Under the pieces are notes generated by a model, which was given only the letters and a program-made list of their open reading frames with translations, had not been told where the DNA came from and did not search any database. Both the position numbers and the translations under genes were made by a program. DNA of 64,000 bases, taken from NCBI RefSeq assembly GCF_016595275.2, contig NZ_JAENIQ020000003.1, positions 372,001 through 436,000 of the forward strand, written 5' to 3'. Origin of the DNA: Corynebacterium pygosceleis (GTDB taxonomy: Bacteria > Actinomycetota > Actinomycetes > Mycobacteriales > Mycobacteriaceae). Of the stretch, positions 1 to 64,000 are shown in pieces (within the stretch, counting starts at the first letter, position 1; each line of letters opens with the position of its first letter).

Positions 1-1242
<1,242 letters not shown>

Positions 1243-1264
1243 TCCGACTTCCGCGGTACATCGC

Positions 1265-1314
1265 CGGACACCCGCCGGGTGGTCGTCCACGGACGACCAC
1301 CCGGCGGGTGTCCG
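1265..1314 (+). terminator. terminator-like perfect hairpin after ilvC
   Basis: A perfect 24-bp inverted repeat (arms 1265-1288 and 1291-1314) with a 2-nt loop starts 23 nt after the ilvC stop. No good T-tract follows, so it may act as a strong pause, an RNA-stabilising 3' end or a Rho-assisted terminator. Confidence 0.75.
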
Positions 1315-1737
1315 TCTGTCCGGGAGCTGTCCCGCTGTGGTTGCGGGTCGGGGTGCCGGGGCGGCGTCGGGGGGTTTGCGGGGGTGATTGGGGGTTGGGA
1401 AATTTCTTCTCCGTCGATTTCTGGTGTAAATGGCGTGTGGGGGTGTTGAGGGGTGGTTGGGGTGACGTGTTCCGCATCGTTCCCCGGGTGAGGCGTTCAC
1501 GGGGTTTGCGGCGCGGAACCTGACAGGGGTCACTTCGACCTGTGGACCGCCGCAGTGTCTGTCCCAGCGACGACGACTGTCGGTGGGGCGGTGACGGTTC
1601 CCGGATGAGGTGTCGGGGCGGGGGAGGAAAAACGGGTGGGGTGGGGGAGTGAGGCGCTCCGGTGGGACCCCGTGCGCAGGGTGACGGCGGGGAGCGGTTC
1701 CGGTGTGGAACCGTGCTGAAACCGAGGTACGGAAGGT
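1315..1737. other. intergenic region, G-rich on the plus strand
   Basis: About 420 nt without a supportable gene; open frames here look like chance frames in GC-rich DNA. The plus strand holds dense G runs, including four consecutive runs at 1369-1399 that fit a G-quadruplex pattern and a second cluster near 1438-1462. Its right end contains a palindrome and the probable promoter of the next operon. Confidence 0.6.
1695..1713. promoter_or_regulatory. palindromic candidate operator upstream of the prpD-like gene
   Basis: CGGTTCC-GGTGT-GGAACCG is a perfect 7-bp inverted repeat with a 5-nt centre, 26 nt upstream of the TTGACA element at 1739. Its position suggests a transcription-factor site, but the regulator is unknown. 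Confidence 0.4.
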
Positions 1738-1738
1738 A

Positions 1739-1766
1739 TTGACACAAAACAGGACGCTCGTACTGT
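1739..1766 (+). promoter_or_regulatory. candidate sigma-A-type promoter for the prpD/comA-like operon
   Basis: A perfect -35 TTGACA (1739-1744) is followed after 16 nt by TACTGT (1761-1766), which fits the TAnnnT -10 pattern. It would give a leader of about 80 nt before the start at 1854. Confidence 0.5.
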
Positions 1767-1853
1767 TGGGGCCAGCCTTCGTCAACAGTGTGGGGTGTGG
1801 GACGGCGGACGCCGTACCTTCCGAGGCTGCCCCACCGGAAAGGTATGTACCCC

Positions 1854-3239
1854 GTGACCACGACCCGCACCGAAGTGCAGCGGATGGCCGACTTCGCCGC
1901 GAACGCCAGGCTCGAACAGATGTCGCCGGAGGCACTCGAGCAGCTGAAGATCCGCGTCCTCGACACTCTCGGCGTCGCCATCGGCGCACTCGACTCCGAC
2001 GTCCTCGTCGCCATCAGATCGCTCAACGGGGATCTCGGCGGCAACGGACAGGCCACTCTCATCGGCGGCGGAAAGACCTCCGCCGACCTCGCCGCGTTCC
2101 ACAACTCCGCGGCATCCCGCTACCTCGACTTCATGGACGCCTACCTCGCCAAGGGGGAGACCAACCACCCCTCCGACAACATGGGCGCGGTTCTCGCCGC
2201 CGCCGAGGTTGCCGACGCGTCGGGACGGGACTTCCTCACGGCCTTCGCCGTCGCCTACCAGATCCACACCCGGCTCTCCGATGTCGCACCCGTGCGTGCG
2301 CTCGGTTTCGACCACACCACCCAGGGCGCCTTCGCCGCCGGTGCGTCGGCCGCACTCGCCCTCGGCCTGGACGCCGACGCCATCGCCAACGCCGCCGCGA
2401 TGACGGCGACCGCCAACGTCGCGCTCCGTGTCACCCGCACCGGCAACCTGTCCCACTGGAAGGGCCTGGCCTACCCGCACACCTCAAAGGAGGGCATGTT
2501 CTACGCACTTCTCGCGGGGAAGGGAATCACCGGCCCCGAGGAGGTCTTCGAGGGGAACAAGGGATTCAAGGCGCTCGCCGGCGACTACGAACTCGACTGG
2601 TCGAAGGAGGACCTCGAGTCCGTCACCCGCACCATCATCAAGAAATACAACGCCGAGATCCACTCCCAGTCCGCCCTCGAGGCGGCGCTGGAGCTCAAGG
2701 GGAAGCATGACTTCGATCCGGCCGAGATCAGGGAGGTGCGCCTGACCACCTTCGACGTCGCCTACTCGATCATCGGTGGTGGGGAAGAGGGGGACAAGCG
2801 CTCCATCCGGACCAAGGAGGAGGCCGATCACTCCCTGCCGTGGATGCTGGCCGTGACGATCCTCGACGGTGAACTCAACCCGGCGCAGTACGAGCCGGAG
2901 CGCATCGTCGCCGATGACGTGCAGACGCTCATGGGCAAGGTCACCATCACCCCGTCGGACGAGTTCTCCGACCGGTTCCCGAACGAGATGCCGGCGGATC
3001 TCGTCATCGTCATGAACGACGGCACCGAGTATCACGCCGTGGAAGCCGCCTACGACGGTTTCCACTCGCAGCCGCTCGACTGGGACGGTGCCGTCGCGAA
3101 GTTCACCGCACTGGCCGCCCCCTTCGCCGATGAGGCACTGCGCACCGAGATCTGCGACACCGTCCACCGCCTCGACGACGTCGCCCGGATCTCCGAACTC
3201 ACCGACCTCCTCGCCCGGGTCTCCACGACCCGCTCCTGA
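1854..3239 (+). CDS. MmgE/PrpD family protein (2-methylcitrate dehydratase-like)
   Basis: 461 aa, full length for the MmgE/PrpD family, which includes 2-methylcitrate dehydratase and cis-aconitate decarboxylase. The N-terminal helical domain (KIRVLDTLGVAIGAL near residues 30-45) and the conserved AEIHSQSALEAAL segment near residues 265-280 support the family. Substrate is unknown: prpB and prpC are absent nearby, so the methylcitrate cycle is not indicated. GTG 1854 is chosen because GGAAAGG ends 10 nt upstream, whereas ATG 1845 has almost no spacing to it. It is followed 33 nt later by a ComA-like gene, probably in one operon with a joint pathway role. Confidence 0.85.
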   Translation: MTTTRTEVQRMADFAANARLEQMSPEALEQLKIRVLDTLGVAIGALDSDVLVAIRSLNGDLGGNGQATLIGGGKTSADLAAFHNSAASRYLDFMDAYLAKGETNHPSDNMGAVLAAAEVADASGRDFLTAFAVAYQIHTRLSDVAPVRALGFDHTTQGAFAAGASAALALGLDADAIANAAAMTATANVALRVTRTGNLSHWKGLAYPHTSKEGMFYALLAGKGITGPEEVFEGNKGFKALAGDYELDWSKEDLESVTRTIIKKYNAEIHSQSALEAALELKGKHDFDPAEIREVRLTTFDVAYSIIGGGEEGDKRSIRTKEEADHSLPWMLAVTILDGELNPAQYEPERIVADDVQTLMGKVTITPSDEFSDRFPNEMPADLVIVMNDGTEYHAVEAAYDGFHSQPLDWDGAVAKFTALAAPFADEALRTEICDTVHRLDDVARISELTDLLARVSTTRS

Positions 3240-3272
3240 TCCCGCACCGGAAACAGAAAGGAAATCACCACC

Positions 3273-4106
3273 ATGTCCAACGCCATCGACTTCGATGTCT
3301 CCTTCAACTTCGTCCCCCGCGCCAAGCGTCCCGCGAAGCCGCGCTCCTACGGCATGACCGAGATCCGCGCCCCCTACTACGACACCTTCGGGACACGCCA
3401 TCTCCAGGACGTGTTCGACATGGCCGGGCAGTGGGTCGACGGCATCAAATGGGCCGGCGGCTCCTTCGCCCTGTGCCCGCCGGAGCAGGTCCGCAGATTC
3501 TCCGACATAGCCCACGAATATGACGCCTACGTCAGCTCGGGTGGCTGGATCGAGACCGTCCTGCGCTACGGTGACGACGCCGTCGACCACTACCTCAAGG
3601 AGGCCAAGGAGGTCGGTTTCGACGTCATCGAGATCTCCACCGGCTTCATCATGCTCCCGACCTCCGGCCTCGAGCGCCTCGTGGAGAAGGTCGTCAAGGC
3701 CGGCCTGAAGGCGAAGCCGGAGCTCGGCATCCAGATCGGTTCCGGCGGTGACTCCTCCGAGGCCGAACTCGCCGCGGAATCCGCCAAGGACATCGGGGAC
3801 CTCGTCGACCGGGGCAAGCGCGCCCTGGACGCGGGCGCCTCGATCATCATGATCGAGTCGGAGGGCATCACCGAGAACGTCAGGGAATGGAACACCGGCG
3901 CCGCGGCGTCCATCATCAACGGACTCGGCCTCGAGAACGTCATGTTCGAGGCCGCGGACGGACCCGTCTTCGAGTGGTACGTCAAGAACTACGGCAACGA
4001 GTGCAACCTCTTCGTCGACCACTCCCAGGTGCTCCAGCTCGAGGGACTGCGCCAGAACATCTGGGGCAACAAGTCCACCTGGGGTCGCGTGATCAACCCC
4101 CACTGA
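3273..4106 (+). CDS. phosphosulfolactate synthase (ComA)-family protein
   Basis: 277-aa TIM-barrel protein of the ComA family. True ComA adds sulfite to phosphoenolpyruvate to start coenzyme M synthesis; the family also includes HSA32-type proteins without that role. VDGIKWAGGS (55-64) corresponds to the family VDxxKFGWGTS segment, and VSSGGW, GFDVIEISTGF and ELGIQIG match later blocks. The ComA acidic segment normally read as IEARE or similar appears as IESEGITEN, so the substrate may differ. AGAAAGGAAA lies 5-14 nt before the ATG. It is transcribed with the prpD-like gene and ends before a strong terminator. No other coenzyme M genes are present, so the true reaction is open. Confidence 0.75.
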   Translation: MSNAIDFDVSFNFVPRAKRPAKPRSYGMTEIRAPYYDTFGTRHLQDVFDMAGQWVDGIKWAGGSFALCPPEQVRRFSDIAHEYDAYVSSGGWIETVLRYGDDAVDHYLKEAKEVGFDVIEISTGFIMLPTSGLERLVEKVVKAGLKAKPELGIQIGSGGDSSEAELAAESAKDIGDLVDRGKRALDAGASIIMIESEGITENVREWNTGAAASIINGLGLENVMFEAADGPVFEWYVKNYGNECNLFVDHSQVLQLEGLRQNIWGNKSTWGRVINPH

Positions 4107-4138
4107 TGTCACGGGAAAACATCTGAAGCTCACGGGCT

Positions 4139-4187
4139 CCGCCGCACCACCGTCGTGTCACCACCCGACGGTGGTGCGGCGGCTTTT
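4139..4187 (+). terminator. intrinsic terminator after the comA-like gene
   Basis: A 17-bp GC-rich stem (4139-4155 with 4166-4182), a 10-nt loop, and then CTTTT. It closes the prpD/comA-like operon. Confidence 0.85.
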
Positions 4188-4420
4188 CCGCCCGGAGCAC
4201 CGGCGCCGCCGCGCGCGCCGGTGCTGGGGCGACCGCCCCGGACACGGTGTTCCCGGGGGTGGATGGGGGTGATGCAGGTCGGGGAGTCGATGAAACCGGC
4301 AATCGTTTCAGGTAAGGCGGTGCTTAGTTCTTTGCCCTTGTGGTGAGGGGTTTTACGGTGCACCGCAGTCGATAATGGAGGGGATTCTTCATGTGTTACC
4401 GCAGCGTAACCCCCACACGT
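4188..4420. other. non-coding spacer before the CDF gene
   Basis: No supportable gene. A GC-only palindrome around 4195-4225 (GCACCGGCG paired with its complement) can form a hairpin of unknown role. The DNA becomes more AT-rich to the right, towards the CDF promoter. Confidence 0.5.
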
Positions 4421-4460
4421 TTTCAATAAGGTTTCAATAAGGGGTTGGCTGGGATAGGGT
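4421..4460 (+). promoter_or_regulatory. CDF promoter with tandem 11-bp repeats
   Basis: TTTCAATAAGG occurs twice back to back (4421-4431 and 4432-4442). The second copy overlaps a possible -35 (TTTCAA), with TAGGGT (4455-4460) as -10 after 17 nt. The start ATG at 4468 is 7 nt after the -10, so the mRNA is probably leaderless. The repeats could be sites for a metal-responsive regulator. Confidence 0.55.
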
Positions 4461-4467
4461 CTAGCCC

Positions 4468-5472
4468 ATGAGCGACACCACGAGAATCGGGGAGCATCAC
4501 GAGCACGACCACTCCCACAGCGCCCACGTCCACGACCATGACCATGGCGGGCACGGGCATGGTCACGACCATGACCATGGCGGGCACGCCCACTCGCATG
4601 CCCCGAAATCGCTGAAGGCTCTGATCGGCGTCATCATCCTGACCACGACGATCTTCCTCGCGGAGGTCATCTTCGGTCTGCTCTCCGGTTCGCTCGCGCT
4701 CCTCGCGGACGCCGCCCACATGCTCTCCGACTCCGCGGGACTGGTCATCGCGCTCGTAGCCATCCTCATAGGTCGGCGTGCGGCCAACACCTCCGCGACC
4801 TTCGGATACCGACGAATCGAGGTCATCGCCGCAGCCGTCAACGCGTTGTCCGTCGGCGCCATCTCCATCTGGATCGTCATCGAGGCGATCAAGAGACTCG
4901 GTGGACACGGGGAGATCGACACGACGATGATGCTCGTCGTCGCCGTCATCGGTCTGATCGCCAACGGGGGATCCGCGCTGCTGCTCGTACGCCGTCAGCA
5001 CGACAGCATGAACATGCGCGGAGCCTACCTCCACGTCCTCTCCGACATGCTCGGATCCGTCGCCGTCATCATCGCCGGACTCATCGTCCGTGCCACCGGA
5101 TTCATCCTCGCCGACACCATCGCCTCCATCGTCATCGCCGCGATCATCCTGCCCAGGTCCATGAGGCTGCTCCTGGACGCCATGCGGGTCCTGATGGAAC
5201 GTGTCCCCGGGCACGTCGATCTGAACGAGATCCGCGTGGCGCTCGAGGAGATCCCCGGGGTGGAGACCGTCCACGACCTCCATGTGTGGACCATGGACGG
5301 GAACGAGCTCATCGCCACCTGTCACCTCGTCATCGAACCGGACCGTGTCGAATCCGGCTGCAACATCCTCGACGTCGCCAACCACCGGCTCGAGAAGATC
5401 GGTGTCTCCCACGCCACCATCCAGATCGAGACCGCCGACCACGCCGAACACGAGGCCGAGGTTCACGACTGA
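4468..5472 (+). CDS. cation diffusion facilitator (CzcD-like) metal exporter
   Basis: 334-aa inner-membrane antiporter of the CDF family, expected to export Zn2+ or a related divalent ion. The first 45 residues are a cytosolic His/Asp-rich metal-binding tail with repeated HDHDHGGH units. Six membrane helices follow; the two halves of the transport site are visible as DAAHMLSDS in helix 2 and HVLSDMLGS in helix 5. A C-terminal ferredoxin-like domain contains VHDLHVWTMDGNE. No Shine-Dalgarno precedes the ATG; a TAGGGT -10 lies 7 nt upstream. The gene stands alone between terminators. Metal specificity is not decidable from sequence. Confidence 0.93.
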   Translation: MSDTTRIGEHHEHDHSHSAHVHDHDHGGHGHGHDHDHGGHAHSHAPKSLKALIGVIILTTTIFLAEVIFGLLSGSLALLADAAHMLSDSAGLVIALVAILIGRRAANTSATFGYRRIEVIAAAVNALSVGAISIWIVIEAIKRLGGHGEIDTTMMLVVAVIGLIANGGSALLLVRRQHDSMNMRGAYLHVLSDMLGSVAVIIAGLIVRATGFILADTIASIVIAAIILPRSMRLLLDAMRVLMERVPGHVDLNEIRVALEEIPGVETVHDLHVWTMDGNELIATCHLVIEPDRVESGCNILDVANHRLEKIGVSHATIQIETADHAEHEAEVHD

Positions 5473-5490
5473 CGCTCCCTGACACCCCGC

Positions 5491-5527
5491 ACCCCGGTGA
5501 CCGTGACACTGAGGTCACCGGGGTTTC
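5491..5527 (+). terminator. intrinsic terminator after the CDF gene
   Basis: ACCCCGGTGACC (5491-5502) pairs with GGTCACCGGGGT (5513-5524) over a 10-nt loop, followed by TTC. Confidence 0.75.
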
Positions 5528-5574
5528 ATGTGCCGGTAGCGCAGATGTTGACGAAGCCCGATAGAGTCATCGGC

Positions 5575-7467
5575 ATGGGTTTCACCACACCGAGCTACGA
5601 CCTCACCGATCTCTTCGCCCGCATCGACCGTGGCGACGTCCAACTCCCCGACTTCCAGCGGGACTACAGCTGGAACGTCGACCGAATCCGGTCCCTGATC
5701 GTGACGGTCCTGCGTGGCTACCCGATCGGCTGCCTCATGGCGCTGGACACCCGTAACGAGCCGATGCGTTTCCGGCCCCGCCCGCTGTCCGGCGCGCCGG
5801 ACACCGGACGGAACCCCGGCATGCTGATCCTCGACGGGCAGCAGCGACTCACCACCCTCTACCACTGCCTGCGCGGCAACGGACTCGTCGACACCGTCGA
5901 CTTCCGCAGCATGCGCATCCAGCGCCGGTTCTACGTCGACGTGGACAAGGCCGTGTCCGAGGACATCATGCCCGACGAGGCGGTGATCTCCGTCGACGCC
6001 GACGGTGAGGTCAAGTCCCACTACGGCCCGCGGATCCCCGGCGGCATCCCCGACCACGCGAGCGCACGCGCCCACGGACTGGTCCCCGTGTCCGCACTGC
6101 TTGAGGACGAGGGCACCGACATGCTCTTCGACTTCCTCGACGGCGCCGACGCGGTCACCCGGGAACGGGTGAAACGCTTCAACAACACCGTCGCGAAACC
6201 GCTTGTGCGCTACTCCGTCCCGATCATCCGCCTCGACCGGGAGACCGCACAGGGCGGCGTCGGATCCATCTTCTCCCAGGCGAACTCCGCCGGGCTCCAG
6301 ATGGACGTCGTCGACCTCCTCACCGCCGTGTTCGCCAGCGAGGACCCGGATTTCCGGCTCTCCGACTCGTGGAGTGACATCGAGAAGACCCTGCGGACAC
6401 ATCCCGTTCTCGACGGTATCGACAGAACCGCCTTCTTCACCGCCGTCACACTCCTGGTCACCGCCGCCCGAGGACACGCCAGCGGACACCGGGAGGACAT
6501 TCTGCGGCTCACCCTCGCCGACTACGCCTCAGCCGCCCGACGCACCCTCGACGCCTTCATCGCGGCCGCCGCGTTCCTGGAGGACAAGTGCATCACCGAC
6601 GCCTCCCGGATCCCCTACAACGCCCAGATCATCCCCCTCGCCGTGATCCTCGCACTTCTCGGCGACACTCCCGGCGCCCTGACCGACGGTACCGCGACCG
6701 ACCGACTCAACCGCTGGTTCTGGTCCGGTGTGTTCGGTGAACTCTACGGCTCCGCCTCCGTCATCGTCCGGACCGGACGTGACGTCAACCAGGTCACCCC
6801 GTGGGTCCGTGACGCGGTCACCGGTGACGGTGACACCCCCGAACCCGACTCCATCGCCGACGCCCGCTTCGTCGAATCCCGACTCCTCAGCGTCGGCCCC
6901 GACTCAGGCGTCTGGAAGGGGACCCACGCACTGCTCATGGGGCGCGGTGCACGCGACTGGCGCACCGGAGGAACCTTCAACGCCACGAACCTCGTCGAAG
7001 GGGAGGAGGGGTTCCACCCGATCTTCCCGCCCCAGTACTGCCGACGCACCGGCGTCAACCGGATGCTCGCCGACAGCGTCCTCAACCGCACCCCGCTCAG
7101 TCTCCGTACCGAGATGGTCATGGACGGCTCCGAACCCGCCCGCTACCTCACCCGCGTGCAGTCCAAGTCCCTCATGGACGACGACGAATTCGACGCGGTG
7201 CTCGCCAGCCACCTCCTCGACCCGGAACTGCTCCGTCAGACCGGTTCCGACGGTTTCTTCATCGACCGCCGCGCCCGACTACGCCGCATGATCGAGGAAG
7301 CCATGGGCAAGGACGTCATCCGCGACGTCGATGAAACCAACCTCGGTGGCGGCGAGGAGGGTCCCGACGCCTTCGCCCCCACCCCGACCGGCGTCGAAAC
7401 CGGGAACACGGACGAGGGCCCCGACGGAACCGGGAACGAGACGGACATGCAGGACAACGGTTCCTGA
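5575..7467 (+). CDS. DUF262 protein with DUF1524-like C-terminus (GmrSD-like)
   Basis: 630 aa. The N-terminal DUF262 domain has QLPDFQRDYSWN (about 24-35) and the ParB-like LILDGQQRLTTLY (about 83-95), the nucleotide-dependent motif of GmrS-type proteins. The C-terminal region around residues 475-525 resembles the DUF1524 nuclease-like domain of GmrD (VLNRTPLS, then SEPARYL), but where active proteins read HIFP this one reads HPIFP (481-485), so nuclease activity is doubtful. GmrSD enzymes cut DNA with glucosylated hydroxymethylcytosine; a defence role here is inference. TAGAGT lies 7 nt before the ATG and there is no Shine-Dalgarno, so it is probably leaderless. No companion methylase or other restriction gene is present. 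Confidence 0.8.
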   Translation: MGFTTPSYDLTDLFARIDRGDVQLPDFQRDYSWNVDRIRSLIVTVLRGYPIGCLMALDTRNEPMRFRPRPLSGAPDTGRNPGMLILDGQQRLTTLYHCLRGNGLVDTVDFRSMRIQRRFYVDVDKAVSEDIMPDEAVISVDADGEVKSHYGPRIPGGIPDHASARAHGLVPVSALLEDEGTDMLFDFLDGADAVTRERVKRFNNTVAKPLVRYSVPIIRLDRETAQGGVGSIFSQANSAGLQMDVVDLLTAVFASEDPDFRLSDSWSDIEKTLRTHPVLDGIDRTAFFTAVTLLVTAARGHASGHREDILRLTLADYASAARRTLDAFIAAAAFLEDKCITDASRIPYNAQIIPLAVILALLGDTPGALTDGTATDRLNRWFWSGVFGELYGSASVIVRTGRDVNQVTPWVRDAVTGDGDTPEPDSIADARFVESRLLSVGPDSGVWKGTHALLMGRGARDWRTGGTFNATNLVEGEEGFHPIFPPQYCRRTGVNRMLADSVLNRTPLSLRTEMVMDGSEPARYLTRVQSKSLMDDDEFDAVLASHLLDPELLRQTGSDGFFIDRRARLRRMIEEAMGKDVIRDVDETNLGGGEEGPDAFAPTPTGVETGNTDEGPDGTGNETDMQDNGS

Positions 7468-7573
7468 CACACGAACAGTAGTGACGGCACCAGGGGTGGT
7501 CGCCGGCGCACACTACCGCTCCTAGTACCGTCAGATCCCCGCACCGATCCGATGAGAGAGGCGATCCAGCCGC

Positions 7574-9274
7574 ATGTCCCGTAACCACAGACCCATGACC
7601 CCGAACCGCCGACGCGTCCTCGCGCTGCTCTGCGGAACGGTGATCACCGGAAGTGCACTCGTCGCCTGCTCATCCGGTGACACCGGGGGGACGCCCCCCG
7701 GTCAACGCGCCGGGCGGTCCGCAACGGACCCGGCGACCCCGGCGATCGCCGAACGCTACGGAACCACCCCGCAGGTCATAGCCGACAAGGACCTCTCCGG
7801 CACCGACATCAGTGAACTGTTCTTCACCGCCGCCCCCGCCGCCGTCATCGCGGCCCCCGATCCGGTCAGCCAGCAGCGCGCCGCCAGTATCGCCGTCACG
7901 ACAGGGCTCCCCATGCTCACCGCCACCGGAACCAACGACGCCGCACTCGCGACCGAGATCGGACGCCTCGGTGCTGGGGATGTCCTCACCGTCGGAGACA
8001 CCGCACCGGACCTCCCCGACACGCTCACCGTCCACACCGACGACGGCACACCCGCCGCTTTCCGGGCACTCACCGGTACCGCACCCGAGCCGGTCGCACC
8101 GGAGCACACCCCCGCAGGACTGCTCCGTCAGGTCACCGCCCTCAACGCCGGTGACCTCCTCGGGTCGGACCCTGGACAACCCGCCGACGGTGACGCCGCC
8201 GACACCACGGACACCGGAAAACTCCCCACCCGCAGCAGTGACGACAACGACCGCGCACCACTCGTTCTCGCGGCCCCCGGTACCGGTGTCGCCGCCGTCG
8301 CCACGGCCCGTGCCGCAGGCGCCGACGTCGAGATCCTGGACCACGCGGACCCCCGCATCAGCGATCACTCCGTAGAACTTGTCCGCAGTCTCGACGGCGG
8401 CCCCGTCATCGCCCTCGGTGAGGTCTTCGGAACAACGGAGCAGTTCACCCGCGCCACCGAACTCGCCACCACGGTCACCGCCGAACAGCCCGGCGGCGGA
8501 CAACTCGTGTTCCCCGGGCGACGCATGGTCGCCTACTACGGGCACCCCTCCGGCGGCGCACTCGGCATCATGGGGGAGCGGAACCCCGAAGAATCCGTCG
8601 CGCACCTGGATGAGCTCGTCGCGCAGTACGCGCCCCTCGCCGAGGAACCGGTCATCCCCGCCTTCGAGATCATCGCCACAGTCGCCTCATCCTCACCCGG
8701 ACCCGACGGCGACTACTCCAACGAAGCCGACCCGGAGGAACTCCGCCCCTACATCGACGCCGTGACCGAGGCCGGCGGCTACGCCGTCCTCGACCTCCAA
8801 CCCGGACGCGCCCGCCTGATCGACCAGGCGAAGATCTACACCGATCTGCTCAAGCTCCCCAACGTCGGCCTGGCGCTGGACGCCGAATGGAAACTCGGAC
8901 CCGACGAGGTTCCGCTCCAGCAGGTGGGACACGTCCGGGCGGAGGAGGTCAACGAGGTCGCCGACTGGCTCGCCGAACTCACCGCAGACAACAACCTCCC
9001 GCAGAAGGCCTTCATCCTGCACCAGTTCCAGCTCCAGATGATCCGCGACCGCGAGAACATCAACCTCGGACACCCCGAACTCGCCTTCGTCCTCCACGCC
9101 GACGGACACGGTTCGGCGGGCGACAAGTTCGCCACCTTCGACACCCTCCGCCAGGACCTCGACCCCCGCTACTTCATCGCGTGGAAGAACTTCATCGACG
9201 AAGACACCCCGATGTTCACCCCGGAGCAGACGATGGACATCGAACCCCACCCGTGGTTTGTCAGCTACCAGTAG
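7574..9274 (+). CDS. secreted lipoprotein, actinobacterial, function unknown
   Basis: 566 aa. The N-terminus has a basic region (NRRRVL), a hydrophobic stretch and a lipobox LVAC with the lipidated Cys at 32, so it should be anchored outside the cytoplasmic membrane. A flexible polar stretch follows the Cys. The second half (about 330-566) is the better conserved looking part, with blocks such as YAVLDLQPGRARLIDQAK, ALDAEWKLGPDE and HADGHGS that suggest a folded extracytoplasmic domain. I do not recognise a catalytic family. AGAGAGG lies upstream of the ATG. It appears monocistronic. Confidence 0.75.
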   Translation: MSRNHRPMTPNRRRVLALLCGTVITGSALVACSSGDTGGTPPGQRAGRSATDPATPAIAERYGTTPQVIADKDLSGTDISELFFTAAPAAVIAAPDPVSQQRAASIAVTTGLPMLTATGTNDAALATEIGRLGAGDVLTVGDTAPDLPDTLTVHTDDGTPAAFRALTGTAPEPVAPEHTPAGLLRQVTALNAGDLLGSDPGQPADGDAADTTDTGKLPTRSSDDNDRAPLVLAAPGTGVAAVATARAAGADVEILDHADPRISDHSVELVRSLDGGPVIALGEVFGTTEQFTRATELATTVTAEQPGGGQLVFPGRRMVAYYGHPSGGALGIMGERNPEESVAHLDELVAQYAPLAEEPVIPAFEIIATVASSSPGPDGDYSNEADPEELRPYIDAVTEAGGYAVLDLQPGRARLIDQAKIYTDLLKLPNVGLALDAEWKLGPDEVPLQQVGHVRAEEVNEVADWLAELTADNNLPQKAFILHQFQLQMIRDRENINLGHPELAFVLHADGHGSAGDKFATFDTLRQDLDPRYFIAWKNFIDEDTPMFTPEQTMDIEPHPWFVSYQ

Positions 9275-9323
9275 AACCCCATCCGCCGCACCCCACCGCA
9301 ACCCCGGTTCCGGGGCACCGAAC

Positions 9324-9339
9324 TGTGGTGTGCACCACC
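9324..9339. promoter_or_regulatory. palindrome upstream of serA
   Basis: GTGGTG-TG-CACCAC (9325-9338) is a perfect 6-bp inverted repeat about 50 nt upstream of a TAGACT -10 candidate at 9386-9391. It may be an operator; no regulator can be named. Confidence 0.3.
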
Positions 9340-9497
9340 AAATCATCCGTCTCGGGTGCCCACGGTGGACACACGGACAGCACGGTCTAGACTGAAGCGC
9401 AGTCGCACGCCACCTTTTGCCGGCGTGGACCCGCCCCGGGCCGACGCGGTCGTGCCTGCCCGGACGCGGACGCAACCAGCACTCCAGGAGTAAGAAC

Positions 9498-11093
9498 GTG
9501 AGCCAGAATGGCCGCCCGGTAGTACTCATCGCAGACAAGCTCGCACAGTCCACCGTCGACGCCCTCGGCGACGGCGTGGAGGTGCGTTGGGTCGACGGAC
9601 CCAACCGCCCCGAGCTCCTCGCCGCAGTCGGCGACGCCGACGCCCTGCTCGTCCGTTCCGCGACCACCGTCGACCGTGAGGTCCTCGAAGCGGCGAAGAA
9701 GCTGACCATCGTCGGCCGTGCCGGCGTCGGCCTCGACAACGTCGACATCGCCGCCGCCACCGAACGCGGCGTCATGGTGGCCAACGCCCCGACCTCCAAC
9801 ATCCACTCCGCCTGCGAGCACGCCATCTCGCTGCTGCTGTCCACCGCCCGCCAGATCCCCGCCGCCGACGCCACCCTGCGCGACGGTGAATGGAAGCGCT
9901 CCTCCTTCCAGGGCGTCGAGATCTTCGGCAAGACCGTCGGCATCGTCGGCTTCGGCCACATCGGCCAGCTCTTCGCCCAGCGCCTCGCCGCGTTCGAGAC
10001 CACCGTCATCGCCCACGACCCCTACGCCAACCCCGCGCGCGCCGCGCAGCTCGGCGTCGAACTCGTCGAACTCGACGAACTCATGGGCCGCAGCGACTTC
10101 GTCACGATCCACCTCCCCAAGACCAAGGAGACCGCCGGCATGTTCGACGCCGAGCTGCTCGCCAAGGCCAAAAAGGGACAGATCATCATCAACGCCGCCC
10201 GTGGCGGCCTCGTCGACGAGCAGGCGCTCGCCGACGCGATCACCTCCGGCCACATCAGGGGTGCAGGCTTCGACGTCTACTCCTCCGAGCCCTGCACCGA
10301 CTCGCCGCTGTTCGGCCTCAAGGAGGTCGTCGTCACCCCGCACCTCGGTGCATCGACCGTCGAAGCGCAGGACCGTGCAGGCACCGACGTCGCCGACAGC
10401 GTGCTCAAGGCACTCGCCGGCGAGTTCGTCCCCGACGCCGTGAACGTCTCCGGCGGCCGCGTCGGCGAAGAGGTCGCCCTCTGGCTCGACCTCTCCCGCA
10501 AACTCGGCCTCGTCGCCGGCGAACTCCTCGACACCGCCCCCGTAGCCCTCGAGGTCACCGCACGCGGCGAACTGTCCACCGAGAAGGTCGACTCCCTCGG
10601 ACTCTCCGCCATGCGCGGCCTGTTCTCCTCGATGATCGAGGAACAGGTCACCTTCGTCAATGCCCCCCGCATCGCCGAGGAACGCGGCGTCGAGGTCACC
10701 GTCACCACCGAAAGCGAAGCCGTCAGCCACCGCTCCGCCGTAGAGGTCAAGGCCATCGCCTCCGACGGCACCACCGCCACCGTCGTCGGTACCCTCGCCG
10801 GACTCGACCGCGTGGAGAAGATCGTCCGACTCAAGGGACGCGGACTCGACATGCGCGCCGAAGGCCGCAACCTGTTCCTCCACTACACCGACCAGCCCGG
10901 TGCACTGGGCAAGGTCGGCACCCACCTCGGTGGCGAAGGAATCAACATCGTCGCCGCAGCCCTGTCGCAGGACGCCTCCGGCACCGGTGCCACACTGATC
11001 CTCCGCGTCGACGCCGAGGTACCCGAGAAGATCGTCGAAGCCATCAGCGCTGACCTCGACGCAACCGCCTTCCAGGTGGACTTCGGGGCCTGA
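9498..11093 (+). CDS. serA: D-3-phosphoglycerate dehydrogenase
   Basis: 531 aa, the long form typical of actinobacteria. It oxidises 3-phosphoglycerate to 3-phosphohydroxypyruvate with NAD+, the first step of serine synthesis. The substrate-binding domain comes first, the Rossmann motif GFGHIGQ is near residue 150, NAARGGLVDEQAL lies in the catalytic part, and an intervening domain and a C-terminal ACT domain (GALGKVGTHLGG region onward) should bind serine for feedback control. GTG 9498 is preceded by CCAGGAG at 8-14 nt. A TAGACT at 9386 suggests a leader of about 100 nt. A stem-loop follows the gene. Confidence 0.96.
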   Translation: MSQNGRPVVLIADKLAQSTVDALGDGVEVRWVDGPNRPELLAAVGDADALLVRSATTVDREVLEAAKKLTIVGRAGVGLDNVDIAAATERGVMVANAPTSNIHSACEHAISLLLSTARQIPAADATLRDGEWKRSSFQGVEIFGKTVGIVGFGHIGQLFAQRLAAFETTVIAHDPYANPARAAQLGVELVELDELMGRSDFVTIHLPKTKETAGMFDAELLAKAKKGQIIINAARGGLVDEQALADAITSGHIRGAGFDVYSSEPCTDSPLFGLKEVVVTPHLGASTVEAQDRAGTDVADSVLKALAGEFVPDAVNVSGGRVGEEVALWLDLSRKLGLVAGELLDTAPVALEVTARGELSTEKVDSLGLSAMRGLFSSMIEEQVTFVNAPRIAEERGVEVTVTTESEAVSHRSAVEVKAIASDGTTATVVGTLAGLDRVEKIVRLKGRGLDMRAEGRNLFLHYTDQPGALGKVGTHLGGEGINIVAAALSQDASGTGATLILRVDAEVPEKIVEAISADLDATAFQVDFGA

Positions 11094-11110
11094 TCTCCCG
11101 CTGGTTCCAC

Positions 11111-11175
11111 GAACCGCCACACCACTGTCCTCTCCCCATGATGGGGGAGTGCCGGTGGGGTGGCGGTTCTTCTTG
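11111..11175 (+). terminator. nested stem-loop terminator after serA
   Basis: The outer arms 11111-11125 and 11155-11169 match at 14 of 15 positions, and an inner CTCCCC/GGGGAG hairpin sits in the loop. TTCTTCTTGT follows. Confidence 0.7.
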
Positions 11176-11306
11176 TGTCCGGTGCCTGCATCGTTGATGT
11201 CGGGGAACCTCACGCGTGCAAAGCACCCTCTAGCTATCCGTTCTCGGCGACTGAACCAGTTTCTGCGCCCTTCGAATGCGAAAGTCAGGGGGTAGAGTAG
11301 GTGACC

Positions 11307-11792
11307 ATGACTGAAACGGTAACGGGCCTCGAACTACGGACCGCTGTTGGATCGTTCCCTTCCGGGGTGACGGTGGTGACCACCCATTCCGAAGGGATGG
11401 ATATCGGGCTGACGGTCAGTGCCTTCGCGTCACTGTCCCTGGAACCTGCGATGGTGGTCGTTTGTATCGAGAACAGGTCCAAGTCGTTGCCGCACCTGGC
11501 TGTAGGCCGTGAGGTCGGAATCTCCGTGCTCGCGTCTGATCAGCTCGAACTGGCGGTGCAGTTCGCCCGTCATGTTGAGGACCGTTTCGCGGGGGTGGAG
11601 ATCGAGCGGCGCGGCGAACTTGGTGTGCCCTTTATCTCAGGTGCTGTCGCATGGTTTCGGGGAACTGTGCATGAATGGCACGAAGGAGGGGACCACGCGA
11701 TAATTACGGTGAACGTGCTGGCGTGCGGAAGCGATGAAGAAAGGGAACCGTTGAGGTACTGCCGGGGAAAATTATCGGGAGGGAACATGTGA
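11307..11792 (+). CDS. flavin reductase-like FMN-binding split-barrel protein
   Basis: 161 aa, the full length of the flavin reductase-like domain family, whose members reduce FMN/FAD with NAD(P)H, often for a partner monooxygenase. Typical blocks are FPSGVTVVTT (about 16-25), GLTVSAFASLSLEPAMVVVCI (split over two strands) and a late HAIITVNV. No partner oxygenase is nearby, so the partner is unknown. ATG 11307 is preferred to GTG 11301 because the TAGAGT -10 (11293-11298) would put transcript start at about the ATG, giving a leaderless mRNA. Confidence 0.85.
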   Translation: MTETVTGLELRTAVGSFPSGVTVVTTHSEGMDIGLTVSAFASLSLEPAMVVVCIENRSKSLPHLAVGREVGISVLASDQLELAVQFARHVEDRFAGVEIERRGELGVPFISGAVAWFRGTVHEWHEGGDHAIITVNVLACGSDEEREPLRYCRGKLSGGNM

Positions 11793-12327
11793 ATGTCTGT
11801 GACCCGGTCCGTATTTTTCCGTTTTCCATTCGATCGGGGACGCCTCTCTGAAAGCTCACACTCTGGTACATGAGTGCAGCCACCTCATTGTGGTTTTCAC
11901 TACCGATTACTCAGGTATCCATGACGTCATGGGCGTTGAGGATATTCCCCACGATGCATGTGTGATGTGTGGGTCTAATGCTTGACTCTGGTGTTAAGAG
12001 GTCAACGGTTGGCATTGCACCGAGTGTGACACAGACTGTTCAAGTTGATCCTGTCTCCTTCATTTTCCAGTTTCGGCAGTGGGGGACCCTCCTGTGGAAT
12101 TGTCATTCCGTTTCTTGGGCGGATGCGGTCGGATTCATGATCTCTGTCGCATATGTTTCGCCGTCAATCTCGCGATCCTGATACTTGCGCATGAGCTCGT
12201 CGATCTTCTGCTTCAGTTCTTAGCGGTTTATTTTCGTAAGTCCTGTCTGATGCGATTGAGGAATTGTCGTTAAATCTTACCGTTTCGGGTTGAAGCGTCG
12301 GCATCGATAAAAACTGGTGCAAAAATA
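11793..12327. other. AT-richer non-coding region with a decayed minus-strand coding remnant
   Basis: This stretch is clearly poorer in GC than its neighbours. No intact gene is supported. On the minus strand about 12217-12104 reads as a short coding tail (KQKIDELMRKYQDREIDG and onward) ending in a stop, with a likely frameshift to an upstream minus-strand frame around 12220. The peptide has a charged coiled-coil look, as at the end of a recombinase or restriction subunit, but is too short to assign. An inverted TTGAC/GTCAA pair lies near 11983-12005. Confidence 0.4.
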
Positions 12328-12347
12328 AGGGACCGTATTGTGTCCCT
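12328..12347 (-). terminator. weak terminator after the transcarboxylase operon
   Basis: AGGGAC and GTCCCT form a 6-bp stem with an 8-nt loop; on the minus strand it is followed by TATTTTTG. It lies about 155 nt beyond the last operon gene. The flanks are A/T-rich on both sides, so it could work in both directions. Confidence 0.4.
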
Positions 12348-12500
12348 CAAAAATGCTGTTGGGGTGGCAGTGCTCGGTAGCTGAGTCTGATCATGACCAA
12401 TTCTTTGGGTTCCTTGTGTGGGCGGGGGGCAACTGACTCTGCGGTTTTCCGGTCAAGGATTCCAAGCTATCGGCGCGTGCAGATAGATGTTCTTCGGTTT

Positions 12501-12872
12501 CTAACCAATCTCCACCAGTACCTGCCCACCCTGGACGGATTCGCCGACGCTGACAGTCAGGGTCGCGACGGTTCCGCCTGCGGGGGCGGTGATCTCGGTT
12601 TCCATCTTCATTGCTTCCAACAGGAGGAGAACCTGCCCCTCCTCGATGACGCTGCCTTCTTCCACGAGGACCTTGGACACGCTTCCTGCGAGGGGAGCGA
12701 CGACCGCGTTGGAGGACACACCCTGGACGGATGCGGTGGTCGGTGCCGCCGGGGTGTTGACGGCGCCGGAAGCTGAGCCCGTGGAGAGCAGTGCTCCGCG
12801 TGGACGCTGCTCCTCCTCGACCTCCACGTCCACGGAGTAGGCGACGCCGTTGACGGTTACCTTGAGTTTCAT
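12501..12872 (-). CDS. methylmalonyl-CoA carboxyltransferase 1.3S biotin carrier subunit
   Basis: 123-aa biotin carrier. It starts MKLKVTVNG, has an Ala/Thr/Pro linker around residues 36-50 and ends in a biotinyl domain with EAMKMETE; the biotinylated Lys is residue 89. Length, N-terminus and Lys position agree closely with the 1.3S subunit of propionibacterial transcarboxylase as I know it. It carries carboxyl groups between the 12S and 5S active sites. ATG 12872 is chosen from homology and an AAGGAG-type site upstream; a longer frame to 12938 adds unrelated residues. It is the last gene of a minus-strand operon. Confidence 0.92.
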   Translation of the reverse strand: MKLKVTVNGVAYSVDVEVEEEQRPRGALLSTGSASGAVNTPAAPTTASVQGVSSNAVVAPLAGSVSKVLVEEGSVIEEGQVLLLLEAMKMETEITAPAGGTVATLTVSVGESVQGGQVLVEIG

Positions 12873-12959
12873 GTGCGGTGTGCTCCTTCGGGGCGATCGG
12901 ATGGGGGCGGTGGCGGTGTCGGCGCGCGGTGCGGTCAACGGGAAAACGGGCTGGTTGGG

Positions 12960-13280
12960 TTAGATCTGGTTTCCGTGGTGGACCTGGACGGCGCGGCGTC
13001 CCTGTTGCGCCCAGGTCTGGTGGCGGTGGAACCGGACGGCGCGAACCTTGCCGGAGTTGCCGAGGTAGGCCGATACCGCGGCGGAGATGGCCATGAGGAT
13101 GTCCTCCGGTATCTCCACGTCCGAGCGGTGGCGCAGCTCCTCGAGTTCACGTTCGAGGGTGTCGATGCGTGCGCTCATGGCTCTGATGGTGTCGTCGGTG
13201 GCTGCCAGTCGGGAGGCGAGGTCGGCGAGCTGTTTTTCTCGTTCCGGTGGCTGTTCTGATGGATGTGTCGTGCGGTTCAC
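12960..13280 (-). CDS. small accessory subunit of the acyl-CoA carboxyltransferase
   Basis: 106 aa. The N-terminal half is charged and probably coiled coil (about 14-52). The C-terminal part, PEDILMAISAAVSAYLG followed by a basic VRAVRFHRHQTWAQQGR segment, resembles small proteins found between carboxyltransferase and biotin-carrier genes in decarboxylase and transcarboxylase operons. It has no membrane helix, so it is not an OadG-type membrane subunit. Its job is probably assembly or stability of the complex, by inference from position. It lies between the 12S and 1.3S genes. Confidence 0.7.
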   Translation of the reverse strand: MNRTTHPSEQPPEREKQLADLASRLAATDDTIRAMSARIDTLERELEELRHRSDVEIPEDILMAISAAVSAYLGNSGKVRAVRFHRHQTWAQQGRRAVQVHHGNQI

Positions 13281-13331
13281 TGTGTTCTCCTGGGGCCTGT
13301 CGGTGTCCGTGGTGCGTGGGGGTCGGTCCAG

Positions 13332-14885
13332 TTACACCGGCCCCAACCCGTGTTTCTTCGCGGGACGGTGGACGCGCTTGGCGGCGAGTAGTTCGAGTGC
13401 GTAGGCGACTTCCCTGCGGGTGGTGGCGGGGTCGATGATCTCGTCGACGAGGCCGCGGCTGGCGGCCATGTAGGGGGTGGAGAAGGTGTCGCGGTATTCC
13501 TCGACGAGTTCCGCGCGGCGGGCTTCGGGGTCGTCGGCTTCGGCGATTTCGCGCCGGAAGACGACGTTGACTGCTCCCTCGGCACCCATGACGGCGATTT
13601 CGGCTGTGGGCCAGGCGAAGACCTTGTCCGCGCCGAGGTCCTTGGAGCACATCGCGACGTAGGCGCCGCCGTAGGCTTTGCGCAGGACGACGGTGATCTT
13701 GGGGACGCTGGCGGAGGAGTAGGCGTAGAGGACCTTGGCGCCGTGGCGGATGATGCCGCCGTGTTCCTGGGAGACGCCGGGCATGAAGCCGGGGACGTCG
13801 ACGAGGGTGACGAGGGGGATGTTGAAGGCGTTGCAGAAGCGGATGAATTTGCAGGCCTTGTCGGAGGAGTCGATGTCGAGTACGCCGGACATGACGCTGG
13901 GTTGGTTGGCGATGAACCCTACGGTGCGGCCGACGATGCGGCCGAAACCGACGACGAGGGAACGGGCGAATCCGGACTGGACCTCGAGGAAGTCGCCGTG
14001 GTCGATGATGTGTCCGATGACGTCGCGGACGTCGTAGCCACGGCGGTTGTCGACGGGGACGATGTCGCGGAGTTCGGGGTCGTCCTCGACGATGTCGTCG
14101 GGGTCGACGATCGGCGGTTCCTCGGTGTTGTTCTGCGGCAGGAAGCTCAGGAGTTTCTGGGCGAGGAGGATGGCCTGTTCGTCATCGTCGGCGATGAAGT
14201 CGATGTTTCCGGATCTGGTCATGTGTGCGTCGGCGCCGCCGAGTTCGTCGGCGGTGACCTCTTCGCCGGTGACCGTTTTGATGACGCCGGGGCCGGTGAT
14301 GAACATGGTGGCGCGGCGGGTCTGGATCACGAAGTCCGTCAGTGCGGGGGAGTAGGCGGCACCTCCGGCGCAGGGGCCGGCGATGATGGAGATCTGCGGG
14401 ACCACCCCGGACAGCAGGACGTTGTTGTAGAAGACCTTGCCGTAGCCGGAGAGTGAGTCGATGCCCTCCTGGACGCGGGCGCCGCCGGAGTCGTTGATGA
14501 GGACGAAGGGGGTTCCGGTGGTGGCGGAGGCCTGCATCATCGCGGCGACCTTGATGGACTGTTCTTCGCCGGCTGAGCCGCCCATGACGGTGAAGTCCTG
14601 GGATGCGATGTGCACGGGCCTGCCGAAGACGGCGCCGGATCCGGTGACGACGCCGTCGGCGGGCAGTGCCGCCTTGTCCATTCCGAAGCGGGTGGAGCGG
14701 TGGGTGGTGAAGGCACCGGTCTCCTGGAAGGTGTCGGGGTCGACGAGGAGGTCGATGCGTTCCCTGGCGGTGAGTTTGCCGCGTTCGTGTTGTGCGGCGA
14801 TCTTCTTCTCGCCGCCGCCGGCGAAGATCGTCGCGCGGCGTTCGGCGAGTTCGGCGAGTCGGGCGTCCATGCTGTCGTGTGCCAT
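13332..14885 (-). CDS. methylmalonyl-CoA carboxyltransferase 12S subunit
   Basis: 517-aa crotonase-fold carboxyltransferase of the PccB/MmdA/12S group. It moves a carboxyl group between methylmalonyl-CoA and the biotin of the carrier. N-terminal half: KLTARERIDLLVDP, FTVMGGSAGEEQS and INDSGGARVQEG; C-terminal half: VDVPGFMPGVSQEHGGIIRHGAK and KAYGGAYVAM. Both oxyanion-hole glycine motifs are intact. A propionyl-CoA carboxylase beta subunit would be the alternative, but the adjacent 5S and 1.3S genes and the absence of a biotin carboxylase subunit support transcarboxylase. GGAACGG lies upstream of ATG 14885; spacing to the 5S gene is 39 nt. Confidence 0.9.
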   Translation of the reverse strand: MAHDSMDARLAELAERRATIFAGGGEKKIAAQHERGKLTARERIDLLVDPDTFQETGAFTTHRSTRFGMDKAALPADGVVTGSGAVFGRPVHIASQDFTVMGGSAGEEQSIKVAAMMQASATTGTPFVLINDSGGARVQEGIDSLSGYGKVFYNNVLLSGVVPQISIIAGPCAGGAAYSPALTDFVIQTRRATMFITGPGVIKTVTGEEVTADELGGADAHMTRSGNIDFIADDDEQAILLAQKLLSFLPQNNTEEPPIVDPDDIVEDDPELRDIVPVDNRRGYDVRDVIGHIIDHGDFLEVQSGFARSLVVGFGRIVGRTVGFIANQPSVMSGVLDIDSSDKACKFIRFCNAFNIPLVTLVDVPGFMPGVSQEHGGIIRHGAKVLYAYSSASVPKITVVLRKAYGGAYVAMCSKDLGADKVFAWPTAEIAVMGAEGAVNVVFRREIAEADDPEARRAELVEEYRDTFSTPYMAASRGLVDEIIDPATTRREVAYALELLAAKRVHRPAKKHGLGPV

Positions 14886-14924
14886 GGGTGGTGGCCGTTC
14901 CTTCGGTGAGGTGGTTGGGCTGGT

Positions 14925-16421
14925 CTAGGCGGGTTCGACGCGGACGGTCTGACTGCGTCCGCCGAGACTGACGCGGTAGGTGACGGGTTCCCGGATCGGG
15001 GCGTTGTGTGTGCCCGTCCCGTTTTTCTCCTCCGTGGGTTGTCCGGCTGTTTTCCCGACGGACTTTGGACCCTCGTCGCGGGTGGTGAAGAATCCGGGGG
15101 CGACGCCGGGGAACAGGGCGTTGGTCATCACGTCCTCGTCGGAGCCGTCGGCTCCCTCGAGGGCCGCGGCCTGCTCGACGAGTTCGTCCCACTCGGGGTC
15201 GAGGAGGTCCGCCGGGCGGCAGGTGATGGGTTCCTTCCTGGTCTGTTTCTTCGCCTGCTCGATGAGCTCCGGGTTGCGCTCACCGATGCACTCGCCGTAG
15301 TAGCCGAGCATGAGGTCGGCGAACTCGGCGGTCAGGACCTTGTACCGGCCCATGAGCACGTTGAACACGGCCTGCGTGCCGACGATCTGGGAGCTCGGGG
15401 TCACCAGCGGCGGGTATCCGGCGTCCTTGCGGACCACGGGGACCTCCCGCATGACCTCGTCGATGCGGTCGCCCGCGCCCTGTGCCCTGAGCTGGGACTC
15501 CATGTTGGACAACATGCCGCCGGGGATCTGGGAGAGGAAGATGTTGGTGTCCACCAGTGTCTTCGACTCGAACTCGGCGTACCTGGGGCGGACCTTCCTG
15601 AAGTGGTCGCGGATGGTGATGAGCCGTTCCATGTCGAGGTCGGTGGTGTATCCGGTGCCCTCGAGCATCTCGACGAGGGACTCGGTGGGGTTGTGGCCCG
15701 GGCCGAGGGACATCGAGGAGATGGCGGTGTCGACGACGTCGGCGCCCGCCTCGATCGCCTTCATGAGGGTGACGAGTGTGACGCCGGTGGTGGCGTGGCA
15801 GTGGACGTTGATCTGCGTGTCCTCGCCGTAGGTGTCCTTGATGCCCCGGATGATGTCGTGGGCGGGCTGCGGCTTGAGCAGTGCGGCCATGTCCTTCAGC
15901 GCGATGGAGTCCGCGCCCATGTCGAGCAGGCGTCCCGCCTGTTCGATGTAGCCCTCCACGGTGTGCAGCGGGGAGACGGTGTAGCAGATCGTCCCCTGGG
16001 CGTGTCTGCCGACGTTCTTCACGGCGGCCATGGCGTGCTCGAGGTTCCGGGGGTCGTTGAGGGCGTCGAACACGCGGAAGACGTCCATGCCGTTCTCGGC
16101 GGACAGTTCCACGAACTTGTCCACCACCATGTCCTCGTAGTGGCGGTATCCGAGGAGGTTCTGGCCGCGCAGCAGCATCTGGAGTTTCGAGTTGGGCATC
16201 AGTTTCCGGAAGGTGCGCAGCCGTTCCCAGGGGTCCTCGTTGAGGAAGCGGATGCAGGCGTCGAAGGTCGCTCCGCCCCAGCATTCGACGGACCAGTAGC
16301 CCGCGTTGTCGATGTCCTCGCAGATGCCCGTCATGTCCTCCAGAGCCATGCGGGTGGCCATGAGGGACTGGTGTGCATCGCGTAGTGCTACTTCTGTCAC
16401 GCCGATCGTCCGCGGTTTCAT
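14925..16421 (-). CDS. methylmalonyl-CoA carboxyltransferase 5S subunit
   Basis: 498-aa pyruvate/oxaloacetate carboxyltransferase of the HMGL-like TIM-barrel family. It opens with VTEVALRDAHQSLMATRM (metal and substrate site); DSIALKDMAALL contains the Lys expected to be carbamylated, and NVHCHATTG gives metal-binding His residues. No biotinyl domain is fused, unlike OadA of many bacteria, and no OadB/OadG sodium-pump subunit is present, so soluble transcarboxylase (methylmalonyl-CoA + pyruvate to propionyl-CoA + oxaloacetate) is the best reading. ATG 16421 is chosen; GGAGG lies only 1 nt before it, so the transcript may be leaderless. First gene of the operon. Confidence 0.9.
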   Translation of the reverse strand: MKPRTIGVTEVALRDAHQSLMATRMALEDMTGICEDIDNAGYWSVECWGGATFDACIRFLNEDPWERLRTFRKLMPNSKLQMLLRGQNLLGYRHYEDMVVDKFVELSAENGMDVFRVFDALNDPRNLEHAMAAVKNVGRHAQGTICYTVSPLHTVEGYIEQAGRLLDMGADSIALKDMAALLKPQPAHDIIRGIKDTYGEDTQINVHCHATTGVTLVTLMKAIEAGADVVDTAISSMSLGPGHNPTESLVEMLEGTGYTTDLDMERLITIRDHFRKVRPRYAEFESKTLVDTNIFLSQIPGGMLSNMESQLRAQGAGDRIDEVMREVPVVRKDAGYPPLVTPSSQIVGTQAVFNVLMGRYKVLTAEFADLMLGYYGECIGERNPELIEQAKKQTRKEPITCRPADLLDPEWDELVEQAAALEGADGSDEDVMTNALFPGVAPGFFTTRDEGPKSVGKTAGQPTEEKNGTGTHNAPIREPVTYRVSLGGRSQTVRVEPA

Positions 16422-16429
16422 GCCTCCCA

Positions 16430-16446
16430 AACTAACGGTGTTAATT
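16430..16446. promoter_or_regulatory. palindrome at the transcarboxylase operon start
   Basis: AACTAAC-GGT-GTTAATT is a near-perfect inverted repeat (6 of 7) only 8 nt upstream of the 5S start. It would cover the -10 or transcription start and is a plausible repressor site. Confidence 0.4.
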
Positions 16447-16562
16447 GTTGTGTGCAGGCGGTGGGGGTGTGTTGCTGGACACCCCTCAACTCTTTCCCGG
16501 GTCGCCTGCGTCGTGGCGCCGCGGTGACCTGCCCGCGTGCCCGCGTGGCTGCATCCGGGGGA

Positions 16563-17342
16563 TCAGGGTTTCCGGGTGTACGCGGATGCCCGGGAGTGTG
16601 TGCCGGTGGAGGCGTCCCGGTCTGTCAGCTGCCGGTAGGCGGCGGTGACGGTGAGGATCGCCACGGGGACCGAGACCACGATCCCGACCCCGAGCGCGAG
16701 CACACCGGCCGTGATGACCCCGATGCAGACGAGCAGCAGTGCGACGAGCCTGAGGTAGTGCGCCCGGCCCATGACGAGACCTCGTGCGAGGGACCCACGG
16801 ACCGTCGCGCCCGCGGTGTAGAGGAACGGGGTGAACAGCACGAAGGGCAGCAGCAGAACGCTCACGGCCGTGATGATCAGGGCGGTGAGCCGCAGGCGGA
16901 AGTACCACGGCCCGTCGATGAGCGCCCACTCCGGCCCCAAAAGGCCCGCGACGTGGATCGCGGCCGCCTGGACCGTGAGAAACGCGGCGCCGATCAGCAG
17001 GAGCGCCGGGAAGGCGTTCCCGGTGCTCCCGTCCTTGGTGCCCCCGTCGCCTGCGGTGTCGCGGAGCGCTGCCCGGATGATGAAGGTGTACGCGAGCGCG
17101 AACAAGACCGTGAACACTGAACCGTTGATGACTGCGCCGGTGACCGCCCCGGCGGTCGGGCTGGATCCCCCGGAATCCCCGTGCCGGAGGAACAACGGTG
17201 GGAACAGGATCGCGAGGATCCCGTATCCGAGCCATCCCCAGGTGTTCGTGAGGAAGGTGTCGCGGGCCGTGTTCAGGCAGCGGCGAATGGAGAATCCACC
17301 GGTGGTGTCCCCTGCGGCGGTGGGGTCGTCGCTGGTGCGCAT
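16563..17342 (-). CDS. multi-pass membrane protein, unknown function
   Basis: 259 aa. Hydrophobic segments at about 30-52, 70-95, 112-135, 150-180 and 195-235 suggest five or six membrane helices with a long Gly/Ser-rich cytosolic or external loop after the first. The last 25 residues are polar. It lies between the transcarboxylase operon and sulP on the same strand, but the gap to the former excludes tight coupling. I do not recognise a named family. Confidence 0.7.
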   Translation of the reverse strand: MRTSDDPTAAGDTTGGFSIRRCLNTARDTFLTNTWGWLGYGILAILFPPLFLRHGDSGGSSPTAGAVTGAVINGSVFTVLFALAYTFIIRAALRDTAGDGGTKDGSTGNAFPALLLIGAAFLTVQAAAIHVAGLLGPEWALIDGPWYFRLRLTALIITAVSVLLLPFVLFTPFLYTAGATVRGSLARGLVMGRAHYLRLVALLLVCIGVITAGVLALGVGIVVSVPVAILTVTAAYRQLTDRDASTGTHSRASAYTRKP

Positions 17343-17443
17343 CCGGTTCCTCGAAAAAGTCGGCCCCTGTACGCGCGGGGGAACGGTGTCCGGTCACCGA
17401 CAGGGTAACAGGACGGGAGACCGGGGAACCCACGGCCACCGGG

Positions 17444-18973
17444 TCAGACGAGTTCGCCGGTGAGCCTGTCCAGGCGCCGCTTCGATGCGCCGTCGAGGCC
17501 GATGATCTGCACCTCCGTGCCCTTCGCCGCGTACTTGCGGGTGATGGCGTCGAGGGTGGCGACGGTCGAGGCGTCCCACACCTCGGCGTCGGTGAGATCG
17601 ATGACGACCTGCGGGGGGTCGTTGTCGTAGTCGAACTGGTAGACCAGATCGTTCGACGAGGCGAAGAACAGCTGGCCGACGACGCGGTAGGTGCGCAGAT
17701 TGACCCGCCCGTCGTCGTCGGTGTCGACGTCGGCGATCTTCTCCACCGTGGTCAGGTGGGCGACGCGGCGGGCGAACATGACCATAGCCATGATGACGCC
17801 GGTGACCACGCCGACGGCGAGGTTGTGCGTGGCGAGGGTCGCCGCGACGGTGACGAGCATGACCGTCGTCTCGGACCAGGGCATGAGGGTGAGGGTGCGG
17901 GGTGCGATGGAGTGCCAGTCGAAGGTGCCGACGGACACCATGATCATGATGGCCACGAGTGCGGCCATGGGGATCCGGCCGACGATGTCGCCGAGGGTGA
18001 CCACGAGGATCAGGAGGAAGACGCCGGCGAGGAGGGTGGACAGGCGGGTGCGGGCGCGGGACTCCTTGACGTTGATCATCGTCTGGCCGATCATCGCGCA
18101 GCCACCCATGCCACCGATGAAACCGGAGGCGATGTTCGCCGCACCCTGGCCCCAGGCCTCACGGGTCTTGTCGGAACGGGTCTCGGTGAGATCGTCGACC
18201 AGCTTCGCCGTCATCAGCGACTCCATCAGTCCGACGAGTGCCATCGCGAGGGAGAACGGTGCGATGATCGTCAGCGTCTCCAGGGTGAACGGGACATCGG
18301 GGATGAGGAAGTGCGGCAGGCTGGAGGGCAGTTCACCCTGGTCGGCGACATCGGGGAGATCGAGGCCACCGAGCACCGCCACCGCGGTGAGCACGATGAT
18401 CGCGATGAGTGGTGCGGGGACGGCCGTCGTCACGCGGGGCAGGAACACCATGATCGCGATGGCGACCGCCATCAGCGGGTACACCACCCACGGAACGTTG
18501 AACAGGTGCGGGATCTGCGCCATGAAGATGAGGATCGCCAGGGCGTTGACGAATCCGACCATCACGGAGCGGGGGATGAAACGCATGAGCTTCGCCACAC
18601 CTGTCGCCGCGAGCAGAATCTGGAGGGCACCGGCGAGAATCACCGCCGCGATGAGGTAGTCCAGCCCGTGGGAGGCGACGAGCGGGGCGATGACGAGCGC
18701 CACCGCACCCGTCGCGGCACTGATCATCGCCGGGCGGCCACCGGCGAAGGCGATGGTCACCGCCATGATGAAGGAGGAGAACAGGCCGACGCGCGGATCG
18801 ACACCCGCGAGAATGGAGAAGCTGATCGCCTCCGGGATCAGGGCGAGAGCGACGACGAGCCCCGCGAGGACCTCGATGCGCAGTCGGCGCGGGGAGGAGA
18901 AGGCGGCACGGAAGGAAGCGGGGATACTGATGTCACCGTGGGTGTCGTTCACGGCGGAGCGCTCAAGTGGCAT
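17444..18973 (-). CDS. SulP-family inorganic anion transporter with STAS domain
   Basis: 509 aa. The SulP core (about 30-390) has 10-14 membrane helices; [19 protein letters not shown] near the start and the [12 protein letters not shown] segment in the middle are characteristic. A cytoplasmic STAS domain (about 410-505) ends the protein, with a DASTVATLD segment at the helix that often bears a regulatory residue. Substrates in the family include sulfate and bicarbonate; none can be chosen here. GAAAGG precedes ATG 18973. The leader of about 165 nt contains a strong terminator, which suggests conditional readthrough. Confidence 0.92.
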
Positions 18974-19090
18974 GGGGGCCTTTCAGATGGATCATGGGGG
19001 ATCAGCCGTGACGCTTCACGACGCTTCTCGGCGCGATCCGCGGGTCAGGTGCACGACGCTCCCCGGGGTCACCGGGGAGGGTGCGGCTGA

Positions 19091-19134
19091 GGAAGAAAAA
19101 GCCCGACCGGGCGCGTTGCGCTATCCGATCGGGC
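19091..19134 (-). terminator. intrinsic terminator inside the sulP leader
   Basis: On the minus strand a 10-bp stem (plus coordinates 19125-19134 with 19101-19110, one G-U pair) encloses a smaller GCGC hairpin and is followed by TTTTTCTTCC. The TAGGAT -10 at 19148-19153 would start transcription near 19141, just before the hairpin, so most transcripts could end after about 50 nt, upstream of sulP. No minus-strand gene lies upstream that would need this terminator. Confidence 0.75.
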
Positions 19135-19147
19135 ACACAGGTGCCCC

Positions 19148-19153
19148 ATCCTA
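19148..19153 (-). promoter_or_regulatory. candidate -10 of the sulP leader promoter
   Basis: TAGGAT on the minus strand fits the TAnnnT pattern seen throughout the window and lies just before the leader terminator. Confidence 0.4.
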
Positions 19154-19315
19154 GCGGTGTTGCGGCACAAAAGGAAACGGTGGCGCCACCGGTCCCGGGG
19201 GCCTGCACGCCCGTGGCGTAGGTTGGACGGGGAAGAGGACGGCCACGGCCGACCGGACCACACGAGAACACCGCGAGAACCACGCAAGAACCGAGGAAGT
19301 GACCCTCCCAGCTCC

Positions 19316-20257
19316 ATGAACGAACCCACCCGGCCCGACACCGCACTCGTACAGTCGGCGGCCCGCAGCATCGGCCTCGAACCCAGGGCGGCGGCTCCCG
19401 GTGCCGACGTCACCGTCGACCACGGCCCCGTCACCCTCACCGTCAGCGTCGAGGCGGGGACCGACGATCCCCGGATCGTGGCCCTGCTCCGGTACAACGG
19501 CACCCTCACGGCAGCCGACTACGTGACCGCTCTCGTCGCGGTGAACGCGGTCAACTCCGCGCCCCCGGCGCCCCATGTCTACCTCTCGGCACCCGGAGGG
19601 GAACCGCTGCGTACCGTCCTCACCGCGGGAGAGGCCCCGGCCACGGCGGATGCCGCCCCGCTCGACGCCACCGCCCGGCTCGTCCTGCCCGTCGGCGACG
19701 GCGTCACCCGGGGGCAGGTCGCCGATCTCATCCGGGCGGCCCTCCGCACCGGCGATGAACTGGCCGAGGCGATGGCGACGGCGATCCCGGACTCCGTACC
19801 CGAGACCGGAAGAACCCCGGGTCGCCGGGTCGTCCGCCCGACCGTCGCGGAACTTCCGCCCCTGACCCGGGAACGGATCACCGCGTGGTTCGCGGCACGT
19901 GGCGTCGAGGAGGTGCCCTTCGACGACGAGACGGAAACCGTGTGCCTGTCCATGGACGGAACCCCCGTCGACATCATCCTCGCCGATCCCGGGCAGGTGG
20001 TCATCCGTGTCGCCGCGCGGGTGCCGGCGACCGGCGAACCCGACCCCGGGCAGTTGCTGCACCTGTGCAACCACGCCAACACGTTGTCCGCCACCGCCGC
20101 CGTGTGCGCGGTCCAGCAGTCCGGTGACTGGTGGCTCGTCTCACGTGTCGGTGTCCCGGTGGCGGCGGGTCTCAGTGACACACAGGTCGACGCCGTGATC
20201 AGGACCGGTGTCATCGGTGCCGGTTCGCAACTGAAGTCCGTGCTCCGGCAGGTCTGA
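19316..20257 (+). CDS. YbjN domain-containing protein
   Basis: 313 aa, soluble, rich in short alpha/beta units. The C-terminal half (about 180-313), with [14 protein letters not shown], a [19 protein letters not shown] strand pair and [10 protein letters not shown], resembles the YbjN/secretion-chaperone-like fold; the first half looks like a diverged copy ([21 protein letters not shown] region). Function of this family in actinobacteria is unknown. ATG 19316 is chosen where protein-like composition starts. It is divergent from sulP and precedes leuB. Confidence 0.65.
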
Positions 20258-20298
20258 TCCGGCCCCGGCCGGGGGCTGTGGCACCGCCGGACAAGTGT

Positions 20299-20338
20299 TA
20301 GACTCACCCACAAGAGTTCACTATGTGGGAATGGAGTC
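20299..20338 (+). promoter_or_regulatory. leuB promoter region with dyad symmetry
   Basis: TAGACT (20299-20304) is a -10 candidate 41 nt before the leuB ATG. It overlaps an interrupted inverted repeat: GACTC and CCCAC on the left pair with GTGGG and GAGTC on the right (to 20338). The right arm contains TGTGGGAA, which also occurs in the ltbR-leuC intergenic region, so it may be part of an LtbR site. Confidence 0.4.
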
Positions 20339-20345
20339 TCATCAA

Positions 20346-21362
20346 ATGAAACTGGCGGTTATCGGCGGCGACGGAATCGGCCCGGAGGTCACGGCGGAGG
20401 CACTCAAGGTCCTCCACGCGGTACGTGACGACATCGAGACCACCGACTTCGACCTCGGTGCACGCCGCTACCTCGCCACCGGTGAAACCATCACCGACGA
20501 GGATCTCGCCAGCCTGAGGGAACACGACGCGATCCTCCTCGGTGCCGTCGGCGCCCCGGGCGAGGTCCCGCCCGGTGTCCTCGAGCGCGGACTGCTGCTC
20601 AGGATGCGCTTCGCCCTCGACCACCACGTGAACCTGCGGCCCGCGAAGCTCTACCCGGGATCCGCCAGCCCCCTCGCCGACCTGGGCGAGATCGACTTCG
20701 TCGTCGTCCGCGAGGGCACCGAAGGTCTCTACGCGGGCAACGGCGGCCTTCTCCGCGAGGGAACCGAGCACGAGGTCGCCAGCGAGGTCAGCCAGAACAC
20801 CCGCTTCGGCGCGGAGCGCGTCGTCCGCGACGCCTTCGAGCGTGCCCGCGCCCGCCGTGGGCACCTGACCCTCGTGCACAAGACCAACGTCCTCGTCCAC
20901 GCCGGTGGCCTGTGGCAGCGCACCGTCGACGCCGTCGCCACCGAGTACCCGGACGTCACCGTCGACTACAACCACATCGACGCCGCCACCATCTACATGG
21001 TCACCGACCCCTCCCGCTACGACGTCATCGTCACCGACAACCTCTTCGGCGACATCCTCACCGACCTCGCCGGCGCGGTCACCGGCGGAATCGGGCTGGC
21101 CGCCTCCGGCAACATCGACGCCTCGGGCGTCAACCCCTCCATGTTCGAACCGGTCCACGGCTCCGCACCGGACATCGCCGGAAAGGGCGTCGCCGACCCG
21201 TCTGCCGCGATCCTGTCCGCCGCACTCCTCCTGCGCCACCTGGGCGACGGGGACAACGCCGCACGCATCGAGAAGGCCGTCGCGGAGGACGTCGCCTCCC
21301 GCGGCGCCGGTGGTGTCGTCACCGGCGAGGTGGGGGACCGGATCGTCGCAGCGCTGGGGTAG
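20346..21362 (+). CDS. leuB: 3-isopropylmalate dehydrogenase
   Basis: 338 aa. Oxidative decarboxylation of 3-isopropylmalate with NAD+ in leucine synthesis. Starts [15 protein letters not shown], the conserved family N-terminus; [21 protein letters not shown] binds the substrate, [12 protein letters not shown] follows, and [18 protein letters not shown] gives the Mg2+ Asp residues. [14 protein letters not shown] near the end is typical. ATG 20346 is chosen from homology with GGAG 9-12 nt upstream. It lies far from leuCD, as in corynebacteria. Confidence 0.96.
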
Positions 21363-21463
21363 TTCCAGCGGCGCGGAGCGCTGGGGCGGCTCTGATTCCT
21401 CTGCGGCCTCTGCCCGGACCATGGGAGATCAATCCGGTGAACCGGTGCTCTCCGGTCCCGTTC

Positions 21464-21487
21464 CGGGCACACGGTGGCCCGTGTTTT
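21464..21487 (+). terminator. possible terminator after leuB
   Basis: CGGGC pairs with GCCCG over an 8-nt loop and TGTTTTT follows, about 100 nt beyond the leuB stop. The stem is short. Confidence 0.45.
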
Positions 21488-21535
21488 TCGTCCGTGGACG
21501 TCTTCCGGTTCGTGAGCGGTGTGAGCGGGCCACTC

Positions 21536-21967
21536 TCACCGCTGCACCACCCGGAAACGGGTGCACACAACGGGAGTTTCGTCGCTGACGGTGAAGTGGG
21601 GGTCGCCGATTGCCCCGCGGTATTCGGTGCTGTGCCAGAACTCGAGGTGTGCGGACGCCCATTCCCGTGCGGTCGTGTACCCCTCACCCTCTGCGCGGGC
21701 GAACTCATCGTCGACGTCGCCGAACGGGCGGATCACCACATCCGTTGTCTCGATGACGCACACCGGCCGGTTGTCGCTGTCGACCACGACCTCACGCGTG
21801 CCCGGTAGCGTCCGGGGGTCGGTGCCTTCGGCCTCGTGTTCGCGCAGCAGGGCGGAGGTGGCGGTCTTGTCTCCGCTGAGAATCGCCGCGACCAGTGCAT
21901 CGCGTAACGGTCCCGGAAACGCGAACTCGCTGACGGGGAGTGTGGGGTCGGGTGGTGTGTCCATCAT
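21536..21967 (-). CDS. ASCH domain-containing protein
   Basis: 143 aa, the length of single-domain ASCH proteins (PUA-like fold, predicted RNA or nucleotide binding). Visible family blocks are LVAAILSGDKTATSAL (about 25-41), VDSDNRPVCVIETTDVVIRPF and REWASAHLEFW near the end. Some ASCH proteins deaminate modified cytidines; no assignment is made here. ATG 21967 has TAGCAT (minus) 7 nt upstream and no Shine-Dalgarno, so it is probably leaderless. It converges with leuB. Confidence 0.85.
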   Translation of the reverse strand: MMDTPPDPTLPVSEFAFPGPLRDALVAAILSGDKTATSALLREHEAEGTDPRTLPGTREVVVDSDNRPVCVIETTDVVIRPFGDVDDEFARAEGEGYTTAREWASAHLEFWHSTEYRGAIGDPHFTVSDETPVVCTRFRVVQR

Positions 21968-22003
21968 GTGTGGAATGCTATCCGGTACCCCGGCCCCGGT
22001 GTT

Positions 22004-23173
22004 CTACCCGACGATCAGTGCGTAGTCCTCGGCGATGCGTCCGCGCCAGCAGGCGATGTCGTGGCCGCCGACGAACCGTCGGGCGATGTGGTTCACGCCG
22101 AGTTCACGGAGGCGATCTTCCGCGTGGTCGAAGCCGTGCATCATGAGCCATTCGAGTTCACCGCCGTCGATGACGATCCGGATATCGTCGGGGAGTGTGC
22201 GGAGCGGTTCCCAGTCCTCGAAGCGGGAGAACGGGGTGGACAGTGCGATGGCTCCTGCGACACTGTCTGGGTGTGTCGCGGCGGCGTAGAGGGCACCCAG
22301 TCCGCCGTAGGAGGAACCCGCGACGACGACCCGTGGTGCGCCGGTCTCCCGGGACACGGTGTCGAGGACCGCGGTGGTGAAGTCGTCGTTGCGCAGCAGA
22401 TCGCGGTTGCGCCCCTCGACGCCGTCGCCGTGGATGATGAACGCGATGTGGGAGGGGATCACGTCGAGGATCGAGAGCGCGGTCATCGCGCCGGAGTTGT
22501 GGAACAGGGGGCCGTCGAACACGACGAGCGGGGTCCCCGTGCCGCCCGTCTCGACGAGCCGCACGGAGCGTGGTTCAACGGCTGGGACGGCGGCTGTCCG
22601 GGACGTCCAGTCGGGGCCTTCGCCGGTGGCGTGGTCCGTGGCGGCGTCGGGGGTCGAGAGCACCGTCGCGGGGCCGATCGAGTGGTGTATCTCCTCACCC
22701 TCCGGGAGGAAGGCACCCCGGACGAGGTTCTTCCACCAGGTGCGCTGCGCCGGACCTTTGGGGACGGTGGGATCGTCTCCGTCGACGGGCAGATACCGGA
22801 CGCTGCCGCGCCATCCGGGCGGTACGGCGAGTACGCAGGCCCTCACCTTCGGGACCGTGGGGTGGGGCCGCATGAGCCCTGCTTCCAGGCGGGATCTGTC
22901 GGTGATTCCCGAGACATCGGCGTACAGGCTTCTGCCCGGTGCCCCCTGGGTCGTCGCCAGGACCAGAGCCCATCCGTCGCCGTGGGGCACGAATCGCGGG
23001 GTGTTGGTGCAGGCGGTGGCGCAGAGCACGTCGTCCGGAACGGTGTCCGGGGGCAGTGCGTTGTCCCTGATGGGGAAGGGGCGGGTTCCCGGTTGGACGC
23101 GTTCGGTGGACAAGTGGATCACCTCGGGGGTCGCCTGGGGTACTGGGGCGGGGGCGGAAAATCGGTCGGACAC
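22004..23173 (-). CDS. enterochelin esterase-like alpha/beta hydrolase
   Basis: 389 aa. A beta-rich N-terminal region (about 60-150) is followed by an alpha/beta-hydrolase domain resembling Fes/IroD, which hydrolyse ferric-siderophore esters in the cytoplasm. The nucleophile is in VVVAGSSYGGLGAL and the catalytic His in FVGGHDIACWRGR close to the C-terminus. No siderophore synthesis or DtxR box is seen beside it, so the substrate could be an imported siderophore or another ester. GTG 23173 is chosen because a TACGCT -10 candidate lies about 30 nt upstream; GTG 23233 is an alternative start. Confidence 0.75.
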   Translation of the reverse strand: MSDRFSAPAPVPQATPEVIHLSTERVQPGTRPFPIRDNALPPDTVPDDVLCATACTNTPRFVPHGDGWALVLATTQGAPGRSLYADVSGITDRSRLEAGLMRPHPTVPKVRACVLAVPPGWRGSVRYLPVDGDDPTVPKGPAQRTWWKNLVRGAFLPEGEEIHHSIGPATVLSTPDAATDHATGEGPDWTSRTAAVPAVEPRSVRLVETGGTGTPLVVFDGPLFHNSGAMTALSILDVIPSHIAFIIHGDGVEGRNRDLLRNDDFTTAVLDTVSRETGAPRVVVAGSSYGGLGALYAAATHPDSVAGAIALSTPFSRFEDWEPLRTLPDDIRIVIDGGELEWLMMHGFDHAEDRLRELGVNHIARRFVGGHDIACWRGRIAEDYALIVG

Positions 23174-23368
23174 CGGTTCGGGCCTGTTCAGGGGCCGGTG
23201 GCGGTAAGCGTACAAAAGGCGGGCGCCGGACACCAGGGTCGATCAGGGAATTCACGGTGAACGGTGACTGACGGGATCGTCGCACGGGACAACCGGAGAC
23301 CGCCGGAACATGTCCCATCTCACAGAAAAGTGAACTCTGTGTCCGTGGTCACCGGATACACTTGCTTC

Positions 23369-25225
23369 ATGTCTGTTGAACTCGATGAGGTCCGGGATTT
23401 TCTCGCCACCACCGATCCTTTCGCGCAGTTGCCGGAGGACGCACTGGATGATCTGCCGGCGCGGATGGACATGCGGTATGTCCGTCGTGGGGAGACGATC
23501 GTGGGGACGGGGGACACCAACGACACCCTCCACGTGATCCGCTCGGGCGCGGTGGACATCACGGACTCGGACGGGATTCTCCTGGATCGGCGTGGGGCGG
23601 GTCGTACCTTCGGCTATTCGACGCTCGTGGGCGACAGCGCCGCATCCCGCTACGACATGATCGCCGTCGAGGACACGCTGCTCCTGGTCCTGCCCCGAAC
23701 GGCGTTCGCGGAGCTCGCGGAGCAGCACCCGCAGGTCCAGCGCTACTACTCGGGGCAGTCCGCACGCATCGCCGCAGCCGCGTCATCGTTGCGTCAGGAG
23801 TCCGCCTCCGATGTTCTGAGAACCCTCGTGGAGGATTTCATGGTGACCGGGCCGGTGTCGGTGGAGGATGGGGTCTCCATCAGGGAAGCGGCCCGGACGA
23901 TGGAGGACAACCGTGTCTCCTCTCTCCTCATCACCCGGGGCGGAGACCTCGCCGGAATCGTCACCGACCGGGACATGCGGGGCGGAATCGCCACCGGCAC
24001 CGATCTGGACGGGCCGATCACCGCCGTCATGACCGCCGGCCCGAAGACGGCGACCTCGGACATGCCGGCGTTCGAGGCGATGCTCCGCATGGCGGAACGC
24101 CGCGTCCACCATCTTCCGGTCGTCGACGCCGGACGCCTCGTCGGGCTGGTCAGTTCCTCGGACATCATGCGGTTACTGCGCCATGACCCGATCTATCTCA
24201 CGGCTGACCTGTCCAGGAGGAACACGCCGGAGGAGTTGGGTGAGGTCTATGACAACGCCCACGATGTCGCCGTCCGGTTCATCGAACGTGGGGCGAGTTC
24301 GGAGGAGGTCACGGGGTTGCTCACCGTCGCCGCCGACGGTCTCGCCCGACGGCTGCTCCAGCTCGGCGAGGAGAAGTTCGGCGAGCCGCCCGTCCCGTAC
24401 GCCTTCGTCGTCGTCGGTTCGCAGGGGCGGCGCGGCATGGGGCTGGCGAGTGACCAGGACAACGCGATGGTGCTCGACGACTCCTACGATGAGGCGGAGC
24501 ACGGACGGTACTTCGCGGACCTCGCCACCTACGTGTGTGAGGGCCTGGCCGCCGCCGGACAGGTGCTCTGCCCGGGCAACATGATGGCGATGAACCCGGA
24601 CTGGCGGATGACCGTCTCCACCTGGATCTCCACGTTCCACAACTGGATCACCGCACCCGAACCGGATGCGCTGCTCCACGCGCAGACGTTCTTCGATTTC
24701 CGGGCGATCCACGGCGAGGAGAGCCTCGCTGAACAGGTCCACGACTTCGCCGTCCAACAGGCGAAGGGTGCACAGCGGATGCACGCGCACCTCGGCGCGC
24801 TCGCCGCCCGCCGCGAACCACCGCTCGGGCTCTTCCGGGGTCTGGTGGTGGACCGCTCCGGGGAGTACGCCAACACCCTCGACGTGAAGAAGGGCGGTAC
24901 CGCCGCGATCGTCCAGATGGCCCGGTTGTTCGCGCTCGCCAGCGGAATCGACGCCGTGGGTACCCGTCCACGCCTCAAGCTCGCCGCCGGGCAGGGGGCG
25001 GTGTCCACGGGCGGTGCCGAGGAACTCATCGACGCCTTCGACTTCCTCAACACCATCGCCCTCAAGCAACAGGCGGAGCAGGTGCGGCGGGGCGAGGAAC
25101 CGAACTACCACATCAACCCGAAGTCGCTGGGCAAGCTCGATTCCGAGCACCTGCGCGACGCGTTCCAGATCATCAAGAACATGCAGAACGCCCTGGCCAC
25201 GAAATACCCGGTCAGGAGCATCTGA
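23369..25225 (+). CDS. cNMP-binding, CBS and DUF294 nucleotidyltransferase-like protein
   Basis: 618-aa multidomain cytosolic protein. Residues about 15-130 form a cyclic-nucleotide-binding domain (RRGETIVGTGDTND), about 155-270 two CBS motifs (MVTGPVSVEDGVSIREAA, then a second ending VGLVSSSDIM), and the rest the DUF294 nucleotidyltransferase core with GSQGRRGMGLASDQDNAM, a GlnD-like GS/DxD pattern, plus its C-terminal helical domain. A nucleotide-sensing transferase is likely, but the substrate is unknown. TACACT lies 6 nt before the ATG with no Shine-Dalgarno, so it is leaderless. It overlaps the exonuclease gene by 1 nt. Confidence 0.88.
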   Translation: MSVELDEVRDFLATTDPFAQLPEDALDDLPARMDMRYVRRGETIVGTGDTNDTLHVIRSGAVDITDSDGILLDRRGAGRTFGYSTLVGDSAASRYDMIAVEDTLLLVLPRTAFAELAEQHPQVQRYYSGQSARIAAAASSLRQESASDVLRTLVEDFMVTGPVSVEDGVSIREAARTMEDNRVSSLLITRGGDLAGIVTDRDMRGGIATGTDLDGPITAVMTAGPKTATSDMPAFEAMLRMAERRVHHLPVVDAGRLVGLVSSSDIMRLLRHDPIYLTADLSRRNTPEELGEVYDNAHDVAVRFIERGASSEEVTGLLTVAADGLARRLLQLGEEKFGEPPVPYAFVVVGSQGRRGMGLASDQDNAMVLDDSYDEAEHGRYFADLATYVCEGLAAAGQVLCPGNMMAMNPDWRMTVSTWISTFHNWITAPEPDALLHAQTFFDFRAIHGEESLAEQVHDFAVQQAKGAQRMHAHLGALAARREPPLGLFRGLVVDRSGEYANTLDVKKGGTAAIVQMARLFALASGIDAVGTRPRLKLAAGQGAVSTGGAEELIDAFDFLNTIALKQQAEQVRRGEEPNYHINPKSLGKLDSEHLRDAFQIIKNMQNALATKYPVRSI

Positions 25226-25890
25226 TGTTCGGCCTGGACAAACGCTCCCGCACGGTACGCGCCGCGACCGGGCCACTCGCGGAGTTCTACCGGAGCAGTT
25301 TCCCGGTTCCCTCCGACAAGTTGGACACTCTTCCGCTGCTCGCCGTCGACGTGGAGACCACCGGACTGACCCCGGGAAAGGACCGGCTGCTGTCCATCGG
25401 TTGGGTTCCGGTCAACGGCAGGTCCATCGACCTCGCCGGAGCCGGACATGTCGTGCTCCGCAGCGGCGAGGGGGACGATTCGGTGGGGAAGTCCGCCACC
25501 GTCCACGGTCTGACGGACGACGCCGTCGCCGCAGGTGAGGACCCGGCGGTGGCGGTGGAGCGGCTGCTGGACGCACTCGCGGGGCGGGCCATGCTCGTCC
25601 ACTACGCGCACATGGAGCAGGGATTCCTCGGGTACGCGTGCAGGCAGCTGTTCGGTGCCGACCTGATGGTCCCGATCGTCGACACCTTCGCCGTCGAACG
25701 CCGCCACATGGAACGCATGGGCACCTATCCACGGGGTGAGGATCTGCGCCTGCCCCGGGTACGCGGGCGCTACGGCCTGCCGTTCTACCGCAGTCACAAC
25801 GCACTCACCGACGCACTGGCGTGCGCAGAGCTGTATCTGGCGCTCGCGGCGAACGCCCGGGGCGACACGATGAAGACGATGCAGCCGTGA
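25225..25890 (+). CDS. DnaQ-like 3'-5' exonuclease
   Basis: 221 aa. DEDDh exonuclease fold: Exo I LLAVDVETTGL (about 38-48), Exo II around LVHYAHMEQGFL, and Exo III YRSHNALTDALACAEL with the catalytic His and Asp. It resembles the epsilon-type proofreading domain but is free-standing. The TGATG overlap with the cNMP/CBS/DUF294 gene shows translational coupling; this pairing recurs in other bacteria as I recall, suggesting a joint nucleotide or nucleic-acid role. Confidence 0.88.
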   Translation: MFGLDKRSRTVRAATGPLAEFYRSSFPVPSDKLDTLPLLAVDVETTGLTPGKDRLLSIGWVPVNGRSIDLAGAGHVVLRSGEGDDSVGKSATVHGLTDDAVAAGEDPAVAVERLLDALAGRAMLVHYAHMEQGFLGYACRQLFGADLMVPIVDTFAVERRHMERMGTYPRGEDLRLPRVRGRYGLPFYRSHNALTDALACAELYLALAANARGDTMKTMQP

Positions 25891-25944
25891 GCGCAGATGT
25901 AAGATTGTGACAAACCGACGTCATTGGGGTTGAAAATCTTCGCT

Positions 25945-26544
25945 ATGAAAATTGATGATATTACGGCGGTTTCGGTTTCTTTCTTGGCTCTAGTGCAGAT
26001 TGCTATATCTTTAGCTTTTTGGATGCATGGCCGTAGGATTGAAAAGAGGAGATTGACCATTGATTTACATCGCGATTACTGGAGTATTGAGAACTATCTC
26101 AAAATAATTGCGCCCGGATGGAAGGTGCAGATGCAGTGGAACCATCTCCCTGTCGCGGTTCGGGAAATATATCGTTCTACTGTGTTGGATGGTTGGAAAA
26201 GGCTATCCGACGAGGACTATTTTTCAGCGTATTGTGGTGATCCACAGGTCTCTGTGGATTATGGGGAGTGGCACTTTCGGACTCCCTCCGGCGGGGAGTT
26301 TTTGACTGAGCATCAGGCTTTAACACTCCTCCTGTATAAATGGTCGCAATTGGCGGTTTTTCACGAGAATGGAATGTTGGAAAACGCGCTATTTGAAGTT
26401 CTTTTCAAAGATGCGTATTCCTATAAGCGTGCTTTTTTCTCTGAGCTTGCATTGGAAATGCGGGGGCGTGTCGATGATTCCCCCACTCCTCCACAGTTTA
26501 TAGGGAGAATTAAATATCTGGATCGTGTCTTTGGATATAGATAG
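25945..26544 (+). CDS. AT-rich orphan membrane-anchored protein, unknown
   Basis: 199 aa from ATG 25945. The N-terminus holds one membrane helix (about 8-28, VSFLALVQIAISLAFW) followed by a basic segment and a cytosolic domain rich in aromatic residues (DYWSIENYLKII, EWHF, LLLYKWSQL). I recognise no family. Base composition is much more AT-rich than all neighbours, with codon use (AAA, TTT, ATA) foreign to this genome, so recent acquisition is likely. The start is uncertain; TTG 25924 is in frame and no clear Shine-Dalgarno exists. A TAAGAT lies at about 25902. Confidence 0.6.
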   Translation: MKIDDITAVSVSFLALVQIAISLAFWMHGRRIEKRRLTIDLHRDYWSIENYLKIIAPGWKVQMQWNHLPVAVREIYRSTVLDGWKRLSDEDYFSAYCGDPQVSVDYGEWHFRTPSGGEFLTEHQALTLLLYKWSQLAVFHENGMLENALFEVLFKDAYSYKRAFFSELALEMRGRVDDSPTPPQFIGRIKYLDRVFGYR

Positions 26545-26618
26545 CTGCCTACGGGGTGCTATTCTCTGTGAATATTCTGAAATTCCACTACAGGTATTTG
26601 CAGATGTAGTATCCCTTC

Positions 26619-27239
26619 CTAGATCCACCCCAGGTCCCGCGCGGTGACGGCGGCCTCCATCCGGTTGGCGGTGTGGGTCTTGGTTATCGCGCGGCTCAGG
26701 TGGTTGCGCACCGTCCCCTGGGTCAGGTGCACGCTTGCGGCGATGTCGGCCACCGTCGCCCCGGTGAGCGCCAGCCGGAGAAGCTCTGCCTCACGGTCGG
26801 TCAACGGGCTGCGCCCGGCGGCGAGGGAGTCCCGGGCGAGTGCGGGGTCGATCACGGTGAGCCCGGCGTGGATGCGGCGGATCGCCTCGGCGAGTTCCTC
26901 CGCCGGGGAGTCCTTCACCATGAAGCCGCTGGCCCCGGAGTCCATCGCGCGCCGCAGGTACCCGGCGCGCCCGAAGGTGGTGAGCATCAGCACGCGCGGT
27001 GGATCATCCAGCGCGCGGATCTTCCGGGTCGCGGTGATCCCGTCCGTCACGGGCATTTCTATGTCGAGAAGGCACACGTCGGGCCGGTGTCCGGCGGTGA
27101 GATCGACGGCGGTGGCGCCGTCGCCGCAGTCGGCGATGACGTCGATGTCGCGTTCGAGGTTGAGCAGGGCCACGAGTGCTCCCCGGACGAGCGCCTGGTC
27201 TTCGGCGATGAGGACGCGGATGCTGTCTGTCACGGCCAT
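26619..27239 (-). CDS. NarL/LuxR-family response regulator (system 1)
   Basis: 206 aa. Receiver domain with phosphoacceptor Asp59 in CLLDIEMP and Lys in MVKDS; a LuxR-type HTH follows (LTDREAELLRLALTG, then TQGTVRNHLSRAITKTH). It should be phosphorylated by the overlapping kinase gene and control the neighbouring ABC exporter. The start ATG overlaps the kinase stop; an internal GTG at 27233 would give a GTGA overlap instead. It is closely similar to the second regulator at 30130-30744, down to the shared AAVTAR...GWI C-terminus. Confidence 0.92.
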   Translation of the reverse strand: MAVTDSIRVLIAEDQALVRGALVALLNLERDIDVIADCGDGATAVDLTAGHRPDVCLLDIEMPVTDGITATRKIRALDDPPRVLMLTTFGRAGYLRRAMDSGASGFMVKDSPAEELAEAIRRIHAGLTVIDPALARDSLAAGRSPLTDREAELLRLALTGATVADIAASVHLTQGTVRNHLSRAITKTHTANRMEAAVTARDLGWI

Positions 27240-28312
27240 GTCACCTCCACCGTCGTCCCCGAGTTCTCCCCGCTGTCCACGGTGAATGTCCCGCCGGATG
27301 ATTCGACGCGGCTCCGCATCGAGCGCAGCCCGTTGCCGCCCTGCTCCGTGTGGGCCCGGAACCCGGTGCCGTCGTCGGCGACCACGAGCCTGCGTGGGGT
27401 GACGGTGATCCGGCAGGTCCGTGCCCGGGAGTGGCGGACGACGTTCGTTGTGGCCTCCCGGACGATCCAGGCCATCGGTTTCTCCACGTCCTCGTCGACC
27501 GGCGGGTCCGCGGGCAGGTCGGCCCGGATACCGGCGGCCCCGAGAATGTCCGCGGCACAGGACAGCTCGAACTCCAGCGACGACTCCCGCAGTCCCGCCA
27601 CGACACTGCGGAGTTCGTTCAGCGCCCGCCGGGTCAACTCACGGGATTCCGCGATCTCGTCGCGCGCATCTTCCGGTGCCGCGTCAATGAGACGCTCGGC
27701 GAGCTGGAGTTTGACGGTGACGGCGGTCAGCGTCTGCCCGACGGTGTCGTGCATGTCCCGGGCGAGGCGCTCCCGCTCCGTGAGGATCGCGATCTTGTTC
27801 TGCGTCTCGGCCTCCCGCAGACCGAGGTACCGGTAGTGCTGGGTGAGGATCATCGCCCAGCCGAGGATGACGATCCCTATGGACATCGGCACCGGGTTCT
27901 CCATCCCAGCCAGGAGGAACACCACGACGGACCCACCGATCAGGGGTGCACTCACCAGGATCGGCAGGGCGATCCCGGCCCACGCGACCGGGTAGTAGAG
28001 CATGCCGACCGCGGTGTGTCCGATGAGGAGGCAGTTGAGCACCGTGAGCCCGAGCAGACCGGCCAGACCCATGAGCGAACAGCGCCGGGTCATCGGGGAC
28101 GCCCGCTTCGTCAGGAGGAACCCGTACAGGGCGACGTAGAGACCACCGAACACGAGGACGGTGGTCACGGACGCCACCCGCACCCACACCGGGTGATTCC
28201 CTGTGAGAGCCTCCCCGACGGCCGGGGCGAGGAACACCAGCCAGAGGGCGGTGGTCAGCGCCGCCGGGACGGAGATCCGGTCCCGCCCGCCGGTCACGGT
28301 CCGGGGGCTCAC
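27230..28312 (-). CDS. DesK/NarX-type sensor histidine kinase (system 1)
   Basis: 360 aa. Five or six membrane helices (about 15-185) with almost no external loop, then a HisKA_3 dimerisation region with the phosphorylated His in RLARDMHDTVGQTL and an ATPase domain (REATTNVVRHS, VVADDGTGF, GNGLRSMRSRV). The lack of an external sensor domain suggests sensing within the membrane or through the linked ABC transporter. GTG 28312 overlaps the permease stop as GTGA, hence the start choice. ATPase, permease, kinase, regulator is the same gene set as yvfRSTU of Bacillus. Confidence 0.9.
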   Translation of the reverse strand: MSPRTVTGGRDRISVPAALTTALWLVFLAPAVGEALTGNHPVWVRVASVTTVLVFGGLYVALYGFLLTKRASPMTRRCSLMGLAGLLGLTVLNCLLIGHTAVGMLYYPVAWAGIALPILVSAPLIGGSVVVFLLAGMENPVPMSIGIVILGWAMILTQHYRYLGLREAETQNKIAILTERERLARDMHDTVGQTLTAVTVKLQLAERLIDAAPEDARDEIAESRELTRRALNELRSVVAGLRESSLEFELSCAADILGAAGIRADLPADPPVDEDVEKPMAWIVREATTNVVRHSRARTCRITVTPRRLVVADDGTGFRAHTEQGGNGLRSMRSRVESSGGTFTVDSGENSGTTVEVTWP

Positions 28313-29070
28313 CTGCGCAGTCCCCTCCGGTGGCCGAGCCACGCGAGCGCGACGAAGATGAGCGTCCATGCCCCCATGTTAAGGATGAGCTGCCACAGCG
28401 GGAACAGCTGGTCGTCCGCCCCGCCGCCGGTGCCGGGACTCAGATGCCAGATCACCGAGCGGGTGAGCATGCCCGGGCCGAACATCGGGGTGAAGCGCGC
28501 GATGTCCAGCAGCACGCCCTCGAGCGGAAGAAAGAGGTTGCCCGTGAACGCGATGAGCATCATGATCAGACCCATGTAGCGGGTGACCGTGGACCCGGAG
28601 AACCAGAGCCCCATCATGAGGCCGAAGAGACCGAAGATCACGGCGCCGACGAGGCAGCAGGCGCCGACCGCGAGCCACATGCCGACCGGGGCCTCGGCGC
28701 CCCGCAGCGGGGAGACCGCCGCGATCGCGAGGATCGGCACGACGGACACCACCAGCGTGATGAGCAGCTTCACGGCCACGTAGCGGTTCATCCCGAGGCG
28801 GGTGAGTGCGATGGTCCGCAGCCAGTTCGTGTCCCGTTCCGCCGTGATCGTCGCGCCCTCGTTCGCGGCGACGGTCGCGGTGCCGTAGAGCGCGATGGAC
28901 ATGGCGACGATGAAGTGCAGGTTGGCGACCGGCCCGGCCGGGACGTTCCACTGTCCGGTGTCGAAGGTGACGCCCAGGTACACCGCCACGGGGAGGAACA
29001 CCGCGGCGAGCATGACGGAGACGTCGGTGAGGGTGGAGCGGAGGAGACGGTTGAGGAAGGTCGTTGTCAT
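28309..29070 (-). CDS. ABC-2 type exporter permease
   Basis: 253 aa, six predicted membrane helices typical of ABC-2 permeases, with the family's characteristic cytosolic segment after helix 2 (GATITAERDTNWLRTIALT) and a FLPLEGVLLDIARFTPMF loop before the last helices. It pairs with the ATPase 13 nt upstream and is translationally coupled to the kinase downstream. The substrate is unknown; such modules often export antimicrobial peptides or lipophilic compounds. Confidence 0.88.
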   Translation of the reverse strand: MTTTFLNRLLRSTLTDVSVMLAAVFLPVAVYLGVTFDTGQWNVPAGPVANLHFIVAMSIALYGTATVAANEGATITAERDTNWLRTIALTRLGMNRYVAVKLLITLVVSVVPILAIAAVSPLRGAEAPVGMWLAVGACCLVGAVIFGLFGLMMGLWFSGSTVTRYMGLIMMLIAFTGNLFLPLEGVLLDIARFTPMFGPGMLTRSVIWHLSPGTGGGADDQLFPLWQLILNMGAWTLIFVALAWLGHRRGLRR

Positions 29071-29083
29071 GGTCGGCTGCCTT

Positions 29084-30034
29084 TCAGTGTGTGCTGTGCG
29101 TGTCGACGCCCGGAGCCGTCGGATGCGCCGTGGGTTCGGCGGTGAGCTCGAGGAAGACCTGTTCGAGGGACGGCTGGTGGATGATCAGGTCCCGGGCGTC
29201 CGGGATCCGGAGGAGCCGGCGGGCGAGTTCATCGGAGTGGCCGGGTGTGACGGTGATGCGGTCGCCGTCCACCCGGGCGTCCAGACCGGTGCACGCGCGG
29301 GCCGTGTCCTCCGGGGGCACACCCGCGATCGTCACCGTCCGTGCCCGGGTACCCAGGAGGTCGCGCACCGATCCGTCGGAGATGATCGCCCCGTGTGCCA
29401 TCACCACGATCCGTTCGGCGTGTTCCTCCGCCTCGGCGAGGTAGTGCGTGGCGAAGATGATGGTCCGTCCGGCGTCCGCGTCCCGGGAGATGGCGGCCCA
29501 GAACTCGCGCCGGGCACCGGCGTCCATGCCCGTGGTCGGCTCGTCGAGGATGATCAGGTCGGGATCCGCGATCAGGGAGACCGCGAACTTGATGCGCTGC
29601 TGTTCCCCGCCCGAGCAGTTCTTCACCCGGCGCTTCATCAGCCCGGTGATCCCCGCCCGTTCGGCGACCTCGTCGACGCGCCCCGTCTCCACGCCCTGGG
29701 CGGCGGCGATGAGCAGCAGGGTCCTCTGCACCGTCAGGTAGGGATTGAGCCCGCCCGACTGGGGGACGCAGGCGATCCGCCCGCTGCCGATGACCGCGGA
29801 CGGCTGCTGTCCGAACACCCGGATGGATCCGCTCCCGGGCGTGGAGAACCCGCAGATCATGTCGATGAGGGTCGTCTTGCCCGCGCCGTTGGGGCCGAGC
29901 AGGGCGACGATCTCGCCGGCGTTGATCTCCAGGGTGACGTCGTCGACGGCCCGGACCGTGCGGTCGCCCGATCCGAAGGCCCTCGTCACTCCGGAGACCG
30001 AGATGACTGGTGTGGTGGGGTCTGTGCTTCTCAT
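29084..30034 (-). CDS. ABC exporter ATP-binding protein
   Basis: 316 aa. Walker A GPNGAGKT (about 48-55), Q-loop VPQSGG, signature CSGGEQQR instead of the usual LSGGQ, Walker B LIILDEPTTGMD and switch FATHYLAEAE. A C-terminal extension of about 90 residues after the nucleotide-binding domain is common in DrrA/CcmA-type exporters. First gene of the ATPase-permease-kinase-regulator operon. A palindrome lies 45 nt upstream. Confidence 0.92.
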   Translation of the reverse strand: MRSTDPTTPVISVSGVTRAFGSGDRTVRAVDDVTLEINAGEIVALLGPNGAGKTTLIDMICGFSTPGSGSIRVFGQQPSAVIGSGRIACVPQSGGLNPYLTVQRTLLLIAAAQGVETGRVDEVAERAGITGLMKRRVKNCSGGEQQRIKFAVSLIADPDLIILDEPTTGMDAGARREFWAAISRDADAGRTIIFATHYLAEAEEHAERIVVMAHGAIISDGSVRDLLGTRARTVTIAGVPPEDTARACTGLDARVDGDRITVTPGHSDELARRLLRIPDARDLIIHQPSLEQVFLELTAEPTAHPTAPGVDTHSTH

Positions 30035-30078
30035 GGTCCCAGTGTCGTCCGCGCGCCGGGTGTCCCGGATCCCGGAAA

Positions 30079-30099
30079 TGTCACCACCCGGAGGTGACA
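30079..30099. promoter_or_regulatory. palindromic candidate response-regulator site
   Basis: TGTCACC-N7-GGTGACA is a perfect inverted repeat followed by another half-site, TGTCAT. It lies upstream of the ABC ATPase gene. Similar TGTCAT/TGTCAC elements lie upstream of the second kinase (31944-31967), which makes a shared regulator plausible. Confidence 0.5.
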
Positions 30100-30129
30100 G
30101 ATGTCATGGCCCGTTGATCGGGTGCGGAA

Positions 30130-30744
30130 CTAGATCCAGCCGTGTTCGCGGGCGGTGACGGCGGCTTCTGTCCGGGTGACGGCGTGGGTTTTCGCCATCG
30201 CGTGACTGATGTGGTTGCGCACGGTACCGGGGGAGAGACCCAGACGCCCGGCGATTCCCGCGATGGTGTCTCCGGTCAGGCTCAGTCGGAGGACGTCGCA
30301 CTCGCGTGCGGTCAGGGGACTGGTTCCGGAGGACAGTGACTCCCGGGCGAGCACGGGGTCGATCGCCCGGAGCCCCCGGTGGACCCGGCGGACCGCCTCC
30401 GCGAGTTCGCCCGCGGGTGCCGTCTTCACGGTGAACCCGGAGGCACCGGCGTCGAGAGCCCGCTTCAGGTACCCGATCCGCCCGAAGGTGGTGACGATGA
30501 GTACCTTCGGCGGGTTCGGGAGCGCACGGATCGCCTGCGTCGCGGTGAGTCCGTCCATGCCGGGCATCTCGATGTCGAGCAGGCACACGTGGGGTTCCAG
30601 ACGTCGCGCGGCGTCAACGGTTTCGGCGCCGTCCGCGCATTCGGCGACGACCTCGATGTCGGCCTGCAGGGACAGCAGCGCGGCGACCGCGCCCCGGACG
30701 AGTGCCTGATCGTCGGCGATGATGATCCGTATCCGCCCGGTCAT
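30130..30744 (-). CDS. NarL/LuxR-family response regulator (system 2)
   Basis: 204 aa. Receiver with Asp57 in CLLDIEMPG and Lys in TVKT, LuxR-type HTH with LTARECDVLRLSLTGD and SPGTVRNHISHAMAKTH. It is a close paralogue of the regulator at 26619-27239. The ATG at 30744 overlaps by ATGA the stop of the kinase frame that exists after correction of a 1-nt shift, supporting both this start and the former kinase reading frame. Longer frames to 30933 read out-of-frame kinase sequence and are rejected. Confidence 0.9.
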   Translation of the reverse strand: MTGRIRIIIADDQALVRGAVAALLSLQADIEVVAECADGAETVDAARRLEPHVCLLDIEMPGMDGLTATQAIRALPNPPKVLIVTTFGRIGYLKRALDAGASGFTVKTAPAGELAEAVRRVHRGLRAIDPVLARESLSSGTSPLTARECDVLRLSLTGDTIAGIAGRLGLSPGTVRNHISHAMAKTHAVTRTEAAVTAREHGWI

Positions 30745-30826
30745 GACCACCGTGCCTCGACGCGGGTTCCGGTTGGTTCGGTTGCGGTGATCCGCAGTGT
30801 CCCACCGGACTGCCGGAAACGTTTCG

Positions 30827-31906
30827 TCATCGACGCTGTCCCGGTGCCGGGGGCATCCGTCGCGCCGGGCCCCGCCCGTCGTCCGTGACGATGATCCGGT
30901 CCGACTCAACCCGGATCCGGCATTCATCCGCACCGGAATGCCGGACCACGTTGGTCACGGCCTCCCGCACGACCCACCCCATCACGGGGCTCAACGACTC
31001 CGGGACCAGCTCCACACCGCGCCGAGGGATCACCGGGGTGATTCCGGCGGCGGTGAGGATGTCTTCCGCGTGATCGAGTTCCCGGGCGAGACCGGAATCG
31101 TGGAGATCACCGATGAGCGCCCGCAGCTCCGTCAGTGCGCGGCGGACGAGTTCCTCCGATTCATCCATCTCCCTGCGGGCACGAGCGCCGAGGTCATCCG
31201 CACTCTCTCCATTCGAGGACGCGGAATCGAAGAGCTGCCCGGCGACCTGCAGTTTCACCACCGCGGCGGTCAGTGTCTGTCCCACCGTGTCGTGGATGTC
31301 GAGCGCCAATCTGGAGCGCTCGGAGGTCACCGCTCCCGCGATCTCCAGGCTTCCCCGGCGCTGCCTTCCCGTGAACACCCGGATGGCCCCGATGATGAGG
31401 ATGAGCGGTGCACCGGGGTAGAGAAAGATAATCCCTATCCCGACGGCCGTCAACAATTGGGCGACGATCTCGAGAACGACGAAGAGGGCCCAGCCAGGCA
31501 ACCAGACACGCCACGGACAGGAACAGACGAGCCAGAGCGCGGAGAGGAAGAATCCCGCCGCCGACGAATCCGGGTTCAGCGGCAGCATCAGTCCGGCGAT
31601 GGCCGCCAGTCCTCCCGTGCCCCACACCCGCCGGCGGAGTGTGAGACGGCGTTCGCCACGGTGGAACAGCCAGAGGAACAACCCGCCGTAAGCAACCAGG
31701 AGCGCGATGACGCAGGGATGGAGGATCCAGGGACTGAGCGTGTACGGGCGATATTCCGGACCGTAGACGACGCCCGGTATGAGCGTCAGCAGTGCCGGCG
31801 CGGCGGTGATCGCGTTCGATCGGGCACGTTCATCTGTTGTCGTCACGGGGGTGGCCTCCGGTGAGTGGGGGACAGTCTGGGTGGCGCACGGATCCGTATC
31901 GTTCAT
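30827..31906 (-). CDS. sensor histidine kinase (system 2), frameshifted near the 3' end
   Basis: 359 aa as read. The membrane part (about 25-190) is followed by RLALDIHDTVGQTL with the phosphorylated His and an ATPase domain with REAVTNVVRHS and VTDDGRG. After this the frame runs into PARRMPPAPGQRR and stops. In the +1 frame the expected end is present (GATDAPGTGTASM, a GTG-type G2 box, then SGGTLRI) and stops at 30741, overlapping the regulator ATG. The shift lies in the GGGGCCC run at 30867-30873. It is either a sequencing error or a real loss of function. ATG 31906 is the likely start. Confidence 0.8.
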   Translation of the reverse strand: MNDTDPCATQTVPHSPEATPVTTTDERARSNAITAAPALLTLIPGVVYGPEYRPYTLSPWILHPCVIALLVAYGGLFLWLFHRGERRLTLRRRVWGTGGLAAIAGLMLPLNPDSSAAGFFLSALWLVCSCPWRVWLPGWALFVVLEIVAQLLTAVGIGIIFLYPGAPLILIIGAIRVFTGRQRRGSLEIAGAVTSERSRLALDIHDTVGQTLTAAVVKLQVAGQLFDSASSNGESADDLGARARREMDESEELVRRALTELRALIGDLHDSGLARELDHAEDILTAAGITPVIPRRGVELVPESLSPVMGWVVREAVTNVVRHSGADECRIRVESDRIIVTDDGRGPARRMPPAPGQRR

Positions 31907-31943
31907 GCACCCACTAAACGGTAGGTCGCACCGTACGGACACT

Positions 31944-31967
31944 GTCATATGTCACGGGTGCGGTGAT
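31944..31967. promoter_or_regulatory. TGTCAT/TGTCAC elements upstream of the second kinase
   Basis: TGTCAT-A-TGTCAC with a partial inverted GTGAT to the right resembles the palindrome at 30079-30099. It is a candidate binding site for the NarL-type regulators. Confidence 0.35.
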
Positions 31968-32054
31968 CCGTTGTCGCGGGCCCGGGGAACCGTGGACAGC
32001 ACGGGTGCGGCCCCGATATCTCCCCCCGTTGTCCGTAAGGCTAGAATCGTCCGC

Positions 32055-32852
32055 ATGCGTTTTGGACGAATTGCCACCCCTGATGGTCTGTGCTTCGCGG
32101 TCGTGGAGGGCGACGGCGATGCAACGGTGTGCCGCGAGATCGAGGGCACCCCATTCACCGAGCCCTCCTTTACCGGCCGCCAGTGGCCCCTGAAGGAGGT
32201 CCGTCTGCTGGCACCCTCGCTCCCGTCGAAGGTCGTGGCCATCGGCCGCAACTACGCCGACCACGTCGCCGAGGTGTTCAAGAAGTCCGCGGAATCGCTG
32301 CCGCCGACCCTGTTCATCAAGCCGAACACCGCCGTCATCGGCCCGGGTGCCCCCATCCGTATCCCCGAGTTCGCCACCAACGTCGAGTTCGAGGGTGAGC
32401 TGGCTCTCGTCGTCGGCAAGCCCTGCAAGAACATCAGTGCGGACGACTGGAAGTCCGTGATCCGCGGATTCACCATCGTCAATGACGTGTCCTCCCGTGA
32501 CCTCCAGTTCGCCGACGGCCAGTGGGCCCGCGCCAAGGGCATCGACACCTTCTGCCCGCTCGGCCCCTGGATGGAGACGGACCTCGACTCCATCGACACC
32601 ACCAACCTGCCGATCAAGGCGCACCTCACCCGTGACGGGTCGACGGAGACCAAGCAGGACTCCAACTCCAACCAGATGATCATGAACATCGGTGAGATCA
32701 TCGAGTTCATCACCGCGTCCATCACGCTGCTGCCCGGCGACGTGATCTGCACGGGTTCCCCGGCCGGTACCGCACCGATGGAACCGGGCGACTTCATCGA
32801 GATCGAGATACCCGGTATCGGGCGGCTCGGGAACCCCGTCGAACGGGCCTGA
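32055..32852 (+). CDS. fumarylacetoacetate hydrolase family protein
   Basis: 265 aa. FAH-fold enzyme; family members act on acylpyruvates, oxaloacetate or ring-cleavage products. The N-terminal subdomain (1-60) is followed by the catalytic core: VVAIGRNYADHVAE, LFIKPNTAVIGPG, the metal ligands in VEFEGELALVVGK, NDVSSRDLQ, and GDVICTGSPAGT near the end. This gene sits before gltX in corynebacteria; its substrate is unsettled. The start is leaderless: TAGAAT (32042-32047) ends 7 nt before the ATG and no Shine-Dalgarno exists. Confidence 0.9.
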   Translation: MRFGRIATPDGLCFAVVEGDGDATVCREIEGTPFTEPSFTGRQWPLKEVRLLAPSLPSKVVAIGRNYADHVAEVFKKSAESLPPTLFIKPNTAVIGPGAPIRIPEFATNVEFEGELALVVGKPCKNISADDWKSVIRGFTIVNDVSSRDLQFADGQWARAKGIDTFCPLGPWMETDLDSIDTTNLPIKAHLTRDGSTETKQDSNSNQMIMNIGEIIEFITASITLLPGDVICTGSPAGTAPMEPGDFIEIEIPGIGRLGNPVERA

Positions 32853-32868
32853 TCCACCGTCCTCCCGG

Positions 32869-32900
32869 CCCCGCCTCCGCATGAAGGGGCGGGGTCTTCC
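32869..32900 (+). terminator. terminator after the FAH-family gene
   Basis: CCCCGCC (32870-32876) pairs with GGCGGGG (32889-32895) and TCTTCC follows. Confidence 0.55.
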
Positions 32901-32923
32901 CGTCCCCGTTACTCTTGACGTTC

Positions 32924-33328
32924 ATGACTGAAACTCAACGTCGATTCTTCCCGGTTCTCCGTCTGTCGGGCTGGCAGGCGCTCGTGATCAGCCTCACCCC
33001 GATCTTCTGGTACGCCGGAGCATTCGGTCCCTTCTTCAGCCCCGATCACGCGCCGTCGTTCTCCGGGCTGCATCTTGTGTTTCTGGTGCTGGCGGTCGTG
33101 TCGGCGGTGTTCTCCGGGATCTGCGTCGAGATGCACTTCCCGCACCGCGGTATGCGGACACCCGTCCTGGTCACCCTCGTGATGCTGGCGCTCACCGCAG
33201 TGACCTGGTCCGGGTTCATCGACGACGCCCTGAGCCGTTTCATCGTCAACGTCGTCGACGCCGCGGTGGCGATCGCGGTGTACGTCCCCGTCGTGCAGCG
33301 GCGCAAGCGGCTGCCCGCGACAAACTGA
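32924..33328 (+). CDS. small four-helix membrane protein, unknown
   Basis: 134 aa with four hydrophobic segments (about 18-40, 50-70, 78-98, 105-125) and a basic RRRKR-type C-terminal tail. No family recognised. TACTCT (32910-32915) lies 8 nt before the ATG without a Shine-Dalgarno, so it is another probable leaderless gene. The methyltransferase gene starts 13 nt after its stop, so they are likely co-transcribed. Confidence 0.7.
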   Translation: MTETQRRFFPVLRLSGWQALVISLTPIFWYAGAFGPFFSPDHAPSFSGLHLVFLVLAVVSAVFSGICVEMHFPHRGMRTPVLVTLVMLALTAVTWSGFIDDALSRFIVNVVDAAVAIAVYVPVVQRRKRLPATN

Positions 33329-33341
33329 GAAGGATCCACGA

Positions 33342-33938
33342 ATGGCCGACCACCCCAACGCCAACTCGGGGGAGGAACACCTCTACACCGGTCGGGCCCG
33401 CCGCTGGAGCGGACGCCCGAACTACGCCCTGACCCATCTCGCCGCCGGACTACGCCCGGGGACGGCCCTCGACGTCGGCTGCGGGGAGGGCGCGGACTGC
33501 GTCTGGCTCGCCGAGCACGGGTGGCGGGTCACCGGTGTCGACGTCGTGCCCACCGCCACCCGTCGTGCCGCAGGAGCCGCGGCGGCCGCGGGAGTCGAGG
33601 TGGAGGTGATCACCGGTGGCATGCGGGCGGTGACCGGTCGGGTGTTCGACCTGGTGACCTGCTTCTACGTGCCGCTGCGGCGCGGTACCGACGACCTCGA
33701 CGATCTCCTCGCGCTCGTCGCGCCCGAGGGGACGCTCATCGTCGTACACCACACCGACGCCTCGAAACAGGCGGCCCGGTTGGGTGTCGATGTGTCGGAT
33801 CTGCTCCGTCCTCCGGAGATCGTGCAGCTGCTGTCGGACTGCTGTTTCACGGTGGAGGAATCCGGCACCGTCCCCGGTGGCGGGGCACACGCCGACAATC
33901 CCGATCAGGTGCTCAGGGCGCGTCGGACGCTCAACTGA
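33342..33938 (+). CDS. class I SAM-dependent methyltransferase
   Basis: 198 aa. Motif I ALDVGCGEGADCVWLAEHG binds S-adenosylmethionine, VTGVDVV gives the acidic motif II, and FDLVTCFYVPLR the motif IV region. It resembles small TehB/thiopurine-type methyltransferases; the substrate is not predictable. AGAAGGA lies upstream of the ATG. It ends with an 8-nt tail-to-tail overlap with the isochorismate synthase gene. Confidence 0.85.
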   Translation: MADHPNANSGEEHLYTGRARRWSGRPNYALTHLAAGLRPGTALDVGCGEGADCVWLAEHGWRVTGVDVVPTATRRAAGAAAAAGVEVEVITGGMRAVTGRVFDLVTCFYVPLRRGTDDLDDLLALVAPEGTLIVVHHTDASKQAARLGVDVSDLLRPPEIVQLLSDCCFTVEESGTVPGGGAHADNPDQVLRARRTLN

Positions 33939-35052
33939 TCCCGAGGGCCCGGAGGACGGTCCGCAGTTTCGCGGTGGTCTCCTCGAGTTCCGCCCGCGGA
34001 TTGGAGTCACCGACGATGCCCCCGCCGGCCCACGCGCGAGCCGTCGCCCCGTCGGCGGAGACCTCCGCGCACCGGATCGCGACCATGTACTCGCCGTCGC
34101 CGGTGGAGTCGCACCACCCGACGGCACCGGCATAGAATCCGCGGTCCGCCTCCGCGGACTCGATGACTGCGCGCGCCGCCTCCTCCGGTGTGCCGCAGAT
34201 CGCGGGTGTCGGATGCACCGACAGGGCGAGTTCCAGAGCGGTCGTGCGCGCGTCCCTCAGCTCACCCGTGATCGGTGTCGCCAGGTGCCACATCTCGTTC
34301 GTGCGTGTCAGCTCCGGGTGTGCGGGCACCGAGAGTGAGGAACACAGCGGGGTCAGTGCGGCGGTGATCGCGTCCACCACGAAACGGTGTTCCTCGAGAT
34401 CCTTCCTCGACGACCGCAGCTGCTGCCCGGCGAGACTGTCCCGGTCACGGTCGGGGACCCGCGCCGCCGAACCGGCCAACGGGTAGGCGCTCACCGTGGA
34501 TCCGTGTCTGCGGATGAGCACCTCCGGTGACGAACCGACGAGCATCCGACCGGTGAACCGGCCTCCCGCCGGAGTCAGATCGGCGATGAATCCGTCCCGG
34601 TTCGCGGAGTGGTCGATGAGCCTCGCCGCCACCAGGAGAGGATCGACCGGGGGATCGAAGGCGATGTCGACCGCCCTGGCCAGAACGACCTTCTCCAAGG
34701 GGGTGCGGGCGATGGTGCGTACCGCAGCCGACACCCGGGACAGGTGCGTCTTCTCGTCCGGGTCGACGCCGATGAGTCGGGCGTTCAGTTCGCTGCCCGG
34801 GCCGAAACGGTAGTGGGAGTGCGGTTCCAGTGGGGAATCCGAACGGATGGCCGATTTCGGGACGGTGAGCGCGCACGGCGCCTCGGGGTCGAAGGGGAGC
34901 GCACCGACGATTATGTCGTGGCGGCCTGCGCGGAGCGCGGAGACCGCATCCCACGGATCATCGAAGATGTCGCGGCTGCCCTGGGTGCGAACCGAACCGT
35001 GCGCCCGGGAGAGCAGGAAGTCTGGGGCGGTCACCGGGCGGGAAGTGGGCAT
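33931..35052 (-). CDS. isochorismate synthase
   Basis: 373-aa chorismate-binding enzyme (MenF/EntC/DhbC group) converting chorismate to isochorismate with Mg2+. Recognisable blocks are [51 protein letters not shown], and [11 protein letters not shown] with RCAEV near the end. With no siderophore genes nearby, menaquinone synthesis is the likely use. ATG 35052 has TAGACT (minus) ending 8 nt upstream and no Shine-Dalgarno, so it is leaderless and closely divergent from gltX. Confidence 0.9.
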
Positions 35053-35105
35053 GGGGCAACAGTCTACCGGGGAGCTGTGGCGGCTCTGGACTACCATGGG
35101 GAACC

Positions 35106-36590
35106 ATGTCTGATGTACGCGTTCGCTTCTGCCCATCGCCCACCGGGACCCCGCACGTCGGTATGGTCCGCACCGCCCTGTTCAACTGGGCGCACGCCCG
35201 GCACACGGGCGGAAAACTGATCTTCCGCATCGAGGACACCGATGCCGCCCGCGACTCCGAGGAGTCGTACCAGGCGATCATCGACTCCCTCGAATGGCTC
35301 GGACTCGGCTGGGATGAGGGCGTTGTCGTCGGCGGTCCCCACGAGCCCTACCGGCAGAGCCGACGGATGGACATCTACCTCGACGTGCTGGAGAAGCTGA
35401 AGGAGGCCGGTGAGATCTACCCGGCGTACTCCACCGCCGAGGAGGTCGAGGAGCGTCACCGTGCGGCGGGCCGCGACCCGAAGCTCGGCTACGACAACTA
35501 CGACCGGGACCTCACCGAGGAGCAGATCGCCGCGTTCGAGGCCGAGGGACGCAAGCCCGTCTGGCGGCTGCGGATGCCCGATCGGGACTGGTCCTGGAAC
35601 GACCTCGTGCGCGGTGAAATCGAGTTCAAGGGATCGACCCAGCCCGACTTCGTCGTCGCCCGCTCCAACGGAGCGCCCCTCTACACGCTGGTCAACCCCG
35701 TCGACGACGCGCTCATGGGCATCACCCACGTCCTGCGCGGTGAGGACCTGCTGCCCTCGACCCCGCGTCAGCTCGCGCTCTACGCCGCGCTCGAGCGCAT
35801 CGGTGTGGCCGAACGGACGCCCGAGTTCGGCCACCTGCCCTTCGTGATGGGGGAGGGCAACAAGAAGCTGTCCAAGCGGGACCCGCAGTCCAACCTCTTC
35901 AACCACCGGGACGCGGGCATCATCCCCGAGGGGATGCTCAACTACCTGGCGCTGCTCGGCTGGTCACTGTCCAAGGACCGCGACATCTTCGGTGTCGACG
36001 ACCTCATCGCAAACTTCGACGTCACCGACGTCCTCGCCAACCCGGCCCGCTTCGACCAGAAGAAGCTGGAGGCCATCAACGCCGACCACATCCGTCTGCT
36101 CGACCCGGAGGACTTCCGGGACCGGCTGCGCAACTACCTGGAGGAGTACAAGGGTTTCCCGGCCGACTACCCGGCGGACAAGTTCGCCTTCGCCGCCGAG
36201 CAGGTGCAGACCCGTATCAAGACCCTGGGTGACGCCTGGGATCTGCTCGAATTCCTCGTGGTCTCCGACGATGAGCTTGAGCTGGACGAGAAGGCCGCAC
36301 GGAAGAACCTCAAGGACGACGCGGTCGCACCGCTCGACGCCGCGATCGGTGCCCTCGACGCCGTCGGGGACTGGACGACCCCGGCCATCGAGGAGACACT
36401 CCAGAAGGCCCTGATCGAGGAGCTCGAACTCAAGCCCCGCAAGGCGTTCACGCCGCTGCGGGTCGCGGTGTCGGGCCGCCAGGTCTCCCCGCCGTTGTTC
36501 GAGTCCATGGAGCTCCTCGGGAGGGACTCCACCCTGGCACGTCTGCGTGCCGCCCGTGCGATCACCCCGGTGGCACCGGCCGCACAGTAG
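35106..36590 (+). CDS. gltX: glutamate--tRNA ligase
   Basis: 494-aa class I synthetase. The HIGH-type motif is in [14 protein letters not shown] at the N-terminus and the KMSKS-type motif is KKLSKRD (about 257-263). The C-terminal helical anticodon-binding part (about 320-494) is complete. Whether it also charges tRNA-Gln cannot be told. TACCAT (35092-35097) lies 8 nt before the ATG, suggesting a leaderless mRNA. Fittingly, tRNA-Gln and tRNA-Glu follow directly. Confidence 0.97.
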
Positions 36591-36660
36591 GTTCCCGGGC
36601 ACGCGGAGACAGGTGGGAGGCAGGTGGGCGACCTGCGGGAAGCGTGTTCCACCTGCTGAT

Positions 36661-36690
36661 TTGTCCGAAATCGGAGAATGAGGTTATAGT
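36661..36690 (+). promoter_or_regulatory. promoter of the tRNA-Gln/tRNA-Glu pair
   Basis: TTGTCC (36661-36666) and TATAGT (36685-36690) with an 18-nt spacer, about 58 nt before tRNA-Gln. Confidence 0.55.
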
Positions 36691-36748
36691 ATTCCTCGTT
36701 GCACAGCGCGGGCTGCGGTGAAAAGCCGTTCCGCTGCATGTGGGACGA

Positions 36749-36820
36749 TGGCCTATGGTGTAATTGGCAACACAGCGGTTTCTGGTACCGTCGTTCTAGG
36801 TTCGAGTCCTGGTAGGCCAG
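36749..36820 (+). tRNA. tRNA-Gln (CTG anticodon)
   Basis: 72 nt. The acceptor arm TGGCCTA pairs with TAGGCCA, with discriminator G. The anticodon loop holds CTG, and the T-arm GTTCGAGTC is present. CCA is not encoded. Confidence 0.93.
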
Positions 36821-36846
36821 CAGCGGATACATTCCGCGTCCTTTAT

Positions 36847-36919
36847 GCCCCGTTCGTCTAGCGGCCTAGGACGCCGCCCTCTCACGGCGGTAGCACGGGT
36901 TCAAATCCCGTACGGGGTA
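36847..36919 (+). tRNA. tRNA-Glu (CTC anticodon), copy 1
   Basis: 73 nt. The acceptor arm GCCCCGT pairs with ACGGGGT (one G-U), anticodon stem CCGCC/GGCGG encloses CTCTCAC with anticodon CTC, and the T-arm GGTTCAAATCC is present. Nearly identical to the copy at 42552. Confidence 0.95.
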
Positions 36920-36946
36920 CAAATAAGTGGTCACGTACCACGTGTG

Positions 36947-36999
36947 AAACCAGGCGGGGCATCAGTGAAAGATCCACTGATGCCCCGCCTGGTTTCTGG
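36947..36999 (+). terminator. terminator of the tRNA operon
   Basis: A perfect 21-bp stem (36947-36967 with 36975-36995), 7-nt loop, followed by C and further T residues; the stem ends in AAA/TTT. Confidence 0.85.
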
Positions 37000-37639
37000 T
37001 GTCCGTTCATTCGCGGCAGTGTCAGTCGTGCCGGGTGGGGGAGCCCGGTGTCGCGGGATGCGCGCAGGTTCTCTGTCCGGGGTTCTTTCGCGGAGCTGTC
37101 CCCGGCTTCTGGGGACGGGACGGTGGTTGCGGGCTACGGGAACGGGAGCCCTCTGTTGTGTCCCGGGGTGCTTCTTGGGGAGAGGGGGATGGTGCGGAGT
37201 CCGATGCCGTCCCGTCGGTCGTGAGAGTCCGGTTACCGGGTCGTGGAGAACTCATTGTGAATGGTGCGGCGACTTGTCGGTTGCGCACGTTCTCCGGGGT
37301 GGTCGTGGCCCGGTGCGGTGTGCCGGTGCTGGCTGGGGGGTGTGTTCCCCGTGGCCGCGGTCGTCCGCCGTGAGAGAGGCACCCTACGGCTGGGTCGGGT
37401 CTGGTTCATTCCTGTGATGGCCCCCTCCGAAAGTATGAGTGATGCATCTCTCTTTTAGTCGTTCACTTAATGGTGTTCAGGTTCGTCCGCGGATTTCGTT
37501 TCGTTTTATAGTCACTGCTTGACGCCTATTTTCGGGCCCCATGGCCGACTTTTCTCCGCTCACCGGTCTCTTCCGGTCCGCTGCTTCACGGCAGGGTGGA
37601 CGTGTGTGGCGTGCTGACCCCTGTGCTTTAGCCAAGGGG
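37000..37639. other. long intergenic region, no gene seen
   Basis: About 640 nt. The left part to about 37400 is GC-rich with G runs and only chance open frames; the right part is more AT-rich and leads into the promoter of the lipoprotein gene. No RNA gene or repeat was recognised. Confidence 0.5.
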
Positions 37640-37658
37640 ATAGGCTAGGCTAAATGAG
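37640..37658. promoter_or_regulatory. DtxR-like iron box
   Basis: ATAGGCTAGGCTAAATGAG matches the 19-bp DtxR consensus at about 13 positions, including the central TAGGCTAA core. It overlaps the likely promoter of the downstream lipoprotein gene, so iron-dependent repression is plausible. Confidence 0.5.
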
Positions 37659-37686
37659 CATTCACTAAATCAAGGAGCAGTAAAAC

Positions 37687-38484
37687 ATGAAGATTTCCAA
37701 AATTCGTCGTCTCACCCTGATCACCGCCGCGAGCGTCATGGTCGCCGCCGGTTCACTGTCGGGCTGTAGCTCCGACAAGGTTGAAGAGAAGGCGTCGGAG
37801 GCGACCTCCGCCGCTGAGTCCGCAGTGGATGAGGCGAAGGAGTCCACCAAGGAGTCCACGAAGGAATCGTCCACCACGGCCAGTGCAGCGGCCGAGAGTG
37901 ATGATGACTCCGACGATGAGGCGAAGTTCGAGAACGTCGTGTCCGCCGAGGAGATCGTCGAGGACCTGAAGGGTGGTGGCTACGTCGTGTTCATCCGTCA
38001 CGGCCACACCGCCAAGGACTACGCCGATCAGGCCGACCCCAACATGAAGCTCGATGACTGCTCGACCCAGCGTCAGCTCGATGACCTGGGCAAGAAGCAG
38101 GCCAAGGAGATCGGCGAGGCCTTCAAGAAGCTCGAGATCCCGGTCGGCGAGGTCGTCTCCAGTGAGTACTGCCGCGCGTACAATACCGCGGACCTGGCGT
38201 TCGGGCGCTACGAGAAGACCGCGAAGCTGAACTTCCAGCCCGCTGAGGAGTACACGGCTGAGCAGATCGAGACGATGAAGAACAACATCACGCCGTTCCT
38301 CGCCACCATGCCTGCTGAAGGCATGAACAATGTGGTCGTCGGTCATGATGACGTCTTCGACGCCGCCACCGGTATCTACCCGGAGCCGCAGGGCACCGCG
38401 TACATCGTCAAGCCCGAGGGCGGTGACAGCTTCGAGGTCCTGACCCGGATCCCCGCTGACGAGTGGTCCTCACTCACCAACTGA
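37687..38484 (+). CDS. secreted lipoprotein with histidine phosphatase domain
   Basis: 265 aa. Signal peptide and lipobox LSGC (Cys27), then an acidic Ser/Thr/Ala-rich linker to about residue 85 (with ESTKESTKESS repeats), then a histidine phosphatase domain: catalytic His105 in FIRHGH, SSEYCRAYNTADLAFG, and the second His in VVVGHDD. The domain is of the short type seen in periplasmic or surface proteins; its substrate is unknown. AAGGAG lies 9 nt before the ATG. A DtxR-like box lies about 30 nt upstream. It is first in the segment between the two tRNA-Glu genes. Confidence 0.85.
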   Translation: MKISKIRRLTLITAASVMVAAGSLSGCSSDKVEEKASEATSAAESAVDEAKESTKESTKESSTTASAAAESDDDSDDEAKFENVVSAEEIVEDLKGGGYVVFIRHGHTAKDYADQADPNMKLDDCSTQRQLDDLGKKQAKEIGEAFKKLEIPVGEVVSSEYCRAYNTADLAFGRYEKTAKLNFQPAEEYTAEQIETMKNNITPFLATMPAEGMNNVVVGHDDVFDAATGIYPEPQGTAYIVKPEGGDSFEVLTRIPADEWSSLTN

Positions 38485-38527
38485 TAGCGATCACCTGCCC
38501 CGGGCAGGAGTGCTCCAGTTCCGGCTG

Positions 38528-38573
38528 AAGGACCGGTGCGCCAATCCGTCACGGAATGGCGCACCGGTCCTTT
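38528..38573 (+). terminator. terminator after the phosphatase lipoprotein gene
   Basis: A 16-bp stem (38528-38543 with 38557-38572) with a small inner TCCG/CGGA hairpin, ending in CTTTG. Confidence 0.8.
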
Positions 38574-38642
38574 GCCGTGTGGTGAGTATGGTACATCTGG
38601 TGGCATCTTCCCCGAATGTGAGCGGGTGTCGGAGGTGGCGGA

Positions 38643-39188
38643 ATGGACGGTGCAGGATTCGTGGGAAGAAGCGCGTGGGTCGCCTTGTTCGTCTACACCG
38701 GGGTGATGCTCACACTGACCATGCTCAAGGCGTTCTTCGTCATCGGTCACCTCTGGCGTCCGGAGAATCAACGCATCCGGTCCCTGGAACTCGTGCCCTT
38801 CGCGGAGGCGTTCCGGGGATCGAGCTGGTTCGCGCCGTTGTTCGACGGGATCGGTAACGTCGCGTTCTTCGTTCCTTTCGGCGTGCTGCTGTACATCGTC
38901 GTCGGATCGGAGTCGAACCCGCTTCGCAGGGTGACCCTCGTGGGTGCGGCGGTGAGCCTGGGCATCGAGATGCTGCAGTACGTTTTCGCCCTCGGGCACT
39001 CCGACGTCACCGACATCCTGTTCAACACGCTGGGTGCGTTTCTCGGCGCAGGGTTCGCCCGGCTCTGCGGACCGAGGTTCCACAGATGGTGGGTCGGCCT
39101 GTCGTTCCTCCTCGGAGCCGTGTTCCTCGTGCTCGTGGGGCTCGGGGACCGCCTCGGCGACCCGGAGAAGATCGTCGAACTACGCTGA
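38643..39188 (+). CDS. VanZ-like membrane protein
   Basis: 181 aa. Four or five membrane helices; NVAFFVPFGVLLY and the SDVTDILFNTLGAFLGA segment near the C-terminus are typical of the VanZ-like family. VanZ contributes to low-level teicoplanin resistance, but most homologues have no known role. GGAGGTGG lies just upstream of the ATG. Confidence 0.85.
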   Translation: MDGAGFVGRSAWVALFVYTGVMLTLTMLKAFFVIGHLWRPENQRIRSLELVPFAEAFRGSSWFAPLFDGIGNVAFFVPFGVLLYIVVGSESNPLRRVTLVGAAVSLGIEMLQYVFALGHSDVTDILFNTLGAFLGAGFARLCGPRFHRWWVGLSFLLGAVFLVLVGLGDRLGDPEKIVELR

Positions 39189-39204
39189 TCCGGCAAGTCT
39201 GACG

Positions 39205-39738
39205 CTACGCTGAGGTATCCCGCGACCTGCCCGAAAAGGTTGCCCGGATGCCGGCGCAGAACGCCAGTGAGACACTGGCGCCGGCGCCGAGGAACAGGGC
39301 ACCGACCCCCGACTGGCCCGTGGTGTCGGTCGCGGCCGCGATGCAGAACGCGGTGACGAGCCCTGCGGTCACCCCGATCGCGGCGCTGAACCCGCCGAGC
39401 TTCCGCCACGCGGACAACCGGGCAACCAGGAACCAGAAGACACCGACCGTGAGGGCGCAGGCCGCGATCTGCCAGGAGGGGAAGTTGGTCGGCGGCGGGA
39501 ACCCGGGGGCCGTGATTCCTCCGTGGTCGTCCGCCGACCAGCTCAACCAGCCGACGGCCGCCAGAACGCCGAAGACGAACCCGATGAGCCCGGTCAGCCA
39601 CAGCCCCGGTCCGGACGTGGAACGGTCATTGGGGAACCGCCGGGCGAGGACCGCGAGAATCGTGACCCACACGGCCGACGGGACGGCCGCGAAGATGAAC
39701 GTGATCCAGAGGAAATGTTCGAAGGGGTAGGTCAACAT
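39205..39738 (-). CDS. membrane protein, unknown function
   Basis: 177 aa with five hydrophobic segments (about 8-32, 46-68, 88-108, 118-140, 145-165). No recognised family. It converges with the VanZ-like gene, 16 nt apart. Confidence 0.65.
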   Translation of the reverse strand: MLTYPFEHFLWITFIFAAVPSAVWVTILAVLARRFPNDRSTSGPGLWLTGLIGFVFGVLAAVGWLSWSADDHGGITAPGFPPPTNFPSWQIAACALTVGVFWFLVARLSAWRKLGGFSAAIGVTAGLVTAFCIAAATDTTGQSGVGALFLGAGASVSLAFCAGIRATFSGRSRDTSA

Positions 39739-39820
39739 GGTGCCGAGGCTACCGGCACGGCCAGCCGGGGGAACACGGTGCCACCACGTTCAGGGGGTGG
39801 CGGTGGTTGAGCGGCAGCTG

Positions 39821-40585
39821 TCAGGTACTCCGTTTCGAGGCTCTCAGTGCCCCCCACGCGAAGACGACCAGCAGTCCACCGAACCAGAGGAGGCTGAACA
39901 CCAGTGAGTCCCCGGTACCGGTTCCGTCATTCAGGCCGGTCGCCGTCCGGACGGCGTGGCTGACCGGCGAGTTCACGGCGAGGGGGCGGACCGCCGTCAC
40001 GAATCTGTCCGCCGGCATGAGTCCCTCGTTGAAGAACTGCATGATCATCACCAGAGGGGCCGCGACCATCGCCGATTCGGGGGTGCTGAACGCGGAGCCG
40101 ATGAGAATGGACAGTGCCCCTGCGGTGAGTGCGGCGAGCACGATGAACGACGCCAGCCAGAGACCGGCGGCGACGGTGTGGATCCGCAGTCCACAGGGGA
40201 TCGCCACCGCGACGACGAGTATCCCGCCGGCGATCATCCGGGCCGTGGTGAAGAGCAGGGTTCCGGTGACGTAGGCACCTGTCCCGGCCGGTGTGGTGGC
40301 GAATCTGGCTGCCATCCCGAGGCGTTTCTCGCGGATCATCTCCGCTGCGGCCGGGATCGCGATCATGAATTCCACGGCGAAGATCATCATGACCGTCAAC
40401 GGCAGGAGGTCGAGTTCACCGTCCGGATGGACGGCGCGGATGAGATCACCGAACATGGCCCGGGTGATCAGCGTCATGAAGATCGGTACACCGAGGGTGT
40501 TGACGATGGCGGAGGAGTTGCGCCGCCAGTCGAGGAGGAGCCTGCGGGCGTGTGTGAGGGCGGGGGAGATGATGGTCGTGGTCAT
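39821..40585 (-). CDS. ABC-2 type multidrug exporter permease (second)
   Basis: 254 aa, six membrane helices, DrrB-like ABC-2 permease with the EMIREKRLGMAARFATTPAGT cytosolic segment. ATG 40585 overlaps the preceding permease stop as ATGA, showing translational coupling. It probably forms a heterodimer with the other permease, with the ATPase as motor. Confidence 0.88.
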   Translation of the reverse strand: MTTTIISPALTHARRLLLDWRRNSSAIVNTLGVPIFMTLITRAMFGDLIRAVHPDGELDLLPLTVMMIFAVEFMIAIPAAAEMIREKRLGMAARFATTPAGTGAYVTGTLLFTTARMIAGGILVVAVAIPCGLRIHTVAAGLWLASFIVLAALTAGALSILIGSAFSTPESAMVAAPLVMIMQFFNEGLMPADRFVTAVRPLAVNSPVSHAVRTATGLNDGTGTGDSLVFSLLWFGGLLVVFAWGALRASKRST

Positions 40586-41334
40586 GTGCGCTCCCTGGAG
40601 AATGCGGCCGAGAAACCGGCGATGGCGGCGACCGTGAGTGCGATCAGCCAGGCCGCGGCCTCGATGGCCGTACCCCGGTCGAACCCGGACCCGGTCATGA
40701 GTGCGCGGACGGTGTCGAGGATCGGGGACAACGGCATGTGGGTGATGACGGGCCGGACGGTGGAGGACATCGCCTCGGCGGGGATGAATGCCGTGGAGAA
40801 CAGAATGAAGGGCATGACCAGGGACTGGATCAGCAACGCCGTGGACGTCGGTTTCCGGCCGAGCAGGCTCAGGCCGCAGAACCCGGCGCAGAAGGTCAGC
40901 GACAGCAGCAGGAATATCAGGGCCACCGCACCGAACCGCCATATTCCGTCGTGGACGCGGGTGCCGAGGAGAACCCCGATGACGGTGACGACACCACCGG
41001 AGATGAGGATCCGGGTGATATCGGCGAGGAGCCGGCCCGCGACGATCCGGCCCGGGCTGACGGACAGTGTCGCGAGACGTGAATGGATGCCGTTCTCCCG
41101 GTCGAGTGCCACATCGAGTGCCGAGCCCCCGGCCGCGAACACGATGACCTGCATCATCGCGGCAGGATAGAGGAAGGTGGCGTAATCGACGCCGAAAATG
41201 GCCGTCGCGTCGGAGAAGACGCTGTAGAAGCAGGTGAGGAAGATGCCCGGGACGAACAGCGCCGAGATCAACGCCGCGCGATTCCGGAGGAACCGCACGG
41301 TACCCCGGTTCCACAATGCCGTGAGCGTGTTCAC
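40582..41334 (-). CDS. ABC-2 type multidrug exporter permease (first)
   Basis: 250 aa, six membrane helices. ALDRENGIHSRLATLSVSPG is the ABC-2 coupling segment and corresponds to the REKR segment of the downstream permease. It overlaps the ATPase gene by 4 nt. DrrABC-type systems export daunorubicin-like drugs or lipids; the substrate here is unknown. Confidence 0.88.
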   Translation of the reverse strand: MNTLTALWNRGTVRFLRNRAALISALFVPGIFLTCFYSVFSDATAIFGVDYATFLYPAAMMQVIVFAAGGSALDVALDRENGIHSRLATLSVSPGRIVAGRLLADITRILISGGVVTVIGVLLGTRVHDGIWRFGAVALIFLLLSLTFCAGFCGLSLLGRKPTSTALLIQSLVMPFILFSTAFIPAEAMSSTVRPVITHMPLSPILDTVRALMTGSGFDRGTAIEAAAWLIALTVAAIAGFSAAFSRERT

Positions 41335-42338
41335 CGGCGTCCCCCGTCGCTATCGGAGGCGGGATCCCCGTCCGCACGCGCGAGCGCGAAGTACACGTCA
41401 TCGAGCGAGGGGGGTGTCATACCGACGTCGGTGATGCTGAGCCCCGCCCGGTCGATCGCCTGGAGGAGGGGGTTCAGCTCGGTGAATCCCCCACGGACGA
41501 GCAGCTCCACGACACCGCCGTCGCGGACGGCGAGATCGTCGTCCCGGGTGGTGTACCCGTGATCCGCGAGAAGTTCCCCTGCGGTGGTGGCCGAGGCATG
41601 GTCCTGGAAGGTGACGGAGCACCGGTACCGTCCGTACTCCGATTTCAGGTTCCGGGGTGTGTCCACCGCTATGATCCGACCGTCCCGGAGGACGGCGACA
41701 CGGTCCGCCAGGCGATCCGCCTCCTCGAGATACTGGGTCGTCAGGAGTATGGATGTCCCGTGGTTGCGCAGATCGAGGATCTGTGACCACAGGGCCTCCC
41801 TGGATTCCGGATCGAGTCCGGTCGACGGCTCGTCGAGGAACAGCAGTGCCGGTGGAACGACGAGTGAGACGGCGATGTCCAACCTGCGGCGCATGCCCCC
41901 GGAGTAGTCGGACAGGCGTTTGTCCGCTGCGTCACGGAGATTGAACTCGTCGAGCAACTCCACCGCACGGTCCCGTGCGGCACGTCCGGACAGTCCGGCG
42001 AGACGGCCGAAGAAGACGAGGTTCTCCATGCCCGTCAGATCATTGTCGACCGCGGCGAACTGGCCCGTGAGTGAGATGGAACTCCGGACGCCCGCGGCAT
42101 CGGTGGCCAGATCACGGCCGGCGACGGTCACGGACCCGGAGGTGAAGGGGATCAGTGTGCTCAGGACGTTGATGAGGGTCGTCTTGCCGGCACCGTTGGC
42201 GCCGAGAACGGCGAGGATCCCGCCGGGCGGGATCGTCAGATCGACGCCCCTGAGGACATCATTGCCACCCCGTCGGCAGTGGAGGTCCCGGACATCGAGG
42301 ATGCTCGGAGGGACGGGGATGTGACCTGGGGGAGCCAT
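41331..42338 (-). CDS. DrrA-type ABC exporter ATP-binding protein
   Basis: 335 aa. Walker A GANGAGKTT, signature YSGGMRRRLD, Walker B LLFLDEPSTGLD and switch LTTQYLEEAD; the SGGMRRRL form and C-terminal extension with a PPSLDDVYFAL end are typical of DrrA. AAGGATT lies upstream of the ATG. First gene of a three-gene exporter operon just inside the right-hand tRNA-Glu copy. Confidence 0.92.
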   Translation of the reverse strand: MAPPGHIPVPPSILDVRDLHCRRGGNDVLRGVDLTIPPGGILAVLGANGAGKTTLINVLSTLIPFTSGSVTVAGRDLATDAAGVRSSISLTGQFAAVDNDLTGMENLVFFGRLAGLSGRAARDRAVELLDEFNLRDAADKRLSDYSGGMRRRLDIAVSLVVPPALLFLDEPSTGLDPESREALWSQILDLRNHGTSILLTTQYLEEADRLADRVAVLRDGRIIAVDTPRNLKSEYGRYRCSVTFQDHASATTAGELLADHGYTTRDDDLAVRDGGVVELLVRGGFTELNPLLQAIDRAGLSITDVGMTPPSLDDVYFALARADGDPASDSDGGRR

Positions 42339-42357
42339 GTGCGAATCCTTCGGTTAG

Positions 42358-42384
42358 TTGACCCTTGTGTATCAGTGACGTCAA
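42358..42384. promoter_or_regulatory. TTGAC/GTCAA inverted repeat upstream of the exporter operon
   Basis: TTGAC (42358-42362) and GTCAA (42380-42384) form a spaced palindrome 20-46 nt before the ATPase start. It could be an operator for a local drug-sensing regulator or part of the promoter. Confidence 0.3.
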
Positions 42385-42551
42385 TTTAGCATTCCGTTCT
42401 ATATTGGGGCAAGGGCGGTCCGGAACCTTTTTCGTTTTCCGGCCGTCGGATATTCGGATCACGTGTTTCCCGGCGTCGTAACAGGCACTGTGAGCAGGCG
42501 ATTTGTCCGTCCCGTTCCGGTCGCATAAAGTGATGCGAGTCCGCAAGGCAT

Positions 42552-42624
42552 GCCCCGTTCGTCTAGGGGCCTAGGACGCCGCCCTCTCACGGCGGTAACA
42601 CGGGTTCAAATCCCGTACGGGGTA
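42552..42624 (+). tRNA. tRNA-Glu (CTC anticodon), copy 2
   Basis: 73 nt, same structure as the copy at 36847 and differing at only two positions that I can see (D-loop C to G, variable region G to A). CCA is not encoded. Confidence 0.95.
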
Positions 42625-42630
42625 CGAGGA

Positions 42631-42665
42631 AAGCGCCCGAACCGTCAAGGTTCGGGCGCTTTTTC
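42631..42665 (+). terminator. terminator of tRNA-Glu copy 2
   Basis: AAGCGCCCGAACC (42631-42643), loop GTCAA, GGTTCGGGCGCTT (42649-42661), then TTT. Confidence 0.9.
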
Positions 42666-42680
42666 GTGCGCTGTCCCGGA

Positions 42681-43403
42681 TCAGAGCATCGCGGACAGTT
42701 CGCGGGCGGCGCGGGCGAGCTCCACACCCCACTTCTGCCCGGGGTGGGGGCGCAGGCGCTCCGCGGGCCCGGAGACGGACAGGGCCGCCACCATGGCCGC
42801 GTCCTCGAACACCGGGGCGCTCAGTGAGGCGAGGCCCGCCTCGCGCTCGCTCACGGACTCCGCGTAACCCAGCCGCCGGACCCGCTCGAGGTCGTCGGTG
42901 GTGAACGCGGCATCGGGCAGGATCACCCCACGGAGCTGCGGGGAGGCGTAGGCCATGAAGACCCGGGCGGCGGAACCCGCGGTGAGCGACATCCGGGACC
43001 CCACCGGCACGGTGTTCTGGAGGCCGGATGGTGGTTCGAGGGAGGCGATGCAGGTGCGGGTCGTTCCGGTCAGGCGGTACAACTGGACGGATTCGCCGGT
43101 GGTCTCCATCAGGGTGCCCATCACGGGGCGTGCGGCGTCGATGAGTTTGTCGGAGGCGCCCGCGCCGAGCGTGGTCAGGGTCCGGCCGACGCACCACCGG
43201 CCGTCACCGGTGCGGGTGAGCATGTTGTGCACCTCAAGGGCGGTGGCGAGCCGGTGGGCCGTGGCCCGGGGGAGTCCGGTCGACTCGCAGAGTTCCGCCA
43301 GTGAGCGGGGTTGTTCCGCGACCGTGGAGAGGATGAGCACGGCACGGTCGAGGACCTTGATCCCGCTTCCTTCGTTCGCGTCCGGTGAGCTATACTGTCC
43401 CAT
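42681..43403 (-). CDS. ltbR: IclR-family regulator of leucine (and tryptophan) genes
   Basis: 240 aa. N-terminal winged HTH ([34 protein letters not shown] split over helices) and the C-terminal IclR effector domain ending in [15 protein letters not shown]. In Corynebacterium glutamicum the homologue LtbR, also divergent from leuCD, represses leuB, leuCD and trp genes; orthology here rests on position and family. TAATAT on the minus strand ends 6 nt before the ATG, so it is leaderless. The leuC -10 candidate lies inside its first codons. Confidence 0.9.
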
Positions 43404-43439
43404 ATTCTGATATTAACATCCCATGTTGTGGGAAAGCGA
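43391..43439. promoter_or_regulatory. overlapping divergent ltbR/leuCD promoters and probable LtbR site
   Basis: TATACT (43391-43396, plus) is a perfect -10 for leuCD and lies within the ltbR coding start; TAATAT (43410-43415, minus) is the ltbR -10. Between and after them lies AT-rich DNA with ATATTCTGATATT and TGTGGGAA, the latter shared with the leuB promoter. Confidence 0.5.
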
Positions 43440-43504
43440 GGGCGTTGCGTGACGCCTTCCCCTGTGAGTTCCCGCAGTTGATCCGCACACGGAGGAGTTC
43501 AACC

Positions 43505-44989
43505 ATGACCGGCCCGAACGATGTCGCCGACACCGGTGTCGCAGCGGACGGACCCCGCACGCTCGCGGAGAAGGTCTGGTCGGACCACATCGTCGCGAAA
43601 GGTGACGGGGACGACCCGGATCTGGTCTACATCGATCTGCACCTGCTGCACGAGGTGACCTCCCCCCAGGCCTTCGACGGCCTCAGGCTCGCCGGTCGCT
43701 CCCTCCGCCGGCCGGACCTCACCCTCGCGACGGAGGACCACAACGTCCCCACCTCCGGAATCACCACCGGCGCGGTCATCGAGATCGCCGATCTCATCTC
43801 CCGTACCCAGGTGGACACCCTGCGGAGGAACTGCGCGGAGTTCGGGGTGCCCATCTACCCCATGGGCACCGAGGAACAGGGGATCGTGCACGTGGCCGGT
43901 CCTCAACTGGGGCTCACGCAGCCCGGGATGACGGTGGTCTGCGGTGACAGTCACACCGCGACCCACGGAGCGTTCGGTGCGATCGCATTCGGAATCGGAA
44001 CCTCCGAGGTCGAGCACGTCATGGCGACGCAGACGCTCTCACTGAGGCCGTTCAAGACCATGGCCGTCAACGTCTCGGGGACCCTGCGGGAGGATGTCAC
44101 CGCCAAGGACCTGATCCTCGCGATCATCGCGCGGATAGGTACCGGTGGTGGGCAGGGACACATCATCGAGTACCGCGGTGAAGCCATCGGGAACCTCTCG
44201 ATGGAGGCACGCATGACGGTGTGCAACATGTCCATCGAGGCGGGCGCCCGGGCCGGCATGATCGCCCCCGATGACGTCACCTTCGAATACCTGAAGGGCC
44301 GCCGGCACGCGCCGACCGGTGCGGACTGGGACGCCGCCGTCGACTACTGGCGCAGCCTCCGGACCGATGACGGCGCCGAGTTCGACACCGTCGTCGAGAT
44401 CGACGGTTCCGCGCTCACCCCCTACGTCACCTGGGGCACCAACCCGGGGCAGGGGCTGCCGCTCGACGGCCGTGTCCCGTCCCCGGAGGACTTCACCGAC
44501 GAGACCGAACGTATCGCGGCGGAGAAGGCGTTGTCCTACATGGATCTCGTGCCCGGCACACCGCTGCGGGAGATCACCGTGGACACCGTGTTCGTCGGGT
44601 CCTGCACCAACGGCAGGATTGAGGACATCCGGGCCGTCGCCGGGGTGCTCGAGGGGCGGCGTGTCGCCGACGGCGTCCGCATGCTCGTCGTCCCCGGTTC
44701 TGCGGCGGTCCGGGCCCAGGCGGAGGCCGAGGGACTGGACGCCATCATCCGAGCGGCGGGCGCCGACTGGCGTCAGCCCGGATGTTCGATGTGCCTGGCC
44801 ATGAACCCGGACAAACTGCAACCCGGCGAGCGCGCCGCATCGACCTCGAACCGGAACTTCGAGGGCAGGCAGGGCCCCGGTGGGCGCACCCATCTCGTGT
44901 CTCCGCAGGTCGCCGCGGCGACCGCCGTGTCGGGGCACCTCGCGGCACCGTCCGACCTCGGCCCCGTGTCCGCACTCGTGAGCGCCTGA
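43505..44989 (+). CDS. leuC: 3-isopropylmalate dehydratase large subunit
   Basis: 494 aa aconitase-family protein; with LeuD it isomerises 2-isopropylmalate to 3-isopropylmalate. The [4Fe-4S] cluster Cys residues are in [13 protein letters not shown] and [17 protein letters not shown] and [14 protein letters not shown] are active-site blocks. ATG 43505 follows GGAGGAG at good spacing. The N-terminal 18 residues are an extension before the conserved TLAEKVW. Confidence 0.97.
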
Positions 44990-45011
44990 GCGGCGCAGGA
45001 GGAGAGAAACC

Positions 45012-45605
45012 GTGGAGAAGTTCACCGAGTTCACCGGTGTCGGTGTCCCACTGAAACGGTCCAACGTCGACACCGACCAGATCCTGCCCGCCGTCTACCT
45101 GAAACGGGTCACCCGCACCGGGTTCGAGGACGCACTGTTCGAGGGCTGGCGCAGGGACCCGGAGTTCGTTCTCAACCAGGACGCGTTCCGGGACGGGTCG
45201 ATCCTCGTCGCCGGCCCGGACTTCGGCACCGGCTCGTCCCGGGAACATGCCGTGTGGGCGCTTATCGACTACGGGTTCCGCGTCGTGTTCTCCTCCCGGT
45301 TCGCCGACATCTTCCGTGGTAACGCCGGTAAATCCGGTCTGCTCGCCGCCCAGATGGAACAGAGCGACATCGAGCTGCTCTGGAAACTCATGGACGCCGA
45401 TCCCGGTATGGAGCTCACCGTCGACCTGTTCGGGCGAACCGTGACCGCAGGATCCCACGTCCTGCCCTTCACCGTCGACGACTACACGCGCTGGCGGCTG
45501 CTCGAGGGGCTGGATGACATCGGTCTGACCCTGCGGGACGAGCCCGCCATCAGTCGTTTCGAGGCGGCACGTCCGACCTTCCGCCCGGTGACCCGCCGGA
45601 GGTGA
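45012..45605 (+). CDS. leuD: 3-isopropylmalate dehydratase small subunit
   Basis: 197 aa. Swivelling domain of the isomerase; [16 protein letters not shown] at the start and [11 protein letters not shown] are the family signatures. GTG 45012 follows GGAGGAGAG. It is 22 nt downstream of leuC in the same operon. Confidence 0.97.
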
Positions 45606-45662
45606 CCACGGCGGCCACCCGGAGTCTCCCCGCCGGGGAGGAACGGGGTGGTACGGAGGAAG

Positions 45663-46664
45663 CTACTTCACCGGCAGCGGGCTGGCCAGATAGTCCGCTC
45701 CGGTGAGTTCACCGTCGGTGGTGAAGGTCAGTACCCACACCGACGCCTTCTTCGCCTCCGGCTCGTGCAGCGGCAACCGGCCCTCGGCGGACAACCAGGC
45801 GATGACATCGGGGATCGTCAACCCCTGGGAGACCACCACCGGGGTACCGCCGTCGGCGATGATCCCCCGGTACTTCTTCTTCGATTCCTTCATCGCGGAG
45901 GTCCAGCCCTCGTCCCCGAGCAGCACATCGGATTCGATGCCCAGTCCCAGGCGTGCCGCGAGAGGTTCGGCGGTGGCGACGCACCGGTCGGGTTTCGCCG
46001 AATAGATGCGGTCGGGACGATACGGTGCGAGCAGATCCGTCAGTGCGGTCGCCTGGCGACGGCCCTTCTTGTCCAGTGGCCGGACGTCATCGTTGCCGGA
46101 CCAGGTGCGGCGGGCGAAGGCGTGTGCGTGCCGGACCAGGAGCAGTCGGGTGCCCACCGGAACCGCCAGTCGCTTCGCGGCCTTGTCCAGCACCTGCCGG
46201 TCGACGTCGTAACTGAGCAGACCACGCGCATCGGTGAACGGCAGCCAGCGGATCTCATCCACCTCGTCGTTGGCGGTGAATTCACCGCCGGTGACCTTCG
46301 CGGTGAAGTAGTACACGACCTTCGTGCGGTCCGTGACCGGGTACGTCACCCGGCCGAGGAGCTTGCCCAGGCGAACCTCGTGGCCGGTTTCCTCGAGGAT
46401 CTCACGTGCCGCCGTCTGTGGAAGTGACTCACCCGGATCGACCTTGCCCTTCGCCAGTGACCAGTCGTCGTAGCGGGGCCTGTGGATGAGCGCCACCTCG
46501 ACGGAGTCGGGTTCGGCGGGATCACCACGCCACAGGACGGCTCCCGCCGCGAGTGTGCAGCGGCGGAACTCGTCGGCGGGACGGGTGGGGATGGACTGGA
46601 AGCGCCCCGTGACGTTCAGCGCGTTGCTGCGGTCCTTGTCGGACTCGCTCGATCTTCTGGCCAT
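45663..46664 (-). CDS. mutT1: Nudix hydrolase fused to histidine phosphatase (MutT1-type)
   Basis: 333 aa. The N-terminal Nudix domain has the box GKVDPGESLPQ...REILEETG (about 72-94); the C-terminal histidine phosphatase domain starts LLLVRHAHA (about 175). This two-domain layout is that of mycobacterial MutT1, which hydrolyses 8-oxo-dGTP and diadenosine polyphosphates, and sanitises the nucleotide pool. AAGGAGAG precedes the ATG. It is convergent with leuD and divergent from gpsA. Confidence 0.9.
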   Translation of the reverse strand: MARRSSESDKDRSNALNVTGRFQSIPTRPADEFRRCTLAAGAVLWRGDPAEPDSVEVALIHRPRYDDWSLAKGKVDPGESLPQTAAREILEETGHEVRLGKLLGRVTYPVTDRTKVVYYFTAKVTGGEFTANDEVDEIRWLPFTDARGLLSYDVDRQVLDKAAKRLAVPVGTRLLLVRHAHAFARRTWSGNDDVRPLDKKGRRQATALTDLLAPYRPDRIYSAKPDRCVATAEPLAARLGLGIESDVLLGDEGWTSAMKESKKKYRGIIADGGTPVVVSQGLTIPDVIAWLSAEGRLPLHEPEAKKASVWVLTFTTDGELTGADYLASPLPVK

Positions 46665-46916
46665 CTGGCGCCCACTCTCCTTGGCTGGTTCGACGGGGTC
46701 TTGTCACCATCATTGTCCACCGTGGCGGGTGGGTGGGGTGAAACCGGGGGTGCGGAAACCGCGTCGGTTCCCGGCACGGGTGTGCCCGCGTCCACCGGTG
46801 GGGGTGGGAGGGGATCAGGTCACACACGTTAGAATCGGGGAAACGTCCCCGGAACAACTCCGGTGACCACCGGGTGGAGAGGGTCGCCTCACCGGACACC
46901 GACGACGAGGAGAACG

Positions 46917-47918
46917 ATGATGGTCAGAGTCGCAGTCATGGGGGCCGGTTCCTGGGGCACCACCCTCGCCAAGGTGTTCGCGGACGCGGGCAGTGCGGTC
47001 ACCCTGTGGGCCCGCCGCAGTGAGGTCGCCCGCACCATCCAGATCAGCCGGGAGAACACCGACTATCTTCCCGGTCTCGTGCTCCCGAGGGAGATCTGGG
47101 CGACTCCGGAACCGGCGAGGGCGATGCAGGACGCCGACATCGTGGTTCTCGCCGTGCCCAGCCAGACTCTCCGGGAGAACCTGTCCGAGTGGCGGGACCT
47201 GATCCCGGCGGACGCCACACTCCTGAGCCTGGCGAAGGGTATCGAGAAGGGGACGCACCTGCGGATGACGGAGGTGATCTCTGAGGTCGCCGGAGTTGAC
47301 CCGAGCCGCATCGCGGTCCTCTCCGGGCCCAACCTCGCCCGCGAGATCGCCCTCGAACAACCCGCGGCGACGGTCATCGCGTGCACCGATGAAGACCGGG
47401 CACAGGCCGTTCAGGCGGCGCTCGCGGCCCCGTACTTCCGGCCGTACACCAATGATGACGTCATCGGGTGCGAGATCGGCGGCGCCTGCAAGAACGTCAT
47501 CGCACTGGCCTGCGGCATGGCCACCGGCAAGGGGCTGGGGGAGAACTCGTTGGCGTCGTTGATGACCCGGGGGCTGGCGGAGATATCACGGCTCGGGGAG
47601 GCGCTCGGGGCCGACGCCCGGACCTTCGCGGGGCTCGCCGGGATCGGGGACCTCATCGCCACCTGCTCCTCACCGCTGTCCCGGAACCGGTCCTTCGGCA
47701 AGTGCCTCGGCAGGGGGGACTCCCTCGCCGACGCCGCCCGGGCGACCCACGGTCAGGTCGCTGAGGGGGTCATCTCCTCGCAGTCCGTCTGGCAGCTCGC
47801 ACAGGAACACGGCGTCGAGATGCCCATCACCCAGGCCGTCGTCGGGGTGTGTCACGGCGGGATGGACGTCGACACGATGATCCGGGCTCTGATGGGGCGC
47901 TCCACGAAAGCTGAATGA
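46917..47918 (+). CDS. gpsA: glycerol-3-phosphate dehydrogenase [NAD(P)+]
   Basis: 333 aa. Makes sn-glycerol 3-phosphate for phospholipids from dihydroxyacetone phosphate. [13 protein letters not shown] is the nucleotide-binding start; [22 protein letters not shown] (with catalytic Lys) and [10 protein letters not shown] are conserved. GAGGAG lies upstream; two consecutive ATGs (46917, 46920) are possible starts. It is followed 25 nt later by ddl, as in other corynebacteria. Confidence 0.96.
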
Positions 47919-47943
47919 CACGTCGGGCGGTACGCTCGGTACG

Positions 47944-49098
47944 ATGACGGTCGTGACTTCACCCGTTGACCCCAGTACCGTCCCCGCCGTCCCCACCGTC
48001 CCCGCCCCCGGACACCGTCTCCGCGTCGCGGTCGTCTACGGTGGCCGCAGCTCCGAGCACTCCGTGTCCTGTGTGACCGCCGGGGCGATCATGTCCCACC
48101 TCGATCCGGGACGCTACGAGATCCTGCCCGTCGGGATCACCCGTGACGGTGTGTGGACCGTCGGGGAATCAGACCCGGGCCGGCTGACCATCTCGGGGCG
48201 CACGATGCCGGAGGTGACACCGCGCGAGCGTCTCCAGCTGTCGATCGACCCGGAACACCGGGGTCGGTTCCTCATCCTGGACGGGGAGCGCGCCGGACAG
48301 ATGCACGCCGAGGTCGATGTGATCCTCCCCGCGCTGCACGGGCGGTTCGGCGAGGACGGCACCATCCAGGGGATGTTCGAGCTGTCCGGTGTGCCCTACG
48401 TCGGTTGCGGTGTCCTGGCTTCCGCGTGCTGCATGGACAAGGAATACACGAAGAAACTGCTCGCCGCGTCAGGTCTCGCCGTCGCACCGGAGATCATCCT
48501 CCGGGAACACAGGGACCTCGACCCCGCCGAGCGGGACCGTCTCGGGCTGCCGGTGTTCGTGAAACCCGCACAGGGAGGGTCCTCGATCGGGGTGTCCCGG
48601 GTGACCGACTGGGCCGACTTCGCGGACGCCCTCGACACCGCCTTCTCCGAGGACGACAAGGTCATCGTCGAATCGCAGATCTCCGGTCCGGAGGTCGAGG
48701 TGGGGGTCCTCCAGTACCCGGACGGGACCCTGTTCGCCTCCGTTCCGGCGCAGCTCCAGGGAACGGATTCCGGCGACGAGGGGTTCTACGGTTTCGACAC
48801 GAAGTACCTCGACGACGCCGTCACCCCGCAGATCCCTGCGCCCCTCGACGAGGCGACGACGGAGGAGATACGCCGGATGGCGATCGAGGCGTTCCGCGCC
48901 GTCAACGCCGACGGTCTCGCCCGCGTGGATTTCTTCGCCACCGCCGACGGCCCCGTCATCAACGAGGTGAACACCCTGCCCGGATTCACGCCTATCTCCA
49001 TGTATCCGCAGGTACTGGCCGCGTCCGGGGTCGCCTACGGTGAACTGCTCGACATTCTCGTCGCCCGTGCACTGCGCGGAAGGACACCGCTCAGCTGA
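47944..49098 (+). CDS. ddl: D-alanine--D-alanine ligase
   Basis: 384 aa ATP-grasp ligase for the peptidoglycan D-Ala-D-Ala dipeptide. VVYGGRSSEHSVSC at the N-terminus, PALHGRFGEDGTIQG, VFVKPAQGGSSIGVS and NEVNTLPGFTPISMYP are family blocks. The first 20 residues are a Thr/Val/Pro-rich extension. TACGCT ends 7 nt before the ATG with no Shine-Dalgarno, so the ATG at 47944 suits a leaderless start independent of gpsA. Confidence 0.95.
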   Translation: MTVVTSPVDPSTVPAVPTVPAPGHRLRVAVVYGGRSSEHSVSCVTAGAIMSHLDPGRYEILPVGITRDGVWTVGESDPGRLTISGRTMPEVTPRERLQLSIDPEHRGRFLILDGERAGQMHAEVDVILPALHGRFGEDGTIQGMFELSGVPYVGCGVLASACCMDKEYTKKLLAASGLAVAPEIILREHRDLDPAERDRLGLPVFVKPAQGGSSIGVSRVTDWADFADALDTAFSEDDKVIVESQISGPEVEVGVLQYPDGTLFASVPAQLQGTDSGDEGFYGFDTKYLDDAVTPQIPAPLDEATTEEIRRMAIEAFRAVNADGLARVDFFATADGPVINEVNTLPGFTPISMYPQVLAASGVAYGELLDILVARALRGRTPLS

Positions 49099-50071
49099 CC
49101 CGTGCGGGTACGGTGACCGTCCACAGGGACCGCATCGCCGCACCCCGCCGGGTCTTCGCCTCGAACGCCTGCATCCCGAGGTGCAGCGTCCTGACACCAC
49201 GACCCGGTCCGGCGCACCACGCCAGCGGCTCCCACAGTGCGAGATGCGCGTGGAGAGGACCCGTCACGGAGTCCCGCGACGGATCACGGAGACCGACCAC
49301 GTCGACGGTGGCCTCGTCACCGACCCGCCGGAGCACACTGAAACCGGTGATCCGGCCACCCGGATCCGTCGCCGTGAACACCGTCGACGAATCCGCCAGG
49401 AAACGGTTCCGACGGTGCAGCAGATCGATCGCCCCGGCATCGGTGACGGAGCGTCCGTGGGCGCGTTCGACGGTGGCGAGGAGAGGCCCCAGCAGCTCCG
49501 GGGAGGGGCAGTCACCGGACGCGGCGGACGTCGCGGTGACCCGCACACGGCCCCGGCTGAAGGACGCGAGCTCCTCCCGGACGTCCGCCCTGCGCTCACG
49601 TGACTGGAGGGAGGTGGCGACGTGCGCCTCGACACCGCCCCCGGTGACCTCCACGGTGCAGTCCGCGCCGGCGAGCCGGAGACCCGAGGCACCCACGCCG
49701 AGCGCCCGGATCAACCGCCGGGAGTCGTCCCCGGTGAGGAACGGCCACGACCACCCGCCGCACGAGGACGGGAACATCTCCACCGCAGCGTCGATCAGCG
49801 CGGGCAACTGCTCCGGGGACGCACCGTCGTCGAGAAGCAACCGGGACACACGCCCCGCCCGCCCTCCGAGGACCAGTCCGGCCGGGTAGTGGGGTTCCGG
49901 TTCACCCGGGCAATGGTGCGCCACGAGGAACGCCCCGTTCCCGTCGGAGAGGTACCGTGGTTCGGACCGTGCGTCCGAATCGACGAACCGACACCAGTCT
50001 GCGCCGGAGCAGATGCCGGCGACGCGGTCGAAACCGGGGAGATCCGGAGTCCCGCCGTGGACGATGGTCAT
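49091..50071 (-). CDS. putative GNAT-fold acyltransferase, unknown substrate
   Basis: 326 aa. The C-terminal half contains a GNAT-like pattern (AIDLLHRRNRFLADS, GRITGFSVLRRVGDEATVDVVGL) and ends with a strand resembling FemAB/BioF2-type acyltransferases (LHLGMQAFEAKTRRGA). The N-terminal half (about 1-170) is less clear. Assignment is tentative. AGGAAGGACC lies before ATG 50071. It overlaps the ddl 3' end by 8 nt, tail to tail. Longer frames to 50518 are antisense to the DUF3515 gene's tail and are not used. Confidence 0.55.
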   Translation of the reverse strand: MTIVHGGTPDLPGFDRVAGICSGADWCRFVDSDARSEPRYLSDGNGAFLVAHHCPGEPEPHYPAGLVLGGRAGRVSRLLLDDGASPEQLPALIDAAVEMFPSSCGGWSWPFLTGDDSRRLIRALGVGASGLRLAGADCTVEVTGGGVEAHVATSLQSRERRADVREELASFSRGRVRVTATSAASGDCPSPELLGPLLATVERAHGRSVTDAGAIDLLHRRNRFLADSSTVFTATDPGGRITGFSVLRRVGDEATVDVVGLRDPSRDSVTGPLHAHLALWEPLAWCAGPGRGVRTLHLGMQAFEAKTRRGAAMRSLWTVTVPARVS

Positions 50072-50126
50072 GGTGGTCCTTCCTGGGACTGACTGGGTGA
50101 GGCACGGACAGCGGTGACGGCGTACC

Positions 50127-51098
50127 TCACCGGGCGCCCGGTTTCCCCGGGATGTTACGTGCGATCGCGTCACCGAGGGTGACGATCGCGGTGTTTCCCG
50201 CGGCCTGCGGCATCGACACCGCGACAGTGGACGTCCGACCGAGGGCGTACCAGGTGCCGGACGTCGTCCCGTTGGCGAGAGCGGTGTCATTGAACCAGGC
50301 GACGTCATTGACCTGCTGAACCTGCACACCAGGTTCATAGGAGGGGGCGTCCGCGACCCCGCACCGGAGAACCACGGGCTCCGCACCTTCGGCGGTCCAC
50401 GCCGCCGATCCGGCGGGGAGGCCGGCGGCACCGATCCGCTCCGCACTGACCCGGGTGTACCCCGCCGTGCCCCCGAGCGTCTCCGGAAGCGCGGGGAGCA
50501 ACCTGTCACAGCCCTCATCGGAATCCCCCGGCACCAGATCCGCGAGCGGTGCCGGGGCCGGGGTGTTCTCCGTGCGGTCCAGGGAACCGAGAGCCCCGGA
50601 GAGTTCCCCCACCGGGGAGTCGTCCCCGTCCACGGAGCGGTCGTCCGCGGTCACCGCGACCACGGGGAAGCGGTTCACCGCGAACCAGGTCCGCAGACTG
50701 GAACCCGTTGTCGCGTCGTCCACGCGGATCCAGGACGTACCGTCGACCTCCGTCACACCGGACAGCGTCGTGTACTGCAACGGGAGCGAGACCCCGCAAC
50801 GCAGGGTGATCCGGCTCAACGAATCCGAACGCCACGCCGCGGCCCCCTCCGGGGCCGGGTCGGCCAATTCCGCGCGGGGATGCCCGAGCAGCTCCCCCGG
50901 GAGAGCCCCGAGGAAACGCCCGCACTCCGGTGAACCGGCGTCCGGAGAATCGATCGTCGCCATGGAGACCGGCTGGAGCGCGGCTTTCCGGTAGACGATC
51001 TTCGCCCCGATCAGCGTCCCGATCACCAGTGTCACGGAGAGCCCGAGGGCGATGTACAACGGAACACGGTTAAATGGAGTGGACTGCTCGGTGGTCAT
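50127..51098 (-). CDS. DUF3515 family membrane-anchored protein with two repeats
   Basis: 323 aa. One membrane helix (about 16-36) and an exported part made of two related DUF3515-like halves: CGRFLGALPGELLG...GAAAWR...TLRCGVSLP and CDRLLPALPETLGG...GSAAWT...VLRCGVADA. Each has a conserved Cys pair that may form a disulfide. In actinobacteria this gene lies beside ddl and thiL; function unknown. TAGGAT (minus) ends 8 nt before ATG 51098 and no Shine-Dalgarno exists. Confidence 0.8.
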   Translation of the reverse strand: MTTEQSTPFNRVPLYIALGLSVTLVIGTLIGAKIVYRKAALQPVSMATIDSPDAGSPECGRFLGALPGELLGHPRAELADPAPEGAAAWRSDSLSRITLRCGVSLPLQYTTLSGVTEVDGTSWIRVDDATTGSSLRTWFAVNRFPVVAVTADDRSVDGDDSPVGELSGALGSLDRTENTPAPAPLADLVPGDSDEGCDRLLPALPETLGGTAGYTRVSAERIGAAGLPAGSAAWTAEGAEPVVLRCGVADAPSYEPGVQVQQVNDVAWFNDTALANGTTSGTWYALGRTSTVAVSMPQAAGNTAIVTLGDAIARNIPGKPGAR

Positions 51099-51159
51099 GG
51101 GACCCCATCCTAGCCACCGGGCGGCCCGCCCCCGCCCGCACCCACCCACCGGAAAAAGA

Positions 51160-52179
51160 GTGATCGACGCCGTGGCCACCGAATACCCCGACCGCTACAC
51201 AGGTCTGACCGTCGCCGAGATCGGGGAGCACGCCACGATCCGCGCGATCCTCGACGCAGCCCCCTCGCACCGCAACGGGGATGACGCGGCGGTACTCCCG
51301 ATGCCGAACCCCAACACCCGTACCGTCGTCACCACGGACATGCTCGTCGAAGGTCGGCATTTCCGCCTCGACTGGTCCCGCGCCGCGGAGATCGGACACA
51401 AGGCCGTGGTCCAGAACTTCGCCGACATCGAGGCCATGGGCGCCCGCCCCGTCGCCGTCGTCCTCGCCCTCTCCGCCCCGGGACACACCCCGGTCGACTT
51501 CATCACCGAACTGGCCCGGGGTATCGGAGAACGCGTCGCCGACTACAGCGCGGATCTCGCGGGAGGCGACCTCACCGGGGGCGAACACCTCGTGGTGAGC
51601 GTCAGCGCCATCGGCCACCTCGGCGGCAGCATGCCCGCCCTCACCCTCGACGGCGCCCGCCCCGGCCAGGCGGTCGTCGCCGCCGGACGCATCGGATACT
51701 CCGCAGCCGGGCTCGCCCTTCTCCGGAGATACGGCAGAGACGACGTCCCGGCCGAGTTCACGGAGCTGGTCCGGGCCCACCTCATCCCCGCCACCGCACC
51801 GGGCAGGGGAGTGATCGCCCGGGCGGCCGGTGCGTCATCGATGACCGACAACTCCGACGGCCTCATCACCGACCTGGAGACCCTCGCACGCCGCAGCGGC
51901 GTCGGCATCGACCTCGCCGGAGTCGCCATCGCCCCCGACGAGCTCCTCACCGCGGCCGGCAGGCACCTCGGAATCGACCCCTGGACCTGGGTCCTCACCG
52001 GGGGAGAGGACCACACGCTCATGGGAACCACCTCGAAGGACGCCCCCAGCGGATTCCGGGTGATCGGGGCGGTCCACCGCAACCGCCCCGGAACCGGACC
52101 GGCGGTCACCGTCGATTCCGAACCTCCCGCCCACAGCACGGGCTGGGACAGTTTCCCGCGCCGGGTGCCGTCACCCTAG
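51160..52179 (+). CDS. thiL: thiamine-monophosphate kinase
   Basis: 339 aa. Phosphorylates thiamine monophosphate to the diphosphate cofactor. The N-terminal part has GDDAAVL and [15 protein letters not shown] (Mg-ATP and substrate), [12 protein letters not shown] and [17 protein letters not shown] and [10 protein letters not shown] follow. The start is uncertain: GTG 51160 is used, GTG 51172 is the alternative; GGAAAAAG lies just upstream. It is followed 13 nt later by ung. Confidence 0.93.
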
Positions 52180-52192
52180 ACTCGGAGGCGCC

Positions 52193-52897
52193 ATGAGTGA
52201 CACAGACAACCCCGTACAGATGTCCGCCGACCACACCGGGCCACTCCCCGTGGAGGAGGGCTGGCGCCGGGTCCTCGACCCGGTCACGCCCGCCATCCAC
52301 CGCATGGGTGACTTCCTCCGGGCCGAGAACGCCGCAGGTCGCGGCTATCTACCCGCCGGAACCGACGTGCTGAGGGCGTTCACCTACCCTTTCGACCGGG
52401 TGAAGGTGCTCATCGTCGGACAGGATCCGTATCCGACCCCGGGACACGCGATGGGGCTGTCCTTCTCCACCCAGCCGGGGGTTCGTCCCCTCCCGAAGTC
52501 CCTGGCCAACATCTTCCGTGAATACTCCGGTGACCTCGGACTCCCGGCGCCCGTCGACGGTGATCTCACCCCGTGGTCGGAGCAGGGGGTGGCCCTGTTC
52601 AACCGGGTGCTCACCGTGCGTCCCGGAGCCGCCGCCTCACACCGGGGTAAGGGATGGGAGGAGATCACCGAGGCCGCCATCACCGCCCTGGCGCAGCGGA
52701 ACCGCCCGCTGGTCGCGATACTGTGGGGCCGCGACGCGCAGAACACGCAGCGGTTCCTCGGTGACACGCCCTGCATCTGTTCGCCGCACCCCTCACCGCT
52801 CTCCGCCCACCGTGGTTTCTTCGGCTCCCGGCCGTTCAGTCGCGCCAACGAGATGCTCGAGGCACAGGGCGCGCAGCCCGTGGACTGGCGGCTGTAG
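52193..52897 (+). CDS. ung: uracil-DNA glycosylase
   Basis: 234 aa. Removes uracil from DNA. The water-activating loop is [29 protein letters not shown] is represented by [11 protein letters not shown], and the DNA-intercalating loop is [20 protein letters not shown] lies 6 nt before the ATG, with a TAGACT 10 nt upstream as a possible own promoter. Confidence 0.96.
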
Positions 52898-52908
52898 ACT
52901 TGTCGACC

Positions 52909-54579
52909 ATGGCCTCTGACGTATCCCTCGACGGAACCGCCCTCCTCTCCTGGGCGGAACGGGCGGTGGACGCTCTCTCCACCCGGAGGGAGGAGATCAA
53001 CGGGCTGAACGTCTTCCCGGTCCCGGACGCGGACACCGGATCGAACATGACCTACACGATGGAGGCCGCGCTCGCGGAGGCCGCCAAACTGGATGACGGG
53101 GAGAAGAAGAGCGCGCACGCGGTCGCCGCAGCCCTCGCCGCCGGTTCCGTTCGTGGGGCCAGGGGAAACTCGGGAGTGGTCCTCAGCCAGGTCATCAGCG
53201 GCATGGCGCAGGCGGCCGCCAGCGGCAGTCTGGACGGCGGTTGCCTGAAGAACTCCCTGTCCATCGCCGTGCGGCTCGTCGACAGGGCCATCACCGAACC
53301 TGTCGAGGGAACGGTCGTGACCGTTCTGCGGGCGACCGCCGTGGCTGCGGGGCAGGCCGGTGACGGACTACGGGAGACCGCGGCCGCCGCCGTCGAAGCG
53401 GCCCGTACCGCGCTGATGAAGACCCCCTCCCAGCTCGAGGTGCTGAGATCCGCCGGCGTCGTCGACGCGGGAGGGGCCGGACTCGTCGTCCTGCTCCAGT
53501 CCCTGCTCGACGAGATCGAGGGAATCTCCAGGGAGGACGGTGTCGTCGATTCCTTCGGGGAACCGGGCGCACGTCCCGCCGCCAGCCTGGGGAGCACCGG
53601 CTGTGAGACCCGGCACGGGCGCACCAACCAGCTCGAGATCATGTGCTTCCTCCGGCTCACCGGAGACACGACCCTGGAGACCCTGCGCGACTCGCTGGCG
53701 GACGGGGGCGACAGTCTCGTGCTCGCCCCCGTCGACACCGACCCCGACGGGCCGGTCCGCGCCGTGACGGTCCACATCCACAGTGCCACCCCCGGGCCGG
53801 TGATCGAGGAACTGTTCCACGCCGGTGAGGTCACGGACCTCCGCCTGGAGGTCCTGCCCGGAAGTCCGCAGGTCGAGACACGTCACCGTGCGGTGATGGC
53901 CGTCGCCCCCGACGGTCCGCTCGCGGAACTCTACCGCCAGGCCGGCGCGATCGTCGTCACCCCGGTGCCCTCCGGGGACCGCCCCGACGACACCGACACC
54001 GTCTCCAAGATCCTCGCGGAACTCCGTACCCACGGCATCGGCGAGGTCATCCTCCTCCCGAACGGTCTGCTCAGCCGCAGGGAGATGGTCTCCGCCGAAC
54101 TCGCGGCCCACGCAGCCGAACGCACGATGACGATCCTTCCCACCGCCCGACTCGTCAGCGGAATCGCCGCACTCGCCGTCCACGACCCCGATCAGCCGGT
54201 CGCGGTGGACTCCTACGCCATGGCCGAAGCCGCCGGTTCCATGCGCACCGCCGTCCTCCAGCGCGCGGAGAAGGCGGCACTCACCCTCGCCGGTCCGTGT
54301 TCCAGGGGGGACGTCCTCGTCACCAGCGGAACCGGTGTCCTCCTCGTCGCCGATGACCTCCAGACGGCACTCGAACAGACCTGTACCCGGTTGCTCGGCA
54401 GGGGAGGCGAACTCGTCACCCTCCTGTTGACCGACGAGGCGGCCTCCGAGATCGATCTCGCCCGGTTCACCGACCATCTTCCCGGGGCCACCGGTTCCAT
54501 CGAGGGCGGTGCGGATGTCGAGGTGATGGTCTACCCGGCGGAAGGGCTCGCCCACCTCGCCGAGATCGGGGTGGAGTAG
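52909..54579 (+). CDS. DAK2 domain protein (FakA/YloV-like kinase)
   Basis: 556 aa. N-terminal DAK2 ATP-binding domain (about 1-205) with NVFPVPDADTGSNM and GARGNSGVVLSQ; the middle and C-terminal DegV-like/dak-phosphatase part follows (about 240-556). FakA of firmicutes phosphorylates fatty acids bound to FakB; no fakB lies nearby, so the substrate is uncertain. It is adjacent to recG as in many Gram-positive bacteria. TAGACT (52895-52900) ends 8 nt before ATG 52909, a probable leaderless start. Confidence 0.88.
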   Translation: MASDVSLDGTALLSWAERAVDALSTRREEINGLNVFPVPDADTGSNMTYTMEAALAEAAKLDDGEKKSAHAVAAALAAGSVRGARGNSGVVLSQVISGMAQAAASGSLDGGCLKNSLSIAVRLVDRAITEPVEGTVVTVLRATAVAAGQAGDGLRETAAAAVEAARTALMKTPSQLEVLRSAGVVDAGGAGLVVLLQSLLDEIEGISREDGVVDSFGEPGARPAASLGSTGCETRHGRTNQLEIMCFLRLTGDTTLETLRDSLADGGDSLVLAPVDTDPDGPVRAVTVHIHSATPGPVIEELFHAGEVTDLRLEVLPGSPQVETRHRAVMAVAPDGPLAELYRQAGAIVVTPVPSGDRPDDTDTVSKILAELRTHGIGEVILLPNGLLSRREMVSAELAAHAAERTMTILPTARLVSGIAALAVHDPDQPVAVDSYAMAEAAGSMRTAVLQRAEKAALTLAGPCSRGDVLVTSGTGVLLVADDLQTALEQTCTRLLGRGGELVTLLLTDEAASEIDLARFTDHLPGATGSIEGGADVEVMVYPAEGLAHLAEIGVE

Positions 54580-54583
54580 GGCG

Positions 54584-56701
54584 ATGCTCGGTTGGCGTGA
54601 CCCCCGGAGAATCGACGATCTGATCCCCAAGAAGAACGCCACAGCGTTGAAGAAGGCCTTCGGGTACACCACCGTCGATGAACTGCTGCTGCACTTCCCC
54701 CGGGCCTGGTCGCACCACGGTGCCGGGGTCAACGTCGACGATGCGGAACCCGGCGACACGGTCACCTGCGTGGGTACCGTCATCACGGCGAAAACGGGGT
54801 ACACCTCCACGGGTAAACAGATGCACCGCATCACGATCAGCGACGGTGCGAACACGCTCTCGGCCACCTTCTTCCAGGCCAGACTCCCCGCCAGACAGCT
54901 GAAGGCCGGGGTCCGCGCCATGTTCTCCGGCAAACTCCGGGTGTTCCGCGGTCAGGCCGAGATCTCCCACCCCGCGTACGTCATCCTCCCGGAACCCGGT
55001 CGGAGACAGTTCGCCACCGGTTCCCTGCGTACCCTCGGAGACTTCGGTTCCCCGGAGGAACTCGAGGAACTGCTGTCCCAGCTGGAGTACCTCGCGGTCT
55101 ACCCCGGGAAGAAGGGGGTGACCAGTTGGGCGCTGCTCGGTGCCGTGAACGCCGTGCTCGCCGAGACCCCGGTGATTCCCGAGCCCCTCGACACCGTGCC
55201 CGACGACATGGTCGGATTCGATGAGGCGATCCGCGGAATCCACCAACCGGACGGGCGTGGCCCGGAGCCCTTCATCGAGCGTCTGAAATACAACGAGGCA
55301 CTGTCGTTGGCGCTCGTCATGGCCCTGCGGCGGGCGGACGCCGCCGCCCGCGTCGCACCCGCCTGCCCCGAGGATCCGGACGGACAGAAGGCGACGATGC
55401 TCGCCAACCTGCCGTTCCCGCTGACGGACGGCCAGCGGGGGGTCGGTGCCGACATCACCGGGGAACTCGCGGCCCCTGTGCCGATGAGCAGGCTGCTCCA
55501 GGGGGAGGTCGGTTCCGGTAAGACGATCGTCGCACTTCTGGCCATGCTCCAGGTCGTCGACTCCGGCAGGCAGTGCGCGCTGCTCGCCCCCACCGAGGTG
55601 CTCGCCGTCCAACACGCCCGCAGCATCACCGCAACCCTCATGGCGGCCGGCGTGCCCGCCACCGTGACCGTCCTGACCGGATCGATGACCACGGCAGCGC
55701 GTCGACGGGCACTCCTCGACACCGTGTCCGGTCAGACGGACATCGTCGTCGGCACCCACGCCCTGATCCAGGACGGAGTGGAGTTCTTCGACCTCGGCCT
55801 GGTTGTCGTCGACGAGCAGCACCGATTCGGTGTCGAACAGCGTGATCGTCTGCGTGGCGCGGGCCGCGACGGCATGACCCCCCATCTCCTCGTCATGACG
55901 GCCACACCCATTCCCCGCACCGTGGCGATGACCGCATTCGGTGATCTCAGGGTCTCCACCCTCCGCGAACTCCCGGGTGGCAGACGCCCGATCACCAGTG
56001 CGGTGGTGCCGGGTGCCCGGCCCGCGTGGGTGAAGCGGGCGTGGGAACGCATCCGTGAGGAGGTGGGGGCGGGGCGTCAGGCGTTCGTCGTCTGCCCACG
56101 GATCGATGGCGAGGGCGGTGTCACCGAGACCTTCGGGATCCTCCGGGACCGGATCTTCCCCGAACTCACCGTCGGACTGCTCCACGGCCGGATGCACGCC
56201 GAGGAGAAGGACCGGGTGATGTCCGACTTCGCCGCAGGGGGCGTCGACATCCTCGTGTCCACCACCGTCATCGAGGTCGGTATCGACGTACCCAACGCCA
56301 CGGTCATGTACATCCGTGAGGCCGAGAACTTCGGTGTGAGTCAGCTGCACCAGCTGCGGGGCCGGGTCGGACGTGGCGGACACGCCTCACTCTGTCTCCT
56401 GCACACGGACCAACCCGAGGACTCCGATTCCTTCGCGAGGGTCCGTGCCGTCGCGGCGACGACCGACGGATTCCGGTTGGCGGAACTCGATCTGCGGTCC
56501 CGCCGGGAGGGTGACGTCCTGGGGACGGCGCAGTCCGGCGGGCGACGCCACGTCCGGCTCCTCGACCTCATCGACGACGCCCCGATGATCGAACGTGCGG
56601 CGCAGGATGCGACGGACATCGTCGCCCGGAACCGTGTGCTCGCCGAACAGCTGGTCAGTGACGTCGAGATCGAGGAACAGGAATTCATCGACAAGACATA
56701 G
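54584..56701 (+). CDS. recG: ATP-dependent DNA helicase RecG
   Basis: 705 aa. Branch-migrating helicase that processes forks and Holliday junctions. The wedge/OB domain occupies about 50-180; helicase motifs are GEVGSGKTIVALL (Walker A), VVDEQHRFG (DEQH box), MTATPIPRT (motif III), STTVIEVGIDVPN and QLRGRVGRGG (motifs V and VI). It starts 4 nt after the DAK2 gene, so the two are one operon. Confidence 0.96.
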   Translation: MLGWRDPRRIDDLIPKKNATALKKAFGYTTVDELLLHFPRAWSHHGAGVNVDDAEPGDTVTCVGTVITAKTGYTSTGKQMHRITISDGANTLSATFFQARLPARQLKAGVRAMFSGKLRVFRGQAEISHPAYVILPEPGRRQFATGSLRTLGDFGSPEELEELLSQLEYLAVYPGKKGVTSWALLGAVNAVLAETPVIPEPLDTVPDDMVGFDEAIRGIHQPDGRGPEPFIERLKYNEALSLALVMALRRADAAARVAPACPEDPDGQKATMLANLPFPLTDGQRGVGADITGELAAPVPMSRLLQGEVGSGKTIVALLAMLQVVDSGRQCALLAPTEVLAVQHARSITATLMAAGVPATVTVLTGSMTTAARRRALLDTVSGQTDIVVGTHALIQDGVEFFDLGLVVVDEQHRFGVEQRDRLRGAGRDGMTPHLLVMTATPIPRTVAMTAFGDLRVSTLRELPGGRRPITSAVVPGARPAWVKRAWERIREEVGAGRQAFVVCPRIDGEGGVTETFGILRDRIFPELTVGLLHGRMHAEEKDRVMSDFAAGGVDILVSTTVIEVGIDVPNATVMYIREAENFGVSQLHQLRGRVGRGGHASLCLLHTDQPEDSDSFARVRAVAATTDGFRLAELDLRSRREGDVLGTAQSGGRRHVRLLDLIDDAPMIERAAQDATDIVARNRVLAEQLVSDVEIEEQEFIDKT

Positions 56702-56734
56702 GGCGGCCCGCACGGCGGTGCACCCGGTGGCGGT

Positions 56735-57613
56735 CTAGTACACGGTCAGACCACGGGCCCGGAACTTCTCCCGCACGGCCTCCGTCGCTTCGGGGGACGG
56801 GGGTTTCGTGTCCTCCAGGCTGTAGTGCATGCCGAGTTCGTGCCACTTGTCCCGGCCCATGTTGTGGAACGGCAGCACCTCGACCCGCTCCACCGAGTCA
56901 CTCCACCGGGAGACGATGTCGCACACCTTGTCCACGTTGTCGGGGTCGTCGGTGAGTCCGGGCACGAGAACGAACCGGATCCAGATCTTCTTTCCGTGTG
57001 CCGCGAGGCGGTCACCGAAGTCGATGGTCGGCTGAAGTTCCCGGCCGGTCACGCGACGGTAGGTGTCCGGGTCCCCCGACTTCACGTCGAGGAGGAACAG
57101 GTCGATCGAGTCGAGGTCGGTGTCGGTCAACCGTGAACCGAGGTATCCGGAGGTGTCCACGGCGACGTGGATCCCGGCGTCGTGACAGGCTGTGAACACC
57201 CGCCGGGCGAACGCGATCTGGAACAGCGGTTCGCCGCCCGAGATGGTCAGCCCACCGCCGGAGGCCCGGAACACCGCCCGGTAGCGCTTCACCTTGGCGA
57301 TGATGTCCTCGGCGGTCTCCAGGGTGCCGGTCCGCATCTCCATCGTGTCCGGATTGTGGCAGTACCGGCACCGCAACGGGCAACCGGAGAGGAACAGCGT
57401 CATCCGGGTTCCCGGACCGTCGACCGCGGTCACCAGCTCCCAGGAGTGGACCAGGCCGACATCACCCGTGCGCCGGGCCGCGAACAGCTTGCCGCGGCCC
57501 TCGGCGTCGTCGGGCAGAACGGAATGGTCACCACCGATGCCCTCGGCGGTTCCCCGTATCCTCGGCCCCTCGGAGGGGGCGACGACGACGGGGGAGTTGA
57601 TGCCGTCGGACAT
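56735..57613 (-). CDS. pflA: pyruvate formate-lyase-activating enzyme
   Basis: 292-aa radical SAM enzyme that abstracts H from the glycyl-radical Gly of pyruvate formate-lyase. The CxxxCxxC cluster motif is Cys78-Cys82-Cys85 in SGCPLRCRYCHNPDT; GGLTISGGEPLFQ and VDTSGYLG follow. The N-terminus is about 45 residues longer than Escherichia coli PflA, with no recognised motif. GGAAAGGAG precedes ATG 57613. It is last in the pfl operon, 44 nt after the glycyl-radical gene. Confidence 0.94.
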   Translation of the reverse strand: MSDGINSPVVVAPSEGPRIRGTAEGIGGDHSVLPDDAEGRGKLFAARRTGDVGLVHSWELVTAVDGPGTRMTLFLSGCPLRCRYCHNPDTMEMRTGTLETAEDIIAKVKRYRAVFRASGGGLTISGGEPLFQIAFARRVFTACHDAGIHVAVDTSGYLGSRLTDTDLDSIDLFLLDVKSGDPDTYRRVTGRELQPTIDFGDRLAAHGKKIWIRFVLVPGLTDDPDNVDKVCDIVSRWSDSVERVEVLPFHNMGRDKWHELGMHYSLEDTKPPSPEATEAVREKFRARGLTVY

Positions 57614-57657
57614 GGTGCTCCTTTCCGTACGTCCGTTCCTCAGCGGGTTGTGGTGCG

Positions 57658-57909
57658 TCAGGCGCCCTCGTGGAACGTCCGGGAGATGACGTCGAGCTGC
57701 TGCTCCTTCGTCAACTTCACGAAGTTCACGGCGTATCCGGACACCCGGACGGTGAGGTTCGGGTACTTCTCGGGGTTCTCCACCGCGTCCTCGAGGGTCG
57801 AGCGGTCGAGGACGTTGATGTTGGCGTGGTAGAGACCGGAACCGGAGTGGGTCGCGGCCCGGTTGGACTTCATGTCGGCGAGACGTTCGTCGAAGGAGAG
57901 TGAGGACAT
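57658..57909 (-). CDS. stand-alone glycyl-radical domain of pyruvate formate-lyase
   Basis: 83 aa. Residues about 24-83 correspond to the extreme C-terminus of one-piece [22 protein letters not shown] then RVSGYAVNF, with the radical Gly at residue 58, then [15 protein letters not shown]. The first 23 residues are a new N-terminus. AAAGGAG lies 9-15 nt before the ATG, so it is translated as its own protein. It resembles GrcA/YfiD, the rescue subunit for oxygen-damaged PFL, but here the main PFL gene lacks this domain, so it must be an essential partner. It lies 44 nt after the core gene. Confidence 0.9.
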
Positions 57910-57953
57910 GGGTGGTGCTCCTTTACGTTGTGGTGGTTGGGGGGGGCTGTGGG

Positions 57954-60053
57954 TCAGTCGTTGTCATCGATGATGAATCCGGCGTCGAGGACACCGACGA
58001 GATTCCGGATGCGTTCATCGGGGGTCCGGCCGAGACCGGAGGGCGTGATGGTGTTGGTCAGGGAGATGCCGTCCAGGGCGTCGTTGTAGTCGAGCTTGCC
58101 GACCGACAGCATCGAGGCGACCATGCCGTGCGAGTCGAGGGCGTTCTCCGGGTTCGCTCCCGGGGAGAACGGCGTACCGGCCTTGTGCCCGGAGGGGAAG
58201 GAACCCGTCGCCTTGCCGTACACGACGTTCGAGGTGATCGTCAGCACCGACTGGGTCGGGATGGCGTCCCGGTACATCGGGATCTCCTTGATCTTCGCCA
58301 TGACGGTGTGCACGATCGTCGCCGCGATGTCGTCGGCCCGGTCGTCGTCGTTGCCGTAGATCGGGAAGTCTCCCTCGGTGCGGTAGTCGACGATCAGCCC
58401 GGTCTCGTCCCGGACGGGGTAGACCTTCGCGTACCTGATCGCGGAGAGTGAGTCCGCGACGATGGACAGGCCGGCGATGCCGCAACCCATCGTGCGCTGG
58501 ATGTCCGAGTCGTGCAGGGCCATCTCCACCGCCTCGTAGGCGTAGCGGTCGTGGCAGTAGTGGATGATGTTCAGGGCCTCGACGTAGGTGCCGATCACCC
58601 AGTCCAGCATGTCCTCGTACTTGTGCCACACCTCGTCGAAATCGAGCGGTCCGTCACCTTCGACGGGGGAGAAACCGTCGACGATCTGTTTGCCGGAGAC
58701 CTCGTCCCGGCCGCCGTTCATGGCGTAGAGCAGTGCCTTGGCGGCGTTGACGCGGGCTCCGAAGAACTGCATCTGCTTGCCGACGGTCATGGGGGACACG
58801 CAGCAGGCGATCGCGGCGTCGTCACCCCAGTGGGAGCGGATCTGTTCGTCCGACTCGTACTGGATCGAGGAGGTCTCGATGGAGATCGCCGCGCAGAACT
58901 CCTTGTACCCCTCAGGCAGTGCCGGATCCCAGAACACCGTGATGTTCGGCTCGGGTGCCGGGCCGAGATTGCGCAGGGTCTGGAGCAGACGGAACGCGGT
59001 CTTCGTGACCAGGGGCCGACCGTCCTCACCGAACCCGGCGTCGGACCAGGTGGCCCAGTAGGGGTCGCCGGAGAAGATCTGGTCGTAGTCGATGGTGCGC
59101 AGGAACCGGACGATCCGCAGTTTCAGGACGAGCTGGTCGATGAGCTCCTGCGCGTCCTCCTCGGTGATCCGACCCGCGGCCAGGTCACGTTCGACGTAGA
59201 TGTCGAAGAACGGCGACAGGCGACCGAAGGACATCGCGGCACCGTCCTGGCTCTTCACCGAGGCGAGGTAGCCGAAGTAGGTCCACTGCACGGCCTCCTG
59301 TGCCGTGGTGGCGGGCCGGGAGATGTCGAACCCGTAGTCCGCCGCCATCTTCTTCAGCTTCTTCAGGGCCTTGATCTGTTCGGAGTGTTCCTCGCGGTAG
59401 CGGCACCAGTGCTCGCTGAACGGGTTCGATCCCACCGCGTGCTTCGCGGCCTCCTTGTCCTCGATGAGGCGGTCGACCCCGTAGAGAGCGACACGACGGT
59501 AGTCACCGATGATGCGGCCGCGCCCGTAGGCGTCCGGGAGCCCGGTGACGATGTGGGAGGACCGGGCCGCGCGGATACGCGGGGTGTAGATCTCGAAGAC
59601 GGCGTCGTTGTGGGTCTTGCGGTAGCGGGTGAAGATCTCCCTGATCCGCTCGTCGGGTTCCTTGCCCGCCTCACGGATGGCCTGTTCCACCATCCGCCAG
59701 CCGCCGTTGGGCATCATCGCGCGTTTGAGCGGGACGTCCGTCTGCAGGCCGACGACGACATCGTCGTCGTCGGAGATGTAGCCGGCGGGGAAGGCGTCGA
59801 TGTCGGCGGGGGTGTGCGTGTCGACGTCGTACACCCGCCGCCTGCGTTCCTCGGCGAGGTAGTCCTTCTCCAGGGTGTCCCAGATCCGCAGTGTCTTGGC
59901 GGTGGGACCGGACAGAAATCCGGCGTCACCGGTGTAGGGGGTGTAGTTCCGCTGGACGAAGTCGCGGATGTCGATGGTGTCACACCAGGGACCGGGCTCG
60001 AAGCCCTCCCAGGCGGAATCGGTGTCGGTGCTTGCCGGGGCGAAGGTGGTCAC
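57954..60053 (-). CDS. pflB: pyruvate formate-lyase core lacking the glycyl-radical domain
   Basis: 699 aa. Converts pyruvate and CoA to formate and acetyl-CoA under anoxia. WEGFEPGPW and NYTPYTGD at the N-terminus, [18 protein letters not shown], and the catalytic pair Cys417-Cys418 in [13 protein letters not shown] are present. The chain ends at [12 protein letters not shown], about 60 residues before the radical Gly of one-piece enzymes; that segment is the next gene. GTG 60053 is chosen because GGAAAGG lies 12 nt upstream and homology starts shortly after; ATG 60074 is possible. First gene of the pfl operon. Confidence 0.93.
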
Positions 60054-60637
60054 GATCGCTTCAGACCTTTCCATGACTGGTGGATCCGCAATGATCCGGG
60101 TATCAGGTTCACTCACGCGAACGAGCCCCATCCAGTTGGTGCACAGCTGGTGACCGTTCCGTCACGTTCGACCGTGTCCGTCCCCCCGACTGCGCGGTGG
60201 GAGCGGACCACGATCCGCCAATGGTGAGCTCATCGCGTCCTCATCGTCGACGCTACGCCGGGACGGGATGCGACGCAGGCCGTGTCGGAGGTGCGGATAC
60301 GGTGCGTGCTTCTCCTGTACCTGTCACACCGGGAAAACGGCAGGCAGATGGCCTGTGGAGCCCTTTTTTCCTGGCGGTGTGACCGTTCACCTGTGGTGGT
60401 CATCACCGGAGATGGTGACCTGTGACGCAGCTGACCACCCCTGTTCAAGGGGGTCCGAACATCGTTCCGGTGAGCGCTCCCCGGGGATCCCCCGTGTGCG
60501 GGTGAGCGTGAAACCGTCCACGGTGGGACGGGGCGGGGGAGGGAACCCGCGTGCCGTCCGCTCCCCGCCGGAGGGGCCTCGGACCCGACCACACCGCAGA
60601 TCGACTCACACCCGATCATCCGTCTCCCGGGGTGCGA
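60054..60637. other. long upstream region of the pfl operon
   Basis: About 580 nt without a supportable gene between divergent pfl and the small biotinyl-type gene. It has several short dyads built on GTGA/TCAC (near 60151-60166, 60378-60392, 60392-60420), which could be CRP/FNR-type sites, but none matches a 16-bp GlxR consensus well. A T6 run lies at 60364-60369. Confidence 0.5.
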
Positions 60638-60650
60638 TAGGCTGAACGCC

Positions 60651-60863
60651 ATGAGAATCTGTGCTCCGTTCGCCGGGATCGTCCGTTACACGGTCGCGGA
60701 CGGTGACCGCGTGGACACCGGGCATCCCGTCGCCGTCGTCGAGACGGTCAAACTTGAGGCACCCGTCGTGGCCCCGGGGCCCGGTGTCGTGCGTGCGCGG
60801 AGGTTCCCTGACTTCGCGGACGTGACCGGCGGGGACGTGCTACTCGAACTGGAGGAGAACTGA
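60651..60863 (+). CDS. single-domain biotin/lipoyl-attachment protein
   Basis: 70 aa, a complete biotinyl/lipoyl hammerhead fold: APFAGIVRY, GDRVDTGHPVAVVE, then ETVKLEAPV with Lys34 at the modification position, and VTGGDVLLELE. The usual biotin AMKM motif is replaced by TVKLE, so modification by biotin or lipoate is uncertain. TAGGCT (60638-60643) ends 7 nt before the ATG, so it is leaderless. It overlaps no gene but rsmD follows 1 nt after its stop, so the two are co-transcribed. Confidence 0.85.
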   Translation: MRICAPFAGIVRYTVADGDRVDTGHPVAVVETVKLEAPVVAPGPGVVRARRFPDFADVTGGDVLLELEEN

Positions 60864-60864
60864 C

Positions 60865-61527
60865 ATGGGTCTGACCCGCATCATTTCCGGCGAAGCCCGG
60901 GGACGCAGGATCAAGGTACCGCCGGCCGGGACACGGCCGACCAGTGACCGGGCCCGGGAGGGGCTCTTCTCCTCGTTGCAGGTGAGATTCGGTTTCGCCG
61001 GGAAACGGGTCCTGGACCTGTTCGCGGGCTCGGGTGCGCTGGGGCTCGAAGCCGCCTCACGCGGTGCGGAGGAGGTCGTCCTCGTCGAGAACAACCGGGC
61101 CGCAGCGGACACGATCCGGCACAACGCGACGGTGGTCGGTCACCCGAACGTCACCGTCGCGGAGATGAAGGCGTCCGTGTACGTCTCCGGCGCTCCGCGG
61201 GGTCACTTCGACATGGTTCTCGCGGATCCCCCCTACGATCTCGCCGATGAAGCGGTCGTGGAGATGCTGACCGCTCTGGTTCCCGCGCTCGCCGACGGTG
61301 CCGCCGTCGTCGTCGAACGGCACACCGATTCTCCGGAGACCGCCTGGCCGGACTGCTACGTGCCCACGACGCAGAAACTGAAGAAGAGGACCTACGGTCG
61401 GGCGAGAATGGACATGGCGGTGTTCCACGCCGATCTCGTCGACACCGGCACCGGCGCCGACGGTTCCGCGGGCGCGCCGGGGGCCGGCACCGGTGCGGAG
61501 GCCGTGGACCACGGGGAGGGCGAGTGA
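60865..61527 (+). CDS. rsmD: 16S rRNA (guanine(966)-N(2))-methyltransferase
   Basis: 220 aa. TRIISGEARGRRIKVPPAGTRPT is the conserved N-terminus, VLDLFAGSGALGLEAASRGA binds SAM and ADPPYDL is the catalytic D/NPPY motif. The C-terminus adds a Gly/Ala/Thr-rich tail of about 30 residues. GGAGGAG precedes the ATG. It overlaps coaD by GTGA. Confidence 0.94.
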   Translation: MGLTRIISGEARGRRIKVPPAGTRPTSDRAREGLFSSLQVRFGFAGKRVLDLFAGSGALGLEAASRGAEEVVLVENNRAAADTIRHNATVVGHPNVTVAEMKASVYVSGAPRGHFDMVLADPPYDLADEAVVEMLTALVPALADGAAVVVERHTDSPETAWPDCYVPTTQKLKKRTYGRARMDMAVFHADLVDTGTGADGSAGAPGAGTGAEAVDHGEGE

Positions 61528-62012
61528 CCGTGCGTGTCGTCTGCCCCGGCTCCTTCGATCCGGTCACCATGGGCCACCTGGACATCTTCCGTCGTGCCGC
61601 GGACCAGTTCGGTGAGGTGACGGTGCTCGTCACCGTCAACCCGAAGAAACAGGGTCTGTTCAGCATGGAGGAACGCGTCCGGCTCATCGAGGAAGCCGTG
61701 GACGGGATGCCCGGCATCACGGTGGACACCTGGTCCGGTCTGCTCGTCGACTACACCACCCGAAACGGTGTCACGGCCCTGGTCAAGGGCCTGCGTTCCG
61801 GGATCGACTACGAGTACGAGCTGCCGATGGCGCAGATCAACCGCCGGTTGTCCGGCGTGGACACCTTCTTCCTCCTCACCGACCCGAAGTACGGTTACAT
61901 CTCCTCCACCCTCTGCAAGGAGGTGGCGCGCCACGGAGGTGACGTCTCGGGCATCCTCCCGCCGAACGTCGCCACCGAGATCCGGGCGAAGTTCGCCGGC
62001 GACGTGAGCTGA
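61524..62012 (+). CDS. coaD: phosphopantetheine adenylyltransferase
   Basis: 162 aa. Penultimate step of coenzyme A synthesis. CPGSFDPVTMGHLDIF holds the T/HxGH nucleotidyltransferase motif, GLRSGIDYEYE follows and ISSTLCKEVA is the C-terminal phosphate-binding motif. GTG 61524 is translationally coupled to rsmD. Confidence 0.96.
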   Translation: MTVRVVCPGSFDPVTMGHLDIFRRAADQFGEVTVLVTVNPKKQGLFSMEERVRLIEEAVDGMPGITVDTWSGLLVDYTTRNGVTALVKGLRSGIDYEYELPMAQINRRLSGVDTFFLLTDPKYGYISSTLCKEVARHGGDVSGILPPNVATEIRAKFAGDVS

Positions 62013-62449
62013 GCGGACGTCCGGGGCCGGTGTGCCCGGGTTGCCGTCAACGGTCCGGTGGGGACCGTCCCGACTCCGGAGGTCACGGTGTCGCTCGTGA
62101 GGTCTCCCCGGCGCGCTGCCGACGGAACGGATCGTCGGAGGCCTCCTCATGCTGTGTCACGGCTGTGTGGACCGGTGGCGGTGGTGTCGGGTCGCGTCCG
62201 GAGGATCTCATCCGGACCGGGGGTGCGGATCTCCGGTCGTGCGCCGTGAGACCGGACAGGAACGGGCGTTTCTCCGTTGAATCAGTGGCGCGGGGGCCTG
62301 GGTTCCACCCCTGATGGGGGAATCGCCGGTGCCGCCGGACGCCGTTCCCGGTATCGGACTCCGAGGAATAGTCGCAGCGTACGGGGGCTGCACAACGGTG
62401 TAAGAGGGTTCGGTCCGGTGCCGGACGCGGAGATTCACCGGCGTGGCTG
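62013..62449. other. intergenic region between coaD and the permease gene
   Basis: About 440 nt, GC-rich. ACGGTCC and GGACCGT near 62050-62068 can form a hairpin after coaD but lack a T-tract. No gene is supported. Confidence 0.5.
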
Positions 62450-62462
62450 TAGCATTCCCCGC

Positions 62463-63218
62463 ATGAGTGTTCTCGCCACCGTCTCGATCACGGTGACCAT
62501 TGTGATCCTGGGGTCCTGTCTGCAGCGGATCTCGGGCATGGGATTCGGTCTGCTCGTCGTCCCCGTCCTCGCGATGCTCCTCGGACCCGCCGACGGTGTC
62601 CTCGTGGTCAACGCACTCGCCGCGGTGAACGCCGCGCTGACGACCTGGACGGTGCGGGAATACGTCGACTGGAGGAGGGTCAGGCTCCTGGCTCTCCCGC
62701 TTCTCCTCGGTGCGTTCCCGGGTGTGTTCCTCATCCGGGCGATCAACGCCGCACCGTTGCAGATCATCGTCGGTGTTCTCCTCCTCGTGGCACTCGCCGT
62801 GGTGCTCGGGGGAGGTCGGCGCATCCCCGAGGTCTCCGGGAACGGGAGCCTTTTCGGTGCGGGTGTCATCGCCGGTTTCATGAACACCCTCGCAGGCGCG
62901 GCGGGCCCTGCGGTCACCGTCTACGCACAGGCGGCCCGGTGGCAGCACCAGATGCTCGCTGCGACCCTGCAACCGATTTTCGTGATCTCGGGCGGACTGT
63001 CCTTCATCCTGAAGATCATCCTCGGGGCGAGTTCCGTCACCGCGGTTCCCCCGGTTCTCTGGCCGGTGGCCTTCGTCGGTATGCTCGTCGGCATTTTCGG
63101 CGGGACGATGCTGTCCCGGGTCATTCCCCGTGAGGTCGCCCGTCGGATCGCGTTGACCGTCGCCGGTCTCGGGGGAGTCACCGCGATCATCCAGGGAATC
63201 ACCTCTCTGGGGTCCTGA
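62463..63218 (+). CDS. TauE/SafE-family sulfite or sulfonate exporter-like permease
   Basis: 251 aa, seven or eight membrane helices in two halves; RISGMGFGLLVVPVLAMLLG near the start and GFMNTLAGAAGPAVTVYAQ in the second half are the family's characteristic helix motifs. Members move sulfite, sulfoacetate or related anions; specificity is not visible. TAGCAT (62450-62455) ends 7 nt before the ATG, a probable leaderless start. Confidence 0.88.
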   Translation: MSVLATVSITVTIVILGSCLQRISGMGFGLLVVPVLAMLLGPADGVLVVNALAAVNAALTTWTVREYVDWRRVRLLALPLLLGAFPGVFLIRAINAAPLQIIVGVLLLVALAVVLGGGRRIPEVSGNGSLFGAGVIAGFMNTLAGAAGPAVTVYAQAARWQHQMLAATLQPIFVISGGLSFILKIILGASSVTAVPPVLWPVAFVGMLVGIFGGTMLSRVIPREVARRIALTVAGLGGVTAIIQGITSLGS

Positions 63219-63474
63219 TCCCGATGGCCGCCGGGCCGGTGTCCGGGCCCGGGCTCCGTGACCACACGGACGGGGCGGTGTCTGTCGGGCGGGGCCACGC
63301 CGGGAAGCCGGTGCGGGAGTGCCCCGTGCACCGAATCCGAGGTTGACCGACGGAGGCATCCGGGGGAACACACGGGAGAGGGGCACCACGGGACCTGGTG
63401 GGGCCCGTGTCTGACCCCGTCGAACGTTTTCGTGGGGCCCTCGCCCGTGCCGGGCCGAACGCGGCCCCGGTCGA

Positions 63475-64000
63475 TCAGAGAAGTGAGGAGAGGAAAGCCT
63501 GCGTACGTTCGTGCTGCGGGTTCGAGATCACCTGGGAGGGCGGCCCGGCCTCGACGACGACACCCGCGTCCATGAACGCGACCTGATCGGCCACCTCGCG
63601 GGCGAATCCCATCTCGTGTGTGACGACGAGCATGGTCATGCCGTCGGCGGCGAGCTGTTTCATCACCCCGAGAACCTCACCGACGAGTTCGGGGTCGAGC
63701 GCGGAGGTCGGCTCGTCGAAGAGCATCAGCTTCGGATCCATCGCGACCGCACGGGCGATGGCGACCCGCTGCTGCTGTCCACCGGAGAGCTGGACGGGGT
63801 AGGCGTCGGCCTTGTGGACGAGGCCCACCTGATCGAGCAGTTCGAGTGCCTTCTTCCGGGCCTGCGCCGCAGGGACGCCCTTGACCTGGATGGGAGCCTC
63901 GATGATGTTCTCGATGACGGTGCGGTGGGGGAAGAGGTTGAAGCTCTGGAACACCATACCGATGTCGGCACGTTGGCGGGCGGCCTCCTTCTCGGAGATC
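63475..64000 (-). CDS. polar amino acid ABC transporter ATP-binding protein (partial)
   Basis: The frame runs off the right edge; about 175 C-terminal residues are seen. Q-loop [10 protein letters not shown], signature [14 protein letters not shown], Walker [12 protein letters not shown] and switch His in VVTHEMGFA are intact; Walker A lies beyond the window. The FNLFPH and [11 protein letters not shown] blocks are typical of the GlnQ/GluA/HisP group for glutamine, glutamate or similar uptake. Confidence 0.92.

Follow-up and report, generated by a model that had tools for sequence, protein, structure and literature searches.

For decades, work on pyruvate formate-lyase (PFL) has dealt with a single-chain enzyme, to which the stand-alone glycyl radical domain GrcA is an accessory. 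The minus strand of a 64,000-nucleotide stretch of Corynebacterium pygosceleis DNA, which we call the window, encodes a PFL core, then an 83-aa protein carrying a glycyl radical domain, then pflA (Table 1). This locus raises the question of whether the first two genes together encode one enzyme made of two chains. The preliminary description had read them as a two-gene PFL, and the sequence bore out its coordinates, the 44-nt gap, the small gene's own AAAGGAG and the RVSGYAVNF motif on the 83-aa protein. This Shine-Dalgarno (SD) sequence is located 8 nt upstream of the ATG of the small gene. The GTG at 60053, where the core starts, is preceded by AAAGG, and further in-frame ATGs are present upstream. 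The pfl operon (56735-60053) is flanked by recG (54584-56701, +) and rsmD/coaD (60865-62012, +), neighbours that were named by sight. Its GC content of 63-67% is close to the 66.7% of the window and thus gives no sign of a recent import. A promoter-like site was looked for near the operon, and none was found.

Table 1. Features of the pfl locus, given in positions of the window.
Feature	Position	Strand	Description
pflB core	57954..60053	-	catalytic chain of PFL, 699 aa, from GTG to TGA; has Cys417-Cys418 but lacks the radical glycine
Intergenic gap, 44 nt	57910..57953	-	contains the small gene's own SD AAAGGAG (sequence)
Radical subunit, 83 aa	57658..57909	-	leader of about 24 residues (1-24), then glycyl radical domain with Gly58 in RVSGYAVNF
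pflA	56735..57613	-	radical SAM activating enzyme, 292 aa, own AAAGGAG

The larger protein has the same catalytic core as the one-piece PflB of E. coli (PDB 1H16, 2PFL), with 384 of 695 residues identical in the residue map (55%). The cysteine pair that the preliminary description had assigned to the active site aligns with E. coli Cys418-Cys419, and E. coli Arg176, Trp333, Phe432 and Arg435 are retained, R180 and R434 of the core corresponding to R176 and R435. The core therefore has the adjacent active-site cysteines and the pyruvate-site arginines of the TIGR01255 family, the roles that C418/C419, R176 and R435 have in PFL. In the profile search, it matched positions 1-678 of 744 of TIGR01255 with 979.1 bits, so that this chain alone falls just below the curated cut-off of 994.2 for a full-length, one-chain enzyme, and the radical glycine (RVSGYAV) that members carry in the same chain is found on the separate 83-aa protein. 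Likewise, the Pfam matches of the core are PF02901 (658 bits) and positions 1-65 of PF01228 (Gly_radical), whereas the small protein matches positions 65-106 of PF01228; the Gly_radical family is thus cut between two genes. The core ends at approximately E. coli residue 698. It had been described as stopping about 60 residues before the radical glycine; the number is right for the residues missing up to the C-terminus, but Gly734 itself lies only about 36 residues beyond the core end. After its leader, the small protein aligns colinearly with the C-terminal 58 residues of E. coli PflB, which, unlike the split pair, has the radical glycine within the same chain and no leader helix. PflA scored 298.4 bits against TIGR02493 (cut-off 231.75). 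From these sequences, we consider it probable, at roughly 85%, that the core and the small protein constitute an obligate two-chain PFL, and very likely that they would function in trans.

Alternatively, the small protein could be a spare part of the GrcA/YfiD type that repairs an intact PFL after cleavage by oxygen. NCBIfam has it as a member of a family called 'autonomous glycyl radical cofactor GrcA2' (NF008341; 158.5 bits, cut-off 145), and the domain resembles E. coli GrcA (PDB 6owr, E 3e-20). However, the protein stays below the cut-offs of both GrcA/YfiD (TIGR04365; 87.9 against 170 bits) and GrcA3 (NF038360; 98.1 against 158 bits), and its cut site, after NLVGVLDAG, is not the GrcA3-type site before DNLVxMxD. 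The intact PFL that accompanies a GrcA/YfiD protein in the same genome is also missing here. In the C. pygosceleis genome (2.6 Mb, 9 contigs, 98% complete), the sole PFL-like match was the core itself, and neither a second full-length pflB, named earlier as a point to check, nor any further PFL-type radical glycine beyond that of the small protein was found. This agrees with the true and conserved split enzyme that had been proposed. Because the genome shows no other PFL, there is nothing intact for the small protein to repair.

A Gly_radical match occurred in 123 of 242 Corynebacterium genomes, 5 of which have an NrdD match only, leaving 118 genomes with PFL pieces. This frequency contradicts the earlier remark that PFL is not usual in corynebacteria. 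As for expression, the available part of a published study lists a formate acetyltransferase in C. pseudotuberculosis proteomes (PMC5463331). Among the 117 Corynebacterium loci that we examined, comprising the window and 116 others, 116 are split and the remaining one is an in-frame fusion. With 116 of 117 loci alike, the split is far beyond chance. The start codon of the small gene is ATG in 113 split loci and GTG in 3, its product has 83 aa in 112 of the 116, and 110 of 112 distinct Corynebacterium sequences have an SD-like 4-mer no more than 20 nt before the start, compared with 24% of random 20-mers.

Could a broken gene or a sequencing error have separated the two frames? In C. phocae, the core next to an intact small gene has indeed decayed, and only roughly the final 106 codons of its frame are still open. 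However, the relative frames of the core and the small gene in the 116 split loci, which come from different genomes, include all three possibilities (48/29/39), and the gaps between the genes range from 3 to 287 nt with a median of 40. A point frameshift, which the preliminary description had already argued against, is excluded by these frames and gaps. Together with the small gene's own SD and a leader under purifying selection (see below), they make the chance of a broken gene practically negligible. A single chain could still be produced by programmed frameshifting or stop readthrough, and a natural single chain does exist: the fusion from Corynebacterium sp. Marseille-P4321 (L199, 1684-4092) joins core, linker, leader and radical domain in frame, and retains AAAGGA before an inner ATG. 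L199 might make both the fused chain and the free small chain. Nevertheless, the use of all three frames, gaps of up to 287 nt, and a mean nucleotide identity of 35% in the 40 nt upstream of the small-gene start, against 67% in the leader, leave no slippery site or pseudoknot common to all loci, and such recoding is hardly credible.

The C. pygosceleis genome also encodes a one-piece NrdD (G000:C2:631686-633380), a 611-aa frame with the GY motif RVMGY near its C-terminus. This NrdD was missed by the Gly_radical search of the genome. Its presence would allow the core to be a relic and the small protein to work with NrdD. But this NrdD is unsplit and supplies a GY motif itself, so the cell has a further glycyl radical enzyme that is made as a single chain. 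Moreover, the core keeps its catalytic residues, and in 116/116 split loci it adjoins the small gene, which is followed at no more than 1500 nt by a pflA-type radical SAM motif, making a relic very unlikely. Fifteen complete Gly_radical matches in the genus end like class III NrdD, as Pfam confirmed for 8 of the 8 tested. Among the matches listed, no Corynebacterium genome has a one-piece PFL beside the small gene, the complete matches there being NrdD, which is a further argument against repair.

The same split, for which a search among actinobacterial genomes had been suggested, occurs in at least 40 loci of other genera. Among the 80 named loci listed, 58 are split, the small gene coming immediately after the core, with 18 from Corynebacterium and 40 from elsewhere, including Actinomyces, Schaalia, Rothia, Dermabacter, Brachybacterium, Helcobacillus, Propionibacterium, Trueperella, Arcanobacterium, Varibaculum, Actinotignum, Actinobaculum, Pseudactinotalea, Zimmermannella and several MAGs. 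Those unsplit among the 80 are the L199 fusion, one one-piece Rarobacter locus and 20 one-piece loci of Bifidobacterium, Gardnerella and Scardovia. The split is rare in even draws, where 2 of 396 genomes (phylum) and 3 of 394 (class) scored above the cut-off of GrcA2 and the majority of the remaining matches were one-piece frames. Because such draws hold few GrcA2 genomes, the split outside Corynebacterium is known mainly from the 80 listed loci.

In the radical-domain tree, which was built from 58 rows and 58 columns and whose bootstrap had not settled, the split proteins grouped with the one-piece PFLs of Bifidobacteriaceae and Rarobacter (99/96), and this group was placed inside actinobacterial PFL (99/98). 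E. coli GrcA went with E. coli PflB (99/97), which argues against repair within the limits of few columns and the long branch of GrcA. The core tree (54 rows) recovered the same group of split, Bifidobacteriaceae and Rarobacter sequences with 100/100. According to both trees, the small gene was born by fission of an actinobacterial PFL and not by recruitment of a GrcA, and a role in repair is very unlikely. On the frames, the gaps, the kept residues and the lack of an intact PFL, we set aside frameshift, readthrough, relic and repair alike. The Bifidobacteriaceae and Rarobacter enzymes are the nearest one-piece relatives; the sequence of their radical domain is almost the same, and core and domain are joined directly, with no leader, stop or start in between. 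The free core tree contains 5 changes of state in total, and the one-piece Rarobacter adjoins split Cellulomonadaceae MAGs (95/91). The PFL of Rarobacter faecitabidus has either been cleanly re-fused or kept its ancestral form. Topology tests on the core did not reject all splits in one clade (p-AU 0.33), and a tree with Bifidobacteriaceae outside was equally likely (p-AU 0.496).

Neither the one-piece relatives nor the three phage GrcA proteins compared have anything that corresponds to the leader (residues 1-24). Over 125 distinct sequences, F/Y6, R9, M13 and R17 are conserved at 99% and K14 at 94%, and the dN/dS ratios of 0.32 for the leader and 0.073 for the radical domain indicate that the leader is under purifying selection. 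In a model of the small chain alone, which is of modest confidence (pLDDT 70), residues 6-19 are helical. This split-specific helix most likely docks the small protein on the core or on PflA. E. coli GrcA/YfiD and the GrcA of T4-like phages are likewise stand-alone glycyl radical domains that can complete PFL in trans, according to the part of the study available (PMC8683613), but their partner is an intact PFL, whereas the partner core here has no radical domain. They also differ in having an N-terminus of about 60 residues in place of the 24-residue leader, and they belong to a separate clade in the domain tree. The same part of that study reports that an E. coli core cut at residue 695, approximately the natural core end here, equals the wild type in catalysis after activation of YfiD on this core (PMC8683613). 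Binding in this tPFL:YfiD pair was too weak for ITC and activation was 32-fold below that of cPFL:YfiD, so a core with a separate radical domain is not automatically efficient; the N-terminal half of YfiD mattered for binding and activation, not for catalysis (PMC8683613, available part). By analogy, the leader helix may solve the docking problem seen with the truncated E. coli core and YfiD.

A second type of split was found in another class of the same phylum, which we take to be Coriobacteriia, where 37 of 149 genomes exceeded the GrcA3 cut-off with a protein of 80-odd residues and a one-piece frame of 757-849 residues was present in 8 further genomes. Core and radical domain are again encoded by adjacent genes, the core being directly upstream of the GrcA3 gene in 21/21 loci. 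Unlike the Corynebacterium type, however, the core ends after LGK with its own variable tail, about 20 residues earlier, and the small chain retains the DNLVxMxDxY helix. In the core tree, GrcA3-type cores are far from Corynebacterium cores, at a place where long branches meet. The GrcA3-type split is independent of the Corynebacterium type.

On this basis, the two-chain enzyme may be pictured as follows. The core would fold as a PFL barrel with both cysteines, ending where the glycine-bearing strand-loop-helix unit would start. The small protein would provide this unit in trans, its strand of 10 residues completing the barrel, while its leader helix docks on the core or PflA. PflA would generate the radical on Gly58, and the loop would bring Gly58 beside Cys417-Cys418. 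Small chains cleaved by oxygen could be discarded and the core reused. AlphaFold modelled the L199 fusion poorly (mean pLDDT 62) and left the radical domain unplaced, so that the model is informative for the fold class only; its matches in the best 50 rows of Foldseek with VIA-align were all glycyl radical enzymes, E. coli PFL among them. More tentatively, the radical subunit might be exchangeable, as the preliminary description had surmised, and serve as a cartridge: docked by its leader and cut by O2 at the glycine, it would be expelled and a new one would take its place on the same 75-kDa core, the split having been selected at two sites in two lineages of one phylum. We regard this extended proposal as rather doubtful, although the benefit of a disposable cartridge is plausible: oxygen damage might cost the cell only a small piece. 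Excess synthesis of the small chain, which the cartridge idea predicts, was unsupported by SD strength, as the SD of the small gene was stronger than that of the core, taken as the best of several candidates, in 34 of 107 cases, weaker in 70 and equal in 3.

The small protein is already in NCBIfam as GrcA2, and, as far as sequences can tell, the split PFL itself is real, widespread and conserved. No published account of a split PFL or of GrcA2 was found in the open-licence PMC literature. One-chain PFL appears to be absent from a large group of Actinomycetes that are facultatively anaerobic and in many cases host-associated. The GrcA2 family name wrongly suggests repair and omits the partner core without a radical domain; a subunit that is required is consequently annotated by pipelines as if it were an optional cofactor, an error by which metabolic models can be misled. 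Should the pair work, action of the GrcA kind would be the normal enzyme and not just repair, and the pair would offer a clean system for studying how activase and core recognize a separate radical domain, two steps that both worked badly for the truncated E. coli PFL in the available part of its report (PMC8683613).

PDB 38LB is a 739-residue formate acetyltransferase with a GrcA3-type core tail, and 38LA, which ends with LGKED, perhaps belongs with the second split type. PFL cores without a radical domain have thus already been solved structurally, and the two entries suggest that other groups are working on the second split type. Neither was among the matches of the small-protein search or the best 50 rows of the structural search (Foldseek, VIA-align) with the L199 model. 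Three IMG/VR viral contigs encode stand-alone radical-domain proteins of about 76-80 residues, counted from the first Met, which are closer in likeness to the second split type than to E. coli GrcA.
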